This document shows, piece after piece, positions 1 through 64,000 of a stretch of 64,000 nucleotides of DNA. Every line of letters starts with the position of its first letter. Within the stretch, counting starts at the first letter, position 1. The DNA lies in assembly GCF_000374545.1 (NCBI RefSeq), contig NZ_KB894601.1, forward strand, positions 1 to 64,000, written 5' to 3'. Below the pieces are notes generated by a model. That model was not told the origin of the DNA. It worked only from the letters and a program-made list of their open reading frames with translations, and made no database searches. Made by a program: the position numbers and the translations under genes. The stretch is from Anaeromusa acidaminophila DSM 3853 (GTDB lineage: Bacteria; Bacillota; Negativicutes; Anaeromusales; Anaeromusaceae).

Positions 1-264
1 TGGATTTCTAGAATGAAAAACGCGGGTCTTCAACGCTCCATGTCAAAGAAGGGGTGCTCTCCAGACAACTCTGCTTGTGAAGGTCTGTTTGGACGTTTGA
101 AAAATGAAATGTTCTATAATCGTAACTGGTCCGGTGTAAGCATTCATCAGTTTATCGAAATCCTTAACAACTACTTAATCTGGTACAATGAAACAAGGAT
201 TAAAACGTCACTGGGAAATAGAAGTCCATTGGAGTACCGACGAAGTCTTGGATTGGTTGCTTAG
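1..264 (+). CDS. IS3-family transposase OrfB, C-terminal part (cut by window edge)
   Basis: The frame is open from base 1 to the stop at 262-264, so only the last 87 or so residues of a DDE integrase are visible. The tail matches the end of IS3/IS150-group OrfB proteins: a CEGLFGRLKNE block, which carries the catalytic Glu of the DDE triad, then NNYLIWYNETRIK and a SPLEYR close. The protein would cut and join the element's ends. The element's right end must lie just past the stop, near 290, because the XRE regulator reading frame on the other strand becomes host-like from there. Which IS3 subgroup this is cannot be settled without the left part. Confidence 0.85.
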   Translation, partial: WISRMKNAGLQRSMSKKGCSPDNSACEGLFGRLKNEMFYNRNWSGVSIHQFIEILNNYLIWYNETRIKTSLGNRSPLEYRRSLGLVA

Positions 265-289
265 GGTGTCCAAGATATCGTCCGCACCC

Positions 290-606
290 CCAGGCTTGCC
301 CGATTCAAAAGGAAAAAGAGAGAATAGAGACAGGCCGTCATTAGCATCCTTTACAAGGGGGCAAGAGGCTTGGCGCACGATTTCAACTTGCTGCTTATCT
401 TCCCACAGTAAATCGTTAAAAGAAACACGCAGGCCTGTGGCAATTTTCCAAAGCGTATTGACGGTGGGATTGGATTCGCCCCGCTCGATTTGGCTGAGCA
501 TAGCTTTGCTCACGCCGGAAAGCTCAGAGAGTTTATCAAGGCTGAGGCGTTTTTGAAGACGCAATTTGGCTAAGTTTTTACTGATGGTTTGTGTTAGATT
601 ATGCAA
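290..606 (-). pseudogene. XRE-family regulator truncated by the IS3 element (cupin half lost)
   Basis: The start codon is at 606 with an AAGGAG just upstream. Residues 8-65 form a clear helix-turn-helix with the SxVSKAMLSQIERGESNPTV pattern of HTH_3/XRE regulators that carry a C-terminal cupin. The family normally runs to about 180 residues. Here, after FSLFPFESG (about residue 103), the sequence stops resembling a cupin and enters the inverted end of the IS, reaching an unrelated stop at 208. The DNA-binding half may still be made but the effector-binding half is gone. The target is unknown. Confidence 0.75.
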
Positions 607-904
607 GAAAAAGTCTCCTTAATAATAGTTATATTGACAATTTATATATTATAACATATGACTTTTCGCAATGCAGCAGTGGAAAAACAAGAAAATGGGT
701 CATACGATAGAGAGAAAGATGCTTGAACGTAAAAAAACGTTAAAAGTCGCAGCTAGGTAGAGCTAGAAGCAGCCTAGCAATTGATTCAGAATAAAAAAGA
801 AATCAAATTGCTAAGATTTCCTAGGGGCATTATGAAAAGCAGGGAAATCGGTTCCTGTCAACGAAAAGGGCAACAACATTAGAGAAAGCTAAGGCGGAAC
901 AAGT
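607..904. other. Intergenic region, no gene
   Basis: Strongly A+T rich next to the XRE gene (615-660), where its leftward promoter must lie. An imperfect inverted repeat (AGCAATT-GATT near 776 with AATC-AAATTGCT near 801) could form a hairpin, but it has no T-tract. No start codon with a credible ribosome-binding site opens a frame here. A weak ribosome-binding site (AAGGCGGAAC) precedes the next gene. Confidence 0.5.
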
Positions 905-2155
905 ATGAAAAAAATGTATCTATGCTGTCTCGGAAGCGTCCTTTGGTTACTTGGCTGGAGTTGTGTAGCTGCAGCGGCGCCAGTCCCGGAGCAAATTGTC
1001 TTGACCTGGAGCGAAGAGCCGACTACGACGCAAACGATTTCCTGGAAGATGGAAACGGGAACTGGCTTGGTTCAGTACGGTGAAGCTGCAGCAAGACCAG
1101 CAGCAACTGGAACGTTTCGTGCGATAGCGGCGCAAGCAGTCGTGTTGCCAACGAATTTAGGGGAAGTGAAACAGTTTTCCGCTACCTTGCGGCAGCTTCG
1201 CCCAGGCGTTCGCTATGCATACCGCGTAGGTGACGGCGTTAATTGGAGTGCTTGGCGTACGTTTAGGACGGCTGCGTATCAGCCTGCAAAGCTGAAGTTT
1301 TTGGTGTTTGGAGACTCTCAGAGCTTAAATTATCAAGTTTGGGGAAATACGCTGCAAAAAGCCTTTCAGGCCAATCCGGATGCGTCCTTTATGGTGAACA
1401 TGGGGGACTTGGTGGATGTAGGGGAGGATTATGGACAGTGGAAAAGCTGGCTAAATGCCGGGCAGGGAGTGGTTGATACTATTCCGGTAGTGCCGGTGGT
1501 AGGCAATCATGAAACCTACACGCCCAATCGTACCTTCTCTATGCCTCAATTATTTGCGTCGCAGCTGCCTGTGCCGCACAACGGACCAGCAGAATTGCGC
1601 GGTCAGGTATACTCTTTGGAATATGGGGATGTTCATTTGGCGGTGCTGGACAGCCAAATAGGGGAAGAACGGGCTTTTGTGCCGTATAGTCTTTTTTTGC
1701 AGCAGGAGTGGTTGAAAAAAGATTTGGCACATAGCCGCAAGCCTTGGAACCTCGTGTTGACGCATCGGCCACTTTACGGCAATCGCAAGGCGAAAGATTC
1801 GGAAGTTCTTCGCAACGCCTTTGTGCCGATATTGCAGGAAGCCAAAGTCGATATCGTCCTTACGGCGCATGAGCATGTCTATGCGCGATCCGTTCCTTTG
1901 GACGGTAAAGGGAATGAGTTTCCTGGTACAATCCATGTAGCTACCGGACGCAGCGGCACCAAAACCTATCCGGATCCGGCGCGGCAGGTTTGGAATGAAA
2001 GCTTTTATAATCCTGTGGACGAGCCGAATTATCTCACCGTAGAGGTCGGGCGTAATGTGTTGCTGGTGAAAGCCTTTAAAGTCAGCGGCGCACTGCTGGA
2101 CATGTGGAGTCTTCATAAGCTGCGCCCTGCAGCGGGTTCCTATAGTGTTTTTTAG
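905..2155 (+). CDS. Secreted purple-acid-phosphatase-like metallophosphoesterase
   Basis: 416 residues. A signal peptide (KK, hydrophobic core, AAAA cleavage zone near residue 24) sends it across the cytoplasmic membrane. Residues about 28-125 resemble the fibronectin-III-like N-terminal domain of purple acid phosphatases (VLTWSEEPTTTQTISWK). The catalytic metallophosphoesterase domain follows with its metal ligands in order: VFGDSQ, NMGDLVD, VVGNHE, LTHRP and TAHEHVYAR. It should hydrolyse phosphomonoesters or related esters outside the membrane; the substrate cannot be read from sequence. It stands alone and ends in a strong terminator. Confidence 0.85.
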   Translation: MKKMYLCCLGSVLWLLGWSCVAAAAPVPEQIVLTWSEEPTTTQTISWKMETGTGLVQYGEAAARPAATGTFRAIAAQAVVLPTNLGEVKQFSATLRQLRPGVRYAYRVGDGVNWSAWRTFRTAAYQPAKLKFLVFGDSQSLNYQVWGNTLQKAFQANPDASFMVNMGDLVDVGEDYGQWKSWLNAGQGVVDTIPVVPVVGNHETYTPNRTFSMPQLFASQLPVPHNGPAELRGQVYSLEYGDVHLAVLDSQIGEERAFVPYSLFLQQEWLKKDLAHSRKPWNLVLTHRPLYGNRKAKDSEVLRNAFVPILQEAKVDIVLTAHEHVYARSVPLDGKGNEFPGTIHVATGRSGTKTYPDPARQVWNESFYNPVDEPNYLTVEVGRNVLLVKAFKVSGALLDMWSLHKLRPAAGSYSVF

Positions 2156-2217
2156 GAGCCGCCAATTTATTCGCAGTTTGCGCCAGCGCGGCCTTTTTCT
2201 CGTCGTACTTTGTCAAA

Positions 2218-2255
2218 ACCTCTCGGCATAGCTCTACTATGCCGAGAGGTTTTTC
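2218..2255 (+). terminator. Rho-independent terminator
   Basis: Perfect 14-bp stem (2218-2231 with 2237-2250), 5-nt loop, then TTTTCTTTG. It ends the phosphoesterase transcript and also separates it from the converging MATE gene. Confidence 0.9.
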
Positions 2256-2300
2256 TTTGTAATCCGCATGTGAACTTTCTCGTGACTCCTGTTCTCCTGT

Positions 2301-3659
2301 TCAATTTCCCGTAACTTCATTCCCCGCGTTTTTCAAGCGCCGAAGTTCCCTTAGCAGGAAGAAGCCCGTTAGGCAGGCGGAGCCAAGGTCGGCTACAGGA
2401 CCGGCTGTCCAGATGCCGTTGAGGCCCAGCCACTGCGGCAACAGATAGACCAGCGGAATGAGCAGGATGAATTGGCGCAGCAGATTGAAAACAATAGAAT
2501 AGCCTGCTTTGCCTATTGCCTGAAAATAGTTGGCGCCGATAATTTGAAAGCCGATGACAGGCAGCATGGCCAGGAAAATGCAGAGTCCTTCCGAGCCGAT
2601 ACGGATGAGTTCGGGGTTATCGTTGAATAAGCGGACAAGCGCTTCGTGACCAGTGAGGACTATGACTAGGCCTGCGATACAAAGCAATGTGGCGCTGCCG
2701 GCGGCCAACTTGATGGCTTGGAGAACGCGGCTATAATTTTGGGCGCCGTAATTATAGCCCACAATGGGCTGGACGCCTTGACTGATGCCGAGTACTGGCA
2801 TTAACAGCAGCATCAATACGCGGTTCACGATGCCAAAAGCGGCAATAGCCAAGTTGCCGCCATAAGATAGCAAGGTAAAGTTAAAGATGACAATGACTAA
2901 GCTGCTGCCAAGCTGCATTAAAAACGGAGCCATGCCGATGCGGGAAATGTCGAGAACTAGCTTTTTTTGCAGCGGCAGACAGGCGAGGCGCAAACGCAGC
3001 GTGCTGCGTCCATAGAGAAAATACATTAATACCCAGACTGTAGCGACAAACTGGGAAAGAACCGTAGCCCAGGCGGAGCCGGCGATTCCCCATTGGAAAA
3101 CAAAAATAAATAAAGGATTGAGCGCCGTATTAAGCAAGGCGGCGATGAGCATGGTATAGAGCGCTGTTTTGGCATCTCCTTGGGCGCGGATCAGGCCGTT
3201 AAGGCCGAAGCTGATGTGCATAAAAATGCTGCCGCATAAAATGATACGGGTAAAATCCATGGCGTAGGGCAGAACTTCAGGACTGGCGCCGAGCCATTGC
3301 AGCAGCTCTTCTAAAAAGAGCAGCGCCAAGCCGGTGGTGGGCAGCATAATTAGACAGAGCAGCGTCAAAGCATTGCCAAGGATGCACTCTGCGCCTTGCT
3401 TGTCACCGGCGCCTAAGCGCAGCGAAGCGATGGAAGCGGCGCCTAAGCCGACAAACATGCCCAGTCCCATGAGGATGGTCATGAGTGGAAAGGCGATAGT
3501 AACGGCGGCCAGAGCCAATTCGCCAACGCCTTGGCCGACAAAAATGCTGTCAACAATATTATAGAGGGCGTTTACCAGCATGCCGATAATAGCCGGCAGC
3601 GAGCAGCGCCAGAGCAAGGGGCCGATGGGCTCTTTGCCCAAGGCTTCCGTATGATTCAT
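2301..3659 (-). CDS. MATE-family multidrug efflux transporter
   Basis: 452 residues, about 12 hydrophobic segments, with the two homologous halves typical of MATE exporters. The N-terminal motif PAIIGMLVNALYNIVDSIFVG is a DinF/MepA-type signature. Such proteins export cationic drugs in exchange for Na+ or H+. The start at 3659 has AGGAGG 8 nt upstream. It is transcribed away from the FAH-family gene with a terminator-like hairpin between them. A second, different MATE gene lies at 41020-42345. The substrate is unknown. Confidence 0.9.
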   Translation of the reverse strand: MNHTEALGKEPIGPLLWRCSLPAIIGMLVNALYNIVDSIFVGQGVGELALAAVTIAFPLMTILMGLGMFVGLGAASIASLRLGAGDKQGAECILGNALTLLCLIMLPTTGLALLFLEELLQWLGASPEVLPYAMDFTRIILCGSIFMHISFGLNGLIRAQGDAKTALYTMLIAALLNTALNPLFIFVFQWGIAGSAWATVLSQFVATVWVLMYFLYGRSTLRLRLACLPLQKKLVLDISRIGMAPFLMQLGSSLVIVIFNFTLLSYGGNLAIAAFGIVNRVLMLLLMPVLGISQGVQPIVGYNYGAQNYSRVLQAIKLAAGSATLLCIAGLVIVLTGHEALVRLFNDNPELIRIGSEGLCIFLAMLPVIGFQIIGANYFQAIGKAGYSIVFNLLRQFILLIPLVYLLPQWLGLNGIWTAGPVADLGSACLTGFFLLRELRRLKNAGNEVTGN

Positions 3660-3750
3660 AGGTTCGTCCTCCTTTGGTGTCTCTGGTATTATAGCTCGTT
3701 TTATTTTTTGTTTAAAGGAAAATCAATAAAAGTTCATCCAACTGACACAA

Positions 3751-3789
3751 AAATGCCGAAACAATCCGCTAGGGACTGCTTCGGCATTT
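3751..3789 (-). terminator. Terminator-like hairpin downstream of the FAH-family gene
   Basis: A 17-bp stem with two mismatched or wobble positions (3751-3767 with 3773-3789) and a GCTAG loop, followed on the minus strand by TTTTGTG. It separates the FAH-family gene from the MATE gene that reads in the same direction. Confidence 0.65.
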
Positions 3790-3815
3790 CTGTTTTATAG
3801 CTTCATTATGGTTGT

Positions 3816-4682
3816 TTAGTCGGTTAATTTATTTACCAGTCGTCCGATGCCTTCGATTTCGATGACGACTTCATCGCCAGCTTTCAGCCAGACTTGCTTT
3901 TCTTCCGGGTATCCTAAGATGACGCCGCTGGGCGTGCCGGTAAAGATGAGGTCGCCGGGTTGTAGCGTCAGATGCTGCGAGAGGTAGCTGATGACGGTGG
4001 CGCAGTCGAAAATCATGTCGCTGGTGTTGGAATGCTGGCGGATTTCGCCGTTAACGCGGCTGGAAATTTCGAGCTTCGCGGGGTTAAGCGAAGCGGCTGT
4101 AACCACGCAGGGGCCAGTAGGTGCGAAGTGATCACAGGTTTTTCCCAACAGCCACTGAGGGGTGCGCATTTGCAGATCCCGGGCGGAAAGGTCGTTGCCG
4201 GCGGTGTAGCCGAAGACATAATCAAGAGCTTTTTCTTTGCTGACATTATTGGCGGTTTTGCCAATAATGACGACTAGTTCTGCTTCATAGTCCACTTTAG
4301 AGGTGCAGGGCGGTATAGGAATGCTTTCTTGGTGCGCCGCCAAGGTATTGTTGAATTTGCTGAAGATCACCGGCACAGTTGGCAAATCGGCTTTGCATTC
4401 GGCGCTGTGTGCGGCGTAGTTGAGACCGACGCAGAGGATTTTTTCCGGCGATGCGATGCAGGGTGCATACGTAATGGCATCAAGAGAAAGAGCTTCCGGT
4501 TTGGTTGCCAAAAGTGCTTGCAATTGAGCAAGAGCCTCTTGGCCTCCGGCGATGACTTCCTCCATAGTCCGCGGCGCAGCCAGAGAAGCAGCCGCAGCGG
4601 CTGTGGCTACAGGGATGATGCCGTTTTCCTGTTGGATGCCTAGCGTGGGTTGGCCGTTTTGATAGAAGCTAACAAGTTTCAT
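3816..4682 (-). CDS. Fumarylacetoacetate-hydrolase-family protein
   Basis: 288 residues. Residues 1-75 form the variable N-terminal domain. The FAH domain follows with VGLNYAAHSAE, the metal-ligand segment DYEAELVVIIGK, YTAGNDLSARDLQ, and the closing LIFTGTPSGV and GDEVVIEIEGIG. Family members hydrolyse or decarboxylate beta-keto acids, or isomerise catabolic intermediates (ureidoglycolate, oxopentenoate, acylpyruvate), so the exact substrate is open. The start has AAGGAGG upstream. It lies directly downstream of the trmB gene that the prophage split, which suggests TrmB control. A cyclase-family hydrolase is divergent on the far side of trmB. Confidence 0.88.
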   Translation of the reverse strand: MKLVSFYQNGQPTLGIQQENGIIPVATAAAAASLAAPRTMEEVIAGGQEALAQLQALLATKPEALSLDAITYAPCIASPEKILCVGLNYAAHSAECKADLPTVPVIFSKFNNTLAAHQESIPIPPCTSKVDYEAELVVIIGKTANNVSKEKALDYVFGYTAGNDLSARDLQMRTPQWLLGKTCDHFAPTGPCVVTAASLNPAKLEISSRVNGEIRQHSNTSDMIFDCATVISYLSQHLTLQPGDLIFTGTPSGVILGYPEEKQVWLKAGDEVVIEIEGIGRLVNKLTD

Positions 4683-4735
4683 TATTATTCCTCCTTAAAA
4701 TCGAATAAGGGGATGCAATGTTGCAAAATTTTCTC

Positions 4736-5395
4736 TTAGCGATTTTCGGGCATGTGCGCCGAAGAAAACTTCATTTCCGAGGCAACGTCACGGACAAAGC
4801 GGCTGAGAGGAAATGAAGCGTCCGTTTTTTCTCTCAGTCGAGAGAATAAGACGTCGTGAAACACATAGTCTTCCATTAAAAAAATATGAGTGGCGTCATT
4901 CGTGAAAAACGCGCTGCCTTCGTTAGTAGTAGTATGACCGTAAAGCAGATCGCGGCTGTCGACGGAAAGAATAAACCATTCTGCAGGCGTTTCCTGCTTG
5001 TGGAATTTCAAAGCGCGGTGTGAGGCGAGAGGCGGGAGCGGCTGTTCTACCTGAAAGGTGATGCCGCCGAGTGTGCAGCCTCGTGCGACGCAGGCTTGCA
5101 GTTCCGGCAGCAGCTCTTGGTATAAGTCGTCCCAAAGAGAGACGATAATTTTATCGGCAGCTTCTTGTAGCAGTTGTCGGCAAAAAGCAAGAATAGGCTC
5201 GCGCCCACGCACCGTGGAAACATAACGTTCTTCCTGAGGCTGTTCTTCCAGACGACATAGTTTATCTGCCAACTGTCCGTAAGAATGAGTCCATTGGCTG
5301 CGGAGCTGCTCTAAAAATACGGTAGCTGGTAACGGTGCATAGGCTTTGGTGCCATCGCTGTCGGCTTCCAGCATCACGACGCCTCGCTCGGTATA
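4736..5395 (-). pseudogene. TrmB-family regulator, C-terminal part, split by the prophage
   Basis: Host-coded residues read from 5392 down to the stop at 4736-4738 (about 218 residues, from TERGVVMLEADSDG). They match the linker and effector half of TrmB regulators: LEQL coiled linker, then RGREPILAFCRQLLQEA, KIIVSLWDDLY and LPELQACVARGCTLGG. The DNA-binding half is 33.6 kb away at 39041-39208. The open frame continues upstream into phage DNA and could start there, but that leader is not native. Joining the halves at TATA restores one 274-residue frame. The regulator is therefore probably inactive in this lysogen. Confidence 0.85.
5392..5395. repeat. Left copy of the target duplication (TATA)
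   Basis: TATA here and at 39040-39043 flank the prophage. Removing the prophage plus one copy joins the two trmB pieces in frame. Mu-family transposition usually duplicates 5 bp. Only 4 bp match exactly, so either the duplication is 4 bp or one base has changed. Confidence 0.75.
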
Positions 5396-5435
5396 ATGAG
5401 ACATGAAGTTTGAGAAAAGTGTGGACAACTTTATT
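5396..5435 (+). repeat. Left terminal inverted repeat / putative transposase site L1
   Basis: 5396-5416 matches the reverse complement of 39019-39039 at 17 of 21 positions (core GACAYGAAGTTTGAGAA). Weaker similarity runs on through TGGACA and TTTATTTT. The first bases after A are TG, as at Mu ends. The TGAAGT..GA.AAAA core resembles the Mu L1 sequence. It should be the strand-transfer end recognised by the transposase encoded at 9171-11099. Confidence 0.8.
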
Positions 5436-5552
5436 TTACTGTGGATAACCCTGGACAAGGCTTGTCTACTGGGGTTGTGGGCTCCGGCGGCGTCGCGGGC
5501 TCGCGGTGGCGTGGGACATCTATTTTGAGAAATCACGGTGGGCTGTGGACAA
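5420..5552 (+). repeat. Cluster of DnaA-box-like nonamers in the left end
   Basis: TGTGGATAA (5440-5448) is a perfect DnaA-box complement. TGTGGACAA at 5420-5428 and 5544-5552 differ by one base, and CCTGGACAA at 5450-5458 by three. The first three start at 10-bp multiples, so they lie on one face of the helix. They may be DnaA sites, or part of the transposase recognition pattern, since TGGGACA recurs at the right end. Confidence 0.45.
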
Positions 5553-5677
5553 ACTCGTCGTTTTTACCCTTTTTGAAAATTGGATTTTTAAAAGTCTTCA
5601 ACGTCCCTTTAATACTGGTTTCAACGCCTTTAAGAGGTATGTAAAAACAAAAGAAAGTGTCCTTTGGTAGTGTACAG

Positions 5678-5781
5678 GTGCGGTCATTTTTTTAGTAAGT
5701 GCGGTCAGTGAAGAAAAAAGCCGATAAACCCAATAAAATCAAGGGTTTACGGCTTTGCAATGCTTAATAAAGGTGCGGTCA
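5678..5781 (+). repeat. Three direct repeats GTGCGGTCA
   Basis: Exact copies at 5678-5686, 5699-5707 and 5773-5781, all in the same orientation. Two sit upstream of and one just after the terminator hairpin of the repressor transcript. They are candidate internal transposase sites (L2/L3) or repressor sites. No copy was found at the right end. Confidence 0.55.
5718..5755 (-). terminator. Terminator of the leftward repressor transcript
   Basis: AAGCCG(A)TAAACCC at 5718-5731 pairs with GGGTTTACGGCTT at 5743-5755, with one bulged base. It is followed on the minus strand by TTTTTTCTTC. It lies directly downstream of the two minus-strand lysogeny genes. Confidence 0.75.
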
Positions 5782-5797
5782 ATAAATGAACTGGGTT

Positions 5798-6166
5798 TTA
5801 TTTGTCGAAGTCTAGTTTAACAAGAAACCATTTGTCTTCTATGCGCTCCATTACTACGATGTATTTTGTGCGGATCATCGCGCCAAAATCGTTTTGCGAG
5901 TCAACAAAAGAGGTGACTTGATACTGACTGTCGTTTATTTTTTGGATACTGGATTCAGCTACACTCGCAAATTTGGCCGTAGAAGGTGCCTTTAAATTCT
6001 GCTGTACATACATCTGTGAGGAAACAAATGCGTCAATTTTAATATCAGGAGCCGTTTTTTCATGATTTATTCCCCAGGAAAGAAAGGCGGATAATACAAT
6101 TATAATTAAAAGCACACAACCGCATCCAGTTGATTTTTTTCTTTTTTCATCTTTTGGTTCACTCAT
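5798..6166 (-). CDS. Membrane-anchored lysogeny-module protein, unknown function
   Basis: 122 residues: a charged lysine-rich N-terminus, a CGC pair, one hydrophobic segment (about residues 15-33), then a soluble domain that should face outward. That domain has alternating strand-like blocks ending in WFLVKLDFDK. No family was recognised. It follows the repressor gene in the same leftward direction, with AGGAGG upstream, so it should be expressed in the lysogen. A small membrane protein in that position is often a superinfection-exclusion or host-fitness protein, but nothing in the sequence proves that. Confidence 0.65.
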   Translation of the reverse strand: MSEPKDEKRKKSTGCGCVLLIIIVLSAFLSWGINHEKTAPDIKIDAFVSSQMYVQQNLKAPSTAKFASVAESSIQKINDSQYQVTSFVDSQNDFGAMIRTKYIVVMERIEDKWFLVKLDFDK

Positions 6167-6188
6167 TTTTAAAATTCCTCCTCATCTT

Positions 6189-6641
6189 TTAACTAACGTC
6201 AACATGCAATTTGTCGGAATCTTCTTGTTTTTTTAATCTCTCTTCCTCTTCTTCTATAAAAGGCTTAAAGCAGTATTCGAACTGCTTTTTGGCCCAAATC
6301 CTTGTTTCTTGGTCACTTTGCATCATCTTGCGTAATAAAATAATCATACGTTCCAACTCGGGGTCTTCGATGACTTCGAGTTTTTTTATTTCCTTTCCCG
6401 TCAACAACCAGTCTATAGAACACTCAAATTTTAGAGCTATATTTTTCAAGGCGATTGCGCCGGGTAGCGATGAGCCAGACTCCCACATGCCAACATTACC
6501 AGCAGAAACACCTATGGCATTGCCAAATTTAGCTTGGGAGAGGCCTGCCTTTGAACGTATTTCCTTTAGTCGATTAACAATATCTTTTTTTTCTTGATCA
6601 GCATCATTATCTATGTTTATTATACTCAAAGCCTCACCCAC
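6189..6641 (-). CDS. XRE-family phage repressor (cI/c-like)
   Basis: 150 residues from a GTG start at 6641, with GGAAGG upstream. Residues about 22-80 are a helix-turn-helix of the LKEIRSKAGLSQAKFGNAIGVS type, followed by CSIDWLLTG, common in phage repressors. The C-terminal part is acidic and coiled-coil-like, without the LexA-type Ser/Lys peptidase, so induction would not use self-cleavage. It is transcribed away from the early operon across 6642-6843. That stretch holds a palindromic operator inside the early promoter, fitting lysis/lysogeny control. Confidence 0.82.
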   Translation of the reverse strand: MGEALSIINIDNDADQEKKDIVNRLKEIRSKAGLSQAKFGNAIGVSAGNVGMWESGSSLPGAIALKNIALKFECSIDWLLTGKEIKKLEVIEDPELERMIILLRKMMQSDQETRIWAKKQFEYCFKPFIEEEEERLKKQEDSDKLHVDVS

Positions 6642-6654
6642 CTTCCATAAAAAA

Positions 6655-6693
6655 TAGAGTAATAAATTGACAACACTCTATTTTTAGAGTAAT
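6655..6693. promoter_or_regulatory. Putative repressor operator
   Basis: ACTCTA-TTTT-TAGAGT (6675-6690) is a perfect inverted repeat between the -35 and -10 boxes. A further TAGAGTAAT half site lies at 6655-6663, repeated exactly at 6685-6693. It sits between the divergent repressor and early genes. Confidence 0.7.
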
Positions 6694-6695
6694 AT
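6667..6695 (+). promoter_or_regulatory. Early promoter of the lytic operon
   Basis: TTGACA (6667-6672), 17-bp spacer, TAATAT (6690-6695), a near-consensus sigma-A promoter reading toward the early genes. The spacer contains the repressor-type palindrome, so bound repressor would block polymerase directly. Confidence 0.82.
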
Positions 6696-6738
6696 TTCAG
6701 TATAAGTAAATGTGTATACCTAGAAACCCGAAAAACTT

Positions 6739-6759
6739 CCCCGTTCTGGTACAACGGGG
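6739..6759 (+). other. Hairpin in the early leader
   Basis: CCCCGTT (6739-6745) pairs with AACGGGG (6753-6759) around a 7-nt loop. It is about 40 nt past the promoter and has no T-tract, so it is not a simple terminator. It could stabilise the RNA or act in early control. Confidence 0.4.
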
Positions 6760-6843
6760 GAGAGAAAGGAGTCTAAAATATTCCATATTATGGGTATGCC
6801 CAAAAAACAGGTGTTTTAAAACATTTATAAGGAGGAAATTTAC

Positions 6844-7035
6844 ATGATATCAAAAGAGAGAGAAGATCTTGCTCGATTTATCAACGGGAAACCAAACAAG
6901 CGGCTCCAAAAAATTATTGATACTGCGCCGGAGTGGATACCAAAGTACGAAGCCAAGGTTCGCGCCTTTATGTGGGGCACTCTTTATCAGGAATCGCAGC
7001 CGGCCGGCCAACTTGTTCATGTGGAGCGCGAGTAA
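6844..7035 (+). CDS. Small early phage protein, unknown
   Basis: 63 residues with an excellent AAGGAGG ribosome-binding site (6831-6837). It is the first gene of the early transcript. It is basic and helical (ISKEREDLARFINGKPNKRLQKII), with a WIPKYE segment. No family recognised. Its last 68 bp overlap, tail to tail, a minus-strand gene. Position suggests a regulator or host-takeover peptide, but there is no direct evidence. Confidence 0.65.
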   Translation: MISKEREDLARFINGKPNKRLQKIIDTAPEWIPKYEAKVRAFMWGTLYQESQPAGQLVHVERE

Positions 7036-7429
7036 GAATTAAAAGACAGTAAGCCATTGCCGCAAATTCCGGCCAAACAAAACCAGCAAGTCCTGCCTGA
7101 TCAAGATCATCCATAGTTTGAACAACTGTATTACAACGGTGAACCAACAGCGCCTGCATGAGCGGCGTTTGCGAAGAAAGAAGTCTCTTTCTTGCCTCGG
7201 AATTAGGGCACCTCAGAGCCTTAAGAATCAGGTCGTCTACTTCTTTTGCATGCTGAATAGCAAGCCGAGTCTGTTCCTTTTCAGTGTGCTCCCTCGAAAA
7301 CTGATTAAAGTAATTTGTCCTACCCTCTAACAAATCGTGTATAATCACAGCATTCCAAAAATCATCGACCATCTTATTAAGGTATTCAGGTTTTTCAAAC
7401 CTATTACGCCCTTTGTTTTTCATACGCAA
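6968..7429 (-). CDS. Unknown protein encoded against the early operon
   Basis: 153 residues with a GGGAGG ribosome-binding site before the ATG at 7429. Helical and charged, with LNKMVDDFWNAVIIHDLLEG, REHTEKEQTRLAIQHAKEV and a more hydrophobic MAYCLLILTRA near the end. No family recognised. It lies antisense to the early transcript and overlaps the end of the 6844-7035 gene. It is a possible lysogenic-state gene, and its RNA would be antisense to the early leader region. It could be a late-acquired moron. Confidence 0.6.
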   Translation of the reverse strand: MRMKNKGRNRFEKPEYLNKMVDDFWNAVIIHDLLEGRTNYFNQFSREHTEKEQTRLAIQHAKEVDDLILKALRCPNSEARKRLLSSQTPLMQALLVHRCNTVVQTMDDLDQAGLAGFVWPEFAAMAYCLLILTRAPHEQVGRPAAIPDKECPT

Positions 7430-7543
7430 CCTCCCACGTAATTTAATTTATCTTTCTTATCTTTCCGCTAAGGCGTGACCGTGAAGGCCGGTCAGGGGGA
7501 GATGCGTCTCCCCTCCAGTTCAAGGAAAGGAGGTGAAACATAT

Positions 7544-7795
7544 ATGGCAGGCACTCAATACGAACTGCCGGACGGGCGGGTTGTTTTCGCCAGCGCAGGA
7601 CTTGGACAAGATGTATTCATGTCTTTTACCCGCAGGGAAAGCGGAGGGCTGCAACGGTATGTATCCAAAGCCCTGCCAATCCGCAAAAGTCTGAATGAAG
7701 CCCAAAAGGACCTTGATTCTTACGCGAAAACCAAAAAACTAAAGCCTGTCGGCTTGGTCAGGTTGAAACCTTTCGACCCAGAACCGGCAGCATGA
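7544..7795 (+). CDS. Small early phage protein, unknown
   Basis: 83 residues. I chose the ATG at 7544 because AAGGAGGTGA lies at the right distance; an in-frame upstream start at 7475 lacks one. The sequence opens with MAGTQYELPDGRVVFASAG and has a YVSKALPIRKSLNEAQKDLDSYAKTKKLK segment. No family recognised. It is followed after 16 bp by the Ner-like gene. Confidence 0.6.
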   Translation: MAGTQYELPDGRVVFASAGLGQDVFMSFTRRESGGLQRYVSKALPIRKSLNEAQKDLDSYAKTKKLKPVGLVRLKPFDPEPAA

Positions 7796-7811
7796 AAGGA
7801 GGATTAACACC

Positions 7812-8009
7812 ATGACACCCAATCAGATCCGGGCAGCAATGCTACTGAAAAACGTTAGACCTGCAGATATTGCCCGGCGGCTCAACGTTACGCGCGGCGC
7901 GGTTTCCAACGTTATCAGCGGGTTGATAGTCAGCCAACGTATCCGCGAGGCGGTCGCCGAGGCCATTGGGAAAGAAGTTGACGCCATTTGGCCCCTGTCG
8001 GCAGCGTGA
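7812..8009 (+). CDS. Ner-like helix-turn-helix regulator
   Basis: 65 residues, nearly all one HTH: MTPNQIRAAMLLKNVRPADIARRL, then VTRGAVSNVISGL and IREAVAEAIGKEVDAIWP. This is the pattern of the Ner/Nlp family. In Mu, Ner turns down early and repressor transcription to favour lytic growth. The size and position upstream of the transposase gene fit that role. AAAGGAGG precedes the start. Confidence 0.78.
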   Translation: MTPNQIRAAMLLKNVRPADIARRLNVTRGAVSNVISGLIVSQRIREAVAEAIGKEVDAIWPLSAA

Positions 8010-8030
8010 TATTGAAAGCGAGGTGAATCC

Positions 8031-8411
8031 GTGGATATATGTAAGGACTGTAACAGCGCCATGGACCGTGCTATCGGCCGCTTTTACCGGCAGGTATCAG
8101 ACGAACCGTTATACATCTACCGGGCAAGCATTGAACGCCGGCCGTTTTTCATAGTCTTTTCAAAAAACGAGTTAAAAACCTACCGGCTGCCGCTTCAAAA
8201 AGCGGCCATGGTTATTGGTGATTCTGACTCCCTGCGGGATTCTAAGCGTAGGTTGCAAGCACATGATTTAGATAAAAGAACACGATTGCAAATTAAGGCA
8301 ATCAAAGGAATGCACCAATATTACCAAGCGCAAGACGCGCTGGAAAAGCTAAAACGGGGCGGCGATGAATCCGCCGAAGATGCTCAGTGTGTGGTAGCAG
8401 AGAGCAAATAG
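8031..8411 (+). CDS. Early phage protein with an N-terminal CxxC, unknown
   Basis: 126 residues from a GTG at 8031 with GAGGTGA upstream. It starts MDICKDCNSAMDRAIGRFYRQ, so one CxxC pair is present but no second pair completes a zinc finger. The C-terminal half is helical and charged. No family recognised. Confidence 0.6.
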   Translation: MDICKDCNSAMDRAIGRFYRQVSDEPLYIYRASIERRPFFIVFSKNELKTYRLPLQKAAMVIGDSDSLRDSKRRLQAHDLDKRTRLQIKAIKGMHQYYQAQDALEKLKRGGDESAEDAQCVVAESK

Positions 8412-8524
8412 GCAAAAAACCACCCCATTCTAAAGATAATTCAACGATTCCAAAATAATTCCTTTATAAAAGTGGTTTAAAAATACTCACACATACAGTA
8501 TAAAGCCGAGAACGGAGGTGCGCA

Positions 8525-9031
8525 ATGGCTAGGCGATCACGAAAAACAGACTCGACCATGGAAAACCAGATTTCTCTTTTTGACATGATCGAGGATATCC
8601 AGTTTAAAAAATTAGACCCCATTCGTCAGCCTGATTACCAAGTAGAAACAAAACCGTTTGGCCTTCGAGTAAAAGAGGCCGTCTCCGAAGCCCTAAAAAC
8701 AAGCGCGTACAAACGCTGGGAAGTCGCAGGACGAATGAGTGAATATCTGGGAGTGGAAATTACCGAAGCGATGCTTAACTCCTGGACAGCCGAATCTAAG
8801 GAAGGGCATCGTTTCCCGGTTGAGTTCTTGCCGGCGCTCTGCCTGCAGACCGGAGACTATTCGCTATTAGAAATGCTGGTAGCGGCATGTGGCTGCCGGA
8901 TGGTCAAATCAGATGAAATCTATCTCCTGGAGTTAGGAAAAATCAAGCAAGCCCAGCGTTCATTATCCAAAAAGGAAATGCAACTGCAAAAAGAATGGGA
9001 TCGCACGCGCGGCGTCCAGAAACCGAGGTGA
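8525..9031 (+). CDS. Phage regulatory protein, CII-like
   Basis: 168 residues with GGAGGTG upstream. The middle reads VKEAVSEALKTSAYKRWEVAGRMSEYL, then FPVEFLPALCLQTGDYSLLEMLVAACGCRMV. That layout is seen in CII-like regulatory proteins of Firmicute and proteobacterial phages. The C-terminus is a charged helix. In this position, just before the transposase gene, it probably tunes early transcription, but it could instead be a structural early protein of unknown role. Confidence 0.55.
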   Translation: MARRSRKTDSTMENQISLFDMIEDIQFKKLDPIRQPDYQVETKPFGLRVKEAVSEALKTSAYKRWEVAGRMSEYLGVEITEAMLNSWTAESKEGHRFPVEFLPALCLQTGDYSLLEMLVAACGCRMVKSDEIYLLELGKIKQAQRSLSKKEMQLQKEWDRTRGVQKPR

Positions 9032-9037
9032 TGCGAC

Positions 9038-9190
9038 ATGATTCTATGTATCGGCATCATACGCCACGGAGTAAAAACCGTAACATATATTCAAGACGGG
9101 CGCGTAATACTTAAAACCACATTAAGCCAACCGCCGCGCCCCCCCAAGGGAACTGCCGCAAAACGACCGAGTGATGCTTATGTACAATGA
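9038..9190 (+). CDS. Small ORF before the transposase gene
   Basis: 50 residues, ATG at 9038 preceded by GAGGTGAT. It reads MILCIGIIRHGVKTVTYIQDGRV and ends within the start region of the transposase gene (overlap about 20 bp), so the two may be translationally coupled. The only support is its ribosome-binding site and tight spacing. No family recognised. Confidence 0.45.
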   Translation: MILCIGIIRHGVKTVTYIQDGRVILKTTLSQPPRPPKGTAAKRPSDAYVQ

Positions 9191-11099
9191 GGCATTAACG
9201 GTCAAAGAAGTTGCTAAGTTGCTTGGGGTTTTAGAAAGAAGGATTCGGCGCCGAGTCGAACGAGGTGAATACCCGAACGCTACCCGCGAGAAATCCAATA
9301 AAGGCGGCAGTGAACTTATCAAAATTCCGCTTTCAGACCTGCCCGATGATGCGCAAACGTCCTATTTAAGGCAAAAAGGGCTTATTCAAAACCAAATTCC
9401 AGACGATGGCGGCGAATTCGCCAAGGCCCCGGAGACAAAACGCAATGTGGCCCTGGAACGCCTTGGCATTCTGCAAGCATGGGACAAGTACCTTTGGGAC
9501 AATCGGGAGCGGGCGGAAAAGACGAAGCTGAGCGAAGAATTTGCAGCGGCAACCAGCCTGCCGAACGGCAAGCGCGTATCCATGAAAACCCTGTACCGCT
9601 GGCAAAAGGACTACCGCGAAAACGGACTTTGTGGCTTATTGCCTGACTGGGGGCGGCGCGATGATCGGCACTCCATAGATGATGCAGCCTATGAATATTT
9701 TTGTGCGCTGTATCTTACGGAGAAAAAGAGATCCGTCCGGTATTGCTACGACCTGTTAAAGAGCAAGGCGCTTGAAATGGGCTGGTTAATTCCCGGCTCG
9801 GTAAAAACGCTGCAGCGAATTGCCAATGAAATTCCCGAAGCGGTGCGAGTTGCCGCTTGCGACGGTAAAAAAGCGGCTTACGACAACTGCCTGCCGTACA
9901 CCGAGCGGGACATAGAAAGCGTTAAAGGCAATCAAGTGTGGGTCGGCGACCATTTTATCGGAGACTTTTTCATCGCCGGACCTAAAAAGAAAAAAGACGG
10001 CGGCACAATCTGGACGCGCCCCTGGTTTACCATGTGGATGGACTTTCGCAGCCGGAAGATGGTTGGCTGGCATATTGACTTCACCCCGTCCACCGGAACA
10101 ATCATTGCGGCGTTTGCCAATGCCGCTCTAAATCCCAATATTGGGCTGCCGCAAGAAATACTTACCGACAACGGCCGCGACTATTGTTCCAAAGAATTTG
10201 CTGGCCGAGGCCACAGAAAAATTGCGGACGAACAAGAAGAACGCCGGGTCAAACCACTAATTGAACACCTGGGCGTTGGTGCACATTTTGCCATTCCAGA
10301 AAACGCAAGAGCCAAGCCGATTGAAAGAGAGTTTAGAACTTTTGCCGAGCATTTTTGTAAAGAGTTCGCCTCCTATTGCGGCTCCCGCCCGGAGGCGCGG
10401 CCGGAAGACTTGGAAAGCACTCTTAAAGGATTGCCGACATATAACCTCACCATGGACGACTTAAAGCGGCTTTTTTCGGACTGGGTGCAGTATGTGAAAA
10501 ACAAACAAGTATCCGAAGGCAAAGGACGCAAAGGAGAATGCCCCGATGAGACATTCGCCAGGACGCGGCTGCCGCTTCGGCTGGCTCCGATGGAAGCCAT
10601 GCGGCTTCTCTTCCAGCGCCATACCCAGGCGGTCAAGGTCAATCGGTGCATGGTCAAATTCCGTGGTCAAAACTATTTTCATGCCGACTTGGCGCTGCAT
10701 AAGGACAAACACGTATATATCCGATACCGCGAGGAAGATTTAAGCGTCGTCAGCGTCTATAGCTTAAAAGATGAATGGCTGCTCGACGCGCAGATCACCA
10801 GCGCCCTGCCGGCTTTCGGAGCAACGCCGGAGCAGTTTGCAGTCGAGGGGGCCAAAAAGAAAGCGGCACGAGAAAAAATCTACAAGCACCCGAGCATGCA
10901 AGCCGCCAAGAAAACAAAGGTAGACAGCCTAGAGACGGAACTTGCCCGCCGCAAGCGTCTGGCATCGCCGGAAACGCCAGCCGACAATGTGGTCATTCCG
11001 GTAGCTGTCGGACAGAACATCCTCGATTCCGCACGCCAGCAAAGCGGTCGGAAATCACGGCGTAAAATCGACATTATGAGCGTATTGAGCAAAAATTAA
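9171..11099 (+). CDS. MuA-like DDE transposase
   Basis: 642 residues. A winged-helix DNA-binding domain leads (NEALTVKEVAKLLGVLERRIRRRVERGEYP), then a second HTH region (KTLYRWQKDYRENG). The integrase core carries the DDE triad in VWVGDHFIGDF, ILTDNGRDY and RAKPIEREFRTF, and a Mu-type C-terminal beta-barrel region plus basic tail follow. It cuts and joins the prophage ends during integration and replicative transposition. GTG 9171, ATG 9174 and ATG 9180 are all possible starts; none has a strong ribosome-binding site, which fits coupling to the upstream small ORF. Confidence 0.95.
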   Translation: MMLMYNEALTVKEVAKLLGVLERRIRRRVERGEYPNATREKSNKGGSELIKIPLSDLPDDAQTSYLRQKGLIQNQIPDDGGEFAKAPETKRNVALERLGILQAWDKYLWDNRERAEKTKLSEEFAAATSLPNGKRVSMKTLYRWQKDYRENGLCGLLPDWGRRDDRHSIDDAAYEYFCALYLTEKKRSVRYCYDLLKSKALEMGWLIPGSVKTLQRIANEIPEAVRVAACDGKKAAYDNCLPYTERDIESVKGNQVWVGDHFIGDFFIAGPKKKKDGGTIWTRPWFTMWMDFRSRKMVGWHIDFTPSTGTIIAAFANAALNPNIGLPQEILTDNGRDYCSKEFAGRGHRKIADEQEERRVKPLIEHLGVGAHFAIPENARAKPIEREFRTFAEHFCKEFASYCGSRPEARPEDLESTLKGLPTYNLTMDDLKRLFSDWVQYVKNKQVSEGKGRKGECPDETFARTRLPLRLAPMEAMRLLFQRHTQAVKVNRCMVKFRGQNYFHADLALHKDKHVYIRYREEDLSVVSVYSLKDEWLLDAQITSALPAFGATPEQFAVEGAKKKAAREKIYKHPSMQAAKKTKVDSLETELARRKRLASPETPADNVVIPVAVGQNILDSARQQSGRKSRRKIDIMSVLSKN

Positions 11100-11111
11100 C
11101 GGAGGTGCATC

Positions 11112-12065
11112 ATGTTAGCAAATGCAATGGTTCAACAGGAGGCCACTATCGACATCCAGGCGGTACGCGAAAGCCTGAAAACATATATTGAAACAACCGG
11201 AAAAACCCAGTCTGAAATAGCCAGAAGCGTAGGCGTTTCCGGCTCTCGAATCAGTCAATTCTTAAAAGGAACTTACCCTGGAGATAACGAGCAGCTAGCC
11301 TATTCCCTGCAACAAATGATGAGTGTGGACACGCGCCGCCAGCAGACGGTAAAAAAGCCGGGTTTCGTTGTCACCACTACTGCCAAGGAAGTGGCCACAG
11401 TGGCACGCTACACCCATGAACATACAGATATCGGCGTAGTTTACGGGCCGGCCGGCATCGGCAAAACCATGGCGCTGCAGCAATACGCACAAGAATATCC
11501 ATCCGTTGTTTTTATCACGGTGGACGTAACAACATCTAGAGCCAAGGCGCTGCTGGAGGAAATTGCAGATAAAATCGGCACAAAATCGTCGGGCACGCAG
11601 GCCGCCATTAAACGCGGCATTGTATCCGAGCTGCGCGGATCGGGGCGCATGGTCATTCTTGATGAAGCGCAGCACCTGACCTATGAAGCGCTGGAAGCCT
11701 TACGCACCATCTTGTACGACGCCTGCGGAGTTGGCATTCTGCTTTGCGGTAATGAAACCATCTATTCCAACATGGTCGGAAAGCGAAACGCCCCGTTCGC
11801 GCAGATTTTCTCCCGCGTTGGCATCAACCGGGGCATAGGGAAAAAGGTTAGCCTGGAGGATATCCGAAAGATTGTATGTCAGGATCTACCTGTATCGGAA
11901 GAATGCGTGCAATACTTCCATTCGGTAGCCAACAGCAACGGCGGAATCCGCCTGGCGGTGAAACTGTTCGTGCTGGCCTGGGAAACCGCCAATCGGATTG
12001 GCGAGCCTATCAATTTGGACATTCTCGCGTCGGCATCGGAATTTTTGATGCAGCATAATGCGTAA
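11112..12065 (+). CDS. MuB-like AAA+ target-capture ATPase
   Basis: 317 residues with GGAGGTG upstream. An N-terminal XRE-like HTH (QSEIARSVGVSGSRISQFLKG, residues 36-56) precedes the ATPase, as in MuB. Walker A is YGPAGIGKT, Walker B is MVILDEAQHL, and sensor-like LLCGNE follows. MuB binds target DNA, stimulates MuA and gives target immunity. The tight spacing with the transposase gene (12 bp) is the classic A-B pair. Confidence 0.93.
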   Translation: MLANAMVQQEATIDIQAVRESLKTYIETTGKTQSEIARSVGVSGSRISQFLKGTYPGDNEQLAYSLQQMMSVDTRRQQTVKKPGFVVTTTAKEVATVARYTHEHTDIGVVYGPAGIGKTMALQQYAQEYPSVVFITVDVTTSRAKALLEEIADKIGTKSSGTQAAIKRGIVSELRGSGRMVILDEAQHLTYEALEALRTILYDACGVGILLCGNETIYSNMVGKRNAPFAQIFSRVGINRGIGKKVSLEDIRKIVCQDLPVSEECVQYFHSVANSNGGIRLAVKLFVLAWETANRIGEPINLDILASASEFLMQHNA

Positions 12066-12078
12066 GGAGGCGGCCGGC

Positions 12079-12195
12079 ATGATTCGGATACCGAAACGGA
12101 ACACCTGCGAAATTACAAACCTATGGATTCCCAGCATCGCCATTCCTGCGAGCCGTTGGGAACGGTTGCGGAGGTGGCTAAAAACATGGATGTAA
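12079..12195 (+). CDS. Small ORF after the MuB-like gene
   Basis: 38 residues, AAGGAGG 9 nt before the ATG at 12079. It is basic and tryptophan-rich at the end (WERLRRWLKTWM). It overlaps the next gene's start by 10 bp (ATGGATGTAA), suggesting coupling. No family. Real by ribosome-binding site and spacing only. Confidence 0.42.
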   Translation: MIRIPKRNTCEITNLWIPSIAIPASRWERLRRWLKTWM

Positions 12196-12413
12196 AAAAG
12201 CCGATTGTGTACGCTGATGCCACTATCATCGAAACCAACGGGAGCGGCCAGGATGTCCTTAAAGTTATTGAACTGCTTATCATAGAACAGATTCATCAAA
12301 TGAACCGGTGCGGCGTGTCGATACAGACAGGAATACTCCTGTTTGAAGGCATGATGGCCAACATAGCCGCCAACCTGTCAGAGGCAAGGCTTACCAACCG
12401 GCAAGTAAATTAA
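12186..12413 (+). CDS. Small early phage protein, unknown
   Basis: 75 residues. I chose the ATG at 12186, which follows GGAGGTG, over an in-frame start at 12123 without a ribosome-binding site. It reads MDVKKPIVYADATIIETNGSG, then amphipathic helices (LKVIELLIIEQIHQMNRCG). No family recognised. It lies between the MuB-like and Gam-like genes, where Mu carries small replication accessories. Confidence 0.55.
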   Translation: MDVKKPIVYADATIIETNGSGQDVLKVIELLIIEQIHQMNRCGVSIQTGILLFEGMMANIAANLSEARLTNRQVN

Positions 12414-12431
12414 GAAAGCGAGGAATATATT

Positions 12432-12929
12432 ATGACTAGAAAACGATTCACAGAACCAACATTGAAATCCTGGGAGGAAGTAGACCTCCACATGAAGGAA
12501 ATCGGCGAACTAGAGCTTGATTTACTAAACATCGAAGGAACCATGAACCAGAAGATTTCAGACGCCAAACTGGAAGCTGAAATAGAAGCCAAACCACTCA
12601 AAGACCGCAAAGAGCTTTTGGCCCGCGAAATAAAGGACTTTGTAGAAAACCGCCGCTGTGAAATTATCGGCAAGACCAAAAAAATGAACTTCGGTCAGCT
12701 CGGATTCCGCCAAAGCACAAAAGTGGTTATCCCTAAAGACCAAGCGAAGGTACAGGCCATTATCGCCGTCCTTAAAGCCAAGGATATGCTGGATTGTGTC
12801 AGCATCAAAGAAGATGTAAACAAAGATGCGCTGCGTGCCTACCCCGATGAAGTAATTGCCGCTGTGGGAGCCAGGAAAAAAGTTGAGGACGTATTCTGGC
12901 TGGAGCCGGATTACGAAAAGCTCAAATGA
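12432..12929 (+). CDS. gam: Mu Gam-like host-nuclease inhibitor
   Basis: 165 residues with the Gam signature: a long N-terminal coiled coil (LHMKEIGELELDLLNIEGTM), then a core with CEIIGKTKKMNFGQLGFRQ and a closing VFWLEPDYEKL. Gam is a Ku-like dimer that binds double-strand ends and shields linear phage DNA from host exonucleases. The stop overlaps the next start (ATGA). Confidence 0.88.
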   Translation: MTRKRFTEPTLKSWEEVDLHMKEIGELELDLLNIEGTMNQKISDAKLEAEIEAKPLKDRKELLAREIKDFVENRRCEIIGKTKKMNFGQLGFRQSTKVVIPKDQAKVQAIIAVLKAKDMLDCVSIKEDVNKDALRAYPDEVIAAVGARKKVEDVFWLEPDYEKLK

Positions 12930-13102
12930 TATGCAAGCGCTGCGGCAAAGAAATGATTCGCGGCTACAGCCGCCAATACCGCCACCAGGTTTATCTTTGC
13001 GTGCGCTGCGGCTGGGCGGCTTACCTGGACTATAATCGCGGCCGGACTATCGTAATCTGGCCTGGAAGACCACTGCGGAGGTATATAGCATGCGGACAGT
13101 AA
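12926..13102 (+). CDS. Small zinc-ribbon protein
   Basis: 58 residues, start overlapping the Gam stop (ATGA). Two CxxC pairs, CKRC at residues 3-6 and CVRC at 25-28, form a likely zinc ribbon, followed by a basic tail (GRPLRRYIACGQ). It overlaps the GemA start by 13 bp, so it is part of a tightly coupled operon. Function unknown. Confidence 0.62.
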   Translation: MICKRCGKEMIRGYSRQYRHQVYLCVRCGWAAYLDYNRGRTIVIWPGRPLRRYIACGQ

Positions 13103-13539
13103 ATAAACGGGATTTCGGACTGACGAACAAGCAGCTTGCTCTTGTACATCTTGCCAAAAAGGAACTTGGATTAACAGAAGACGATTATCGCAGTGTGCTG
13201 CAGCTCTACGGCGGAGTTGATTCTGCCAAGCACCTGCGCCTGGATGGCTTTGAACGGGTGATGGAACAATTTGAACGCCTGGGGTTTAAAAGTACGGCGG
13301 GTAAAGGCTTCAAACAGCCGTGCCACGCGAAGAGCCGCGATGCGGACGGGAAACCTTACCCGGCCCAGCTTCATATGATCCGGCATCATTTTGAACAGGT
13401 TGGTTTCACAGAAACGGAGCGGCAGCAAGGATTTTGCCGCAGAATTATTAAAAAACCGTGGCCGCAAACAAGGGCGGAAGCGAACAAAATCTTTGAAGCG
13501 CTCAAAGCTATGCTTGCCAGGGGATACAAACCACAGTAA
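13090..13539 (+). CDS. GemA-like protein (DUF1018, Mu gp16)
   Basis: 149 residues with GCGGAGG upstream. The N-terminal part (LTNKQLALVHLAKKELGLTEDDYRSVL) and the QLHMIRHHF ... RRIIKKPWP section match the GemA/DUF1018 family. In Mu, GemA affects host gene expression and DNA topology. The order Gam, GemA, Mor matches many transposable phages. Confidence 0.85.
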   Translation: MRTVNKRDFGLTNKQLALVHLAKKELGLTEDDYRSVLQLYGGVDSAKHLRLDGFERVMEQFERLGFKSTAGKGFKQPCHAKSRDADGKPYPAQLHMIRHHFEQVGFTETERQQGFCRRIIKKPWPQTRAEANKIFEALKAMLARGYKPQ

Positions 13540-13559
13540 AATAAAAGGTGGTGAATTTT

Positions 13560-13907
13560 TTGATTGACGAAGAAGTAAAAAACAGACTGCGCGAAAACGT
13601 CGGCCTTGAAGACTTGCGCGAGCTGTCGCCGGCGCTCATGCAGGCGGTTGATATTATCGGTCTTGAGCGATTCGTCGACTTATGCTACGTCATTGGCGGC
13701 CTAAGTATTTATGTACCGAAGTTTGAAAGCATTGTAGCGGCCGCGCGTGACAGGCTCATCTTGAAGGAGTTTAGCGGATACAATTACAGCGAACTGGCCA
13801 TGAAATACAGCATCTCGGAAGTATGGGTCAGGCAGATTGTGGCCAAGGCGAAATTCGAGGAAAACTCCATTTCCCTGTTCGGAGAATCCGATACTAAAGT
13901 TTCCTAG
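13560..13907 (+). CDS. Mor-family transcription activator
   Basis: 115 residues. I favour the TTG at 13560, placed 6 nt after AAAGGTGGTG; GTG codons at 13548 and 13551 lie inside that sequence. It has the Mor/C architecture: a dimerisation part (LRELSPALMQAVDIIGLERFVDLC), the GGLSIYVP strand, and a C-terminal HTH (YNYSELAMKYSISEVWVRQIV). It should activate the middle or late transcript that begins just downstream. Last gene of the early operon. Confidence 0.86.
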   Translation: MIDEEVKNRLRENVGLEDLRELSPALMQAVDIIGLERFVDLCYVIGGLSIYVPKFESIVAAARDRLILKEFSGYNYSELAMKYSISEVWVRQIVAKAKFEENSISLFGESDTKVS

Positions 13908-13986
13908 AAAGTGGCTTTCAAAACGGCGTATCGCAAGAAAAATACAAAACTGCTATGAATGTAAACTTTATACAGAACCATTGTAC

Positions 13987-14026
13987 AATTCCAGTGTGGA
14001 CCAAATCCGCACTGGAATTTTTATTT
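13987..14026 (+). terminator. Terminator of the early operon
   Basis: A 10-bp stem, AATTCCAGTG (13987-13996) with CACTGGAATT (14010-14019), then TTTATTTT. It separates early/regulatory genes from the lysis and head genes. A Mor-dependent promoter is expected nearby, but no consensus -35 is visible. Confidence 0.82.
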
Positions 14027-14046
14027 TACACGAAAGGATGATAGAT

Positions 14047-14325
14047 ATGGCTGAACAGGAAAAAGACCTCATCGCCCAGGCCGAAAACGAAGTGGCGAAC
14101 CTGCAGCAGGAATACGCAGCGAAACTCTCCGTCGCCCAAACTAAGCTGGAGGAATTGCGAAAAAATGCGCAACAGGCGGCCGATGAAGCTGCAGCAGAAA
14201 TCCATGAAGCAGCCGACGCTGCAGAAGAAACCTTCCGGGCTAAATACGGCATTTCCTTGGCGGTTTACTTGACGCTGCTGCTGCCGCAAGCAATCATACT
14301 CCTGCTTGTGCTCTTCAAACGATGA
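14047..14325 (+). CDS. Coiled-coil protein with C-terminal membrane anchor (lysis cassette)
   Basis: 92 residues from the ATG at 14047, with AAAGGATG upstream. Residues 1-65 are a heptad-rich helix (ENEVANLQQEYAAKLSVAQTKLEELRK), then one hydrophobic segment (ISLAVYLTLLLPQAIILLLVLF) at the very end. It is the first gene after the early terminator and overlaps the next membrane gene by ATGA. It could be an antiholin or a spanin-like factor; no family was recognised. Confidence 0.6.
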   Translation: MAEQEKDLIAQAENEVANLQQEYAAKLSVAQTKLEELRKNAQQAADEAAAEIHEAADAAEETFRAKYGISLAVYLTLLLPQAIILLLVLFKR

Positions 14326-14663
14326 TGCGCATTGTAAACGCCCTATGCTGGCCGCTGCTGTGCATAAAAGTGCTGGCGGCGGCCGGCGTTGCGGCTATTG
14401 CAAGCGCATTGCGGCGCGGCTTTGATTTCGCAAAAAGCAATATGCTCGAAATCGTATCCACCATGTTTATGGTGATCTGTGTTTTGTTCCTGGGAGGCTG
14501 GCTTTATAACAGCTTTAAAAAAGGGGACTGCGACCTTCCGGTGCTGCTGCAGGGAATGACGGCTTTATGCGGCGCTGGCGTTCTGGCTGCCGTGAAATAC
14601 ATTACCGATTCCGTGAAAAATTCCCAAAACGGAACAATGCCTTATGAGAAAAGGAGTGAATAA
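14322..14663 (+). CDS. Putative holin
   Basis: 113 residues with three hydrophobic stretches (about 6-28, 41-62 and 73-90) and a charged tail (DSVKNSQNGTMPYEKRSE). It sits between a membrane-anchored coiled-coil protein and the endolysin gene, the usual place of a holin. No specific holin family was recognised, so the call rests on context and topology. Confidence 0.55.
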   Translation: MMRIVNALCWPLLCIKVLAAAGVAAIASALRRGFDFAKSNMLEIVSTMFMVICVLFLGGWLYNSFKKGDCDLPVLLQGMTALCGAGVLAAVKYITDSVKNSQNGTMPYEKRSE

Positions 14664-14664
14664 A

Positions 14665-15303
14665 ATGCGAGAACTTGGAGAATTAAGCGCAAAATACGAA
14701 TCCTGCGGTGACCCCGCCTCTGTTTCCTGCTCATCCGGCGATGCCGGCGGCGTATCGTATGGAGTATATCAATTTGCAACAAATTGCGGCGTTCCGCAGG
14801 CGTTTGTTGATTGGCTCCAGGAGCAGCCGGAACCATGGGCCAATTATGGCAGGGTGCTGGCATCGTCCGGTCAGCCGGGAGAACTTACCTTCTCCGCCTG
14901 CTGGAAGGATATTGGTGAAACCGATCCTGTAGGGTTTGGTCAACTCCAGCACGATTATGTGAAAGCGGTGTATTACGACAACGCCGCACAGCTCCTGCGC
15001 GAGCAGTTCGGCTTTGAAATTGAAAGTCGAAGCGAAGCCCTCAAGCAGGTATTATGGTCCCGTGCGGTTCAATATTCGGCTCACTGGATGCCGGAGCTGT
15101 TTCAAAATGCAGCCGACATGGCCGAAAAGTCATTAAATGAAATTGACGACGCCGACCTCATTGCCAATATCTACGAAGTGAACCTCACTGATCCGAGCTG
15201 GACAAGCGGCTCCCCTTCTCTTCGCCCTGGTCTTTTTAACCGCTTTGAAAACGAGCGTGCAGAAGCGCTGGCGCTGCTGCGAGAAGAGCGTGGCGAGGGG
15301 TGA
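14665..15303 (+). CDS. Phage endolysin (lysozyme-like muralytic enzyme)
   Basis: 212 residues from the ATG at 14665, preceded by AAGGAGTG. The N-terminus, LSAKYESCGDPASVSCSSGDAGGVSYGVYQFA, is the pattern of a group of phage lysozyme-like proteins with the catalytic Glu in KYES and the GxxSYGxYQF block. It should cleave glycan strands. There is no signal peptide, so export needs the holin. The stop overlaps the next start (GTGA). Confidence 0.72.
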   Translation: MRELGELSAKYESCGDPASVSCSSGDAGGVSYGVYQFATNCGVPQAFVDWLQEQPEPWANYGRVLASSGQPGELTFSACWKDIGETDPVGFGQLQHDYVKAVYYDNAAQLLREQFGFEIESRSEALKQVLWSRAVQYSAHWMPELFQNAADMAEKSLNEIDDADLIANIYEVNLTDPSWTSGSPSLRPGLFNRFENERAEALALLREERGEG

Positions 15304-15785
15304 GTGACTTGCAAGAGACGCATAGCGGTGTTTCAGTTGACTTACAAAAAGCGCTTATTGGCGTTGGAGTTGACTTGCAAGGGGCGTTTAACGGGTTTTT
15401 AAAGGGTATTGAAGACCAGTTTAACAGTCTACGCGACTACCTCAAGGAAATCATGGAATCCGGCTGGTGCGGCTATGACCGCGCCGGCCGGTACTACATA
15501 GCTCCTTGCGGCGCGGCGCATCGCTGCAAACGGCGCGGGTGGACTTGTCCGTTCATTGGAGATTGCGGGCGTATTCCATCGGCAAGACAAAAAGCTCGGC
15601 AGCGCCTATATATTGTGGAGTGGCAGCGAGTAGGCCAAAAAGGACTGCGCAAACAACAATTGCTAAAATGCTTCACCCGCTATTACGGGCGAATGCATGC
15701 ACGAAATAAACCGAAAAAGAACGGAGGTGCAGCACATGAACGAAAGAGAACTGGCGCGGGATGTATACAACCAGATAAAAAATAG
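15300..15785 (+). CDS. Cysteine-rich late protein, unknown
   Basis: 161 residues from GTG 15300, which overlaps the endolysin stop. The N-terminus has a short internal repeat (GVSVDLQKALI, GVGVDLQGAFN), then helix DQFNSLRDYLKEIM, then a cysteine-rich basic half (GWCGY, APCG, HRCKRRGWTCPFIGDCG). No family recognised. It overlaps the next gene by 50 bp. It lies in the lysis region, so a structural or lysis accessory role is possible. It could be over-called, since only spacing supports it. Confidence 0.45.
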   Translation: MSDLQETHSGVSVDLQKALIGVGVDLQGAFNGFLKGIEDQFNSLRDYLKEIMESGWCGYDRAGRYYIAPCGAAHRCKRRGWTCPFIGDCGRIPSARQKARQRLYIVEWQRVGQKGLRKQQLLKCFTRYYGRMHARNKPKKNGGAAHERKRTGAGCIQPDKK

Positions 15786-16473
15786 TATCCCCTCTCCCTC
15801 TTGTCCATGGAAAGCACTAGCTATTACGGCGGTGATATCGCTTGGGATTGGATTGGGAGTCGGCTTGTACTGGTCTGAATCCAATCGACCGGCCATCCAG
15901 CCCGATGTGACGCTGTCGCAAGAAAACGCAAAAAAGCCGGAAAAAGTCCAGGAGGCAGCAGATAAAGCTGGCATTCCCCTGACTGACGGCCAGGCGGAAG
16001 AAGCTGCGCACAAGATTGCGGCTGCGACAAAACCGGATCATACGGTGGAAACGAACTGGGCGAATTTGCGAACGACTGTAGAAAAAGAACGCAAGGCCGC
16101 CGGAGCGGATTTCGCTATTATCACGGACCCGACAAAACCGAAAACGGCACCAAATTTGGACGGGCCAATCAAAAGCGAGTTATCCAATGAACAGTCTCTT
16201 ACTACCGGAACCGACCCTAACGACCGCATCCAGCTCAACCAGTACAATATCCAAGCGTACAAAAAAAGTATGGATGTGCTTACCATTGCCACCCGGAGCC
16301 TGGGGTACAGCCATTTGCGAAAAGTTGATTTACCAAAGATACCGCTTCTTCTTCCGAAAGGTGGAGTTGGCTATGCAGGACCTTATATCGGAGTGCAGCA
16401 TAACGGCCTTGAACACCTCGGCAAAGACATGCGCTTTGAACGAGTGGAAGCCGGGATTACCGTTGCATTCTAG
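15736..16473 (+). CDS. Inner-membrane-anchored envelope protein, possible lysis (spanin-like) factor
   Basis: 245 residues from the ATG at 15736, with ACGGAGGTG upstream; the frame is open back to 15697 without a ribosome-binding site. One membrane segment (about residues 26-46, ALAITAVISLGIGLGVGLYW) is followed by a long polar, Pro/Ala/Lys-rich extracytoplasmic region. The last residues, VGYAGPYIGVQHNG ... FERVEAGITVAF, end in Phe like an outer-membrane strand. In a diderm host that layout would suit a protein spanning the envelope. No family was recognised. Confidence 0.55.
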   Translation: MNERELARDVYNQIKNSIPSPSCPWKALAITAVISLGIGLGVGLYWSESNRPAIQPDVTLSQENAKKPEKVQEAADKAGIPLTDGQAEEAAHKIAAATKPDHTVETNWANLRTTVEKERKAAGADFAIITDPTKPKTAPNLDGPIKSELSNEQSLTTGTDPNDRIQLNQYNIQAYKKSMDVLTIATRSLGYSHLRKVDLPKIPLLLPKGGVGYAGPYIGVQHNGLEHLGKDMRFERVEAGITVAF

Positions 16474-16484
16474 GGAGGTCTGAC

Positions 16485-16811
16485 ATGATTGATACGAATA
16501 CAGCATGGAATATAGCTATTACCATTATCCTCTTTTTCCTTTCGGGTTTCGCTGGCGTCATTGGGTACTTTTTGAAAGACATCAAAGATGGAATCAAAGA
16601 AAAGCAAGACAGCCACGACAAGGCCATTGAGAAGGTAAAAGAGGACTTTTCCGCTTTTAAGGCACGAATGCCGCAGGAATATGTCATGAGGGATGATTTC
16701 CTCCGTGCCATTTCCAACCTTGAATTCAAATTTGATAAGGTGGCGACAGATATCACTGAAATTAACAAGAATGTGAGCAAGCTGCTTGCCGCAGGGGGCG
16801 AAAAAACATGA
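16485..16811 (+). CDS. DUF2730-like membrane/coiled-coil protein (Mu gp25)
   Basis: 108 residues: an N-terminal membrane helix (WNIAITIILFFLSGFAGVIGYFL), then a coiled coil (KDGIKEKQDSHDKAIEKVK ... FKARMP) and a second one. Length, topology and position before the gp26- and gp27-like genes match Mu gp25/DUF2730. Function unknown, possibly in lysis or packaging. GGGAGG precedes the start. Confidence 0.72.
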   Translation: MIDTNTAWNIAITIILFFLSGFAGVIGYFLKDIKDGIKEKQDSHDKAIEKVKEDFSAFKARMPQEYVMRDDFLRAISNLEFKFDKVATDITEINKNVSKLLAAGGEKT

Positions 16812-17116
16812 ATAAGTTAGAAAAGCAGTTGTCGCGGGAAATTCGCGGCTACATCTTAAAAATGCTCGACATTAACTACCCTTACCCTTCCAGTGACCAT
16901 CTTATCGCGGAAATCTTAACCGATGCCCAGTATATCTGCTCGCCGGCACAGGTTAAAGTACACCTGGCCTACCTGGCGGAAAAAGGATATATCGAACTGG
17001 ATACTGTGTCGGTGGAAGAGCTCGGGACCCGCTGTCTGGCCAAACTCACCGTCAAAGGCAAAGACCTTTTGGAAGGCAGCATCGCTGCCGATCCGGGCGT
17101 GACTGTCAATGGCTAG
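16808..17116 (+). CDS. Mu gp26-like winged-helix protein
   Basis: 102 residues, start overlapping the previous stop. The middle (SSDHLIAEILTDAQYICSPAQVKVHLAYLAEKGYIEL) has a winged-helix pattern, as in ArsR/MarR-like folds. In Mu-like phages a small protein of this kind sits between gp25 and the small terminase. Role unknown. Confidence 0.65.
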   Translation: MNKLEKQLSREIRGYILKMLDINYPYPSSDHLIAEILTDAQYICSPAQVKVHLAYLAEKGYIELDTVSVEELGTRCLAKLTVKGKDLLEGSIAADPGVTVNG

Positions 17117-17645
17117 AAGAAGTCACCCGAAAATCGAGGATTTACCGCAAGAACTGAGGGAAGCCGTACACAAGAAGATTACGGAAGGGTACACCTACCG
17201 GGATATTGCCGATTGGATCACCAAGCAAGGACATGGCATATCAAAAAGTGCAATCGGCAAATACGGAAAGAATTTCCTATCCAAGTTGGAGCGCCTGCGC
17301 ATTGCAAGAGAACAGGCCAAGACCATTGTCGCGGAGGCAAAGGACGGCCCGGCTCTTGAAATGACAGAGGCAGCCAACCAAATGGCTGTTCAGATTATCT
17401 TGGAACGGCTAATCAATATGGACGATCTGGAAAACGCCAAGTCGACCGAGGTATTAAAGGCGCTGGCGCTTTTGGAGAGATCCGCCGTCCAGCGCGAAAA
17501 GCTCAAGTTTGACTTTAATCGCGGCGTAGATGCCGCCGAGGAACGAATATTGAGTCGGCTGCAGGCGGAATTGTCCAAGCAGCCGGAACTACTGGATAAA
17601 ATTGCGGTCGCGGTAGCTGCAGCTGCAAAAGAGGTAAAACAGTAA
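17109..17645 (+). CDS. DUF3486 protein, probable small terminase (Mu gp27)
   Basis: 178 residues. MARRSHPKIEDLPQELREAVHKKITEGYTYRDIADWI, then HGISKSAIGKYGK, is the HTH block of DUF3486. A coiled-coil C-terminal half follows. It is thought to recognise phage DNA and deliver it to the large subunit. It overlaps the previous gene by 8 bp and lies directly before the large terminase. Confidence 0.86.
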   Translation: MARRSHPKIEDLPQELREAVHKKITEGYTYRDIADWITKQGHGISKSAIGKYGKNFLSKLERLRIAREQAKTIVAEAKDGPALEMTEAANQMAVQIILERLINMDDLENAKSTEVLKALALLERSAVQREKLKFDFNRGVDAAEERILSRLQAELSKQPELLDKIAVAVAAAAKEVKQ

Positions 17646-17659
17646 GCGAGGTGATGTAC

Positions 17660-19123
17660 ATGGCAGGTTCAATGTTAGAGCGCATTGCCTCCGGCACTGG
17701 CACAATAGCGATAACGCCGGAAATTGAACGGCTGCGCAATAATTACATGGCCTATGTCGAGCATGTGCATCGCGGCAAATGGAAGCCAGCCAAGCATCTG
17801 GAGTATGTTTGCCAACATATTGAAGCCGTGGAACGCGGCGAAATTGAACGGCTGATTATTTGCCTGCCGCCCCGGCACTCCAAGAGCCAGACGGTAACAG
17901 AAACGCTGCCGAGCTGGTTTATTGGCAAGAATCCCGACAGGCGGGTCATTGAAGTAAGCTACGGAGCCAGCTTTGCGCAAAAATTCGGGAATTCAAACCG
18001 GCGTAAGGTGTCTGAATTCGGCAGTGAAATATTCGGTCTGAAACTTGACCCGACGCAAAATACAAAAACAAACTGGTTAATAAACGGTTATGCGGGCGGC
18101 ATGATTTCGGTCGGTATCGGCGGCTCTATCACGGGTGAAGGCGCTGACCTTCTAATTGTGGATGACGTCGTGAAAAACCGGCAGGAAGCTGATTCGGACA
18201 CTGTCCGGGAGCATATTTGGGACGAATGGACAGGCACACTGCTTACCCGTCTGCATCCTGGCGGCCGCATCATTATTATCATGACCCGCTGGCACGATGA
18301 CGATCTGGTTGGCCGTGTCCTAAAACAAGCCGAAGAAGACGGCGAAGAATGGACTGTAATTAATCTGCCCTGCGAGGCGGAGGAAGACGATCCGCTCGGC
18401 CGCGCGGTCGGCGAACCACTCTGGCCGGAACGTTTTGGCCAAGAATGGATGGAGAAAAAGAAAAAAGCGGTCGGAAGCCGCGACTGGTCAGCATTGTATC
18501 AGCAACGGCCGCGACCGAAAAATGAAGATAAAATGTTCCGGCGAGAATGGTTTGAGATTGTACCAGATTGGCCGCGTAAAGCCCGGTCGGTTCGCTACTG
18601 GGATCTGGCCGCGACGGAAAAAAGCGCCAAAAACAGCGACCCGGATTTTACATCCGGCTGCCGCATGGCGGAGCTGGACGGCATTTATTACATCATCGAC
18701 GTGCGCCGCGCCCGCGCTTCTCCCAAGGGCGTAGAGGACCTGGTCAAACAAACCGCCGACTTGGATGGTATTGGAGTTTCTGTCTACATTGAGCAGGAGC
18801 CTGGCTCCGGCGGCAAAAACACCATCGACCACTACCAGCGGCAAGTATTAAAAGGCTATAGTGTTTACCCTGACAAAAAAGTGGTGGACAAAATTCAGCG
18901 AGCGCTGCCGCTTTCCGCTGCTGCGGAAGCAGGAAACGTAAAATTGGTGCGTGGAGCATGGAACAAGGAATTTCTAGATGAAGTGGAGTTGTTCCCGTTC
19001 GTTAAACATGACGACCAGACCGATACGGCTTCCGGGGCAAAAGCCATGCTGGATAGTGGACGATTCGGCCTGCTGGATTATTACAAGGCTCTGGCCGAGC
19101 AGGCCAAAGCAAGAACTCGTTGA
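17660..19123 (+). CDS. Terminase large subunit (Mu gp28-like)
   Basis: About 487 residues from the ATG at 17660, spaced correctly from GAGGTGA. The ATPase has LPPRHSKSQTVTE (Walker-A-like, residues about 71-83) and LLIVDDVV (Walker B). The C-terminal RNase-H-like nuclease starts at RYWDLAATEKS, with further acidic residues at PDFTSG, YIIDVRRA and IEQEPGSGG. It packages phage DNA by headful cutting in Mu-type phages, taking host flanking DNA. Confidence 0.92.
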   Translation: MAGSMLERIASGTGTIAITPEIERLRNNYMAYVEHVHRGKWKPAKHLEYVCQHIEAVERGEIERLIICLPPRHSKSQTVTETLPSWFIGKNPDRRVIEVSYGASFAQKFGNSNRRKVSEFGSEIFGLKLDPTQNTKTNWLINGYAGGMISVGIGGSITGEGADLLIVDDVVKNRQEADSDTVREHIWDEWTGTLLTRLHPGGRIIIIMTRWHDDDLVGRVLKQAEEDGEEWTVINLPCEAEEDDPLGRAVGEPLWPERFGQEWMEKKKKAVGSRDWSALYQQRPRPKNEDKMFRREWFEIVPDWPRKARSVRYWDLAATEKSAKNSDPDFTSGCRMAELDGIYYIIDVRRARASPKGVEDLVKQTADLDGIGVSVYIEQEPGSGGKNTIDHYQRQVLKGYSVYPDKKVVDKIQRALPLSAAAEAGNVKLVRGAWNKEFLDEVELFPFVKHDDQTDTASGAKAMLDSGRFGLLDYYKALAEQAKARTR

Positions 19124-19136
19124 AGGGAGGATGGAC

Positions 19137-21350
19137 ATGGCAGAAATATTCTCGAAAATCGTAGCCGGTTTCCAAGGTTTTAAAGCTGGTTTTCAAGGCC
19201 GCCAGCAAACGCAGTCCGGGCAGCCACCATGGTCCCCTGGAGAACCGCAAGCAACAACCGAGCCGGCAGGGACTCAGCCGCTGCAGTGGCAATACCCGTG
19301 GGGGTATAACTTGCGAAACGCGCCGCGCCCTGATGAACCGGTGAGCTTCGCGCAGCTTCGGGCGCTGGCTGATAATTACGACTTGCTGCGTCTGGCCATT
19401 GAGACACGCAAGGACCAAATGGAAAGCCTGGACTGGACGATTGTTCCCAAAAACAGAAAAGACAAAAGCCGCCAGGCTGATATTGACCTCGTGACGGAAC
19501 TGTTTCGCCGCCCGGACAGGAACCTTCCGTTTCGGCGATGGCTGCGGGCGCTCCTGGAAGACATGCTGGTTATTGACGCGCCGTCCATTTATCTGCATAA
19601 AAACAGAGGCGGCGGCATTTACAGCCTGGACTTGGTGGACGGAGCCACTATTAAACCGATTATCGACCAGACCGGCCGCAAGCCAGCTCCGCCCCTTCCG
19701 GCTTACCAGCAAGTGCTTTATGGATTGCCGGCCATACCTTTAACCACAGAAGAACTGCTATATATGCCGCGCAACGTTCGCACCCACAAAGTATACGGCT
19801 TTGGGAATGTCGAGCAGATCATTATGACAGTTAACATCGCACTGCGCCGGCAGTGCTACCAGCTTGGGTACTACACCGAGGGCAACGTCCCTGACGCTTT
19901 TATTTCGTGCCCGGAAAGCTGGGGCGTACAGCAGGTCATTGAGTTCCAGGCGTATTGGGACTCGCTGTTTTCGGCAAATACCAATATACGCCGCCGCGCC
20001 CGCTTCATCCCCAACGGAACCAATCCGGTTTTCCCGAAGGACAATCCGCTGAAAGACGAATATGACGAATGGCTGGCGCGGATCATCGCCTATTGCTTCA
20101 ACCTCCCTCCTACCGCCCTGGTTAAGGAGACGAATCGGGCAACGGCGGAAACGACCCAGGAAGCCGGTAAGGCCGAGGGACTGACGCCGCTTAGAAATTA
20201 CGTCAAGGAGCTTATGGATTTAATCATCCAGGACTATATGGGCTTGACGGAGATTGAATTTGCCTGGTCGGAAGAAGAGGTCAACGACCCTCTGAAACAA
20301 GCCCAGGTAAATCAAATCTATGTCGGCATGATGGCTTTAACGCCGGACGAAGTTCGCGAGCAGATCGGCTGGGAACCAATGACCGAAGAGCAAAAAGAAT
20401 CGCTTCGATCCATGCAAGCCGCGTCTTTGTTTTCGTCGATGAGCCAGGCTGTGCCTGGCGAAGAACCGCCAGATGATGAAACGGCAAAGCTGGCCAAACG
20501 CCTGGGAGCCATGTTGGCTAAACGAGATCCGCCGCGCAAGGCCGACCCAAAGCAGCTTGTTATGACGCAGTCATCGTCGCTGCTCCCGGCGCAGAAAAAA
20601 CTGGCAACCGTCATTCAAAAGTTCTTTAAAAAGGTTTCAAAAGATATGGCCCAGCAAGTTTCCGAACGTTACCAGGCGGCAATTGTCAAAGCGGACGACA
20701 CCAAAACCATTGTTGAACGCATCCTCAAGGAGCTGGACTTTTCCGGCTGGGATATCCTTTATGACGATGTGCAGCCGATTTTAGAGGAGATTGCAAAAGC
20801 ATCCGGCGCAAAAGCGTTGGCGCAAGTGCGGGTGAAGAATGAAAAAATAACGGAGCTGGTCAATAAGGATGCCGTAGAATACGCCCGGCGTCGGGCAGCG
20901 GAAATGGTCGGCCGCGCTTGGGTAGATGGAGAGCTTATCGACAATCCGAACGCACAATGGGCCATCACGGAATCAACGCGCGGATATCTCAGGAGCAATA
21001 TCACCCAGGCGGTGGAAGAAGGCTGGTCGCCGCAAGCGCTGGCGGATCATCTTGCCGAGAATACCGGGTTCAGCTATGACCGAGCGGATAACATCGCCCG
21101 GACGGAGGTTGCCACTGCTCACACGCAAGGCAATTTGACAGGCTGGAAACGCTCGGGGGTAGTACAGGGAAAACAGTCCATTCTGGCAGATACCCACGAT
21201 TACGAAGATGAATGCGACGTGAACGCGGCTGCCGGAGTTATTCCCATTGATGAGCCGTTCCCATCCGGGGATGACGGTCCGCCATACCATCCAAGGTGCA
21301 CCTGCGTGGTCGTTCCGGTGGTGGATATGGAGGAAGACGGTAATACCTAG
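19137..21350 (+). CDS. Portal protein (DUF935, Mu gp29) fused to a MuF-like head-morphogenesis domain (gp30)
   Basis: 737 residues from the ATG at 19137 (GAAGGGAGG upstream; the ATG at 19131 abuts it). Residues about 40-430 match DUF935 portals (RLAIETRKDQMESLDWTIVPKN, PPTALVKETNRATAETTQEA). After a linker, residues about 590-737 form a MuF domain (ITQAVEEGWSPQALADHL, RADNIARTEVATAHTQGN), ending in a HPRCTCVV zinc-binding block. In Mu these are separate proteins, so here the portal carries its own head-assembly domain. The continuous frame shows no junction stop. Confidence 0.88.
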   Translation: MAEIFSKIVAGFQGFKAGFQGRQQTQSGQPPWSPGEPQATTEPAGTQPLQWQYPWGYNLRNAPRPDEPVSFAQLRALADNYDLLRLAIETRKDQMESLDWTIVPKNRKDKSRQADIDLVTELFRRPDRNLPFRRWLRALLEDMLVIDAPSIYLHKNRGGGIYSLDLVDGATIKPIIDQTGRKPAPPLPAYQQVLYGLPAIPLTTEELLYMPRNVRTHKVYGFGNVEQIIMTVNIALRRQCYQLGYYTEGNVPDAFISCPESWGVQQVIEFQAYWDSLFSANTNIRRRARFIPNGTNPVFPKDNPLKDEYDEWLARIIAYCFNLPPTALVKETNRATAETTQEAGKAEGLTPLRNYVKELMDLIIQDYMGLTEIEFAWSEEEVNDPLKQAQVNQIYVGMMALTPDEVREQIGWEPMTEEQKESLRSMQAASLFSSMSQAVPGEEPPDDETAKLAKRLGAMLAKRDPPRKADPKQLVMTQSSSLLPAQKKLATVIQKFFKKVSKDMAQQVSERYQAAIVKADDTKTIVERILKELDFSGWDILYDDVQPILEEIAKASGAKALAQVRVKNEKITELVNKDAVEYARRRAAEMVGRAWVDGELIDNPNAQWAITESTRGYLRSNITQAVEEGWSPQALADHLAENTGFSYDRADNIARTEVATAHTQGNLTGWKRSGVVQGKQSILADTHDYEDECDVNAAAGVIPIDEPFPSGDDGPPYHPRCTCVVVPVVDMEEDGNT

Positions 21351-21475
21351 TTTTAAAAATCCTTCAAAACCCCTTTAACGTTCTTCAATTCGCGTTTTAA
21401 AGGTGGCACGGGTATAAATAGACGTACAGATAAAAACAAACGCTCTAAAGGGCAATTTAAAGGATGGTGAATGCT
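21351..21475. other. 125-bp gap near the middle of the prophage
   Basis: Strikingly A+T rich with repeated CCTTTAA/TTAAAGG blocks. CCTTTAACG (about 21372) and CGTTTTAAAGG (21393-21403) can pair. 21351-21378 resembles 5586-5612 in the left end. In Mu, a strong gyrase site lies near the genome centre; this gap is about 800 bp from the centre here. No gene seen. Confidence 0.4.
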
Positions 21476-22642
21476 GTGAAAAACGGAAAAGCAAAGATTT
21501 TTGTTCCCATCGCAAAAGTAGACGACGACGAACGCATGGTCTACGGTTATGCGACCACCGAGGCACTGGACAACCAAGGTGAGATTATCAAAATTGATGC
21601 CGTGAAAAACGCACTGGATGAGTACATGAAGTTCGCCAATGTGCGCGAAATGCACCAACCCAGCGCAGTAGGCGTATGCAAAATGGCCACGGTTGACAGC
21701 AAGGGCCTGTATGTAGGCATCAAAGTAGTGGATGACTCGGCTTGGAAAAAAGTCAAGGAAGAAGTATACAAAGGCTTTAGCATTGGCGGCTCTACCATCA
21801 AAAAGGTTGATAAATCCATTGTAAAAATGCGATTGACGGAAATATCGTTGGTAGACCGTCCATGCAATCCCGAGGCCACAATTGAGCTTTGGAAGATGGA
21901 CGCTTCGGAGCCGCTGCAAAAAGGAATGTACGAAGTATCCTCCCTGGCTGATTTTTTAGCCAGACTCAACAGCCTGCGTCAAGCTGTCGACGCAGAGGCT
22001 ATGTACGAAAACGACGGCAGTCAGATTGGCAGCCGCATTAAAGACGCTATTGACAGCCTGGCTGGCATCTTGGTGGAAATGACCCAAGAAGAAACGGCGG
22101 AATTGACAGCAAAAATGGCCGCTGCCGACGATATTGCAAAAGCCGGGTCTAGAAACTCCAAGGATGATATGGCCCGTATTCAACAATTGCATGATCTTGC
22201 CGTGGAGCTTGGCGCGAACTGCGGCAGTAAAACGCCGGACAAAAAAGACGATAAGCCCGACGATAAGCCTAAGCCCGACGACACTCAAAAAAGCGAACCA
22301 ATGGGCGAACTGCTCAAGGCGTTTAAAGCGGCTGCCGAAAATATGGCGCAGGCTGCAGCTGACATAAAGAAGATGGCCGCTCCGCCTGCCCCACAAGTTG
22401 TAAAGACGGAAATAGCCGTCGGTCAGGATATAAAAAAAGCGGATTTCTCGGCGGCTGTATCTGAGATTATGAAACGTCTGGAAAAAATCGAAGGCCAGCC
22501 GGCTGCGGCTAAAGTCATTTTAAAAGCGGTTGATAAAGAAGCTGACTCGCCCATGGCCAAGGTGGAAACGCAACCTGACAACACCGACCCATTGGCTGCA
22601 ATCAGAAAAATCCATCAAGACGGCCCTATTGGCCGGGTATAA
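21476..22642 (+). CDS. XkdF-like prohead protease with scaffold-like C-terminus
   Basis: About 388 residues. I favour GTG 21476 after AAAGGATGGTG, with ATG 21464 as the alternative. Residues about 5-140 match XkdF/HK97-type prohead protease folds: VYGYATTEALDNQGEII, the His in VREMHQPSAVG and the Ser in GFSIGGS form the likely catalytic pair, with EISLVDRPCNPEA at the end. The rest is charged and coiled (KKDDKPDDKPKPDD), like an internal scaffold removed during maturation. It lies just before the capsid gene. Confidence 0.72.
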   Translation: MKNGKAKIFVPIAKVDDDERMVYGYATTEALDNQGEIIKIDAVKNALDEYMKFANVREMHQPSAVGVCKMATVDSKGLYVGIKVVDDSAWKKVKEEVYKGFSIGGSTIKKVDKSIVKMRLTEISLVDRPCNPEATIELWKMDASEPLQKGMYEVSSLADFLARLNSLRQAVDAEAMYENDGSQIGSRIKDAIDSLAGILVEMTQEETAELTAKMAAADDIAKAGSRNSKDDMARIQQLHDLAVELGANCGSKTPDKKDDKPDDKPKPDDTQKSEPMGELLKAFKAAAENMAQAAADIKKMAAPPAPQVVKTEIAVGQDIKKADFSAAVSEIMKRLEKIEGQPAAAKVILKAVDKEADSPMAKVETQPDNTDPLAAIRKIHQDGPIGRV

Positions 22643-22657
22643 AAGGAGGAAAATCAC

Positions 22658-24154
22658 ATGAAAACCAACGTAACGCAGCAAACCATCGACATGGTGAAAA
22701 CGGCCCAGCAAACGCCTATCGCCAAAGCGGACACCACAGGCATTACCCAGCAAAGCGGCCTGCAATATTACGACCTGCAGCCGGCAGCCAAGCTCTTGTA
22801 TCCGGTGCTTACGCCGCTGCGCAATGAAATACCACGCGTGGCCGGTAAAGGCGGCGACTCCACGCACTGGAAAGCGGTAACCGGCGTCAATGTCGGACGA
22901 CTCTCCCTGGGCGTAGCGGAGGGGCATCGCAATGCGGTTATGCAGACGCGCACAGAAGACAAGCTGGCCAAATATGCCACCATCGGCCTTGAAAACGCAG
23001 TGACCGATGAAGCGCAGCTTGGCGCAGAAAACTTCGATGACGTAAAAGCCATGGCTGTACTGAACCTGCTCCAGGCCACGATGATTGGCGAAGAAGCCTT
23101 GATTATCGGCGGTAACTCTTCGCTGGCTTTAGGAACGACACCGACTCCAACGTTGGCCACCGTAACAACGGGCGGCTCTTTAGCGGCCGCCACGGCAGTA
23201 AGCGTCATTGCCGTAGCACTCACCTTTGAAGGCTATATGTCCAGTTCTGTGGCCAGCGGCGTTCCTGGCGTCATTACCCGCACGAATGCGGACGGCACGC
23301 AGGATGCCTTCGGCGGCGGATCGGCGGCCAAGTCGGCAGCGGCCACCGTCACCACCGGAGCCGGAACCACAAACAGCATTACGGCCAGCGTAACGCCTGT
23401 AGCCGGTGCGGTCGGTTACGCCTGGTATTGGGGCGCGGCTGGCGCGGAAAAACTCGGAGCCATTACATCCCTTAACAGCGTAGTGATTAAGGATGTGGCG
23501 GCAGGTACTCAACTGGCATCGGCGCTGACTGGTGATAATTCCAAGAATGGCCTGGTGTTTGACGGGCTTATGACTCAGATTGCTACGCCTGGCAGCGGCG
23601 CTTACATGAAAATTATGCCTTCCGGCACTCCTGGCATTGGCACTGGACTTACGGCTGACGGCAGCGCAGGCATCGCGGAATTCGACGAAGCCTTCCGCTA
23701 CTTCTGGGATAACTTCCGGGTATCGCCGGATGAAATTCTGTGCAGCGCCCGCGAGATCGGAAATATCACGAAAAAAATCATTGCCGGCGGCGGCTCTCCT
23801 CTCTTCCGCTTCAATGTGGATGCCCAGGCTGCAGCGTCTGGCGACTTCTCTTTAACTGCTGGCGTTGTCATTGGCAGCTATCTCAATAAGTACGCCATGG
23901 GCGGCGGGCAGCTTGTGGCCATCCGATTGCATCCGAATGTACCGCCCGGAACGACGGTCTTCCGCAAAAAATCCGTACCGTATCCTATGGCTAACATCAA
24001 CAACATTCTGGAAGTGCGGTATCTGCAGGATTATTACCAGACGGAATGGCCGCGCCGCACGCGGGCATATGAATACGGCGTATACAGCCGCCAGGTGCTC
24101 GCCTGCTACGCCCCGTTCTGCTTCGGCATGATTAGCAATATCGCAGACGCGTAA
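22658..24154 (+). CDS. Major capsid protein
   Basis: 498 residues with AAAGGAGG upstream. The N-terminal third (YYDLQPAAKLLYPVLTPLRNEIPRV ... GGDSTHWKAVTG) and last third (FRVSPDEILCSAREI, YPMANINNILEVRYLQDYY) fit an HK97-fold capsid. Between them, residues about 165-300 are rich in Ala/Thr/Gly/Val, with TASVTPVAGAVGYAWYWGAAG, an Ig- or fibronectin-like strand pattern. This looks like an insertion domain on the outer surface. It follows the protease gene. Confidence 0.85.
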   Translation: MKTNVTQQTIDMVKTAQQTPIAKADTTGITQQSGLQYYDLQPAAKLLYPVLTPLRNEIPRVAGKGGDSTHWKAVTGVNVGRLSLGVAEGHRNAVMQTRTEDKLAKYATIGLENAVTDEAQLGAENFDDVKAMAVLNLLQATMIGEEALIIGGNSSLALGTTPTPTLATVTTGGSLAAATAVSVIAVALTFEGYMSSSVASGVPGVITRTNADGTQDAFGGGSAAKSAAATVTTGAGTTNSITASVTPVAGAVGYAWYWGAAGAEKLGAITSLNSVVIKDVAAGTQLASALTGDNSKNGLVFDGLMTQIATPGSGAYMKIMPSGTPGIGTGLTADGSAGIAEFDEAFRYFWDNFRVSPDEILCSAREIGNITKKIIAGGGSPLFRFNVDAQAAASGDFSLTAGVVIGSYLNKYAMGGGQLVAIRLHPNVPPGTTVFRKKSVPYPMANINNILEVRYLQDYYQTEWPRRTRAYEYGVYSRQVLACYAPFCFGMISNIADA

Positions 24155-24179
24155 TCGCGACATAAAGGAGGAATTTCGT

Positions 24180-24419
24180 ATGTGGTTAAAAGCGCCAGAG
24201 AATATGCCGTCGGTTAGCGCCGGCGGCAAGGAATACACGGTAGAATCCGGGCTTGTCGAAGTGCCGGACAACGTCGGCAAAGAACTCTTGGATCATGGTT
24301 TGACTGTCGGCAATGCGCCTGCAGGTAAAGAGCCTGACGGAACCGACGACAAAGGCAAAGGAACGAAGGATAAAGAACCTGCCAATGCAGGCGGTGACGA
24401 TGCTAAAGGCAAAGCGTGA
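24180..24419 (+). CDS. Small head-region protein, unknown
   Basis: 79 residues with AAAGGAGG upstream. A folded N-terminal half (VSAGGKEYTVESGLVEVPDNVGKELLDHGLTV) is followed by a very polar Lys/Asp/Gly tail. Short proteins with this N-terminal motif commonly sit between capsid and connector genes in Firmicute phages. Role unknown. Confidence 0.65.
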   Translation: MWLKAPENMPSVSAGGKEYTVESGLVEVPDNVGKELLDHGLTVGNAPAGKEPDGTDDKGKGTKDKEPANAGGDDAKGKA

Positions 24420-24430
24420 GGTGATGCGTC

Positions 24431-24784
24431 ATGCAGGACCTTACAACCTTGCTAAAGGCGAAAGAATACCTGTCTATTTCTCCTGACGTCTTGGATGATG
24501 ACGAATTGCTGGCGCGGCTCATTGCCGCCGCCAGCGCCTTTCTCCTCGGAGAAATGAGGCGCGAAAGCATGAATCAGGAATACTCTTTCGCCGCATCCTA
24601 TGCCAACGTTCCGGCCGATGTGGAGGAAGCCTGCCTGGAAATGGTGGCCGCCCGCTTTAAAGGTCGAGATCGTATCGGCGAGGTATCCAAAAATCTTGGC
24701 GGAATGACGGTCAGTTATTCGCAAAAAGATATGTCTGATTTTTGCCGTTCGGTAGTGAACCGGTACAGGCGGGTGACGCCATGA
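24431..24784 (+). CDS. Head-tail connector protein (gp6-like)
   Basis: 117 residues, mostly helical. TTLLKAKEYLSISPDVLDDDELLARLIAAASAFL opens as in gp6/HK97-type connectors, and VPADVEEACLEMVAARFKGRDRIG continues that pattern. It should form the ring below the portal. Its stop overlaps the next start (ATGA). Confidence 0.78.
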   Translation: MQDLTTLLKAKEYLSISPDVLDDDELLARLIAAASAFLLGEMRRESMNQEYSFAASYANVPADVEEACLEMVAARFKGRDRIGEVSKNLGGMTVSYSQKDMSDFCRSVVNRYRRVTP

Positions 24785-25320
24785 TCCAGGGGACGATTAT
24801 CGGCACGGACGCATTGGTCGCACGTCTTGAAAATGTTCATCCCAAGGTACTGCAGTCATTGGAAAAAACAATGAACCGAGTCATGGCCAAGCTGCAGGCC
24901 AAGATTGTAACGGATAAACTCAGCGGCCAGGTTCTCAAAGTTCAAACAGGCACGCTGCGGCGCAGCATCACCAATGAAGTGACTGTATCCGCCACCGGCG
25001 TTACCGGCATGGTCGGCACAAACATGAAATACGCGGCCTACCATGAATACGGATTCAGCGGCACAGTAAACGTCCGGGAGCATCTTCGCCGGGCGAAAGT
25101 AAAAACGGTGTACTTTACCCAGGGACCGCGAGCCGGAGAAGCCAATTTGGCGGCTACCAAACGCAAATTAAAAACCCAGGAGCCGACCATCAAAGTGCGG
25201 GCGCATACCCGTAAGGTCGAATACCCGGAACATTCTTTCCTGCGTTCGGCCATGCGGGAAATGCAGGATGAAATCATGCAGGATATCCGACAGGCAGTGA
25301 CCGAGGGGGTGCGTGGTTGA
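24781..25320 (+). CDS. HK97 gp10-like tail component
   Basis: 179 residues from the ATG at 24781, overlapping the connector stop; an upstream in-frame start at 24742 would overlap more. The core VQTGTLRRSITNEV ... MVGTNMKYAAYHEYG ... PEHSFLRSAMREMQDEI is the classic gp10/neck-protein signature. Family members act at the head-tail joint. Confidence 0.85.
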   Translation: MIQGTIIGTDALVARLENVHPKVLQSLEKTMNRVMAKLQAKIVTDKLSGQVLKVQTGTLRRSITNEVTVSATGVTGMVGTNMKYAAYHEYGFSGTVNVREHLRRAKVKTVYFTQGPRAGEANLAATKRKLKTQEPTIKVRAHTRKVEYPEHSFLRSAMREMQDEIMQDIRQAVTEGVRG

Positions 25321-25751
25321 TGGACCGTGAAGCGATTTATAACGCGTTGTTTGCCAAGGTATCCGCTATTCCTGGCTTGAAAACCAAGAGCAGGACTCTG
25401 CAGCATTGGAATGACGTGACGCCCACGCAGCAGCCGGCCCTATTCCAGGCGCAAGGCGACCAGGTAGCCGCGCCGATGCCCGGCGGGCCTACCAAGTGGA
25501 CTTTTTATGTATCCCTGTACCTGTATTGCCACAGCACCAATCCGAAAGCGCCGCCAGCCACACAATTAAACCGCCTTTTAGATGCCATTGAAACAGCTTT
25601 AAAAGCGGATTTAACCGGGTATCAAAATTTAGGCGGCCTGGTGTTTGACTGCGGTATTGACGGGAAGGTAGAAACGGATGAGGGCCTGCTTGGCTCGCAG
25701 TCCATTGCTATTATCCCCATAAAAATTTTGGTGGTGAATGACGATGAGTGA
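25320..25751 (+). CDS. Tail terminator/completion-like protein
   Basis: 143 residues from the ATG at 25320, overlapping the previous stop by one base. MDREAIYNALFAKVSAIPGLKTKSRTLQHW and the closing SQSIAIIPIKILV fit the tail-terminator type found after gp10-like genes. The identification is by position and length rather than a strong motif. Confidence 0.6.
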   Translation: MDREAIYNALFAKVSAIPGLKTKSRTLQHWNDVTPTQQPALFQAQGDQVAAPMPGGPTKWTFYVSLYLYCHSTNPKAPPATQLNRLLDAIETALKADLTGYQNLGGLVFDCGIDGKVETDEGLLGSQSIAIIPIKILVVNDDE

Positions 25752-25935
25752 AAAGACAAGTGACACGGATCGGATTGTGGATGAGTGGTTTCAAAACCAC
25801 GTCCAAAACTCCCCTGCCTCCCGCGATGAACAGGTGTATGCTCACCTTTACCACGCAAAGGATGCGCTAAAAGCTGCGCTAAACAGCGGCGGTACAACAC
25901 CGGAGGAAGACGAAACCATGGAAGGAGGAAATTAA
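25744..25935 (+). CDS. Small acidic tail-region protein, unknown
   Basis: 63 residues from the ATG at 25744 (or 65 from 25738). It is acidic and helical: SDTDRIVDEWFQNHVQNS, HLYHAKDALKAALN. It overlaps the previous stop and ends 1 bp before the tail-tube start. No family recognised. Confidence 0.5.
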   Translation: MSEKTSDTDRIVDEWFQNHVQNSPASRDEQVYAHLYHAKDALKAALNSGGTTPEEDETMEGGN

Positions 25936-25936
25936 A

Positions 25937-26665
25937 ATGGGTCAATACAATTTTGGAGCGGGCTTTATGTTCGCTGTTCCGCCCGGCGCAAACCCTACGC
26001 CCCAACAATTCGGAACTATGCAGGAGGCGGGCATCGATTTTGCCGCTTCCAATAAATCTTTATTCGGGCAAATGCGTTTTGCCGAGGCGGTCGCCCAGGG
26101 GCAAATGAAAGTCACCGGCAAGGCCAAATTTGCCAAAATCAAAGTGGCCACCTATAACAGTATCTTTTTCAATGAAACCGTAAAGCCTGGCATGACACTG
26201 GCAGCGCTGAACGAACCGGGAACGATTGCGGCCGGAGGTATCACCGTAGCCAATAGCGCGACGTTTTCCCAAGACCTTGGTGTCATTGACGCATTAACCG
26301 GCAAACCATATACGTGCGTCGGGTCGGCTCCGTCCACCGGGCAATATAGCGTGGCTGCCGGCGTGTACACGTTCGCTGCCGGCGATACCGGCAAGGCTGT
26401 ATATATTTGCTACCTGTACACGGACGCCACTAATGGCAGCAGCATCACGATTAACAACCAGCCCATGGGGGCTGCGCCAAGCTTTAAGGCTATCTTTAAC
26501 GGGCGCTTTAGCGGCAAGCAGATTACTTTGATATTAAACTGCTGCGTATCGTCCAAGCTCAATTTAATCAGCACCAAGCTGGAAGATTTTTCGATTCCTG
26601 AATTTGACTTCGAGGCATCGGTCGATGCCGGCGGTGTGCTGGGACTGTTAAGCGCCAATGAATAA
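25937..26665 (+). CDS. Probable major tail tube protein
   Basis: 242 residues with GAAGGAGG upstream. A beta-rich protein with QFGTMQEAGIDFAASNKSLFGQ and FAEAVAQGQMKVTGKAKF, then a Gly/Ser/Thr-rich middle and ISTKLEDFSIPEFDFEA at the end. Position right before the tail-chaperone pair and tape measure is where the tube gene sits in siphoviruses. There is no tail-sheath gene near it, supporting a non-contractile tail. Confidence 0.75.
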   Translation: MGQYNFGAGFMFAVPPGANPTPQQFGTMQEAGIDFAASNKSLFGQMRFAEAVAQGQMKVTGKAKFAKIKVATYNSIFFNETVKPGMTLAALNEPGTIAAGGITVANSATFSQDLGVIDALTGKPYTCVGSAPSTGQYSVAAGVYTFAAGDTGKAVYICYLYTDATNGSSITINNQPMGAAPSFKAIFNGRFSGKQITLILNCCVSSKLNLISTKLEDFSIPEFDFEASVDAGGVLGLLSANE

Positions 26666-26687
26666 CTCTATGAGGAGGATATAGACC

Positions 26688-27035
26688 ATGGAACAGCAAG
26701 AATTGTATGAAGGCGCTCCTATTAAGGTGCGCGGGAAAGAATACATCGTGCCCGGCCTCTCCTTTGCTCAGTTGGAAAAGCATATGAAGGCTATTGAGCG
26801 CTTGAACGACAAGAAGAACAAAGGGGCACTCACTCCGCAAATTATGCAAGATATTGCCACTGTCATTCACGCAGCTATGTCCAGAAACTACCCGGATTTG
26901 AAACTGGATGACATCAAAGACATGCTCGACACCCGTAATGCCGGTTATTTCGTGCAGGTCATCATGGGGCTTTCCGGGTTTGAACAAGTGAGTGCTGCTG
27001 ACGGTGGTCAGGGGGAAACGGAGCCTGTAGCTTAG
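26688..27035 (+). CDS. Tail assembly chaperone (G-like)
   Basis: 115 residues with GAGGAGG upstream. VRGKEYIVPGLSFAQLEKHMKAIERL and the helical remainder fit tail-chaperone G proteins. It ends at TAG 27033-27035, just after a GGGGGAAAC stretch (27011-27019) where ribosomes could slip back one base into the next frame to make the longer GT form. The chaperone coats the tape measure during tail assembly. Confidence 0.75.
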   Translation: MEQQELYEGAPIKVRGKEYIVPGLSFAQLEKHMKAIERLNDKKNKGALTPQIMQDIATVIHAAMSRNYPDLKLDDIKDMLDTRNAGYFVQVIMGLSGFEQVSAADGGQGETEPVA

Positions 27036-27322
27036 CGGAAATCCCCTGGGGGGACATCTATTCTGAAATTGCTACAGCTACAGGCTGGACTTGGGATTAT
27101 ATCCGTCACAACATGACGTTCCGGCGGTACACCCAGATGAAGCGGTACTGGCGGAGAAATCCGCCGGTACATCGTCTGCTGGCGTGGATTGTAGACTACG
27201 AAGCACCACAGGAACCAGAAGAGAACAATTCGGCGTATGGTTCGGAACAAGCTGACGAATCGCCGGATGCGTTAAACAATTTGATACGCGACTTTATGGC
27301 GGCCGGAGGGGTGGTGGGTTAA
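27014..27322 (+). CDS. Tail chaperone T part, reached by probable -1 frameshift
   Basis: The -1 frame relative to the G gene is open from before 27002 to the stop at 27320-27322. From 27041 it reads IPWGDIYSEIATATGWTW, DYIRHNMTFRRY and MKRYWRRNPPVHR, a typical T-domain, and ends LNNLIRDFMAAGGVVG. The only ATG (27113) would start inside that conserved part and has no good ribosome-binding site, so fusion to G by slippage at about 27011-27018 is preferred. The stop overlaps the tape-measure start. Confidence 0.68.
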   Translation, partial: GNGACSLAEIPWGDIYSEIATATGWTWDYIRHNMTFRRYTQMKRYWRRNPPVHRLLAWIVDYEAPQEPEENNSAYGSEQADESPDALNNLIRDFMAAGGVVG

Positions 27323-30300
27323 TGGCTGGCCAACAGGAAGAAATTCAAGTCAGGGTCATAGCGGACGCAGCGGATCTGGCTCCGGGCATGCAGAAGATTG
27401 TCGGCATGTTCCAGCAGGGGATGGATAATATTTCAAATTCCATTAGCATTACCGGCTCCACAGCGCAATCGCTGGGCGACAAAATAAAAGAAGGCGCCGA
27501 CAAAGGCGGCGCGGGGCTTAAAAACCTGCAAGGAGAAAGCCAAAAGTCCGCCTCTCTTCTCGGTCAATTACAAAATGCCGTCGGCGGTCTGGGAAGTAAA
27601 TTTGAGCAAATCAAAGCCACTGTGGGGGCTGCCGGCATTGCCATGACAACCTATCTCGGTTCGGCCATCGGCGAGGCCATGAAGTTCCAGCGGGCTATTG
27701 TCGATATGACCCGCACCACGGGAATGTCGACGCAGGCGGCCGGAGAATTCGCCTATGCAACCAAGCGCATGGCTGTAGATATGGATTCTTTCAACATGGC
27801 TATCATGGTCTTGTCGCGCAATGTAATGAACGCTAAAGGGCATCTTGGCGAAGGAAAAACCAAGTTCGAGGAATGGGGCGTGTCCATTACCACCGCCGAA
27901 GGCAAGCTGCTCAGCACCGACCAGATTATGCGCAACATCATGACCCGGTATAAACAACTTCCGAGCCAAATTGAACGCAACGCCATGGCGCAGGATCTTC
28001 TTGGCCGCAGCGCTAAAGACCTGGCAAAATTCCTAAATTTAGGCGCTGCCGGTCTGGATAAACTTGCGGAGGAAGCTAAAAAGGCCGGCGTTGACCTAGG
28101 GAATGTTGATACAGCAAAGGCGTTTATTGAAGCTGATAAGGCTGTGAAAACAATGAATGCAACGCTAGACCTTTTTAAGGTATCGGTTGGTTCTCAATTT
28201 TTGCCGATAGTCACTGTTCTTTCTAATGCAGTTTTGAACTTGCTTGACGCCTTTAATAAAATAGATCCCGTTATTAGAAATACGGGGGTTGTTGTTATTA
28301 GTGTAACTGGCGCTTTGGCAACTCTTTGGGGCGGCTGGGCGGCATTGTCAAAAATATTAATGACCCTCGGTGGACCGTTTGCTTCTATTGCCGGCTGGCT
28401 AAGCAAACTTTGGGGCCTCATCGGCAGCGGGGTTACTGCGCTGGGTGGGTTTATTGCGACACTATACAAAACCCATGTTGCCTGGCTGGTAGGCATGGGG
28501 CCGGTCGGATGGGTTATCGGCGCGTTGGAAGCGGTCGGGATTGCCATTGCTATCCTATACACGGCCTGGACTAATAACTTTGGCGGGATTCAACAAACAA
28601 CCGCCGAAGCGCTGAATAACATTCTTTCCGCCTGGCATCAATTCACCAGCGCGTTGTCGCAAATCGGCAGTTCTATCATGCAGATTGTAAGAGCCATCGG
28701 CCAGGCGCTTAGTGACCCGGCCGGCGCGGCAAAATCCGGCGCGGAAGGGTTTCAAAACCTTATGGCTGGCTGGGACGGCGTCAAAATCGCTTTAGGAAAC
28801 CTAGCGAGCGGAGTCAGGTCTGCCGGCGTGGCTGTTGGCGGTTCGTTTGTCGAGGGAATTAAACAATCCGTAAGCTCGGCTTGGAATAAGCTCACTTCTC
28901 GCCCTGGTGTTGAAACTCCCTCGGGCGGATCGGGAGACGGCGCGGACGAAAGCGGCGCGGATGGAGCTGGCGGCGACAAGGCCGGTGGAGCTGATGGGAA
29001 GACCGAGTCCGCATTTGCAAAGGCCAAGGAGCAATACGAACAGGACGTCCAGCGAGCTGAGTACACGGCAGCGGAAAAGCTGGCCCTCTATAAAAAGTAT
29101 GTGGGTGGTGTTGAAAAAAGCGCCAAAGAACTGGTTGAATATAAAATTGCTCTGTATCGCATGGAAGCCAATGTCCTACAGGAATCTCTCAAGATGCAGG
29201 AAGCGGATTTAGAGATTTCCAAAATCAAGGAAGAAACTACCGAGAAGGACTATTTGGCAAAAAAAGCGGCTATTCGCAAGGCTTCCCTGGCGGCTGAAAC
29301 GGAGTTTGAAGTACAAGCCCGGATGGAGATTCTTGGGCTGAACGAGCAGGAAAAGCAAGCGCAGCATGACAAGATTGAAGCTGAGGTTAAAGGTACACTC
29401 CGTTATAAAGACGCTTTAAAGAGCGTTTTAGAAGAGGAAAAACGCCTGGTCGAGTATCAGCGGGAAGTGGCCAATATTATATCCGCCATGGCCTCCGACA
29501 AGGCCAAATCTTCAATCGAGGATGAACGGCAGCGCGTTGAGGAACAGCGCGAACTCGGGCTTATTTCCGAACAGGAAAAAATCAACCAACTACAACGGCT
29601 GACGCAAGCCGAATATGAAGAAGACCAAAAACGCCTGGCTTTTGAATACCAAAACGCCAAGGAGGGCACTAAGGAATACGCCCAATACCTGCAGAAAAAG
29701 CAAGAGCTGGAACTTGGACATAACCGCAAGATGTCGCAGCTCAGTTATCAGCGATTCCAGGAGGATCATCGCTACCAGCTTGATTTTATCAAGGACATGC
29801 AGGACGCTTTCAGCAGCGCTATCACAGGGGTAATCAAGGGAACCACGAAACTGAAACAGGCATTCCGCGATATGGGCAATGCTATTTTGAATTCCGTTGT
29901 CAATAGCATTACCAAGCCGATGGTTGAGCGGTTCAGCGCATCCCTTACCCGGATGCTGGGACTGGACAAGCAATACCTGACCATGAAACAAACCATCGAT
30001 GCTGGCGCGAAAGCAACCGAGCTGGCGGCAACGGCTCAAGGGGAAGCCGCAAAGACCGCACTTGTTACCGCTGGCGGACAAGCACAAGTGGCAGCAACGT
30101 CGGCAGCCGGCGCTGCTGCCACAGCAACGGCAACCGCCACAACGGGCGCGAACATGACAATGCTTGAATCTATCGGCACGGCGCTTTCGTCTATTCCCTG
30201 GTATGGCTGGGTTGGCCTGGCGATTCTCGCCGGGGTTGCCAGCGCCAGGAGTTCTGGCGGCGGTTCGAGTTCTCCACAGGAAGTTAACCTGGGGCGCAAC

Positions 30301-30633
30301 CCGGATTCTTACTACCAAGCGCCGTATTATGTAGGGATGCCGTCTTATGACGTAGGCTCTTGGCAGCTCCCTAGCGACACGGTGGCCAAGGTGCATAAAG
30401 ACGAAATGATTGTGCCGGCAAAAGGCGGCATGGCGGATAATGTCCGGGCGCTGTTGTCGGGGAAAGCGTCTTTGGCTGGAGCTGGCGGCCCTGCGGTGTT
30501 TTCACCGAATATCAGTATCAACGCCAGTGCAATCGACGGCCGAGGCATGAAAAAAGCACTTCAAGACGCCGGGCGCGACCTGGTGGATGTATTAAACAAA
30601 GAGTACCGGAATTTCAACCGACCAAGGAGGTAA
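27322..30633 (+). CDS. Tape measure protein
   Basis: 1103 residues, the longest protein in the phage. It has an N-terminal helical region, a TMP-family core (MKFQRAIVDMTRTTGMSTQAAGEFAYATKR style, NLGAAGLDKLAEEAKKAG), hydrophobic segments at about 300-420, a long charged coiled coil (about 560-830) and an Ala/Thr-rich membrane-like stretch near 900-980. Its length sets tail length and it enters the host envelope with DNA. 28080-28330 is visibly A+T richer than its surroundings, suggesting a recombined patch. Confidence 0.92.
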   Translation: MAGQQEEIQVRVIADAADLAPGMQKIVGMFQQGMDNISNSISITGSTAQSLGDKIKEGADKGGAGLKNLQGESQKSASLLGQLQNAVGGLGSKFEQIKATVGAAGIAMTTYLGSAIGEAMKFQRAIVDMTRTTGMSTQAAGEFAYATKRMAVDMDSFNMAIMVLSRNVMNAKGHLGEGKTKFEEWGVSITTAEGKLLSTDQIMRNIMTRYKQLPSQIERNAMAQDLLGRSAKDLAKFLNLGAAGLDKLAEEAKKAGVDLGNVDTAKAFIEADKAVKTMNATLDLFKVSVGSQFLPIVTVLSNAVLNLLDAFNKIDPVIRNTGVVVISVTGALATLWGGWAALSKILMTLGGPFASIAGWLSKLWGLIGSGVTALGGFIATLYKTHVAWLVGMGPVGWVIGALEAVGIAIAILYTAWTNNFGGIQQTTAEALNNILSAWHQFTSALSQIGSSIMQIVRAIGQALSDPAGAAKSGAEGFQNLMAGWDGVKIALGNLASGVRSAGVAVGGSFVEGIKQSVSSAWNKLTSRPGVETPSGGSGDGADESGADGAGGDKAGGADGKTESAFAKAKEQYEQDVQRAEYTAAEKLALYKKYVGGVEKSAKELVEYKIALYRMEANVLQESLKMQEADLEISKIKEETTEKDYLAKKAAIRKASLAAETEFEVQARMEILGLNEQEKQAQHDKIEAEVKGTLRYKDALKSVLEEEKRLVEYQREVANIISAMASDKAKSSIEDERQRVEEQRELGLISEQEKINQLQRLTQAEYEEDQKRLAFEYQNAKEGTKEYAQYLQKKQELELGHNRKMSQLSYQRFQEDHRYQLDFIKDMQDAFSSAITGVIKGTTKLKQAFRDMGNAILNSVVNSITKPMVERFSASLTRMLGLDKQYLTMKQTIDAGAKATELAATAQGEAAKTALVTAGGQAQVAATSAAGAAATATATATTGANMTMLESIGTALSSIPWYGWVGLAILAGVASARSSGGGSSSPQEVNLGRNPDSYYQAPYYVGMPSYDVGSWQLPSDTVAKVHKDEMIVPAKGGMADNVRALLSGKASLAGAGGPAVFSPNISINASAIDGRGMKKALQDAGRDLVDVLNKEYRNFNRPRR

Positions 30634-30637
30634 GAAG

Positions 30638-31237
30638 ATGTCCGACGCCGTCTTCCCGGAACTTCCTGGCCTCACATGGGACAGGGAGAAAAATCCGGAA
30701 TTTAAAACCGTTATTCAGACCAGCGCTTCCGGCTGCGAAAAGAGCGCAGCCATGTGGGTATATCCGAAATGGCATTTTAAACTCAGTTATGAGTTTTTGC
30801 GCGATGACGGGACAATGCAAGGAGAACTGCAACAACTGATCGGCTTCTTCCTCGCCCGCCGGGGAGATTTTGACACCTGGCTATACCGGGACCCGGAAGA
30901 GTGCCGGGCGGTTAACCAAGTCATCGCCCTGGGCGATGGAGTGACAAAAGAATTTCAGTTAGTGCGCAATTTTGCCGGGTTTATCGAACCTGTTTTTGGC
31001 ATCAAAGTTAAGCCAACTATTCTGGTCGCCGGCGCGGCTGCTGAGTTCGATTTCAATACCTGGGGGCTGATTACGTTTGCCGCTCCGCCGCCCGACCGCG
31101 CTCAGATTGTGGCCACCTTCGACTATTACTACCGTGTGCGGTTTAAAAACTCCATGATGGAACTGAACCAGTTTGTAAAATCTCTATGGTCGGCTAAAAC
31201 TGTGGAATTCGCTTCGGTAAAAAGGCAGGGAATATGA
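30638..31237 (+). CDS. DUF2460 tail protein (GTA-type distal tail)
   Basis: 199 residues with AAGGAGG upstream. FPELPGLTWDREKNPEFKTVIQTSASGCE is the DUF2460 opening, and FFLARRGDFDTWLYRDPEE is also typical. This family makes the distal tail ring in gene-transfer agents and siphoviruses. The next three genes keep the GTA order: DUF2163, NlpC/P60 peptidase, tail tip. Confidence 0.88.
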   Translation: MSDAVFPELPGLTWDREKNPEFKTVIQTSASGCEKSAAMWVYPKWHFKLSYEFLRDDGTMQGELQQLIGFFLARRGDFDTWLYRDPEECRAVNQVIALGDGVTKEFQLVRNFAGFIEPVFGIKVKPTILVAGAAAEFDFNTWGLITFAAPPPDRAQIVATFDYYYRVRFKNSMMELNQFVKSLWSAKTVEFASVKRQGI

Positions 31238-32107
31238 ATGAAACAGGCATCGGAAGCGCTTATAAATTTATTGCACAACAGCGACCAGATTTATGTCGCA
31301 GACCTATACACCATCATGCTAATTGATGATACGGTGCTGCGGTACACGTCACTGGATGAAAACCTAACCGTCGGCAATGACGTGTTCCGCTCTTTTACCA
31401 TAGACCGAAACAATGTCAGCCAGCGCATTGGCCTGGAAGTGGATGAGTTGTCGATTGTTATGTATGCAAATCAAAACGACAAGCTGCCCAGCGGGGCCAG
31501 TGTATTGCAGGCTATGTGCGGCGGAGCATTTGACAATGCCATGCTGGCGCTGGAAGTCCTTTTCTCTCCCGTTCCGTGGCAGTATAATATGCCGGCTATT
31601 TCGGCAGATTACAAGCTGCTGCACTTTTTAGGCAGGATGGATATTGAGGAAGTGGACGGACTTCGGGCGGAAATTAAGGTAAAGGCTCTTACGGAGCTGC
31701 TGAATGTAAAGCAGCCGCGCAACCTGGTAATGCCGAGCTGCCTGCATACGGTTTATGATTCGCGTTGCTGCATCCAAAAAGCTAACTATGCAGCGGTGGG
31801 AACTATTGGGAGCGGCAGTACGAAAGCGATTGTATCTTGTACACTTTCGCAGCCGGCCGGGTATTTTGATATGGGCGAAATCCTGTTTAAAGACGGGCAA
31901 AACGCCTGCATCACCCGAGGCGTGCGACAGTATGGTAACGGGCGGATTGTTTTGTCTCATCCCCTGCCATATGCACCAGTGCAGGGAGATTCGTTTACGA
32001 TATACCCAGGATGCGACCGAACCAAGTACACCTGCCTAACCAGATTCAATAATCTTAATAATTTCCGAGGGTATCCCTATGTTCCAACCCCGGAAACGTT
32101 GCTTTAG
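31238..32107 (+). CDS. DUF2163 tail hub-like protein
   Basis: 289 residues starting 1 nt after the previous stop. YVADLYTIMLIDDTVLRYTSLDENLTVG ... FTIDRNNVSQRIGLEVDELSIVM is the DUF2163/BR0599 pattern. The end carries cysteines (CLHTVYDSRCC, YPGCDRTKYTC) like the family's metal-binding C-terminal part. It forms the hub between the distal tail and the tip. Confidence 0.87.
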   Translation: MKQASEALINLLHNSDQIYVADLYTIMLIDDTVLRYTSLDENLTVGNDVFRSFTIDRNNVSQRIGLEVDELSIVMYANQNDKLPSGASVLQAMCGGAFDNAMLALEVLFSPVPWQYNMPAISADYKLLHFLGRMDIEEVDGLRAEIKVKALTELLNVKQPRNLVMPSCLHTVYDSRCCIQKANYAAVGTIGSGSTKAIVSCTLSQPAGYFDMGEILFKDGQNACITRGVRQYGNGRIVLSHPLPYAPVQGDSFTIYPGCDRTKYTCLTRFNNLNNFRGYPYVPTPETLL

Positions 32108-32118
32108 GCGGTGATTTT

Positions 32119-32547
32119 ATGACAGAACAAGCGCAGCGTGCGGCAGTTGTGGCCGAAGCGCTCACCTGGCTAAATACGCCCTATCACCATATGGGACGTG
32201 TCAAAGGAGCTGGTGTAGACTGTGGCATGCTGATTGCAGAAGTGTTTGAACGTGCGGGGCTTATCCCTCACTTGGACATTGGATATTATCCGATGGATTG
32301 GCACTTGCACCGTGGAGCGGAACGGTATCTCTGCTGGGTATCGAAGTATGCAAACGAAGTGCAGCGAGATCCGCTGCCGGGAGATATCGTCTTGCACCAA
32401 TGGGGCCGCTGTATTAGTCATGGTGCGATTGTGATTAAATGGCCAATGGTAATCCATTCTTATATTGGCCAGGGCGTTGTGCTGGCGGATGGCACTAAGG
32501 AGCCGTTGGCCGGCAGGCAACGGGCAATACATTCTTTTTGGGGGTGA
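32119..32547 (+). CDS. NlpC/P60-type tail peptidase
   Basis: 142 residues. The catalytic Cys is in GVDCGMLIAEV (residue about 36) and the His in CISHGAIVI (about 99), following a Trp-Leu-Asn-Thr-Pro-Tyr segment as in phage cell-wall peptidases. It is a tail-borne cysteine peptidase that probably opens peptidoglycan during DNA entry. Two GTA-type genes precede it and the tip protein follows. Confidence 0.87.
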   Translation: MTEQAQRAAVVAEALTWLNTPYHHMGRVKGAGVDCGMLIAEVFERAGLIPHLDIGYYPMDWHLHRGAERYLCWVSKYANEVQRDPLPGDIVLHQWGRCISHGAIVIKWPMVIHSYIGQGVVLADGTKEPLAGRQRAIHSFWG

Positions 32548-32553
32548 TGAGTC

Positions 32554-35500
32554 TTGGGAGGTCTTTTCGGTGGCGGCAGCACGATATCGCATGAAGAATC
32601 GCGAATCAACGCGCTGCGTATCCAACAAAGTACCTATGGGGCCGTCATCCCCATTGTTTTTGGTACGACTCGAATCACCGGCAATTTTTTGGATTATGAC
32701 GATTTTACCGCCATTCCGCACACGACGACGCAGTCCTCTGGTGGTAAAGGTGGCGGTGGAGTTACCCAGACGGAAACCACCTACACCTATACTACGGCAA
32801 TCATCATTGGCTTATGCGAAGCTATGGTGCAAAAGATTGGCCAAGTGTGGTCAGGGAAAGAAATTACCACGCTGGCGGCTAAAAGCCTGGAAATGTATCA
32901 AAACCAGATATGGCCATACATGCAGTCTAAGCACCCGGATAAGGCGCTGACATACAAAGACACAACGTATGTGGCCGGAGTAATCGACCTCGGTTCTTCG
33001 GGGGATATCCCAAATCTTTCTTTTGAAGTATTTGCGCTGTGCCAATACGGGCGCGGGATTATCGACGCTTTGCCGACAGACGTCATCCGCGAGCTGCTGG
33101 TCAACGACCAGTTCGGTATTGACTTCCCGGTATCGTGCATAGGCGATTTAACGTTATACACTTCCTATTGCATCGCAAACGGCCTGTTTATCTCCCCTGC
33201 TTTTACTGAACAAAAGGAATGCCGGGAAAATATCACTGATATATTGCAATGCACAAACAGCGAGGCGGTATGGAGCCAAGGAAAGTTAAAAATCGTACCA
33301 TATGGGGATGAAGTGGTTTCGGGAAATGGCGTGACATACAACCCGCCGCCCGCTCCCTGGTACGATTTGGATAATAACGACTTCCTTCCTGATGATGACG
33401 AAATGCCTGTCATCTGTAAGCGAAGCAGAACTGCCGATGCCTATAATATTCAGCCGTTCGAGTTTTTAAGCAGGGCCAATGGCTACAACATTGAAACTGA
33501 CGACGTGAAGGATGCCGCCAACATTGGCATGTTCGGGCCGCGACCGGCTGAACCAATTTCGATGCACTTTTTTTGCGATAAGCAGGCAGCCAAAACGGCA
33601 GCCCAGGGAATTCTGCAGCGAAAGCTCTATAAACGGAATCAGTACGAATTTAAAATAGGCTGGAAATATTACCGCCTGGAGCCAATGGACATCGTCACGC
33701 TTACGGAAGAGAATCTCGGCTTGGTTAAAGAGCCGGTGCAAATTGTTAGCATTGAAGAAATCGACAACGGCCGGTTTCAAGTTGTGGCCGAAGAGTGCCC
33801 GGCTGGCGTCCATGGCATAACGAAATATCCTTGCAAAGACGCTGAACGATCCCATATAAACTACAATTGCAGTCCTGGCGAGGTAGCGACTCCGATTATC
33901 TTTGAACCGCCGGCGGAAACTGTACAAAATGGCCTGGAATTATGCGTGGCCACTTGCGGCGGTACGAGTGATTTCTGGGGCGGCGCGTGCGTCTGGGTAA
34001 GCTATGACGGCGACACTTATAAGCAAATAGGGAGAATCACAGCTCCAGCCCGAATCGGCAAGTTGATTACAGCACTGCCGGAGGGGTACTCCAAAGATTA
34101 TCAGAACAAACTGAGCGTGAAGCTGCAGGGCCGCGCCGATCTGCTCAGCGGTACTGCGGCTGATGCGGATATGAAAAATACTTTGTGCTATGTTGACGGG
34201 GAGTTTATCTCTTACGAAACGGCTCTTTTAAAGGGCGTCGCGCAGTATGATCTGTACGGGCTGCGCCGTGGAGCGTATGGGTCAGCTATCAAAAGTCATG
34301 CTGCAGGGAGCAATTTTGTCCGCGTGGACAATGCTATCTTTCATTATCCGTACCGTGTCGAAGATATCGGCCGCACCATTTTTATTAAGTTTACCAGTTA
34401 CAATATTTTTGGCGTGAGCATGCAAGAATTGAGCGAGGTTGACGCGTACAGGTACACGATACAAGGAGCCGAACAAAGCGTGCCGGCGGTTAGCTTCACT
34501 GTCACCCAAGACGGCGAAAAGCTGACTGCTTCTCTAGACAGAACCTTCTTGGATTCAAATAATAATAGCTTTTTCTCTTATGAATTACGCTTCGGCAGTT
34601 CTTGGGATTCTGGGGTTTTAATGGGAATATTCTCAGGTTCAAGATACACGTTTGACGCCCCGCAGGAAGGGACGCTCACCTTTTGGTTGCGTGCTGTTGA
34701 CAATAAAGGAAACGCTTCAAAGACGGCCGCCAGAGCTACGGTGAACGTGGTCGGGTTGCCTAAACGAAATGTATTGTTTGAACGTACCGACGCCCCGGAT
34801 GTTTGGGCCGTAGAGAATATGTATCGGGTGGAAAACGGTTACACGCTGCAAGGAATAAAGGTCCTGCGGGATTACGAAAAGTTTTTTGATATCTTTGTGA
34901 TTCCTCCTTATCTTACGGATTCTGCGTATATTTATTTGCCACTGATTGACCTCGGGGAAAATATCATAGAAAGTGACTGTTATTATATTGACCCCGTGGG
35001 TGAGTGGCATCTGCGCAGTGTAGAAACATTGCGGGATTACGGAAAGTTCTTTGATATCTTCGGAGCGCCTATTCACTATGTAACCCCAAAATATGCCGTT
35101 CAGACATTTGCGACCATCGACGTACAATATGACCACAAACAGAATGTTCGTTTAGAAACAGAGTATCGGGTCAGCTTCGACGGTAAAGTTTGGAGCGACT
35201 GGGTAACCTCTACACAGAAACAGTTTTATGGTCGTTTTGTGGCCATTCGCATCCACCCGGTTTCACTGGACGGGTTAACCAACACGGTAGTGCGCTCGGT
35301 AAAGGTCAGTATCGACGTTCCTGATCTGGAAGACCGAATCGTTAATGTAGATGTGCCGGCGCAAAAGACGCATGTAACTTTCCACCGTCACTTCACGCTG
35401 CCGCCGATGCTTGGGATATTCGCTCAAGATTTGAACGGAAAACAAGCGACCTGGCGCGTGTCGAATATTACAGAAACCGGGTTTGATATTGAGTTGCTGG

Positions 35501-35559
35501 ATGCTAGCGGCAATCTAATCGCAGGCAAATTACCATTAATAATTGCAAGGGGGTATTGA
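32554..35559 (+). CDS. Tail tip protein (J-like / GTA host-specificity type)
   Basis: 1001 residues from TTG 32554, 6 bp after the peptidase stop. The N-terminus (GGGSTISHEESRINALRIQQSTYGAVIPIVFG) and IGLCEAMVQKIGQVWSGKE match siphovirus tip attachment proteins. The middle has LYKRNQYEFKIGWKYYRLEPMDIVTL, and the C-terminal 300 residues contain fibronectin-like repeats (two YEKFFDIF / YGKFFDIF copies at about 773 and 830). It plugs the tail and probably positions the fibre proteins that follow. Confidence 0.85.
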   Translation: MGGLFGGGSTISHEESRINALRIQQSTYGAVIPIVFGTTRITGNFLDYDDFTAIPHTTTQSSGGKGGGGVTQTETTYTYTTAIIIGLCEAMVQKIGQVWSGKEITTLAAKSLEMYQNQIWPYMQSKHPDKALTYKDTTYVAGVIDLGSSGDIPNLSFEVFALCQYGRGIIDALPTDVIRELLVNDQFGIDFPVSCIGDLTLYTSYCIANGLFISPAFTEQKECRENITDILQCTNSEAVWSQGKLKIVPYGDEVVSGNGVTYNPPPAPWYDLDNNDFLPDDDEMPVICKRSRTADAYNIQPFEFLSRANGYNIETDDVKDAANIGMFGPRPAEPISMHFFCDKQAAKTAAQGILQRKLYKRNQYEFKIGWKYYRLEPMDIVTLTEENLGLVKEPVQIVSIEEIDNGRFQVVAEECPAGVHGITKYPCKDAERSHINYNCSPGEVATPIIFEPPAETVQNGLELCVATCGGTSDFWGGACVWVSYDGDTYKQIGRITAPARIGKLITALPEGYSKDYQNKLSVKLQGRADLLSGTAADADMKNTLCYVDGEFISYETALLKGVAQYDLYGLRRGAYGSAIKSHAAGSNFVRVDNAIFHYPYRVEDIGRTIFIKFTSYNIFGVSMQELSEVDAYRYTIQGAEQSVPAVSFTVTQDGEKLTASLDRTFLDSNNNSFFSYELRFGSSWDSGVLMGIFSGSRYTFDAPQEGTLTFWLRAVDNKGNASKTAARATVNVVGLPKRNVLFERTDAPDVWAVENMYRVENGYTLQGIKVLRDYEKFFDIFVIPPYLTDSAYIYLPLIDLGENIIESDCYYIDPVGEWHLRSVETLRDYGKFFDIFGAPIHYVTPKYAVQTFATIDVQYDHKQNVRLETEYRVSFDGKVWSDWVTSTQKQFYGRFVAIRIHPVSLDGLTNTVVRSVKVSIDVPDLEDRIVNVDVPAQKTHVTFHRHFTLPPMLGIFAQDLNGKQATWRVSNITETGFDIELLDASGNLIAGKLPLIIARGY

Positions 35560-35560
35560 T

Positions 35561-35962
35561 ATGGCAGAAACACTGGATCTTGGCATGGGGCCAGAGCAGG
35601 CGCTGCAGGTGTTGAATGCGCACGACCATTCTGTCGGCGGTGTTGGTGGGCCAATCGGCGAAAGTGCCATCGCTGATGGCGCGATAAGCACGGGAAAAGT
35701 TAAAAATAAAGCCATCACGGTCGAAAAGCTGGATGATGGAGTCTTGAAGGCAATCAGCGACTCTCCACTGAATCCGCTGCAGGCATGTTCAATCACTTAT
35801 AATGCAGCGGGACAGCCGGAAACGGTCGTATCAGAGGGTAAAACCTACACTATGACCTATGACTCGAAGAAACGGCTTAACACTGTGAGCGATGGACTTA
35901 AAACCATTCAATGCCAGTATAACGAATGGGGACAATTTACAGGGACGGTGATTGTATTATGA
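35561..35962 (+). CDS. Short tail-fibre-like protein
   Basis: 133 residues from the ATG at 35561, one nucleotide after the tip stop. AHDHSVGGVGGPIGESAIADGAISTGKVKNKAITVEKLDDGVL is a phage fibre pattern of repeated ADGAI/NKAIT-type turns. The C-terminal half is beta-rich (YNAAGQPETVVSEGKTYTMTYDSKKRL), like RHS/YD repeats. It is probably a connector to the DGR-diversified adhesin. The stop overlaps the next start (ATGA). Confidence 0.7.
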   Translation: MAETLDLGMGPEQALQVLNAHDHSVGGVGGPIGESAIADGAISTGKVKNKAITVEKLDDGVLKAISDSPLNPLQACSITYNAAGQPETVVSEGKTYTMTYDSKKRLNTVSDGLKTIQCQYNEWGQFTGTVIVL

Positions 35963-36252
35963 CAAAACGATTTTTTCCTAAAGACTGCGGAATTGCTTTT
36001 GTGGCTGATGTGGCAATCGACGGCGACCATATAAGTGTGCCGGACTTCGTCTTTGAGCTAGACGGCAAGGAACATCAAATCACCGGCGGAGTCTTTGACG
36101 TTGTGGTTGGTGATACGATTTACATTACACCACAAGGGCTTCAAAAGGTGCCGGAAAAAGAGTACCCGGAACATTTATTTGAAAGTGGATCCGCTTACTG
36201 GCTTGTAAGTAAAACGAAAGACGACATTCTGGTATTGGAGGTAGAGAAATAA
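35959..36252 (+). CDS. Small tail-associated protein, unknown
   Basis: 97 residues, overlapping both neighbours by a few bases. MTKRFFPKDCGIAFVADVAIDGDHISVPDFVFELDGKEH, then strands ending in DDILVLEVEK: a compact beta protein. No family recognised. Tight coupling to the adhesin gene suggests a fibre adaptor or assembly factor for the DGR target. Confidence 0.6.
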   Translation: MTKRFFPKDCGIAFVADVAIDGDHISVPDFVFELDGKEHQITGGVFDVVVGDTIYITPQGLQKVPEKEYPEHLFESGSAYWLVSKTKDDILVLEVEK

Positions 36253-37334
36253 TGATAGTCATTCAAGCAAACAATTTCCCTCAATATAGTATTGGTGCCG
36301 ATGCCGTTTTTGAACCGCTCTTTTTGCCGCCGGATGGGAATAGAACGCGCTTTTGTATTGGATGGTCTGGGTTAGGCCGCTACACAGCCGGCACTCTCCG
36401 CCTGTGGCGCAATGGAGTAAGTTTAGCGCCGAATGTTGATTTTATCGAAGAAGATAATGGCATGTTCTATAAATTTACTACCGCCCCTACGGGAAAGCTC
36501 TTGGAATATATGGTTTCCTATGTACCGAGAGCGACCGATAAAGCCTTTGCAACTGGAACCGACGAAATGTTTCTGTTCCCTAACTGGTTGGGCGCGGTTG
36601 GCATTGGCGATGCCTTCTGGATCGGAAGACATGCAGCTTCAAGAAGTGATGCGTCAAATACGGCTGTCGGAACCTCAAACGTGCCGAGTTCACGGCGCAG
36701 TGTTGTTCCGTGGTGCTCGGTAGACTTTGCGACCGCCAAAAGTGCTTGCTTCGCCAAAGGAACCGGCTGGCATATCGTACAGAACCGCGAGTGGGCAAAT
36801 ATCGCACGCTGGTGCAAGCTCCTGGATATTTACCCGACAGGAAACTCGGCCAGCGGCGTAGATGGTATGGGCGTCGCTCATGCGCCCGATCCGACAGTAT
36901 CGGGAAGAGCGCTTACCAGCACCGGGCCAACGACATCCAGTCATAACTTGCTGCCGAGTGGCATATACGACCTAGTCGGCAATGTTTGGGAATGGATTGA
37001 TGGCGTACAGCTTCAAGGTGGTGTATTGTGGATTTTCGATGGCAACAATGCTTTGGTGACTACTGGGATTAACCCTACTTTTGGATCTTCTGGCGGCGCA
37101 TTTTCATACCTTCGTACAGACGCAAACCTTGTAAACGAATGCATCCCAGCCACGACCGGAGAATCTTGCAGAGGAAATGATGGTTTCTGGTTTAGTGCTT
37201 CCGGCGTTACCCAACTTCTAAGAGGTGGCGGCTGGGGCAACGGTGCCCTCGGCGGGCTGTTTACGTTCGGCGTCAACGGTGCCCCGTCGGGCTCCGGTAC
37301 GAGCGTTGGCTTCCGCCTCGCAAAGAGCATGTGA
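36252..37334 (+). CDS. DGR target: receptor-binding protein with C-type-lectin/FGE-like variable domain
   Basis: 360 residues. Residues 1-115 form a beta-rich N-terminal domain that probably docks on the tail. Residues about 118-360 match FGE-sulfatase/C-type-lectin-fold DGR proteins (FWIGRHAASRSDASN, WHIVQNREWANIARWC, YDLVGNVWEWIDG, LLRGGGWGNGAL, GFRLA). The last 34 codons are the variable repeat. Against TR, codons 327, 334, 340, 343, 347, 349, 351 and 352 differ; TR-coded N, D, N, N, N, D, N and I are now G, G, G, G, G, G, S and V. The fold holds the variable residues on a surface for ligand binding. It should sit at the fibre tip and set host range. Confidence 0.92.
   Translation: MIVIQANNFPQYSIGADAVFEPLFLPPDGNRTRFCIGWSGLGRYTAGTLRLWRNGVSLAPNVDFIEEDNGMFYKFTTAPTGKLLEYMVSYVPRATDKAFATGTDEMFLFPNWLGAVGIGDAFWIGRHAASRSDASNTAVGTSNVPSSRRSVVPWCSVDFATAKSACFAKGTGWHIVQNREWANIARWCKLLDIYPTGNSASGVDGMGVAHAPDPTVSGRALTSTGPTTSSHNLLPSGIYDLVGNVWEWIDGVQLQGGVLWIFDGNNALVTTGINPTFGSSGGAFSYLRTDANLVNECIPATTGESCRGNDGFWFSASGVTQLLRGGGWGNGALGGLFTFGVNGAPSGSGTSVGFRLAKSM
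37223..37323 (+). repeat. DGR variable repeat (VR)
   Basis: 101 bp aligned without gaps to 37733-37833 (offset 510). There are twelve differences at 37230, 37231, 37252, 37269, 37270, 37278, 37279, 37290, 37291, 37297, 37303 and 37305. Each is A in TR and G here. The last 18 bp (37306-37323) are identical and form the likely IMH where homing starts. Homology stops a few codons before the gene's stop. Confidence 0.95.
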
Positions 37335-37336
37335 TA

Positions 37337-37363
37337 ATCTGAAATCTGTAATCTGAAAATCTG
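37337..37363 (+). repeat. Four short ATCTG repeats between the DGR target gene and the Avd gene
   Basis: ATCTG at 37337, 37344, 37351 and 37359, a 7-8 bp period (AATCTGA-type units). They directly follow the target stop and run into the Avd ribosome-binding site. They are not self-complementary, so they do not form the hairpin seen after VR in some DGRs. Confidence 0.7.
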
Positions 37364-37375
37364 GAGGTTTTTAAA

Positions 37376-37714
37376 TTGGTATCTGACCTAGCTATTTGGC
37401 AAAAAATCGTGGATATGACTGCATACGTCATCCCGGTATGTAATAAATTTCCCAAGAACCAACGCTTCGTTTTAGGACAGCAAATTCAAAACAAATTACT
37501 GCAGTTGGCAACAACGACGATTGAGGCCAATAAAGCTAGGAATAAAACTCAATTACTTGATAAATTAGACACAGAATTGGATCAGTTTCGATTCTTAGTC
37601 CGGGTTGCTGCTACCTTAAAACTGATGCCAGGACAACAATATGAGAACATTGCTAAGATGACGGCAGAAGTAGGCCGTATGTTGGGCGGTTGGCAGCGGC
37701 GTTTTCGGGCATAA
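37376..37714 (+). CDS. avd: Avd-like DGR accessory protein (four-helix bundle)
   Basis: 112 residues from TTG 37376, with CTGGAGG upstream. All-helical and basic: LAIWQKIVDMTAYVIPVCNKFPKNQRFVLGQQIQNKLLQL, then ARNKTQLLDKLDTELDQFRFLVRVAATL and ENIAKMTAEVGRMLGGW. It matches Avd/bAvd four-helix proteins, which form a pentameric barrel that binds the reverse transcriptase and template RNA. It lies between target and TR, the classic order. Confidence 0.9.
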   Translation: MVSDLAIWQKIVDMTAYVIPVCNKFPKNQRFVLGQQIQNKLLQLATTTIEANKARNKTQLLDKLDTELDQFRFLVRVAATLKLMPGQQYENIAKMTAEVGRMLGGWQRRFRA

Positions 37715-37990
37715 ATTAGGGCGGCGGCTTATAGGTGGCAACTGGGGCAACGGTGCCCTCGACGGGCTGTTTACGTTCAACGTCAACAATGCCCCGTCGA
37801 ACTCCGATACGAACATTGGCTTCCGCCTCGCAAGCATGCAATTGCCCGAAGACGTCCGCTTCTCCGGTCGTCCTGTGCTCATGCTCTTGGAGCCGCCGTC
37901 CTTCCTCTCAGAGGTAAACAGCAAGATGTCAGCGTCCGGCTGGTAGCGTTTGCGAATGTGGGGCGACTTTTATTACTCAGGTGATAGTAT
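37715..37990 (+). ncRNA. DGR template RNA region (TR plus spacer)
   Basis: The interval between the Avd gene and the reverse-transcriptase gene holds no protein gene. It contains TR (37733-37833) and a 157-bp spacer that should be transcribed with it. In the Bordetella DGR the spacer is needed for priming cDNA synthesis. Exact RNA ends cannot be read here. Confidence 0.75.
37733..37833 (+). repeat. DGR template repeat (TR)
   Basis: 101 bp, 12 mismatches to VR, all at adenines. 22 adenines lie in this span (23 counting the A at 37731 just outside) and 12 of them correspond to G in VR. If read in the VR frame it is rich in AAC/AAT codons (seven Asn), the usual DGR design allowing many amino acids without stops. 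Confidence 0.95.
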
Positions 37991-38992
37991 TTGAAACGTT
38001 TTGGAAATTTATACGAAAAAATTTACGATTGGCAGAATTTAATCTCCGCCTATCAAAAAGCACGGCTAGGCAAACGATATAAAAGTGATGTGCTTCGCTT
38101 CTCTCTTAACCTTGAAGAAGAAATATGCAACATTCAGAACCACCTGATATGGGGAACATATAAACCAGGCGACTATTATTTGTTTAAGGTATATGAGCCG
38201 AAAGAAAGAGATATAATGGCCTTGCCTTTTAAGGATAGAGTGGTTCAGCACGCTCTTGTAAACGTCATTGAAGCGCTGTTTAACAGGTCTTTTATTTATG
38301 ATAGTTACGCTTGTAGAGTCGGGAAAGGCTCTCAGCGTGGAATGTTGAGAGCGCAGGAATTTATACGCAGGGCTGGTCCTGGTTGTTGGATACTCAAGGC
38401 TGATATAAAAAAGTTCTTCAATAATATTGACCATTCTATCCTTAAAAGAATACTTATAAGAAAGATAAAATGCCGCAAAACCCTTTGGTTATGCGGCCAA
38501 TATATTGATAAGCACGGAGGCAAGGCTGGAATACCTATAGGAAACTTGACAAGCCAGTTATACGCGAATATCTACCTGGACCAATTGGATCATTATGTTA
38601 AAGATATGCTCGGTATAAAATGGTATGTTAGATATATGGATGACTTTATGATTGTATGTAAAACAAAAGAAGAGGCATATAATTTAAAGAAACATCTTGC
38701 AACCTGGTTATGGGAAAACCTTCGTATGGAGTTTAACAGCAAAACCCAGGTGTTCCCCGAAAGGCAAGGAGTAAACTTCCTGGGCTATAGAATCTGGCAT
38801 AATGGTATTAAAATAAGACATACAACGGTGCGAAGGTTGAAAGGTAAAATCAAACGTTTTAAACGGATGAGGGTAAAAAGAAAAGCATCGGTAGCTGATA
38901 TTATACCGACGCTGATGAGTTGGCAAGGTATGGCAAAATGGGGGAATTGCAGGACGATTGAAAAGCGGATTTTTAAACTATTAAACGAATGA
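37991..38992 (+). CDS. DGR reverse transcriptase
   Basis: 333 residues from TTG 37991 with AGGTGAT upstream. Catalytic residues: D138 in LKADIKKFFNNID and YMDD at 215-218. The DGR-specific block I-G-N-L-T-S-Q (183-189) replaces the QGxxxSP of retrons and group II introns. The thumb follows, ending WGNCRTIEKRIFKLL. It copies TR RNA with errors at adenines to make mutagenic cDNA. The gene is clearly A+T richer than the tail genes, suggesting separate ancestry. Its stop is 47 bp from the phage end. Confidence 0.95.
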   Translation: MKRFGNLYEKIYDWQNLISAYQKARLGKRYKSDVLRFSLNLEEEICNIQNHLIWGTYKPGDYYLFKVYEPKERDIMALPFKDRVVQHALVNVIEALFNRSFIYDSYACRVGKGSQRGMLRAQEFIRRAGPGCWILKADIKKFFNNIDHSILKRILIRKIKCRKTLWLCGQYIDKHGGKAGIPIGNLTSQLYANIYLDQLDHYVKDMLGIKWYVRYMDDFMIVCKTKEEAYNLKKHLATWLWENLRMEFNSKTQVFPERQGVNFLGYRIWHNGIKIRHTTVRRLKGKIKRFKRMRVKRKASVADIIPTLMSWQGMAKWGNCRTIEKRIFKLLNE

Positions 38993-38995
38993 GTT

Positions 38996-39039
38996 TTTCT
39001 CAAAATAAATGTCCCAAATTCTCAAACTTCGTGTCGCGC
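38996..39039 (-). repeat. Right terminal inverted repeat and second transposase-site copy
   Basis: 39019-39039 is the inverted partner of 5396-5416 (17 of 21). TTTCTCAAAA at 38996-39005 repeats the TTTTGAGAAA core on the minus strand, 23 bp inward. Two such cores also lie in the left end (5408-5417 and 5523-5532). These should be R1 and R2 sites. Confidence 0.8.
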
Positions 39040-39043
39040 TATA
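39040..39043. repeat. Right copy of the target duplication (TATA)
   Basis: Matches 5392-5395. The codon TAT (minus strand 39043-39041) plus the next A rejoin the split trmB frame. Confidence 0.75.
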
Positions 39044-39208
39044 CTCGGCTAATGCGTTCAGAATGTCATAGATGCGGGTACGAGGGACGCCGGCGGTTTT
39101 GCTGACTTTATAGGCGTTGCTTCGTCCTAGGCGTAGAAGAGCTAAGTAGGTTTTTGCTTCATATTGTGTAAGGCCGAAAGTTTGTAACTCTTGGCAAAGT
39201 GTATCCAT
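39041..39208 (-). pseudogene. TrmB-family regulator, N-terminal DNA-binding part, split by the prophage
   Basis: 56 host-coded residues from the ATG at 39208: MDTLCQELQTFGLTQYEAKT, RLGRSNAYKVSKTAGVPRT and IYDILNALAEY. This is the winged-helix N-terminus of TrmB regulators. Translation now runs into phage DNA for 19 codons before a stop. The remaining 218 residues are at 4736-5392. The fragment may still bind DNA but lacks the effector domain. TrmB proteins sense sugars or other metabolites. Confidence 0.88.
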
Positions 39209-39222
39209 TTAACGAGGACTCC

Positions 39223-39254
39223 TTTATAGTAGTCACTACAATGAATACTATAAA
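39223..39254. promoter_or_regulatory. Nested palindrome between trmB and the cyclase-family gene
   Basis: Outer arms TTTATAGTA (39223-39231) and TACTATAAA (39246-39254) are perfect. An inner palindrome GTAGT-C-ACTAC lies at 39229-39239. It sits between divergent genes, 15 bp from the trmB start. It is a likely operator of the TrmB regulator that the prophage has inactivated. Confidence 0.65.
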
Positions 39255-39350
39255 GAAGCGCGTAAAAAATGTCAATAAAATCCTCTTGACGGATCAGATC
39301 GTAAAGCGCAAATTAGTAAGTGAGAAGTAGCTGAGGAGGCGGAATGAATT

Positions 39351-39995
39351 ATGCGAATGATCGATTTATCGCAGCCGTTGCACGAAGGCATGCCGGTGTA
39401 TCCTGGTACGCCTGCTCCTGTATTTTCTACAGTAACTACCGTGGAGAACCATGGGTATCGGGTAAAGAAAATCTCCATGAACACGCATGTTGGAACACAT
39501 ATGGATGCGCCTGCGCATATGCTGGCACAGGGAAAGACCTTAGATGCGCTGCCCTTAGAACGGTTTATGGGACGGGCGGCCATTGTAGATGTGCGCGCTT
39601 GCGCTGGCGGCGCGATTGGCGTAAAAGACTTGCAGGCGCAGGAAGAATGGTTGGCGCAAGTTGACTTTGTTCTGTTTTGGACAGGCTGGAGCCGTTATTG
39701 GGGGCAGGAACAGTATTTGCGGCAGTACCCTGTTTTAACGGCGGAAGCCGCGAGTTATCTAGGAAAGTGCCAGCTAAAAGGGGTAGGGATTGACGCTATC
39801 TCCTTTGACGCGATTGATAGCAACGATTTTGAAATTCACCAACGGCTCTTGGCGCAGGAATTGGTATTGATTGAGAATTTAACCCGCTTAGAGGAGGTTC
39901 AGAGCGGTGCGAACTTTTTTGCGCTGCCTTTACCGCTCAGCGGGGCGGATGGCTCGCCGGTGAGGGCCTTTGCTTCGCAAACAGAAGTGATATAA
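39351..39995 (+). CDS. Cyclase-family metal-dependent hydrolase (kynurenine formamidase/isatin hydrolase-like)
   Basis: 214 residues with GAGGAGG upstream. LSQPLHEGMPVYPG opens the family, and NTHVGTHMDAPAH is the HxGTHxDxPxH metal-binding motif. A further acidic segment (GVGIDAISFDAIDS) completes the active site. Members hydrolyse cyclic amides, formyl amides or isatin-like rings. Substrate unknown; the FAH-family gene on the other side of trmB may act in the same catabolic route. Confidence 0.88.
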   Translation: MRMIDLSQPLHEGMPVYPGTPAPVFSTVTTVENHGYRVKKISMNTHVGTHMDAPAHMLAQGKTLDALPLERFMGRAAIVDVRACAGGAIGVKDLQAQEEWLAQVDFVLFWTGWSRYWGQEQYLRQYPVLTAEAASYLGKCQLKGVGIDAISFDAIDSNDFEIHQRLLAQELVLIENLTRLEEVQSGANFFALPLPLSGADGSPVRAFASQTEVI

Positions 39996-40007
39996 TTAAA
40001 AGTAAAA

Positions 40008-40892
40008 ATGAGCAAGAAGAGGTGCTTGGTTATGGCGGCGAAACCGGACTATAAAAAATACGGCTTTATTCCTCAACGGCAGAAGGGTCTTCTTTTGATG
40101 CGCCTGCGCAATTGCGCAGGGAATGCAACAGCGGAGGATTTGCGTAAGATTGCGGCGTTGGCGGAGAAATTCGGAAGTGGTGAAGTGCATTTTACGGTGC
40201 GTCAGGGCGTAGAGATCCCCGGCGTGCCGGAAGAGTGCTTTGAAGAGGCTCTGCAGGCTATTTTAGACGCAGGGCTGCAGCATGCGGTTTGCGGTCTACG
40301 TGTGCGTCCCGTCATGGTGTGTCCCGGCAACAGCACTTGCCCGTATGGCCTGGTGGATACGAACAGCCTGGGAAAAATGCTGGATCAAGACTATGTAGGC
40401 AAGGACTTGCCAGCTAAGACGAAGTTTACGGTCTGCGGCTGTGCAAATGCTTGTACTAAGCCCCAGGGGCATGATGTAGGCTTCCGAGGAGCGGCGGAGC
40501 CGTTGCTGAAAAAGGAAAGTTGCGTGCGTTGCGGCGCCTGTGTGAAGCGTTGTCCGGCGAAGGCTATGTCGCTGGAGTCCGGCGAGTTGGTTATCGACTA
40601 TCAAAAATGCCTGTCTTGCGGTGTTTGTGTGCGTTTGTGCCCCAAGAAAGCGCTGCAAACAGGGCGGGAAGGCTATCATATCTATGTCGGCGGCAAAGGC
40701 GGACGTTATACGCAGGAAGGCAAGATTGTCGCGGAATTTGTCACCGAAAAAGAAGTGCCCCAATACCTGGACGCCATTTTGGCAGTGTACGAAGAAATTG
40801 GCGAAAAAGGACAGCGCCTGAATGCTGTTATGTCCCGCTATGGGTTGCGGAATTTCCAAAAGCGCATGGAGAAAAAATTAGGAGCAGAATAG
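40008..40892 (+). CDS. Siroheme/4Fe-4S sulfite- or nitrite-reductase-like protein with ferredoxin domain
   Basis: 294 residues (an ATG at 40032 is an alternative). An N-terminal ferredoxin-like half (GLLLMRLRNCAGNATAEDL ... GEVHFTVRQGVEIPGV) is followed by the 4Fe-4S/siroheme half with CPGNSTCPYG and CGCANACTKPQGHDVGF. Two ferredoxin clusters follow (CVRCGACVKRCP and CLSCGVCVRLCP). The length and fusion resemble small one-subunit anaerobic sulfite/nitrite reductases. No dissimilatory partner subunit is adjacent. It is cytosolic. Confidence 0.82.
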   Translation: MSKKRCLVMAAKPDYKKYGFIPQRQKGLLLMRLRNCAGNATAEDLRKIAALAEKFGSGEVHFTVRQGVEIPGVPEECFEEALQAILDAGLQHAVCGLRVRPVMVCPGNSTCPYGLVDTNSLGKMLDQDYVGKDLPAKTKFTVCGCANACTKPQGHDVGFRGAAEPLLKKESCVRCGACVKRCPAKAMSLESGELVIDYQKCLSCGVCVRLCPKKALQTGREGYHIYVGGKGGRYTQEGKIVAEFVTEKEVPQYLDAILAVYEEIGEKGQRLNAVMSRYGLRNFQKRMEKKLGAE

Positions 40893-40926
40893 TAATCTTT
40901 CCAGGGAAGATCTTGGAAGAAGCAAG

Positions 40927-40955
40927 AAAGGCCGCAACTGCGGCCTTTCTTTTCT
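40927..40955 (+). terminator. Rho-independent terminator
   Basis: AAAGGCCGC (40927-40935), 4-nt loop, GCGGCCTTT (40940-40948), then CTTTTCTTT. It ends the reductase transcript. Confidence 0.88.
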
Positions 40956-41019
40956 TTGACAGGGCGAGGCTTCTTTGCTACGATAGTCTGACACCTGAAA
41001 GAAGACTAAGGAGAATGCT

Positions 41020-42345
41020 GTGAGGACGCAATCGTTATTTAAGTTGGCTTGGCCGATCTTTATTGAGCAGGCTCTCATTATTATGGTGGGAGTTGTAAAT
41101 GTATATATTCTCAGTCGCTATGATAGCTCAGCGGCTGCGGCAGTAGAGGGATGCACCCAGGTGCTCTGGAATGTATTCTTGGTTTTTGCCGTTATTTCGC
41201 TCGGAACCTCGGTATTAGTGGCTCAGAATGTTGGCGCAGGAAATCGCGAACGCATTGATAAGACGGCGGCCGTATCGCTGCTGTTTAGCTTGGGACTGGG
41301 ACTGTTCTCCAGTGTTGGACTGATTTTTTGGGGCGAAGAATTGCTTCTTTTTCTGGGCTTGTCAGAAGGACTGTTAGCGCATGCGAAGACGTATTTGCTC
41401 TTGGTGGGCGGGTTTGTTTTCCTTGATGCGCTGTTGTTCTCCAGCGACGCTATTTTGAAGGGCTTTGGTCGGACCAGGCAATGCTTGGCGGTGACGGCGA
41501 CAATGAATGTGCTCAATCTTTGCGGCTCGGCGGTGTTGGGGTTGGGTCTGCTTGGGTTTCCGGCATTAGGCGTATGGGGAGTGGCTCTGGCGGCGGTCGG
41601 CAGCAAGGCGGTGGCGGTAGCTTTGGCGCAAGGGTATTTATTTACCCGTCTCTTGAAACCGGCTATTTTTCGCCATTTGCTCGCTTTTCCATTTTTGGAG
41701 CTGCGTCAAGTCTTGAAAATCGGCTTCCCCGCTGCGATGGAAAGCATGTCCTACACGTTGAGCCAAACGGTTTTGATGGCCTTAATTTTAACGTATTTGG
41801 GCTCGGAAGCTTATGTGGCGCGTACCTACGCTTGGTCGGTCATCAAGATGGCCTTTCTATTTTCCTTGGCTATCGGCCAGGCCAATGTGATTATGATTGG
41901 CCAATTAGTGGGCGCCGGGCGGTTTGACGAAGCGGCGCGCGTAGGAATGCGTAATTTCCGCATTGCTTTTGGCGCGGCCTGGGTGCTTGGTCTGGGCTTA
42001 TTCATGGGGCGTACGGAATTGATGCGGATTTTTACGGATGAAGAGGCGATTATTTCATTAGGTGCGCTGGTATTTATGATCGATGCGTTCTTGGAGCCGG
42101 GAAGAACCTTTAATATTGTGCTCATTTCGGGTTTGCGCGGTGCCGGGGATGTGCAGTTCCCGGTGGTGATGGCGGTTTTGTCTATGTGGAGCGTGAATAT
42201 TGGATTAGGATATTATCTAGGCGTTGTGCTGGGCTATGGCCTGCCAGGCATCTGGGCCGCCATGCTGGTAGATGAATGGATTCGCGGTTTGGCCATGCTC
42301 TGGCGCTGGCGCAGCGGCGCTTGGCGGAGCAAAGCCTTGGTGTGA
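41020..42345 (+). CDS. MATE-family efflux transporter (NorM-like)
   Basis: 441 residues from GTG 41020, with AAGGAGA upstream. It has about 12 membrane segments, opening LFKLAWPIFIEQALIIMVGVVNVYIL and with AILKGFGRTRQCLAVTATMNVLNL before the second half. It is distinct from the MepA-like gene at 2301-3659. It should exchange cations for Na+ or H+. Alone in its transcript. Confidence 0.9.
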   Translation: MRTQSLFKLAWPIFIEQALIIMVGVVNVYILSRYDSSAAAAVEGCTQVLWNVFLVFAVISLGTSVLVAQNVGAGNRERIDKTAAVSLLFSLGLGLFSSVGLIFWGEELLLFLGLSEGLLAHAKTYLLLVGGFVFLDALLFSSDAILKGFGRTRQCLAVTATMNVLNLCGSAVLGLGLLGFPALGVWGVALAAVGSKAVAVALAQGYLFTRLLKPAIFRHLLAFPFLELRQVLKIGFPAAMESMSYTLSQTVLMALILTYLGSEAYVARTYAWSVIKMAFLFSLAIGQANVIMIGQLVGAGRFDEAARVGMRNFRIAFGAAWVLGLGLFMGRTELMRIFTDEEAIISLGALVFMIDAFLEPGRTFNIVLISGLRGAGDVQFPVVMAVLSMWSVNIGLGYYLGVVLGYGLPGIWAAMLVDEWIRGLAMLWRWRSGAWRSKALV

Positions 42346-42440
42346 TAAAAGTTAGTAGAAGCGAAGAATAAACAAGAGAACCAGAGTGACCAGAGGGTAC
42401 GCAAGAGGATTATGAAATAAAAAAGAGCAACATAGAAAAA

Positions 42441-42475
42441 AGAGCCGTCGGCGCAGATATAACGCCGACGGCTCT
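42441..42475. terminator. Bidirectional terminator
   Basis: 13-bp perfect stem (42441-42453 with 42463-42475), A-rich on one side and TTTG on the other. It lies between the converging MATE and ribB genes. Confidence 0.88.
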
Positions 42476-42515
42476 TTGCAAGTAGAAGTATAAGGTGGAA
42501 ATTAACTGCTATTTC

Positions 42516-43157
42516 TCAGTCAAACTGCAGGCGGTAAGCGATGATATCATCAACCGTCACAACCGGCATGTCGTGCTTTTTGGCAAATGCGGCAATTTCC
42601 GGCAGGCGGGCCATAGTACCGTCTGGGTTGGTGAGTTCGCAAAGAACGCCGGCTGGCTCTAAACCGGCTAGGCGCATAAGGTCTACGTTTGCTTCTGTGT
42701 GACCAGGCCGATCTAAGACGCCGTTTTTCCGGGCGCGTAGCGGAAACATATGTCCGGGCATGCGCAGATCAGCAGTGGAAGCGTCAGCGGCAATGGCGGC
42801 TTTCACTGTAGCGACGCGGTCGGCTGCTGATACGCCGGTAGTCACGCCTTGAGCCGCTTCAATGGAGATGGTGAAAGGGGTCTGAAAACTGCTGGTATTG
42901 GTTTCGACCATCATCGGCAGGCCCAACTGGGAGGTTTTTTCCTCGGTGAGGCACAGGCAGACAATGCCGCTGCCTTCGCGAATAAGCAAGGCCATTTGCT
43001 GGGGTGTCAGGCTTTGGGCGGCAAAAAAAATATCGCCCTCGTTTTCCCGGTCCTCATTGTCGGTGACCAGGACGCCTTGTCCCTGACGCAAGGCGGCGAG
43101 CGCGTGTTCCACCCGTTCTGCGGGTGTGCCAAAAGAGTGAAGCAGAGATTGATTCAT
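42516..43157 (-). CDS. ribB: 3,4-dihydroxy-2-butanone-4-phosphate synthase (riboflavin pathway)
   Basis: 213 residues. I chose the ATG at 43157, which has AAGGAGG upstream; the open frame extends to 43280, into the riboswitch region. Motifs: [14 protein letters not shown] (acidic loop, Mg2+), [44 protein letters not shown] and the closing [13 protein letters not shown]. It makes the four-carbon unit of riboflavin from ribulose 5-phosphate. No GTP-cyclohydrolase II half follows, so this is the stand-alone RibB. It is controlled by the FMN riboswitch upstream. Confidence 0.93.
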
Positions 43158-43546
43158 AGTAATACTCCTCCTTAATGCTAAGTCGGACTTACCAGAATCA
43201 GGGCCAGAAAGAGACAGTAAAAGCAACACAGTAAAACAAGCCGGACGAAAGTACTCCGGAACTTGCCAATGCGTTAGCAACTGCCTTATCCTCTTCTATC
43301 CGGACTATCACCGTCGGCACTGGCTTGTTACCAGTTCTGCTGACCTTTTTACGGTTAGGCAAAAAGCGCTCGCGGGCTCCCCGGCTGCGCCGGGATACCG
43401 CCGATGGGGAATTTCACCCCGCCCTGAGAATAAGTTCGCTTGCCTTTAGTATACTCTTTTGCGAGCGGGTGTCAACTCGCAAGAACAGGCAGGATTTTAC
43501 GGTGTACAGCGGGAATATAGGAGAACTACTAATTGGGGAGGCTATT
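43158..43546. other. Gap holding the ribB leader and a divergent promoter region
   Basis: The left part is the ribB leader, including the riboswitch. From 43431 to 43546 lies the upstream region of the DUF4337 gene and the ribB promoter. No further gene seen; the long open frame from 43325 crosses the riboswitch and is not credible. Confidence 0.6.
43290..43430 (-). promoter_or_regulatory. FMN riboswitch (RFN element) upstream of ribB
   Basis: Read on the minus strand from 43426, it shows the RFN core AGGGCGGGGTGAAATTCCCC, then ATCGGCGGTA. It also has the pairing arms through GGTCAGCAGAACTGG and GCCGACGGTGATAGTCCGGAT. It lies about 130 nt before the ribB start. Bound FMN should lower ribB expression. 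Whether it works by termination or by blocking translation cannot be settled by eye. Confidence 0.92.
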
Positions 43547-44080
43547 ATGGCAGACAGGCAGAATGAGAAAAAAACGTGGAAAGATCACCTAACAACGGTC
43601 ATTGCCGTGACGACGCTGGTTTTGGCAGCGTGCGCCACGATTGCTTCGTTTAAGGCGGCTGGATATGGAAACCGTATGGTATTGGCGCAGAACCGCGCTT
43701 CGGATCAATGGGCGTACTATCAGGCGAAAAGCATTAAGGAAACGCAGTATCAAGTGCAACGCGACTCCCTGACGGCATTGATGCCCCAGGAAACGCGCAC
43801 AGAGGAGGTTGCTAAGCAAATCGGAGCCTTTGAAGAGGAAATCAAACGCTACAAAAAAGAAAAAAATGAAATCACCCAGGAAGCGCAAAAATTGGAAGCG
43901 GAACGAGACGCCGCCAGCCAGTATAATACGATGTTCGGTCAGGCATTGATGTTTTTACAGGTTGGCATTTTGTTGTCATCCTTGTCTGCGATCAGTAAAT
44001 CGTATGGGTATTGGGGCGTTGGCGTGGTGGTAGGTTCTATAGGGGTTGGTTTGTTTTTTTATGCTTGGCTGATATTCTAA
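43547..44080 (+). CDS. DUF4337-like membrane protein
   Basis: 177 residues from the ATG at 43547, with GGGGAGG upstream. N-terminal membrane helix (TTVIAVTTLVLAACATIASF), the family block NRASDQWAYYQAKSIKETQY, a central coiled coil (EEEIKRYKKEKNEITQEAQKLEAERD), then two C-terminal membrane helices. The function of DUF4337 proteins is not known. Confidence 0.82.
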   Translation: MADRQNEKKTWKDHLTTVIAVTTLVLAACATIASFKAAGYGNRMVLAQNRASDQWAYYQAKSIKETQYQVQRDSLTALMPQETRTEEVAKQIGAFEEEIKRYKKEKNEITQEAQKLEAERDAASQYNTMFGQALMFLQVGILLSSLSAISKSYGYWGVGVVVGSIGVGLFFYAWLIF

Positions 44081-44102
44081 CAGAAGAGCGGGGGAAGTCT
44101 AG

Positions 44103-45104
44103 ATGAAAATTTTTTCAGGAAACCCTAGGGCACTCGTTGTTGCTGCTTGTATGGCTCTGATGATTAGCGGGCCTTCGGCGGCGTTGGCGCATAGCGATCA
44201 TGGCCCCTGCCAGGATTGTATGTCAGCGGAAGAGTTCAGATTGGCGGATGTACGGCATTTTTTCCCGAGCGCTTTGGGGCAGAGCTGGAACTATGTCGGC
44301 TATGGACAGGAGTTTGCCGGTTTTAAGCGAACGGTGACGCAAAGCAAGGACGGGCGGGTACAGGTAGAGGATGTCAATGGCGGGGCCCATACGGCAAGAG
44401 TGTTTTCCATGGCGGAAGATATGATAGCGCAGCAGGTGGTGCTGAGTGAAAGTGAAGCTAAGGGAGATTTGCTTGCTGCTAAGCCTAACCAAGAAACGCT
44501 GCTTTTAAAAGGACCACTGCAACAAGGCGCTACCTGGGAAGACGGTATGTGGCGCTACCGCCTTCTCAGCGTCACTAAGACAGTGTGGGTGCCAGCAGGG
44601 CTGTTTGCCGGTGTTGTGGAGGTACAGGCTCGCTCTTTGGCTAGACCCAATGAGGTGGTGGTAGCCTGTTATGCACCGGAAGTAGGCTTGGTGCGGCGAG
44701 ATTATTACAGCGGCGATGGCGCGCAAATCAGTGCGCAACTGCAAAGCATGAGCATAGCCGGACAGAACGCGCTGCCGCAGGAGAAACTATCGCTGCCTGA
44801 TTTTTTTAGCGGTATTGTGAAGCAGCAGGTACCGGGAGAGGCAACCGCTGGAGTTCGCTTTGCTCGGATTCGCACCTTAAATGACAAAGGGCATGAACAC
44901 TATGCAGCGATTGTCGATGTTTATCGCGCGCCTGCCGGTTTTAACGGCGATCCTCTGGCCATGCCGGAAAGCTGGAAAGCCGCTGGTTGGCAGGTTCTGA
45001 TAGAAGCTACCTATCAGGCGCAGTTTCAGCGTAAAATAGAAGGCGGTCAAGCGAGCTACGTGCTGACAGAATGGCTGCCAGCGAAGGAAGCCTATCCGAA
45101 ATAG
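44103..45104 (+). CDS. Secreted protein of unknown function
   Basis: 333 residues with a signal peptide (LVVAACMALMISGPSAALAHS). A CQDC pair lies near residue 38. The rest is beta-rich: FPSALGQSWNYVGYGQEF, then strand-rich repeats and a C-terminal half ending in ASYVLTEWLPAKEAYPK. No family recognised. It starts 22 bp after the DUF4337 gene and shares its terminator, so the two are probably one operon and may act together at the envelope. Confidence 0.75.
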   Translation: MKIFSGNPRALVVAACMALMISGPSAALAHSDHGPCQDCMSAEEFRLADVRHFFPSALGQSWNYVGYGQEFAGFKRTVTQSKDGRVQVEDVNGGAHTARVFSMAEDMIAQQVVLSESEAKGDLLAAKPNQETLLLKGPLQQGATWEDGMWRYRLLSVTKTVWVPAGLFAGVVEVQARSLARPNEVVVACYAPEVGLVRRDYYSGDGAQISAQLQSMSIAGQNALPQEKLSLPDFFSGIVKQQVPGEATAGVRFARIRTLNDKGHEHYAAIVDVYRAPAGFNGDPLAMPESWKAAGWQVLIEATYQAQFQRKIEGGQASYVLTEWLPAKEAYPK

Positions 45105-45174
45105 AACACGAACAAGAGAGCTGGAGTGACTGGAGGGTACGACGGAGGATTCGTTTAACAGAATCTCTAATAAA

Positions 45175-45208
45175 AAAGGCAGCAGGTTTTCGGCCTGCTG
45201 CCTTTTTC
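45175..45208 (+). terminator. Rho-independent terminator
   Basis: AAGGCAGCAGG (45176-45186) with CCTGCTGCCTT (45194-45204), then TTT. It ends the DUF4337/secreted-protein transcript. Confidence 0.87.
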
Positions 45209-45448
45209 GGCGAGTTCCATTTGTAACTTTACCGTTAAGGAGCTGATAATTTAATGAACACTCCATCAAAACGAAACGGCGCTGGATGCGCCTAAGGTCG
45301 GTTGTGCTAGGATTGCACGACAACCGACGTCTTTCTTCTTTTAACGCGAAAGAAAGCCTCGGCATAGCGGCGCTCTGCCGAGGCTTTCTGACAATGGCTG
45401 ATGGAAAAAGAGCCGTTTTGATGTGAGATGTGAATAAATTAGCAGTTC
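45209..45448. other. Gap between converging genes
   Basis: No gene. A CGGTTGT ... ACAACCG inverted repeat (about 45298-45326) precedes a second, stronger hairpin at 45351-45389 that ends the skp transcript. Confidence 0.5.
45351..45389 (-). terminator. Terminator of skp
   Basis: Perfect 14-bp stem (45351-45364 with 45376-45389). On the minus strand the following bases are TTCGCGTT, so the T-tract is weak. Confidence 0.7.
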
Positions 45449-45880
45449 CTATTTCTTTAGCTTTTGGAGGACTTCCGCGGTGATATCCGTACCGCCCAGG
45501 GCGACGCTGTTCTTATAGATGACTAAGGAGAGTCCTTTTTCATCGGCGACGGCTTTCATGGCGACCTGAATGCTGTCCGCAATAGGCTTAAATAGCTCTT
45601 GGCGTTTTTGAGCCAACTGCTTGCCAAGCTGTTGATCCAAGGCCTGCTTGTCTTTGTCGCTCAACCCGGCGGATTTTGTGGTAAACTCTTGGCGCAGTTG
45701 TGTTTGCTCGGTTTGCAGGGCTGCGTTGGCTTGAGCTACATCGGGATGATTATTGATTACATACATAATATCCACGACGCCGACCGGAAGTTCTGCGGCG
45801 GCTGCCGTGCCAGGCATAATCAGGCAAAGGGCAAGAGCTAAGATGGTAAAATAGGCTTTAAAGCAAGCGGACCATTTCAT
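45449..45880 (-). CDS. skp: OmpH/Skp-family periplasmic chaperone
   Basis: 143 residues with a signal peptide (FTILALALCLIMPGTAAAA). Mature part: VGVVDIMYVINNHPDVAQANAALQ, long charged coiled coils (QTQLRQEFTTKSAGLSDKDKQALDQQLGKQL) and the closing strand GLSLVIYKNSVALGGTDIT. Skp prongs carry unfolded outer-membrane proteins. Its presence is the clearest sign that this Firmicute has an outer membrane. Confidence 0.88.
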   Translation of the reverse strand: MKWSACFKAYFTILALALCLIMPGTAAAAELPVGVVDIMYVINNHPDVAQANAALQTEQTQLRQEFTTKSAGLSDKDKQALDQQLGKQLAQKRQELFKPIADSIQVAMKAVADEKGLSLVIYKNSVALGGTDITAEVLQKLKK

Positions 45881-46047
45881 AGTGTAGCCTTCTTTCTATT
45901 CTTTATTTTTAGTAAGAGTACTGCTGGAACTATTATACAAACTATACGGCTTTAAAATTGCTTATGTCAAGATTAATCCCACGCGCCCTTCGGCTCTTAT
46001 TGCGGTCCTTATTCAAATCTAGTTCTGCTCCTTGGCGTGATATAAAA

Positions 46048-46076
46048 AAGCCCGTCCAATAGGACGGGCTTTAAAG
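46048..46076 (-). terminator. Terminator of hcp
   Basis: AAAGCCCGTCC (46048-46058), 3-nt loop, GGACGGGCTTT (46062-46072). On the minus strand TTTTTTATA follows. Confidence 0.88.
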
Positions 46077-46082
46077 CGTTAT

Positions 46083-47726
46083 TTAGGAGAAGAACATCTT
46101 CATGTCGTCTTCTACATTGGTGACGCCGCCGATGCCGAAGGTTTCTACGAGAACCTTGGCGACATTAGGCGAGAGGAAGCCAGGCAGCGTAGGACCGAGG
46201 TGAATGTTTTTAACACCCAAGTACAACAGCGCCAGCAGTACGATAACGGCTTTTTGCTCGTACCAAGCAATATTGTAAGAAATGGGGAGTTTGTTGACAT
46301 CGTCCAGGCCGAAAGCTTCTTTAAGTTTCAAAGCAATAACGGCCAAGGAATAGGAGTCGTTACACTGACCAGCGTCCAGAACGCGGGGGATGCCGCCGAT
46401 ATCGCCGAGAGGCAGCTTGTTGTAGCGGTACTTGGCGCAGCCAGCGGTGAGGATGATGGCATCCTGCGGCAAAGCTTTGGCAAATTCACTGTAGTAGTCG
46501 CGGCTCTTCATGCGGCCATCGCAGCCGGCCATAACGAAGAAGCGTTTTACGGCGCCGCTTTTTACGGCTTCGATGACTTTGTCAGCCAGGGCCAGAACTT
46601 GGTTGTGGGCGAAGCCGCCGACGAGTTCGCCGTCTTCCAGCTTGGTAGGCGAAGGACATTGTTTGGCATGGGCGATGAGCGCCGAGAAATCTTTGGTTTT
46701 ACCGGCTTGGCGAGGAGCAATCTTTTTGAGTCCTTCAAAGCCGACAACGCCGGTGACATAAACGCGGTCTTTATAGCTGTCCTTAGGCGGCACCAGACAG
46801 TTGGTGGTCAGCAGAACAGGACCGTTGAAGGTTTCGAATTCTTTATCCTGCAGCCACCAGGAGTTGCCGTAGTTGCCGACAAAGTTGTCATATTTTTTGA
46901 AGAAGGGATAATAATGAGCCGGCAGCATTTCGCCGTGAGTGTAGACGTCAACGCCGGTTCCTTTGGTTTGTTCCAGCAGTTCTTCAAGATCCTTGAGATC
47001 GTGGCCGCTGATAAGAATGGCCGGGTTGTTACGTACGCCAAGATTGACCTTGGTGATTTCCGGCGAGCCGTAGGTAGTGGTATTGGCTTTGTCCAAGAGC
47101 GCCATAACGTCCACGCCGAATTTACCGCATTCCATAACCTGGGCAACTAGTTCATCCGCGCTAAGCGCGTTATTGGTGGTGGCTACCAAGGCTTTTTCCA
47201 TAGCGGCGAAAATAGCGTCGTCCGCATAGCCCAAAACATAAGCGTGCTCGGCGTAAGCAGCCATGCCTTTGACGCCGTAAATAATGAGTTCCCGTAAGGA
47301 ACGAACATCTTCATTTTCCGTGGAGAGGACGCCGACAGTAGCCGCCTTGGCTTCAAACGCTTCTACGTTGTCAGCATGCCACAACGCGCTGTCGTGAGCG
47401 GCTTTAGGCGTCAGGCCAGCTTTGATTAAGGCGTTTTTGACATCTTCGCGCACCGCCAGGGCTTCCTTGATTAAAGCAACAAAGCGTTCTCTATCGAAGT
47501 TGGCGTTGGTGATGGTGGCGAAAAGGCCTTCCATGATGAATTTGTCCGCTCCGCCTGTAGGCAGCTTGGCTTCGCGGGCTTCCAAAGCGTACGCGGAAAT
47601 TCCTTTAAGGGTGTAAATCAGAAGATCCTGCAGATTGGCTACATCCGAGGTCTTTCCGCAGACGCCGCGCATGGTGCAACCGGTTCCTTTAGCTGTTTCT
47701 TGACACTGAAAGCAAAACATTGACAT
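46083..47726 (-). CDS. hcp: Hydroxylamine reductase / hybrid cluster protein
   Basis: 547 residues. The N-terminal cysteine set [22 protein letters not shown] binds the 4Fe cluster. C-terminal ligands of the hybrid cluster are visible in [56 protein letters not shown] and [17 protein letters not shown]. It reduces hydroxylamine or NO and protects anaerobes from nitrosative stress. Cytosolic and monocistronic. A perfect TGTGA-N6-TCACA site lies about 43 bp before the predicted start of transcription. Confidence 0.96.
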
Positions 47727-47815
47727 AGTGTTCCCTCCTTATAATATACAAAGTGACAGTAAATCCGTGTGAAAACTGCTGGAACTATAGGTAATGCAGT
47801 TCTGTTGACAAACGT

Positions 47816-47859
47816 AGTATACCAAGGAGCTTTACGCATCGTCTGTGATGCAGGTCACA
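47816..47859 (-). promoter_or_regulatory. hcp promoter with CRP/FNR-type (HcpR-like) site
   Basis: TGTGATGCAGGTCACA (47844-47859) is a perfect TGTGA-N6-TCACA palindrome. On the minus strand a TATACT -10 box lies at 47821-47816, with no good -35. The palindrome centre is about 43 bp before the expected transcription start, the class II activator position. HcpR, a CRP/FNR relative, is the known activator of hcp in many anaerobes. Confidence 0.8.
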
Positions 47860-48004
47860 TAAACAAAAAAATGCTGCAGAAAAACATAAGGTCTGAATTT
47901 TCCGTCTAAAGCATTTTAAGAAACAATTTCGACAAAGAAAAGTATTTTCCTGCTAGAATTATTTTTACTTTAAAGGGTACGGAAAATGGAGGGGCGGTGC
48001 AGCG

Positions 48005-49267
48005 TTAAGAACGCTGTTTGCCTGCAATGTAGCGGGTGGTGATGGCGGCAGCATTTTGGGTATAGAGAAAATGCTGCAACTGCTCTATGGGGGAAGCCGT
48101 TTGTAGGTGCTTGGCCGGCTGCAGAGCCAGCGCGTCCAGCTCATAGCCTTCTTCAAAGCTGCCGACTTGCCCGAAAAAGCGGCCGCCTCCTTTGGTGGCT
48201 AAATAGAAGGATTCGCTAAGGGTGAGGGGGTTCTGAGACACATCTTGTAAAAAGGCTAGCTTGGAAAGCTGTACAGCCCGAACGATGGCTTGGGGCATGC
48301 TGAAGGTGTGTCCAGCGCCGACATCGCTGCCTAGGCCTACCGGCACGTTTGCGTTTAGTAAGCGCCGCGCGGGCATAATGCCGCTGCCTAGGTTGAGGTT
48401 GGAATCCGGGCAATGCACCGCAAAGACTTGCTTTTCGCGCATGCGCTCCAAGGCGGTCTCGCTGAGATGCACGCAATGCGCCATCAGTGTCGGCTGTTGT
48501 CCGAATAAGCCGTAGTAGTCATAAACGTCATGATAGCCGGCTCGCTCCGGAAAGAGCTGGTTTACCCAGGCGATTTCTTCCTTGTTTTCGGACAGATGAG
48601 ACTGTACCGGCAATTGATAGCGCGCCGAGAGCTGCCCCAGGCCTTGGAGAAGCTCCCGGCTGCAGGTGGGCGCAAAGCGCGGCGTGACGATGCCGCGTAC
48701 CAACGGCCCTTTTGCATAGGCGGACAGAAAGGCCTCGGCGCTTTTCAGGGCTTGAGTCGTCTCTTCTCTAAGATACTCAGGGCAGTTACAGTCCATACTG
48801 ACTTTGCCCACGTAGGCGCTTAGGCCGTATTTTTCCAAGGCGTGGCAAAGCAGCCGAGCGCTTTCCTCATGAATGGTAGCCCAGGTAACAACGCGGGTTG
48901 TTCCCTGGTGCAGCAGCTCGGCGGCAAACGCATCATATATTTCCTTAGCATACGCGGTGGCGGAAAAACGTTGCTCTTCCGGGAAGGTATATGTTTCTAG
49001 CCAAGGTAAGAGCGGCAAATCCAGTCCCAGACCTCGCTGGCGGAATTGTGCAGCATGGGTGTGCAAATCTACAAAACCGGGAATTAGCAAGTGGCCGCTG
49101 TAATCGGCGATGGGGGCGCCTGCGTACTTCTCCGGCAGTTCCGGCGTTAAGGATACGATGCGTCCTTGGCGAGCAACTAAATAGTGTTCCTTGTGGCAAG
49201 TAAACGAGGCGGCCGAGGGAGTATGAAGGAACGTTCCCTTTAAGATGATCAGATCCTTTTTGTTCAT
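48005..49267 (-). CDS. guaD: Guanine deaminase
   Basis: 420 residues. Amidohydrolase motifs in order: PGFVDLHTHAAQ (metal His pair), LPWLETYTFPEE, VQSHLSENKEEI, MAHCVHL, FAVHCPDSNLNLGSG and VGLGSDVGAGHT (catalytic Asp). The HTHAAQ and NLNLGSG forms are those of GuaD, which converts guanine to xanthine. AGGAGG precedes the start. It lies divergent from the nucleoside phosphorylase gene, suggesting purine salvage. Confidence 0.92.
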   Translation of the reverse strand: MNKKDLIILKGTFLHTPSAASFTCHKEHYLVARQGRIVSLTPELPEKYAGAPIADYSGHLLIPGFVDLHTHAAQFRQRGLGLDLPLLPWLETYTFPEEQRFSATAYAKEIYDAFAAELLHQGTTRVVTWATIHEESARLLCHALEKYGLSAYVGKVSMDCNCPEYLREETTQALKSAEAFLSAYAKGPLVRGIVTPRFAPTCSRELLQGLGQLSARYQLPVQSHLSENKEEIAWVNQLFPERAGYHDVYDYYGLFGQQPTLMAHCVHLSETALERMREKQVFAVHCPDSNLNLGSGIMPARRLLNANVPVGLGSDVGAGHTFSMPQAIVRAVQLSKLAFLQDVSQNPLTLSESFYLATKGGGRFFGQVGSFEEGYELDALALQPAKHLQTASPIEQLQHFLYTQNAAAITTRYIAGKQRS

Positions 49268-49387
49268 GAAAGATACACCTCCTTGCTAATTTTATGATAC
49301 AGCAAATTGCTTTGATAATAAAGAAAGACTCTGTGATTGTATACAATTATGCAGGGGCAGGAGTATAAGAGCGGGTGGAGAATAACA

Positions 49388-49416
49388 TTGACGTACAATA
49401 GTGATAACAGTAAATG
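49388..49416 (+). promoter_or_regulatory. Possible ppnP promoter
   Basis: TTGACG (49388-49393), 17-bp spacer, TAAATG (49411-49416). The -10 is weak. It lies 20 bp before the ppnP start. Confidence 0.45.
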
Positions 49417-49433
49417 TGGCGGAGGAGAAAATG

Positions 49434-49751
49434 ATGAGTGAATTTGTAAATGTGACAGCGGTAAAAGAAGCTAATATCTATTTTGAAGGTAAGGTGACCA
49501 GCCGGACGCTGCTTTTTGCGGATGGCACGCGCAAAACGTTAGGCGTCATGCTGCCTGGGGAATATGAGTTCGGCACGGATGCGGCGGAATTAATGGAAAT
49601 GCTCCAAGGTGAGATGGAGGTGCTGTTGCCGGGAGAAAGCGCTTGGAGAACGGTTAAAAGCGGCGACTCCTTCCGGGTACCGGCAAAATCTAAATTTCAG
49701 CTGCAGGTAAAGCAAGTGGCGGATTACTGCTGCTCGTATTTGCCGGAATAA
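49434..49751 (+). CDS. ppnP: Pyrimidine/purine nucleoside phosphorylase
   Basis: 105 residues from the ATG at 49434 (49431 is equally placed after GGAGGAG). A small cupin of the PpnP/DUF1255 family: [38 protein letters not shown], then [27 protein letters not shown] and CSYLPE. It cleaves nucleosides with phosphate to free bases and ribose 1-phosphate. With guanine deaminase next door it fits purine breakdown. Confidence 0.92.
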
Positions 49752-49759
49752 AGTATATG

Positions 49760-49797
49760 AAGCAGGATTTTCGGAAGGAGAATCCTGCTTTTTTTTA
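49760..49797 (+). terminator. Rho-independent terminator
   Basis: AAGCAGGATT (49760-49769) with AATCCTGCTT (49781-49790), then TTTTTT. It ends ppnP. Confidence 0.92.
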
Positions 49798-49937
49798 TCA
49801 GCGCTGCCTCTCTTCTCCTTGAAAACAAGAATAAATATTTGACTTTTCTGCCTATACAGAAGGGATTCAATATAGGAGCAAGGAATTTAAACGTAATAAT
49901 GAAGGTGGAATTTTGCATGGAAAAGGAGGGGCCGCAT

Positions 49938-52409
49938 ATGCTTAAAAATGAGTGGAGCCGGTTGACGCCGGGTAAGATTGTTGCCGCATATGTGCTGGCG
50001 AGCTGGCTTTGGATTGCGGTTTCCGATCAGTTTTTGTACGCTCTGCCTTTTCCAGAGCATATGAAAACCTTAGCAGCGACAGCAAAAGGTACGCTCTATA
50101 TCATTGTCATTGCACTGATGCTGTACGTTCTTTTGCGCGGCTATACCCGCGAACTGGAGCGTTCCGGGGCCAAGTTTGCCAAGGTGTTTCAACAAGCGGT
50201 CGATGTGATATTGATTGTTCGTATGCAGGATTTTCAGTTGCTGGAAGCGAGCTCGGCTTTTTTTTCAACTTTCGGTTATTCTCAAAGCGAAATGAGTCGG
50301 CAATCTTTTGATAAAGCTCGCATATGGCAAGATGGGAAGCAATGGCGGCAGCTTGTGCAAGCCTTGACGGACGAAGGTTCTGTGCGGGGGCAATTGGTGT
50401 CTTGGCAAACTAGGAGCGGTGAGCTATATTCTGGACGATGCTATGGCGATACGCTGGAACTGAATGACGAACCTTGCTTGATCTTAGTCTGGCATAATGT
50501 GACGGAACAATTGCAGGCGGAAGCGGCCCTGGTGGCTTCGCGCAACTATCTTGATAAAATCATTCAAGCGATTCCGGATCCTGTATTTGTCAAAAATCGG
50601 GCGCACCAATGGGTTCTTTTTAACGAAGCATTCTGCCGTATGATGAGCAAAGAAGCGGCGGAAATGCAAGGGAAGAGTGACTATGATTATTTTTCGGCGG
50701 AAGAGGCAAAGGTATTTTGGGAGCAGGACGAGCTGGTTTTCAGCAGTGGTAAGGAGAGTGTTAACGAAGAGACCCTTACCACTGCTAATGGCAACCAATG
50801 CACTATTGTAACCAAGAAAAGTCTCTATACGAATGAGCAGGGTGAGCCCTTCATTGTGGGCATTATTCGCGACATAACGCTTTTGAAACAAGTGGAAGAG
50901 AAGCTGCTTCAAGCTAAAAATGACCTGGAATGCAAAGTGGAAGAGCGCACGCAGGAACTGATGGCCATGAATGAAGAGATGATTGCTGTAAATGACGAAT
51001 TGGTGAAAGCCAAGGAAGCGGCGGAAGCGGCCAATTTAGCGAAAAGCTTTTTTGTGGCCAACATGTCGCATGAAATTCGTACGCCGTTAAATGCGGTATT
51101 AGGCTTTGCGCAGTTGCTCCAACGGGATGAAACGCTTTCGCTGAGTCAAAAAGAGCATTTAGAACGCATTCATACGGCTGGAGAGCATTTGTTGCGTTTG
51201 ATTAATGATATTTTGGAGATTTCGAAAGTCGAGGCTGGGCGTACGGAGTTGCAGCTGGCGCCTTGTTCGCTCGATAAACTTTTGCATGAGGTGGAGCAGA
51301 TGTTCCGCCTGCGCTTAGAGGAAAAGGGACTGCGTTTTGTTCTGGAACGGGGCGAAGCCGTGCCGGAGAGAATTGTAACAGATGAAGGAAAGCTGCGGCA
51401 GATTTTACTGAATCTATTGGGTAATGCCGTGAAATTTACCCAAGAAGGATTTGTGGCGTTGCGCGTACAAGCCCAGGAAACCGGTGACGGCTATGTGCGT
51501 CTTGAGTTGGAGGTGGAGGATTCAGGGGCTGGCATGAACCAGGAAGAATTGGAGCAGCTCTTTAAGCCTTTTCAGCAGCTTCACGCCGGCAAGGTTCAAG
51601 GCAGCGGCACAGGGCTGGGGTTAGCCATCAGCCAGGAATATGCGAAACTCATGGGCGGACGAATTGTAGCGCGCAGCCAGCGCGACGCCGGCAGCTTGTT
51701 TACGCTGCAGGTACTTGTACAACAAGCTGGCGACGAGGAAGTCGCGCAGGAAGAGCGGCGGGTTTTGCGCGTTATAAACCAAAGACCGAAGGTGCTGCTG
51801 GTGGACGACGAGAAGGTGAATTGCGAGCTTTTGACACAGCTGTTGCGACCGTTAGGGTTTGAGACGCGGTGTGCGCGGCATGGGCAGGCCGCGCTGGAAC
51901 TATATGAGTCATGGAAGCCGGATTTAATGCTTTTGGATATGAGGATGCCCATCATGGACGGGCATGAGGTTCTTAAGCGTATTCGGTTGAAAGAGGAACA
52001 AATGCCGATTATTGCTGTTACAGCCAGCAGCTTTTATGATGAACGGCGGAAGATATTTGACGAAGGCGCTAATGATTATTTAAGTAAGCCATTTCGAGAA
52101 GGGGAGCTGCTGAATAAAATCAAAGAAGCCCTTAAGTTGGAGTATGAGTACGCTGAAGAAGAACCGCTGCCATCCGAAAAGACTAATTTGGAAAAAATAT
52201 GCCGTGAGGAGATTGCTGTTTTACCGCCAGAGCTTCGTAGCCGGTTGTATCAGGCGGTGGAAAGCGGGGACTACTATTTGACCTTGACTCTCCTAGAGGA
52301 AGTTAAAACAGTTGATAGTGAATTGGCGGAAAAAATGGTCAAAATGGCGCGAGCTTTTTCTTTTGAAACGATGTTGGAATTGCTGCAGCCGAAGGAGGAG
52401 CTTTCGTGA
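49938..52409 (+). CDS. Hybrid sensor histidine kinase (PAS-PAS-HisKA-HATPase-REC)
   Basis: 823 residues from the ATG at 49938, with AGGAGGGG upstream. Two membrane helices (about 15-35 and 47-67), then PAS domains (about 80-200 and 215-345), a coiled coil and HisKA with the phospho-acceptor His378 in [13 protein letters not shown]. The ATPase carries [10 protein letters not shown] and [13 protein letters not shown], and a receiver domain has the phospho-acceptor Asp667 in [15 protein letters not shown]-terminal helical stretch resembles a phosphorelay-linked tail. Its stop overlaps the HD-GYP gene, its likely output partner. Confidence 0.92.
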
Positions 52410-53497
52410 AACAAACGATATTTAATCGTCAACCGGTATTGCTTGTTGTAGATGATATGCCGGATAATTTAGAGCTTTTGGCGCGGATGTTTAAAGAAGA
52501 AGGCTATCAAGTGCGTTTGGCTCCTTCGGGGGCGTTGGCTCTAAAGGCCGTGCAGGTGCAGATGCCGGATTTGATTTTACTGGATATTAATATGCCGGAA
52601 ATGAATGGTTTTGAGGTCTGTAAGCGCCTGAAGGAACAGGAACAGTGGCGACAAATCCCCATTATCTTTATTAGCGCCCTGGGCGATGCGAAGGCAAAAC
52701 TGGAGGCTTTCGAAGCGGGCGGCGTAGATTATGTGACGAAGCCGTTCCAGTTTACCGAAGTTGAGGCGCGGGTACGCACGCATTTACAGTTGTATTTCTA
52801 CCAGGAAAACCTGGAACAAATGGTAGCGGCGCAGGTCAAAGAGATTGCCGATACCCAGTTGAGCACCATCTTTGCGCTGGCCAAATTGGCTGAGTCTCGC
52901 GATGACGAAACCGGCGACCATTTGGAGCGGGTGCGTACCTGCTGCCGCTTGCTGGCGGAAGCCTTGCTGCAACTTCCGGAATGCGGGGAAGTAACGGATG
53001 AAAGTTTTGTGAGGACCATGGAGCAGGCCAGTTCGCTTCATGATATCGGCAAGGTAGGCATTCCAGACGGGATTCTCCTTAAGCCTGGTCGTCTGACCAC
53101 GGCGGAGTTTGAAAAAATGAAAGAACACACTTTGATTGGCGCGCATACCTTGGAATCGGTGCGTGAACGGTATCCGCACAATATGTTTTTGACCACGTGT
53201 ATTGAAATAGTGCGCTGGCATCATGAACGTTGGGATGGAGCTGGGTACCCGGACGGCTTGAATGGCGGCGTGATTCCGGTTTCAGCGCGTATTATGGCGG
53301 TAGCTGACGTATATGACGCTCTTCGTTCGCGTCGTTGTTACAAGGCAGCGTTAAGTCACGAAGAAAGCCGGAAGATTTTACAAGAGGGCAGTGGCAGCCA
53401 GTTTGATCCGTTGGTGATCAAAGCTTTTTTGACAGTGGAAGCGGAAATTGTGGCAGCCTATGAGGCCATTCAGGAAAGTAATTCGGATTATGAGTGA
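52406..53497 (+). CDS. Response regulator with HD-GYP domain (cyclic-di-GMP phosphodiesterase)
   Basis: 363 residues from GTG 52406, overlapping the kinase stop by 4 bp. Receiver domain: [17 protein letters not shown], phospho-acceptor in [13 protein letters not shown], and [45 protein letters not shown] and [14 protein letters not shown]. It should break down c-di-GMP when phosphorylated by the upstream hybrid kinase, affecting motility or surface growth. Confidence 0.93.
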
Positions 53498-53540
53498 AAG
53501 TTACGGTGCGCGGCAGTTGCTGCGCGCCGTAACTTTTCTT
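53498..53540 (+). terminator. Rho-independent terminator
   Basis: AAAGTTACGGTGCGC (53498-53512) with GCGCGCCGTAACTTT (one G-T wobble, to about 53537), then TCTT. It separates the kinase pair from the phosphoesterase gene. Confidence 0.83.
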
Positions 53541-53554
53541 AAGGAGGGAGAATT

Positions 53555-54535
53555 GTGAAACGTTGGCAGAGTGGGCGAGGACCGCTGGCATTTATTTGCG
53601 CGGCGGTATTGGGATTGTGCTTGTTGTCCTATTGGCTGCCCCAACCCAGAGCTGCGGCTGGTTATAGCCGTATTGTATTGCTTTCGGATGCGCACTTGCC
53701 GATGCGAACCGAAGTGGTACCGGATGTGGCGAAACAGCTGCGGATTGAAGAGGCCAAGAAAAAAGTGCTGCAAGACATCAATGGCTGGGACGATGCAGCG
53801 CAAGTGGCGGTGCTAGGCGATATTACGGCAGAGCGGGGCACAGCAGAAGAATATGCATATGCAGTTCGTTATTTTAGCGCCCTGAAAAAAACGCTTTGGC
53901 CTATTGTGGGTAATCATGACTACATATATGCAGACGTACTTTCGGAAAAGGGAAAACGCGTACGGGCGGATGCAAGAGAGCGCCAGGAAAAATTAGAGCG
54001 CTTTAAGGCGGCTTTTCATTTGCCGGAAGTGTATTACAGTAAACAAGAAGCAGGCTATTTGTTGCTCTTCCTTTCGCCGGACTCCCTGGACGGCAAGTAT
54101 TTGACAGAGATTTCACCGCGGCAGTTGGCCTGGGCGCAGCAGCAGCTTGACGCCAATCCGCAGCTGCCGACCATCGTATTTTTCCATGCGCCCTTAGCGG
54201 GAACGCTAGCGTCCTATAATAAAGATGCCAATACTCCTAATTTTATCGCTCAGCCGGAAGCGGCGGTGGCGGAGCTTATTCAAAGGCATCCGCAAATTTT
54301 TCTTTGGGTATCAGGGCATACCCATACGCCGGCTACCAATGCAAGCTTTGCGTCGCCTGTAAATGTGTACGCTGGTCAGGTGACTACTATTCATAATGCG
54401 GATATGGATCGGGAAACCATCTGGACGAATTCGTTGTATTTATACCCGGACCGGGTGGTGGTCAAGACCTTTGATCATAAAAACGGGGCGTGGCTGACGC
54501 AACTGGAGCGCACGGTATATGCGCCGAAGCTTTGA
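53555..54535 (+). CDS. Membrane-anchored or secreted metallophosphoesterase
   Basis: 326 residues with AAGGAGG upstream. N-terminal hydrophobic segment (LAFICAAVLGLCLLSYWLP). Metal-ligand motifs: LLSDAHLPM, VLGDITAERG, PIVGNHDYIY, VFFHAPLAG and WVSGHTHTPA. It is a calcineurin-like esterase acting outside the membrane. It lacks the fibronectin-like domain of the phosphoesterase at 905-2155. Substrate unknown. Confidence 0.85.
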   Translation: MKRWQSGRGPLAFICAAVLGLCLLSYWLPQPRAAAGYSRIVLLSDAHLPMRTEVVPDVAKQLRIEEAKKKVLQDINGWDDAAQVAVLGDITAERGTAEEYAYAVRYFSALKKTLWPIVGNHDYIYADVLSEKGKRVRADARERQEKLERFKAAFHLPEVYYSKQEAGYLLLFLSPDSLDGKYLTEISPRQLAWAQQQLDANPQLPTIVFFHAPLAGTLASYNKDANTPNFIAQPEAAVAELIQRHPQIFLWVSGHTHTPATNASFASPVNVYAGQVTTIHNADMDRETIWTNSLYLYPDRVVVKTFDHKNGAWLTQLERTVYAPKL

Positions 54536-54666
54536 AGCTTACTAGGCGAGATAGTAGCCGGAATTTTGCCGGAGTGCATCAATATGGATAGGCGAATTGA
54601 CCGAAGTATGGTAAGATACTGGCAGATAGTCTGTGGGACTGCAAAACAAAGCTAGGGGAGAGACAT
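54536..54666. other. Leader region of queF
   Basis: 131 bp. A short AGTC/GACT hairpin (about 54627-54640) and an A-rich stretch AAAACAAAGC precede the ribosome-binding site. This faintly recalls a preQ1 aptamer, but the loop-tail pairing needed for the pseudoknot is absent. Confidence 0.35.
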
Positions 54667-55164
54667 ATGTCGCGAAGCAAGGAAGAGTTGGCTGGAATCA
54701 GCCATTTAGGAAGCCAGAATACAAAGTATCAATACGCTTATGCGCCGGAGGTGCTGGAGGCGTTTGAAAACAAGCATCCAGGCAATGATTACTGGGTGAA
54801 ATTCAATTGTCCGGAGTTTACCAGCCTTTGTCCGATGACAGGACAGCCAGACTTTGCCACTCTTTACATCAGTTATATTCCTGGTGAGAAGATGGTGGAA
54901 AGCAAGTCCTTAAAACTATATTTGCTTAGTTTTCGTAATCATGGAGATTTCCATGAGGATGTAGTGAACATTATCATGAAGGATTTGTTCAAGTTGATGC
55001 AGCCGAAATACATTGAGGTATGGGGAAAATTCCTGCCGCGAGGGGGCATTTCCATTGACCCTTACTGCAACATGGACAATGGCGAAGCAAAGTACGAAAA
55101 GCTCGCTTGGCATCGCATGGAGCAGCATGACCTCTATTGCATGGATAAAGTAGACAACCGTTGA
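54667..55164 (+). CDS. queF: NADPH-dependent preQ0 reductase
   Basis: 165 residues, the single-domain type. The nucleophile Cys and its context are in [25 protein letters not shown], the substrate-binding part in [21 protein letters not shown], and the closing [10 protein letters not shown]. It reduces preQ0 nitrile to the amine preQ1 for queuosine in tRNA. Other queuosine genes are not adjacent. Monocistronic, with terminator following. Confidence 0.95.
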
Positions 55165-55171
55165 TGCAATT

Positions 55172-55208
55172 CGGACCTTGCCTGTAATTCGGGCAAGGTC
55201 CGTTTTCT
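55172..55208 (+). terminator. Rho-independent terminator
   Basis: CGGACCTTGCC (55172-55182) with GGGCAAGGTCCG (55191-55202), then TTTTCTTT. Confidence 0.9.
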
Positions 55209-55423
55209 TTCAATTTATAAAAAACGTTGCCAGCATGACTGCGCTAACGTGGTGCTGCGCCATAAAACCATAGTCTGTAAAATTGCGGAAAAAAAGAATA
55301 AATACGTCCTTGTTGACAAGATTTGGCTCTTTTCAATTGCTTGTAAACAGCATAAGATTAGAGCTGTTCTTTTTAACGGAAAAGTAATAGTTTTGTCAGT
55401 TGACGCGAAAGGGGTATGGGGTT

Positions 55424-57262
55424 ATGCTGCGCACGTTGCGCTATTTGCTGATTGGCAGGCCGCTGCACAATCGCCAGGCAGCTCATGAACGTCTGCCCAA
55501 ATGGAAGGCTTTAGCCATTTTTTCATCCGACGCGTTGTCTTCTGTTGGATACGGGCCGGAACAGGTTATCTTGACACTGGCAGCGTCAGGACTTTTAGTG
55601 TATGGATATTTTCAGGATATATTGTTGGCGGTGCTGGCTCTTTTGGCAGTAGTGACACTGTCTTATGTCCAAGTGTCGCGGGCCAATGCCGGCGGCGGCG
55701 GTTCCTACGCCGTGGCGAAGGCGAATCTGGGAGAGTATCCGGCGTTAATTGCTGCGTCGGCCTTGTTTGCGGACTATGTGCTGACCGTAGCGGTCAGCGT
55801 GTCCTCCGGTACGGATGCGCTGGTATCGGCGTTTCCCTCTTTCATTCCTTGGAGCGTAACCATTGATGTACTCGTTCTTTTCGGTATCTTGATGCTGGTC
55901 AACCTGCGGGGCGTTCGGGAATCCTCTAACGTTTTTGTTTTGCCTACGTATTTGTTTATTTTTGGCATTTTAGCTTTGATTGTTACAGGCCTTTATAGCG
56001 CTCTGACTGGTACGCAGCCAGTGGTGCCGCCTGAATCCATGGTGAAGCAAGAACTCGACTTGACGGTTATCGTGCTCATTTTGCGGGCCTTTGCCAACGG
56101 CTGCAGTTCCATGACGGGGGTAGAAGCTATTTCCAATGGCGTGCCCATGTTCAAGGCGCCGCAGACGGAGAACGCCATTCGCACGACCTACTGGATGTCC
56201 GGTATGCTGGCGGCTATGCTAGCAGGGCTGTCTTTTTTAATGATCCATTATCATGTGACGCCGATCGAAAACGTCACCATGTTATCTCAGATTGCTGAGG
56301 AGACCTTTGGTCGTGGCTGGTTGTATTATTACATTCAGCTGACAACGATGCTGATCTTGTATTTGGCGGCTAATACGGCCTTTAACGGTCTGCCGCCGTT
56401 GATGTCTCTTCTGGCTCGCGACGGCTACATGCCTCGTTATCTAAGCTCATTGGGAGACCGTCTTAGCTACTCGAACGGCATTATTTTGCTGACCGTTATT
56501 GCCGCTCTTTTGATTGTTCAATTCGAAGGAAATGTAGAGCATCTGATTTCTCTCTACGCCATCGGCGTATTCCTTTCGTTTACTTTGGCCCAGGCTGGTT
56601 TGGTATTGCATTGGCGCAAGGAGCGTTCTAAGGGCTGGCTGCACCGGGCGGCGCTTAACGGTTTTGGGGCGATTGTTACCGGCATTGTAGTGCTGGTAGT
56701 GGCGATCACTAAATTTACCTATGGCGCTTGGGTGGTGCTGGTATTCATCCCCATTATGGTATACTGCTTTAAAAAAGTGAACTCTCACTATGCGGATTTG
56801 GCGGAGCAGCTCCATTTGCCGAAGGAAGAGGCGAAATACCGTCAGCCCCTGGAAGGTCGCAATATCGTCATTGTTACCGTAGCTTCGCCGACGCGGGCGG
56901 TGGCGGAAACCATGCGCTATGCGCGCAAGATTGGCGATGAGGTTATTGCCTTGCACGTGGCGACCGATGAGAGTACCAAGGAGCGGGTGGAGAAAAAATG
57001 GCTGGAATGGGATCCGGGCGTACACCTGGTAACCGTGTATTCCCCATACCGTATGGTGCTGCATCGCATTGTAGCTTACATTAAAATACTTGAGAAGCAA
57101 AAGAATCCCGAAGATTACATTACGGTAGTTATTCCGGAATTTGAGACTCGCAAATGGTGGCATCGGCTGCTGCACAATCAAACAGGCTGGCTGCTGCGAA
57201 CCATGTTGATCTTGGAAAAAGATGTTGTTGTGGCGACTGTGCCGTACCAATTGAAGAAATGA
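55424..57262 (+). CDS. kimA: KimA-family high-affinity potassium importer
   Basis: 612 residues from the ATG at 55424, with AAGGGG upstream. APC-fold with 12 membrane helices: FSSDALSSVGYGPEQVILTLA, AGGGGSYAVAKANLGEYPA, MTGVEAISNGVPMF, AANTAFNGLPPL. A cytosolic C-terminal domain (about 480-612, RNIVIVTVASPTRAVAETMRYARK) is the KimA regulatory part. KimA moves K+ with H+ and in Bacillus is controlled by c-di-AMP. The 190-bp leader was checked for the c-di-AMP riboswitch and none was seen. Confidence 0.85.
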   Translation: MLRTLRYLLIGRPLHNRQAAHERLPKWKALAIFSSDALSSVGYGPEQVILTLAASGLLVYGYFQDILLAVLALLAVVTLSYVQVSRANAGGGGSYAVAKANLGEYPALIAASALFADYVLTVAVSVSSGTDALVSAFPSFIPWSVTIDVLVLFGILMLVNLRGVRESSNVFVLPTYLFIFGILALIVTGLYSALTGTQPVVPPESMVKQELDLTVIVLILRAFANGCSSMTGVEAISNGVPMFKAPQTENAIRTTYWMSGMLAAMLAGLSFLMIHYHVTPIENVTMLSQIAEETFGRGWLYYYIQLTTMLILYLAANTAFNGLPPLMSLLARDGYMPRYLSSLGDRLSYSNGIILLTVIAALLIVQFEGNVEHLISLYAIGVFLSFTLAQAGLVLHWRKERSKGWLHRAALNGFGAIVTGIVVLVVAITKFTYGAWVVLVFIPIMVYCFKKVNSHYADLAEQLHLPKEEAKYRQPLEGRNIVIVTVASPTRAVAETMRYARKIGDEVIALHVATDESTKERVEKKWLEWDPGVHLVTVYSPYRMVLHRIVAYIKILEKQKNPEDYITVVIPEFETRKWWHRLLHNQTGWLLRTMLILEKDVVVATVPYQLKK

Positions 57263-57268
57263 CACCTG

Positions 57269-57297
57269 CCGCCGTCAAGTTGACGGCGGTTTTTCTT
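57269..57297 (+). terminator. Rho-independent terminator
   Basis: CCGCCGTCA (57269-57277) with TGACGGCGG (57281-57289), then TTTTTC. Confidence 0.9.
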
Positions 57298-57383
57298 TCT
57301 TTTCTTATGTGTCGAAAAATGGTAAAGTATACAGTATTGCAGTTTGCAAATGGTTGACTTTACCAGAGAAAAGAAGGATAATT

Positions 57384-57461
57384 GTGAATACTGTGGAAAC
57401 AAAAAGCGCTGCAGGCAATACACAAGGGGGTACAGTTCGCGGTGAAAGGAAAAGAATTTGA
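57384..57461 (+). CDS. Possible leader peptide before the amino-acid permease
   Basis: A 25-residue frame from GTG 57384 with AGAAGGAT upstream, ending at 57459-57461, which is 20 bp inside the permease gene. It is Gly/Thr/Arg rich and not otherwise recognisable. The permease start has its own GGGGG box inside it, so translation of the leader could couple to or mask the permease start. Confidence 0.3.
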   Translation: MNTVETKSAAGNTQGGTVRGERKRI

Positions 57462-58845
57462 AGAGAATTTAGAACGAGGGTTAAAGGAAAGGCATATTCA
57501 GCTAATCGCGTTAGGCGGAGCTATTGGCGTAGGCCTGTTTTTAGGCTCGGCAACGGCGATTAAGACGGCGGGACCGGCGCTTTTACTATCCTATATTATT
57601 GGCGGCATTTTCATTTTATTTATCATGCGTTCTTTAGGAGAACTGGCGGTGGCGTATCCTGTCAGCGGCTCTTTTAGCGCTTATGCCAACAAGTTTATCG
57701 GCCCTTTGGCAGGCTATATTACCGGCTGGACCTATTGGTTTATGTGGGTCGTGACTTGTATGGCGGAGATTACGGCGGTAGGGGTGTATGTGCAATTTTG
57801 GTTTCCCGACGTGCCGCAGTGGATTCCAGCCATGCTGGCTTTGGTAGCGATGACCATTGTTAATGTGGTGGCGGTCTCCGCTTTTGGCGAATTCGAATTT
57901 TGGTTTGCTATGATTAAGATTATTACCATTTTGGTGATGATTGTCGTTGGGGCGATGATGATCTTTTTTGGTCTTGGCAACGACGGGATTCCAACCGGAT
58001 TGACGAATCTGGTCTCTAATGGCGGCTTTATGCCGATGGGCGTTGAAGGGGTCGTCATGTCTTTGGTTATGGTGATGTTCGCCTATTTGGGTATTGAGCT
58101 GGTCGGCGTGGCTGCTGGCGAAGCCAGTAATCCGGAGAAAACCATTCCGGCTGCTATCGACAAGGTGTTTTGGCGTATTCTGGTCTTTTATGTAGGCGCT
58201 TTGGTCGTTATTATGAGCCTTTATCCTTGGAATCAGTTGGGGACCATCGGCAGTCCCTTTGTGTTTACCTTTAAGAAATTAGGTATTGCGGCGGCGGCAG
58301 GCATCATCAATTTTGTTGTGCTCACGGCAGCGCTCTCTTCCTGTAACAGCGGGATTTTTAGCACTGGCCGCATGCTTTACAATTTGGCGCTGCAGGGTAA
58401 GGCGCCGGCCTGCTTTGGCAAGCTGAGCAAAAATCGCGTACCTCTCAACGGCATTTTGGTGTCTTTTTGCTTCTTGTTTATCGGCGTAATTCTAAACTAT
58501 TTGGTTCCGGCGCAGGTATTTGTTTATGTGACTAGCGTAGCCACGTCCGGCGCTCTTTGGGTGTGGGCTATTATTTTGATTGCGCAGATGCGCTTTCGTC
58601 AGAGCTTGACGCCCGAGCAAGTGGCGCAGCTGAAATACCCAGCGCTGTTGTATCCGGTGAGCAACTGGGCTACGTTGGCATTTCTAGTCTTTGTAGTCGT
58701 TGTCATGGCCTTTGACCCGGATACGCGCGTGGCTCTCTATGTAGCGCCAGCTTGGTTTGGTTTGCTTTTGGCCTGCTATTATGCATTTGGTCTGCATAAG
58801 CCAGCGGAAAAGCCTTTGGCCCGCGCGGCGGGCGATAGGAATTAA
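57442..58845 (+). CDS. Amino-acid permease (APC, AAT/GABA-permease type)
   Basis: 467 residues from GTG 57442. LERGLKERHIQLIALGGAIGVGLFLGSA is the typical start of AAT-family permeases (ProY/CycA/GabP type), with 12 helices and the consensus MRSLGELAVAYPVSGSFSAYA. It imports an amino acid with H+; which one is not evident. It stands alone with a terminator after it. Confidence 0.9.
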   Translation: MKGKEFEENLERGLKERHIQLIALGGAIGVGLFLGSATAIKTAGPALLLSYIIGGIFILFIMRSLGELAVAYPVSGSFSAYANKFIGPLAGYITGWTYWFMWVVTCMAEITAVGVYVQFWFPDVPQWIPAMLALVAMTIVNVVAVSAFGEFEFWFAMIKIITILVMIVVGAMMIFFGLGNDGIPTGLTNLVSNGGFMPMGVEGVVMSLVMVMFAYLGIELVGVAAGEASNPEKTIPAAIDKVFWRILVFYVGALVVIMSLYPWNQLGTIGSPFVFTFKKLGIAAAAGIINFVVLTAALSSCNSGIFSTGRMLYNLALQGKAPACFGKLSKNRVPLNGILVSFCFLFIGVILNYLVPAQVFVYVTSVATSGALWVWAIILIAQMRFRQSLTPEQVAQLKYPALLYPVSNWATLAFLVFVVVVMAFDPDTRVALYVAPAWFGLLLACYYAFGLHKPAEKPLARAAGDRN

Positions 58846-58869
58846 GGAACTGAAAAGAAAGCAATAACG

Positions 58870-58908
58870 GGCGGTCGAGAGAAGCGTGGTTTCTCTCGGC
58901 CGCCTTTT
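58870..58908 (+). terminator. Rho-independent terminator
   Basis: GGCGGTCGAGAGAA (58870-58883) with TTCTCTCGGCCGCC (58891-58904; one extra base), then TTTTTA. Confidence 0.87.
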
Positions 58909-59237
58909 TAATGTACCATAAATTATATTTCGCGCTTTTCGCGGTTGGATAATAAAGTTTAGGGACGTTGCTAACGAACCGCGAAATACACGAAAAACGA
59001 GAAAGGGGTTTTAAAGGTTCTGGGGTTTCTGTATAAACGGCGGCATATCACGGCCACCGTAGCCTCGTTCGTTAAAAATCGCACCCCGTGACCCTCATGA
59101 CTCCTCTGGTTCTCCCGAGACTCTTGTTTAAATCCGTTCAAAGACTATGTTCAATTCCTCGGAAAGATTTGACAAAAGGGAATTGTGCCATTGCGTCGAA
59201 AGGCATATTGTAAATGAATCGTATTTTGGAGGCAAAG
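58909..59237. other. Gap upstream of cydD
   Basis: About 330 bp without a gene. TTGACA at 59169-59174 has no matching -10. GAACCGCGAAATACACGAAAA (58977-58997) echoes CGCGCTTTTCGCGGTT upstream (inverted). No cydAB oxidase genes are here. Confidence 0.45.
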
Positions 59238-60962
59238 ATGGGACAAAAACAGTTGCTGCAAGAAGCGCTGTCGTATAAAAGTAAGTTGGCATTCTTGGGG
59301 GCGTCTAGTCTGGCCGGTGCGATTTTGGCGGTTGCTCAGGCGGCGCTGATCGCAGCACTTTTAGATAGCGTTTTTCTGCAAGGAAGCAGCTTGGAAGAAC
59401 TACATGGGCAGTGGTTGTTTTTAGGCGGCGTGCTGTTGGCAAGGGTGTTGGCGTTTTGGGGCGGTGAAGCCTGTGGCTCGTATTTGGCGGCGGCTATAAA
59501 GACTTCTTTGCGACGGCGGCTGGCGGAGCAGCTTTTAGCTATGGGGCCAGTGCGCGGCGCTGGCGAAGCGACGGGCGAGTTGTTAGCCGTCTTGGGAGAC
59601 GGGGTGGAGCACTTAGAGGCGTACTTTGTGCGCTATTTGCCTAGCCTTTTTGCGGCGGCAGCGGTGCCGTTGATGATTTTAGCGGTTATTACGCCGAGAG
59701 ACTGGCCGTCGGCGCTTTTGATGTTGGTGACGGCGCCGCTTATACCTATTTTTATGACGCTTATTGGGCGGATGGCGCAGTGGCGCACTCGCAAACAATG
59801 GGATCGCCTGCAGCGCCTGGGTGCGCATTTTTATGACATGCTCCAGGGGATGTTGACCTTGAAGCTCTTTGGCCGCAGCAAACAAACGGTAAAAAGCGTT
59901 GCTGCGGCTAGCGAGGATTTTCGCGAAGTGACCTTGGATGTGTTGAAAGTAGCCTTCCTTTCAGCGTTGGTGCTGGAATTATTGGCGACGATCAGTACGG
60001 CCTTGATTGCGGTAGCAGTGGGCTTGCGTTTGCTCTATGGGACCATGGAATTTTACGACGCGATGTTTGTGCTTCTTTTGGCGCCCGAGTTTTACCAACC
60101 GCTGCGCCAGCTAGGAGCGCATTTTCATGCGGCCTTGGCGGGGAAAGCGGCGGCGGAGCGCATCTATTCGCTGTTGGAAGCGGAACAGATACATCAGCAG
60201 GAGCCGGAAACATGGCGTCTTGCCGGACCTGTCGCAGTGGCGCTGGAAGATGTGTCATTCGCTTACGAAGGCGGAGCAGAAGTGCTGCAGAACGTTTCGC
60301 TGCAGCTGCAGCCAGGAAAAATAACTGCGTTAGTCGGAGGCAGCGGCGCCGGAAAAAGTACGATCATGTCTTTGCTCTTAGGTATGATCACGCCTGCAGC
60401 AGGCTGCATTCGCATCAATGAACGCGTCTTGACGTCGGCTGGAGTCGATTCTTGGCTGCGGCATGTGGCGTATGTGCCTCAGCAGCCCTACTTATTTCGG
60501 AGTACTTTGCGCGAGAATATTCGTTTGGCCAAGCCGGAGGCGTCAGAGGAAGAAGTGGAAGCGGCGTTTGCTCTGGCGGGAGGAGCGGCGCTGGCGGCTG
60601 CCTTGCCCAAAGGGTATGAGACGATGTTAGGGGCGGGCGGCGTAGAATTGTCCGGCGGGGAAAGGCGGCGCGTGGCTTTGGCGCGAGCCTTTTTGGCGGA
60701 TGCGCCGGTGCTGCTTTGTGATGAAGCGACAAGCGGTTTGGACCCAGAAAGCGAAGCCGCTTTGCAGCAATCTTTTGAGAGGCTTTGTCAAGGCAGAACG
60801 GTGCTGGTAATTGCGCACCGCCTAGGTACGGTGCGGCGAGCGGATCAAATTGCTGTTTTAGAAAGCGGCCAAATTATTGAGGCGGGAAATCATAAAGAAT
60901 TACTGACGCAGCAAGGGGCGTATGCGGCGTTGTTGTCTGCTGCAAAGGGGGCGAGCGTATGA
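59238..60962 (+). CDS. cydD: Thiol/heme ABC exporter subunit CydD
   Basis: 574 residues. I favour the ATG at 59238, 5 nt after GGAGG; the ATG at 59214 would add 8 residues. Six membrane helices, then the ATPase: Walker A LVGGSGAGKSTI, Q-loop YVPQQPYLF, signature ELSGGERRRVALARAF, Walker B VLLCDEATSGLD and H-loop IAHRLGT. With CydC it exports glutathione/cysteine or acts on heme, and is required for cytochrome bd assembly. The stop overlaps cydC (ATGA). Confidence 0.92.
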   Translation: MGQKQLLQEALSYKSKLAFLGASSLAGAILAVAQAALIAALLDSVFLQGSSLEELHGQWLFLGGVLLARVLAFWGGEACGSYLAAAIKTSLRRRLAEQLLAMGPVRGAGEATGELLAVLGDGVEHLEAYFVRYLPSLFAAAAVPLMILAVITPRDWPSALLMLVTAPLIPIFMTLIGRMAQWRTRKQWDRLQRLGAHFYDMLQGMLTLKLFGRSKQTVKSVAAASEDFREVTLDVLKVAFLSALVLELLATISTALIAVAVGLRLLYGTMEFYDAMFVLLLAPEFYQPLRQLGAHFHAALAGKAAAERIYSLLEAEQIHQQEPETWRLAGPVAVALEDVSFAYEGGAEVLQNVSLQLQPGKITALVGGSGAGKSTIMSLLLGMITPAAGCIRINERVLTSAGVDSWLRHVAYVPQQPYLFRSTLRENIRLAKPEASEEEVEAAFALAGGAALAAALPKGYETMLGAGGVELSGGERRRVALARAFLADAPVLLCDEATSGLDPESEAALQQSFERLCQGRTVLVIAHRLGTVRRADQIAVLESGQIIEAGNHKELLTQQGAYAALLSAAKGASV

Positions 60963-62680
60963 AGTCGCTGTGGACATTATTGCGCTGCGTGCCGAAGCCT
61001 TGGCTGAGTATGCTGCTGGCTCTGCTGCTGGCTTGGCTGACTGGTGCGGCGGGGCTGGGTCTGTTGGCTGCATCGGCTTGGGTGATCGCCATGGCGGCCC
61101 TGCATCCTTCCATTACGGTGTTGTCGCTAGCTATTGTGGGAGTGCGCTTTTTCGGGATTGCCCGGGCTGTTTGCCGCTATGGCGAGCGTTATGTCTCACA
61201 TGATGCGACGTTTCGTATTTTGGCGCACTTGCGTGTCTGGCTGTACAAACGTATTGAACCGCTGGCGCCGTTTCATTTGGGGTCGCAAAGCCCGGCTTCG
61301 CTGCTGGACCGTTTGGTGGGCGATGTTGAAGTTTTAAAAGATTTGTTTCTGCGGGCGTTTTTGCCGCCGGCAACGGCCTTTTTTTCTTGCTTGGCTTTTG
61401 CTGCTTTTTCGTGGTTTTTTGTAGGTCCTTGGCCGGCTCTCGTGGTCTTGGGAGCCTACTTGACGGCAGCGGTGGTTCTGCCGCTGTGGTTAGGGAGCTC
61501 ATGGCGGCGCGGCGCAGAAATTGTGGCAACGGAGCGGGAACGCTTGCAGACGGCGGCGGGCGATTTGCTGGGGGGGCTGGGAGAACTCTGGGCTTTTCGC
61601 CAAACTCAGGAGCAGGCGCAGCGCTTGGGCGCAGCGGCGCAGCGTCTGGCTATGGCACAGCGGAGGCAGAGCTTGCTTAGCGGCGCGGGAGAAGCGTTTG
61701 GTATGGCTGTAGGCTATGGAGCGTTATGGCTCTTGCTTTGGGGAGGCCTTCCCTTGGTGCGAAACGGGCAATGGTCTGGCGTGGATTTATCGGTGCTAGC
61801 CTTAAGTGTGCTGGCGTTGGGAGAATTTTTTCTGCTTATGCCTGCGGCTGCCCGTTATTTAGCCGATGGTACAGCGGCAGCTGAACGAATTTTGGAGACC
61901 GCCGCAAGGCAAAGACCTGAAAAAGGAGAAGCGGCTTGTGCAGGCGGCAAGCTGGAGGTGCGCAACCTGTCGTTTTCTTACGCAGACAGCTTGACGCCAG
62001 CTTTGCAGGATATTTCCTTTTCGTTGGAGGCAGGAAAGAGCCTTGCCGTTGTCGGGGCCAGCGGCGCTGGCAAGAGTACGCTGGTATCGTTGCTGCTGGG
62101 GTTTCGTCAACCGACAGGAGGAATTCTATCGATGGGAGGAACCGCGGCGGACTCTTGTTGTGAGGAAAGTTGGCGCAGCCATTTTGCCGTAGTACCGCAA
62201 CAACCTTATTTTTTTCATTTGTCCTTAGCGGACAATTTGAGGGTGGCTCGCCCGGAAGCATCCCTAGATGAGCTGCGGTCGGCGCTGGCGCGGACGCAGA
62301 TGCTATCCTGGCTGGACTCCGAGCCTCAAGGCTGGGAACGGTCCGTCGGCGAGGGCGGAGGCGGCCTTTCGGGCGGACAAAGGCAGAGACTGGCTATTGC
62401 CAGGGCGCTTTTGAAGGAGGCCCCGTATTGGCTGCTGGATGAGGCGACTGCCGGTTTGGATGCGCTGACGGCCCAAGAAATTATCGCTTTGATGCGGCTG
62501 GTAACGGTAGATAAAGGGGTCCTCTGGATAACACATCATCTGCAAGGGCTGGAAGCCGTAGATGAAATTTTGGTTTTGCAGCAGGGGAGCATTGTTGAGC
62601 GAGGCTGCATGAGAGAGCTGCTTGAAAAGCAAGGCGTCTTTTATCGTATGTGGATGACGGAGAAGGAAGCTTGTATTTGA
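60959..62680 (+). CDS. cydC: Thiol/heme ABC exporter subunit CydC
   Basis: 573 residues. Membrane half with FFGIARAVCRYGERYVSHDATFRILAHLR, the typical CydC stretch. ATPase: Walker A VVGASGAGKSTL, Q-loop VVPQQPYFF, signature LSGGQRQRLAIARALL, Walker B YWLLDEATAGLDA, and H in WITHHLQG. It pairs with CydD as a heterodimer. cydAB was not found in the window. Confidence 0.93.
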   Translation: MKSLWTLLRCVPKPWLSMLLALLLAWLTGAAGLGLLAASAWVIAMAALHPSITVLSLAIVGVRFFGIARAVCRYGERYVSHDATFRILAHLRVWLYKRIEPLAPFHLGSQSPASLLDRLVGDVEVLKDLFLRAFLPPATAFFSCLAFAAFSWFFVGPWPALVVLGAYLTAAVVLPLWLGSSWRRGAEIVATERERLQTAAGDLLGGLGELWAFRQTQEQAQRLGAAAQRLAMAQRRQSLLSGAGEAFGMAVGYGALWLLLWGGLPLVRNGQWSGVDLSVLALSVLALGEFFLLMPAAARYLADGTAAAERILETAARQRPEKGEAACAGGKLEVRNLSFSYADSLTPALQDISFSLEAGKSLAVVGASGAGKSTLVSLLLGFRQPTGGILSMGGTAADSCCEESWRSHFAVVPQQPYFFHLSLADNLRVARPEASLDELRSALARTQMLSWLDSEPQGWERSVGEGGGGLSGGQRQRLAIARALLKEAPYWLLDEATAGLDALTAQEIIALMRLVTVDKGVLWITHHLQGLEAVDEILVLQQGSIVERGCMRELLEKQGVFYRMWMTEKEACI

Positions 62681-62757
62681 ATTTGCGGAAAAATCATGCT
62701 ATGCTGATTCAAGAAGGTTTTATGGTGAACGTCAAAGCAAGGAGTGTTGAGACGATT

Positions 62758-63474
62758 ATGTCGGAATATACCTATGTATCTCAGAAAAAATGTCCCATTT
62801 GTCAGAATGAGTTCGAAGCGACTCAGGTGAAAAGCCGAGTGCCCATGCGAGTGCAAGATACGGATTTTTGCACGCATTTTAAAGGGTTCAATCCTTACTT
62901 TTATAGTATTTGGGTGTGCAATCATTGCGGCTATGCCGGTGCGGACAGCTGGTTTTGTGAACCAGGACCGGCGGCGGTGGAAAAGCTTCGTACCTTTTTG
63001 TCCGGTCGCGAAGTGCATTTGGATTTGGGCGGAGAGCGGACCTTTGAAAAAGCGGTCAATGCCTATAAAATGGCAATTTTCTATGCCGAGCTGGTGAAGG
63101 CTCCGGCAAGCCGGTTGGGCGGGTTGCTCCTCAAATTGGCCTGGGTATATCGCCTGGAAAACAAAGTTGAGGAAGAACGCGAGGTATTGGAAAAAGCTGT
63201 AGTGGCGTATGAAGAAGCGTTGTCGAAGGAACGGATGCCGATCGGCAATATGACGGAAGTGACTCTGACCTATTTGGTCGGGGAGTTGCTGCGTCGTATT
63301 GGCAATTACCAACGAGCCAAGCTGTATTTTAATCAGGTGATTTCCAACCCCTTAGCTCGGGGAGAGCGTAATGTCTTTAAAATGACTCGTGACGCTTGGA
63401 ATGAGATCCGAGAGGAAGAAAAACGGCAGAAAGAAGAAGCGGAAGCTCAAAAAGCGGAGAAAAACATGGCTTGA
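62758..63474 (+). CDS. DUF2225 protein with zinc fingers and TPR-like helices
   Basis: 238 residues from the ATG at 62758 (AAGGAG is 13 nt upstream; an ATG at 62722 is another choice). Two zinc-binding CxxC pairs: KKCPICQNEF and VCNHCGYAG. Helical repeats follow (AVNAYKMAIFYAELV, LLKLAWVYRLENKVEEERE, LVGELLRRIGNYQRAKLYF), then a charged coiled tail. The family's role is unknown, although TPR-like helices suggest protein binding. Confidence 0.87.
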   Translation: MSEYTYVSQKKCPICQNEFEATQVKSRVPMRVQDTDFCTHFKGFNPYFYSIWVCNHCGYAGADSWFCEPGPAAVEKLRTFLSGREVHLDLGGERTFEKAVNAYKMAIFYAELVKAPASRLGGLLLKLAWVYRLENKVEEEREVLEKAVVAYEEALSKERMPIGNMTEVTLTYLVGELLRRIGNYQRAKLYFNQVISNPLARGERNVFKMTRDAWNEIREEEKRQKEEAEAQKAEKNMA

Positions 63475-63479
63475 GCGGA

Positions 63480-63508
63480 TTGTAATTCTTGTCGAACTTA
63501 TGTATAAT
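63480..63508 (+). promoter_or_regulatory. Promoter of the tRNA gene
   Basis: TTGTAA (63480-63485), 17-bp spacer, TATAAT (63503-63508). 29 bp before the tRNA. Confidence 0.75.
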
Positions 63509-63537
63509 AAATCTCGTCGGTATCAGTGCCGCGTTTT

Positions 63538-63613
63538 GGGGGCGTAGCTCAGATGGGAGAGCGTTTGGTTCGCATTCAAAAGGTCAGGGGTTCGATTCCC
63601 CTCGTCTCCACCA
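63538..63613 (+). tRNA. tRNA-Ala (anticodon CGC)
   Basis: 76 nt with encoded CCA (63611-63613). Acceptor stem GGGGGCG with CGTCTCC (two G-U pairs), D-arm GCTC/GAGC, anticodon stem TTTGG/TCAAA with loop TTCGCAT (anticodon CGC, codon GCG), T-arm AGGGG-TTCGATT-CCCCT. A promoter stands before it and a terminator after. Confidence 0.95.
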
Positions 63614-63622
63614 AGTAATCTA

Positions 63623-63665
63623 CCATCTATTGATAAAACGATTTTTATCAATAGATGGTTTTTGT
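63623..63665 (+). terminator. Terminator of the tRNA gene
   Basis: 16-bp stem (63623-63638 with 63643-63658), then TTTTTGTTTT. Confidence 0.9.
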
Positions 63666-63668
63666 TTT

Positions 63669-63712
63669 GCCCGAAAGTGCCGTATTTACGGCGCTTTCGG
63701 GCTTTTTTCTTT
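63669..63712 (+). terminator. Second terminator
   Basis: 16-bp stem, one mismatch or wobble (63669-63684 with 63687-63702), then TTTTTTCTTTT. Confidence 0.85.
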
Positions 63713-63781
63713 TCCTTTATAGGCGTTTTACAGGCCTTTTTCGGAGGGACGTTAACTTGCACCAGTTTTTGTCGGCGGCTT

Positions 63782-63884
63782 ACTTTTAACGATTCTACCG
63801 CAAATCGTTAAAAGTGAACCGAAGATAGGGGTATCTTTTAACGATTCGCGAAAGGGGTGTGCATTGAACATTGTCGTTAAAGAT
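63782..63884. repeat. Two inverted repeats sharing a CTTTTAACGATT core
   Basis: First: ACTTTTAACGATT (63782-63794) with AATCGTTAAAAGT (63803-63815), perfect 13-bp arms. Second: ATCTTTTAACGA (63833-63844) with TCGTTAAAGAT (63874-63884), one bulge. No gene lies here. They could be bidirectional terminators, a binding site or remains of a mobile element. Confidence 0.55.
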
Positions 63885-63896
63885 AACCGTCAAGGC

Positions 63897-63928
63897 CAAA
63901 ACAGCCCACCCGAAGGTGAGCCGTGGTT
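63897..63928 (-). terminator. Terminator of the partial minus-strand gene
   Basis: On the minus strand CACGGCTCACC-TTCG-GGTGGGCTGTTTTG: a UUCG tetraloop hairpin with a T-run. It follows the stop at 63937. Confidence 0.78.
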
Positions 63929-63936
63929 TTAAAATA

Positions 63937-64000
63937 TTATGCTGTAATTTCCGAGCCGTTTTTAAACTTGAATGCCATCGTGCCATCCTGAGACACCGTG
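63937..64000 (-). CDS. C-terminal end of an unidentified gene (cut by window edge)
   Basis: The last 20 residues are visible, reading TVSQDGTMAFKFKNGSEITA, followed by TAA (63939-63937) and a terminator. Too short to name. Confidence 0.5.
   Translation of the reverse strand, partial: TVSQDGTMAFKFKNGSEITA

Follow-up and report, generated by a model that had tools for sequence, protein, structure and literature searches.

A 64,000-nucleotide stretch of the Anaeromusa acidaminophila DSM 3853 genome (the window, meaning the whole stretch of DNA analysed) very probably carries a complete diversity-generating retroelement (DGR), placed as a cassette at the right end of a Mu-like prophage that is itself complete. 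The variable repeat (VR) of this DGR is followed on its 3' side by an array of four TCTG-core heptamers, which we regard, with confidence about evenly divided, as a candidate IMH-type target mark of these DGRs.

The prophage and its right-end cassette

The limits of the prophage can be read by comparison with a sister genome (G001) in which the site is uninterrupted, and whose DNA matches the window up to position 5390 and again from 39045. At these junctions the inverted prophage ends read TATAATGAGACATGAAGTTTGAGAA and TATAGCGCGACACGAAGTTTGAGAA, and the insertion has split a TrmB-family regulator. The features that bear on the identity of the prophage are as follows.

5392-39043, no strand: Mu-like prophage, 33,652 bp, with inverted ends (empty site in G001)
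5387-5391, no strand: CTCGG, left copy of the 5-bp target duplication (junction reading)
39044-39048, no strand: CTCGG, right copy of the 5-bp target duplication (junction reading)
9171-11099, + strand: MuA-type transposase (PF09039, PF09299, PF02914; phrog_310, 8e-99)
11112-12065, + strand: MuB-type transposition ATPase (phrog_296, 4e-81)
12432-13907, + strand: Gam (12432-12929), GemA (13090-13539) and Mor (13548-13907) (PF07352, PF06252, PF08765)
32554-35559, + strand: tail hub or tip protein, upstream of the DGR target (PF13550; phrog_1101, 1e-138)

An earlier, sequence-only reading of this DNA had called the prophage Mu-like, and MuA, MuB, Gam, GemA, Mor, the 5-bp duplication and the inverted ends are indeed all present. 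Together with a repressor, terminases, portal, protease, tape measure and tail genes, this gene set is that of a prophage which, judged from its sequence, is complete and Mu-like. The stop codon of the reverse transcriptase (RT) is separated from the right end by 51 bp, and the DGR is thus the terminal cassette of the prophage. The Mu transposase domain PF02914 was found in two of 20 DGR contigs, one of the two being this phage and many of the others being fragments. The cassette itself is made up of the following features.

36252-37334, + strand: target gene, 360 aa, predicted FGE/C-type-lectin variable protein with the VR at its 3' end (PF03781, 2e-7; phrog_2889, 5e-43; PDB 5vf4)
37223-37323, + strand: VR, 101 nt, a gapless match to the template repeat with 12 mismatches, each at a template A
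37335-37363, + strand: heptad array, TAATCTG AAATCTG TAATCTG AAAATCTG, 12 nt after the VR and directly past the target stop codon; proposed target mark
37376-37714, + strand: avd, 112 aa, TTG start after GGAGG (PF22296, 4.5e-27; phrog_3206, 1e-31; PDB 4dwl and 8ub7_B)
37733-37833, + strand: template repeat (TR), 101 nt, intergenic, with avd on one side and the RT on the other
37834-37990, + strand: TR-RT spacer, 157 nt, presumed from its position to be part of the template RNA
37991-38992, + strand: DGR RT, 333 aa, TTG start (RVT_1, 9e-24; phrog_1423, 8e-132; PDB 8ub7_A, 1e-56)

The RT had been described as carrying YMDD and the block IGNLTSQ, and both motifs are kept within 333 open codons; the reading frame in the source genome is intact. 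The Avd-like gene likewise has an intact frame and is a bAvd family member by its PF22296 match. In a tree the RT is placed among DGR RTs, and its best solved relative is 8ub7, an entry that also contains Avd and which we take to be the BPP-1 DGR complex. By sequence the RT stands apart from all others found, its nearest relatives being 47-49% identical when the IMG/VR copy of the same phage is left out. A second RT-like match in the genome, at C4, was rejected, with an identity of only 27%. Around the cassette no promoters or terminators scored above chance, and an Rfam search of the window returned nothing beyond an FMN riboswitch and a tRNA; the RNA fold predicted for TR plus spacer was weak (z -1.9).

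Template, variable repeat and target protein

The proposed pairing of TR and VR is exact, with 89 identities over 101 nt and no gaps, and the restriction of substitutions to template adenines stands without exception: all 12 VR mismatches fall on the 22 adenines of the TR, for which random placement gives p = 5e-10. No third TR-like copy was found in the window or in the remainder of the 3.48-Mb genome. A point absent from the sequence-only reading is that A->G accounts for all 12 substitutions. Translated in the VR frame, the TR reads GGNWGNGALDGLFTFNVNNAPSNSDTNIGFRLA and the VR GGGWGNGALGGLFTFGVNGAPSGSGTSVGFRLA, and the altered residues of the VR have therefore mostly become glycine.

We compared this spectrum with that of 144 other distinct TR/VR pairs, detected in relatives fetched by their RTs. 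A->G made up 51% of the changes across these pairs, A->T 32% and A->C 17%; the first figure agrees with the roughly half reported for DGRs (PMC6642488). After correction for neighbouring bases, the choice of base was over-dispersed among VRs (statistic 301, against 144 +/- 16 in shuffles). After context correction the VR of this phage ranks second of 145, and a beta-binomial fit predicts about 0.7 all-A->G cases in the comparison set. Because of this rank and this expectation, we treat the A->G-only pattern as the tail of the normal DGR spread, extreme yet within range, and a new mechanism was discarded as its source, since the pattern falls inside the over-dispersed range of the 144 other pairs. 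Another process, such as base deamination, acting instead of DGR misincorporation might be suspected from the uniformity of the 12 changes, whose context-adjusted probability is 3e-4; but A->G is the commonest DGR outcome in any case, other VRs reach 20/22 and 12/13 A->G, about 0.7 all-A->G cases are expected in the set, and the changes end exactly at the TR/VR boundary, all of which makes such a process very improbable.

The open reading frame of the target gene carries the VR at its 3' end and encodes a protein of predicted C-type-lectin fold. By sequence the target matches TaqVP (PDB 5vf4), a DGR variable protein from a prophage of Thermus aquaticus, at 8e-14. A fold model built on 25 relatives (mean pLDDT 59, reaching 75-90 in the best blocks) also ranks TaqVP first (1e-15), followed by FGE enzymes, Mtd and TvpA, with approximately 22% identity between target and TaqVP over the fold alignment. 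Sequence and predicted fold together identify the target as a DGR variable protein of the C-type-lectin kind, with TaqVP as its closest solved relative. Upstream lie the tail-hub gene and then two small genes, and a position after the tail hub is a usual one for a receptor-binding protein. From the lectin fold, this position and the matches to TaqVP and Mtd, there is good reason to regard the target as a putative receptor-binding tail protein. It might instead be a virion decoration protein, which we consider unlikely for an FGE-type lectin that sits beside the tail hub and most resembles TaqVP, with Mtd also matching.

A heptad array 3' of the variable repeat

The array follows the pattern (W)AATCTG, repeated four times in steps of 7, 7 and 8 nt. 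The sequence AATCTGNAATCTG occurs at no other place in the genome, the copies in the array being the only such ones there. Immediately after the array comes GGAGG (37363-37367), such that the last heptad unit abuts the avd ribosome-binding site. The VRs of relatives are also trailed by similar arrays, followed in some by a hairpin.

To score such arrays we looked for four TCTG units in a chain, each 7 or 8 nt from the next, with a threshold of 13 of 16. At this threshold, and with a motif that was defined post hoc, after it had been seen, arrays were present in 27 of 107 non-redundant VR 3' flanks (five of the 107 having been fetched by the motif), against none in TR 3' flanks and 0.45 in shuffles. 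Kinship among loci inflates the raw counts; we therefore counted by RT cluster, at 50% identity and with motif-fetched loci excluded (n=22). Nine of the 22 clusters, this phage among them, have an array 3' of the VR and none has one 3' of the TR, while the other 13 are without an array at the threshold used. No array was found in the next 70 nt downstream (0/157) or upstream of the VR (0/152). An autocorrelation analysis that makes no use of the motif, and from which motif-selected loci were excluded, peaked most strongly at lags 7 and 15, in the VR flanks only; the TR flanks gave no peak of comparable size. At one locus (L147), where a single DGR has two VRs, an array stands at each of them and the TR has none.

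The array is closely associated with Avd. An Avd gene was found in the loci of 32 of 33 array-bearing flanks versus 34 of 74 array-less ones (Fisher 8e-8, ancestry ignored), and the one array-bearing exception is VHML, whose sister phage has an annotated Avd. We found no description of heptads in DGRs in the open literature searched.

A reading in which the array is no target mark, and either controls avd translation or is an ordinary heptamer microsatellite, has to be weighed here. The adjoining ribosome-binding site of avd is consistent with the first version. The second gains some weight from the 52 stretches returned when viral contigs were scanned for the pattern alone, 40 of which lack a DGR RT and are mostly generic heptamer repeats. 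However, many relatives have the VR and its array 1.8-2.1 kb downstream of the TR, far from avd, or inside coding DNA. Furthermore, the arrays keep to the VR boundary across the nine RT clusters and never appear in the adjoining stretches, and the heptad sequence of this phage is absent from the rest of the host genome. We think this alternative less likely than not. Passive descent is a further rival source of the array. The remaining 12 stretches from the scan do have a DGR RT. Apart from the one that belongs to this phage, all of them (11) have their array about 15 nt or less 3' of the VR and not 3' of the TR. In several groups the target gene seems, from reading frames assessed by eye, to run on through the array, and there the codons do not explain the 7-nt step.

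Another way to view the array is by comparison with phage BPP-1, in which the 21-bp element known as the IMH comes after a GC-only stretch and differs from the TR copy at five positions that decide which way transfer runs. On our own reading by eye, the 21 nt can be taken as TCTGTGACCACCTGATTCTTG in the VR and TCTGTGCCCATCACCTTCTTG in the TR, that is as three units of seven, with the five differences including a central CTG; the array score of BPP-1 is only 10 of 16. We propose that the array may be the same kind of element as the BPP-1 IMH in a fuller form, marking the target and missing from the template. More broadly, and at somewhat less than even confidence, we suggest that a degenerate TCTG-core heptamer array with 7-8-nt steps, present 3' of the VR and missing at the TR, could be a general cis-acting mark of Avd-dependent DGRs. 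Such a mark would match the 21-bp (3 x 7) IMH of BPP-1, would direct retrohoming and would be read by a multimeric Avd-RT complex, the hairpin being optional and missing here. As a speculation, a repeat whose step varies slightly would fit a multimer of ring-like shape, such as Avd.

Homing, activity and relation to known DGRs

By analogy with the DGR family, the TR RNA would be copied by the RT together with Avd, and adenines of the TR would be misread during copying. The cDNA would then replace the VR and so alter residues of the lectin-fold protein, which probably sits at the tail tip and would bind the host. With lower confidence, about an even chance, the array 3' of the VR may be the target-site mark that makes homing run from TR to VR; it would occupy the place taken in BPP-1 by the direction-setting 21-bp IMH, with the Avd-RT complex as its possible reader.

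Two features that are functional in BPP-1 were not found and count against this explanation. There is no G/C-only stretch at the 3' end of the VR, which terminates in CTTCCGCCTCGCAA, and a search 3' of the VR for the GRNA-loop hairpin expected there (PMC3240598) was negative. Both are BPP-1-type rather than universal features, and T. denticola also lacks the G/C-only VR end. Also on the opposing side are the single VR sequence available, the all-A->G spectrum, which is near the limit of what other VRs show, and, for the array, the post hoc definition of its motif, the 13 RT clusters without it and an Avd association in which ancestry is ignored.

The collections searched contain only one VR sequence for this phage; viral contigs held no independent copies of the phage with a different VR, and phage records gave no DNA match. 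A silent remnant, active in an ancestor and no longer homing in this lysogen, would be consistent with this single VR and with the missing hairpin, which BPP-1 needs for efficient homing. However, the frames of RT, Avd and target are intact and the catalytic motifs present, the VR and TR do not differ at any non-A position, where drift would be expected in a dead element, and the hairpin is not uniform among relatives and BalMu-1-like DGRs. We therefore think loss of activity quite unlikely.

Among known systems, Bacillus phage BalMu-1 (NC_030945.1) resembles this one in being Mu-like, in carrying, in the same order, a lectin-type target, avd, TR and RT near its right end, and in having a heptad array 3' of its VR. 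It differs in that its RT is 43% identical and is followed by holin and endolysin genes, its changes are mixed A->N, and an inverted repeat with a GGTA loop lies past the array (by eye). Bordetella phage BPP-1 shares the order target, avd, TR, RT, with homologous RT and Avd, but its record does not call it Mu-like, it has a tRNA attachment site, and a GAAA-loop hairpin plus the 21-bp IMH stand where the heptad array stands here; the BPP-1 DGR has been reconstituted in a laboratory E. coli strain (PMC12875486). The published Mu-like Chromohalobacter phage YPCBV-1 also has a SUMF1-type protein, Avd and RT at its right end, but scores 10 of 16 for the heptad array, below the threshold. Faecalibacterium phage Mushu and the Bacteroides hankyphage are, like this phage, transposable phages that carry DGRs, and their VRs are diverse in virion DNA (PMC5883640, PMC12135933); they differ in their hosts and in their targets, the one in Mushu being Hoc-like. 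These two phages offer precedents for the suggestion of the sequence-only reading that each lysogen could release a pool of mixed tropism. Because BalMu-1, Mushu, hankyphage and YPCBV-1 precede it, the DGR described here belongs to a known kind, and its presence on a Mu-like phage is one more case of an already documented combination.

The array is of more weight than the DGR itself. Present explanations of how DGRs discriminate target from template draw mainly on a single phage, BPP-1, and the hairpin, published as the general feature, was not found in this phage or in several relatives. The array offers a concrete candidate signal, conserved in nine of 22 RT clusters, excluded from the template and found almost only with Avd, and it would help to predict or place new DGR targets.

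Host DNA around the prophage

A TrmB-family regulator gene, itself flanked by genes for an FAA hydrolase and a putative cyclase, is split by the prophage, and a riboswitch also lies in the host DNA:

4736-5386 and 39049-39208, minus strand: TrmB-family regulator gene, in two parts
43284-43435, minus strand: FMN riboswitch (RF00050)

Heptamer repeats

A short tandem array adjoins the variable repeat (VR):

37335-37363, just 3' of the VR: tandem heptamer array, TCTG core, 7-8-nt steps

An array occupies the same position, 3' of the VR, in loci L004, L005, L010, L012, L013, L033, L067, L147, L219, L225, L227, L244 and L249 from relatives and viral contigs. Counted by reverse transcriptase (RT) cluster, it is present on the VR side in 9 of 22, and the 3' side of the template repeat (TR) lacks it in these same 22 clusters. 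Avd accompanies the array in almost all cases. Apparently, the open literature searched contains no earlier description of an array in this position.

Viral contigs that lack a DGR RT often carry heptamer microsatellites of a generic type, (AATCTGC/A)n (L231, L246, L254, L262 and L271, among others).

Template spacer and substitution types

By eye, many phage DGRs have TR-RT spacers with common pieces, among them CAGAAG, CCAAGGGG and CAGTGCA, as well as end-to-end pairing, and together these features are perhaps the core of the template RNA. This likeness was noted in the TR 3' flanks of L219, L229, L273, L275 and L276; the window's spacer is less similar to them.

All 12 changes from TR to VR in the window (37223-37323) are A to G. 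Across 144 TR/VR pairs of relatives, single VRs tend to favour one change type beyond what neighbour context predicts, and this sharing could reflect a lineage spectrum or selection.

Follow-up and report, generated by a model that had tools for sequence, protein, structure and literature searches.

A phage DGR whose variable region differs from its template by A-to-G changes alone, probably at the edge of the usual DGR spectrum

In the window, a 64,000-nucleotide stretch of the Anaeromusa acidaminophila DSM 3853 contig NZ_KB894601.1, the variable region (VR) of a prophage DGR differs from its template repeat (TR) at 12 positions, each of them a template adenine that reads G in the VR. Set against the VRs of related elements, this is very probably an ordinary DGR, and its all-G VR an uncommon result of the kind that a known, biased process is expected to yield. 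In the mechanism that we propose, a complex of the reverse transcriptase (RT) and Avd would reverse-transcribe the TR RNA, erring opposite template adenines, and the cDNA would replace the VR in the 3'-terminal part of the adhesin gene, thereby altering the receptor-binding surface. Incorporation of dC opposite rA, read as A-to-G, would be the commonest error, making up about half of the changes, and 12/12 G would be a draw from the tail of the usual DGR spectrum. Single VRs vary beyond independent draws, probably through selection on residues, through the conditions of the retrohoming event, or both.

The DGR and its prophage

A transposable, Mu-like prophage of about 33.65 kb (5392-39043, within 5387-39048) carries the element at its right end and splits a trmB-type regulator gene into an N-terminal part (39208-38981) and a C-terminal part (5536-4736), both on the minus strand. 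The prophage has similar inverted ends (TATA...GAAGTTTGAGAA) and is flanked on either side by a 5-bp direct repeat, CTCGG. Occupying 36252-38992 in the order adhesin-Avd-TR-RT, the element is, as judged from its sequence, a canonical phage DGR, and the earlier note's reading of it as a DGR with TR and VR is borne out by its anatomy and gene families:

9171-11099, MuA-like transposase
11112-12065, AAA ATPase
36252..37334, plus strand, DGR target gene, phage adhesin/tail protein of 360 aa with an FGE-sulfatase (CLec-type) domain (Pfam PF03781, E 2.2e-7) and a C-terminal VR
37223..37323, plus strand, VR, 101 bp, 12 A-to-G changes relative to the TR (ungapped alignment to the TR)
37376..37714, plus strand, Avd accessory protein, 112 aa (Pfam PF22296 bAvd, E 4.5e-27; phrog_3206 Avd, E 1.4e-31)
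37733..37833, plus strand, TR, 101 bp, 22 adenines, seven in-frame AAY codons (repeat comparison with the VR)
37991..38992, plus strand, DGR RT, 333 aa, read from a TTG start, with the motifs IGNLTSQ and YMDD (Pfam PF00078 (RVT_1), E 8.9e-24; phage DGR RT family phrog_1423, E 8e-132)

The predicted target is of the CLec type, with the VR at the 3' end of its gene. The adhesin also matches the tail families phrog_2889 and phrog_5302, and its VR is homologous to the C-terminal GGxW...GFR-A VRs of relatives; an AlphaFold prediction from a 10-row alignment reached a pLDDT of 35 and was unusable. The RT carries the DGR-RT motif (I/V/L)GxxxSQ as IGNLTSQ, and its alignment with the BPP-1 bRT and relatives reveals conserved equivalents of bRT R74 and I181, which we take to be residues affecting adenine fidelity. 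Of the features that direct cDNA integration in DGRs, the IMH and a downstream hairpin, the element shows the invariant 3' end TTGGCTTCCGCCTCGCAA as a putative IMH, and no stable hairpin was found within 37300-37400 (z 0.08). We infer that the element is active. Searching the whole genome with the TR returned two matches only, the TR itself and the one VR. The reading frame of the TR stays open for ~37 codons beyond the repeat (window 37734-37947; SMQLPEDVRFSGRPVLMLLEPPSFLSEVNSKMSASGW), perhaps as a remnant of a target gene or simply as a spacer RNA region. Elsewhere in the prophage, the tail-protein gene at 32554-35559 contains a 31-bp direct repeat, 94% identical between its copies at 34865-34895 and 35030-35060.

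The core repeat was aligned without gaps at an offset of 510 (TR 37733-37833 against VR 37223-37323). Twelve of the 22 TR adenines are G in the VR and the other 10 are unchanged, with none replaced by C or T, and the 79 non-A bases of the 101-bp core are free of differences; all 12 core differences fall on TR adenines, and the earlier note's count of exclusively A-to-G changes was exact. Its interval, 37230-37305, spans the changed sites (37230, 37231, 37252, 37269, 37270, 37278, 37279, 37290, 37291, 37297, 37303 and 37305), although the repeat itself covers 101 bp, 37223-37323. At the codon level, the four Asn codons that it had reported as going from AAY to GGY are recovered in the alignment, along with two GAY codons that became GGY, an AAC that became AGC and an ATT that became GTT, such that every changed codon yields Gly, Ser or Val.

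Substitution spectra of related variable regions

Related loci were gathered from contigs (viral and genomic), phage records and related genomes, with the sequences of the RT, the adhesin and the 3' end as queries, and TR/VR pairs were detected with a script in which a mismatch at a template A was cheap and no substituted base was favoured. A pair needed at least 4 changed adenines to be detected (3 in the phage records) and at least 5 to be counted. VRs that duplicated another exactly were dropped, while some of the loci kept are near-duplicates with independent VRs, and the final set comprises 318 non-redundant VRs with 4,256 changes. Loci L003, L193, L235 and L272 are the same prophage as the one studied. 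Neither a closer RT relative (above 49% identity) nor a second VR of the same RT was found in the viral contigs, the genome contigs of 84,980 species, the phage records or 530 related genomes.

Across the final set, whose natural VRs mix mutation with selection and hence do not report an enzyme's raw error spectrum, template A was replaced by G in 51.2% of changes, by T in 31.2% and by C in 17.6%. The 35 VRs of the closest RTs (42-49% identity) gave 51% G, 31% T and 18% C, and the G/T/C proportions were 52/29/19 for loci found with the BPP-1 RT and 52/31/17 for loci found with the Bacteroidota-type RT of L080. An expectation of equal replacement by C, G and T is wrong, as A-to-G leads in DGRs generally (PMC3521204, PMC6642488); the earlier note's premise that DGRs place any base opposite template A holds insofar as all three occur in relatives (only G in the single VR here), but their frequencies are unequal. 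The new mutational rule that it entertained is not upheld: when the spectra of RT relatives were tabulated, as it had proposed, those at 42-49% identity produced A-to-C (18%) and A-to-T (31%) at the usual rates, the outcome that it had named as contradicting such a rule.

The lead of A-to-G and the wide variation of single VRs are already known, having been published in 2012 and 2019. In DiGReF 2012, changes to G were commonest and changes to C rarest, and VRs could differ drastically even within one DGR (PMC3521204); in MetaCSST 2019, which covered 948 DGRs, G took the place of about half of the replaced A (PMC6642488). Of the errors made by bRT in E. coli, 59.3% were dC misincorporations, with a dependence on context, unlike the result of an earlier in vitro study, which favoured dA (PMC12875486).

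Under a uniform A-to-N null, which is rejected by the empirical G/T/C spectrum of 51/31/18, the probability of 12/12 G is 1.9e-6. With the spectrum of the 318 VRs, a binomial model gives 3.2e-4, and a beta-binomial model, which allows for the overdispersion of the G fraction between VRs (rho 0.046), gives 2.3e-3; among this many VRs, 0.73 such cases would be expected. Conditional on which codon positions changed, the probability of all G is 2.2e-3, a value this high because AAY becomes GGY more often than any other double mutant (126/303 for AAC and 61/213 for AAT in relatives). By G fraction, the studied VR comes first in the set, and it is the only all-G VR with at least 8 changes, which places it at the edge of what DGRs show and agrees with the earlier description of its spectrum as unusual; by binomial tail, it ranks third, after L089 (20/22) and L293 (17/18). 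A codon model without extra dispersion produced any all-G VR in just 13% of simulated 192-VR sets, and the observed per-VR G fraction exceeds the variability of this model (chi2 334 versus a simulated 234 +/- 22; 192 VRs). Excess variability is also seen between near-identical RTs, with selection, dNTP pools and event-level effects as candidate causes. Host or locus GC was rejected as a driver of A-to-G, there being no correlation (Spearman 0.001). In 182 related VRs, 98% of the changed adenines in a CAG context went to G, a much higher share than in other contexts; this skew may reflect site-specific selection or an RT context effect.

Among named systems, the DGR of Bordetella phage BPP-1 (bRT, Avd, Mtd) shares the target-Avd-TR-RT order, the A-specific differences and the RT motifs, with an RT 37% identical to the one studied; the VRs of BPP-1, BMP-1 and BIP-1 are, however, unlike the studied VR, with C/G/T counts of 3/4/10, 3/3/3 and 2/2/6. 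The best RT matches among phage records (44-45%) belong to Vibrio phage VP58.5, Pseudoalteromonas phages ACA1/ACA2 and Vibrio phage ZX4290, whose DGRs have the same order but mixed spectra, and the mutually close ACA1, proACA1-A and ACA2 show 12/15, 6/10 and 3/8 G. Bacillus phage BalMu-1, named as Mu-like, likewise carries its DGR near the right end (RT 43% identical), with C/G/T of 5/4/1 in its VR as opposed to all G here.

Origin of the all-G variable region

Comparisons between close RTs locate the skew mostly in the VR. The VR of L028 has 12/13 G, and its RT is 99.4-99.7% identical to those of L022 (5/13), L025 (5/14), L026 (7/15) and L020 (11/14); against L022, L025 and L026, L028 differs with a Fisher P of 1.2e-3. 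The same is seen for L082 (14/17) and L075 (9/18), whose RTs are 98.9% identical, for L072 (13/15) and L119 (6/14) at 95%, for L293 (17/18) and L296 (6/11) at 86%, and for L067 (15/18) against VRs with 4/11 and 1/10 G at 84-85%. Heterogeneity of G within clusters has P 2e-4 at 80% RT identity and is weaker at 90% (P 0.058), and RT clusters differ modestly from one another (P about 0.01). Since near-identical RTs go with both near-all-G and mixed VRs, most of the skew belongs to the individual VR, by selection or by the retrohoming event, and not to the enzyme, with room for a small RT effect.

These data bear on a lineage-specific narrowing of the spectrum, in which this RT with Avd would misincorporate almost only dC opposite template A. 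Such narrowing would fit the 12/12 G and the lack of any all-G VR with at least 8 changes among the 318 others, and no close RT relative was found that could contradict it directly. However, the nearest RTs show normal spectra, this RT has the usual IGNLTSQ motif and the usual residues at the positions of bRT R74 and I181, and near-all-G VRs elsewhere have RTs whose closest relatives give mixed VRs. We consider the narrowing improbable, and it keeps the small probability that we allow it because this RT has one known VR and no relative found above 49% identity. Were the RT truly restricted to A-to-G, DGR error spectra could be narrowed, which would help to map the determining residues, and the RT-Avd pair would act in nature as an A-to-G (Asn-to-Gly/Ser/Asp) diversifier. 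A mutational rule cannot be drawn from a single TR/VR pair when half of DGR changes are A-to-G in any case, and the wide variation of single VRs even with near-identical RTs is a further bar to it. Less improbable, though still unlikely, is that strong selection on the adhesin for Gly, Ser and Val kept the all-A-to-G variant made by an ordinary enzyme, an explanation that overlaps with the preferred one and would then supply its main cause. The restriction of all changed codons to these three residues is consistent with it, as are the overdispersion of the G fraction beyond the codon model and, in relatives, the prevalence of GGY among double mutants together with the rarity of the Cys-coding TGY. 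In relatives, the same codons nevertheless encode Tyr, Asp, His, Ser, Phe and further residues besides Gly, which suggests that Gly is tolerated rather than required.

An A/G-only pattern would also be left by A-to-I editing of the TR RNA, or if the TR had arisen from a Gly-rich VR by G-to-A change, but we regard both as very remote. The bacterial editor TadA recognises a TACG core, and the two TACG sites of the TR are unchanged, which disfavours editing. As to the reversed origin, homologous TRs, among them L233 (which shares the 3' end), L004-L010 and L196-L215, have AAY at the matching codons, and ordinary G-to-A drift would not spare every C and T of the core. The AAY codons of these TRs imply that A is most probably the original state of the template, with the change running from A to G in the VR; they likewise disfavour the founder adhesin suggested earlier, with a TR derived from a Gly-rich VR. 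On the minus strand of L238, two repeats (268-383 and 822-937) have the 3' end GGCTTCCGCCTCGCAA in common with the studied DGR and differ from each other at A in both directions, as if both were VRs of an off-contig template.
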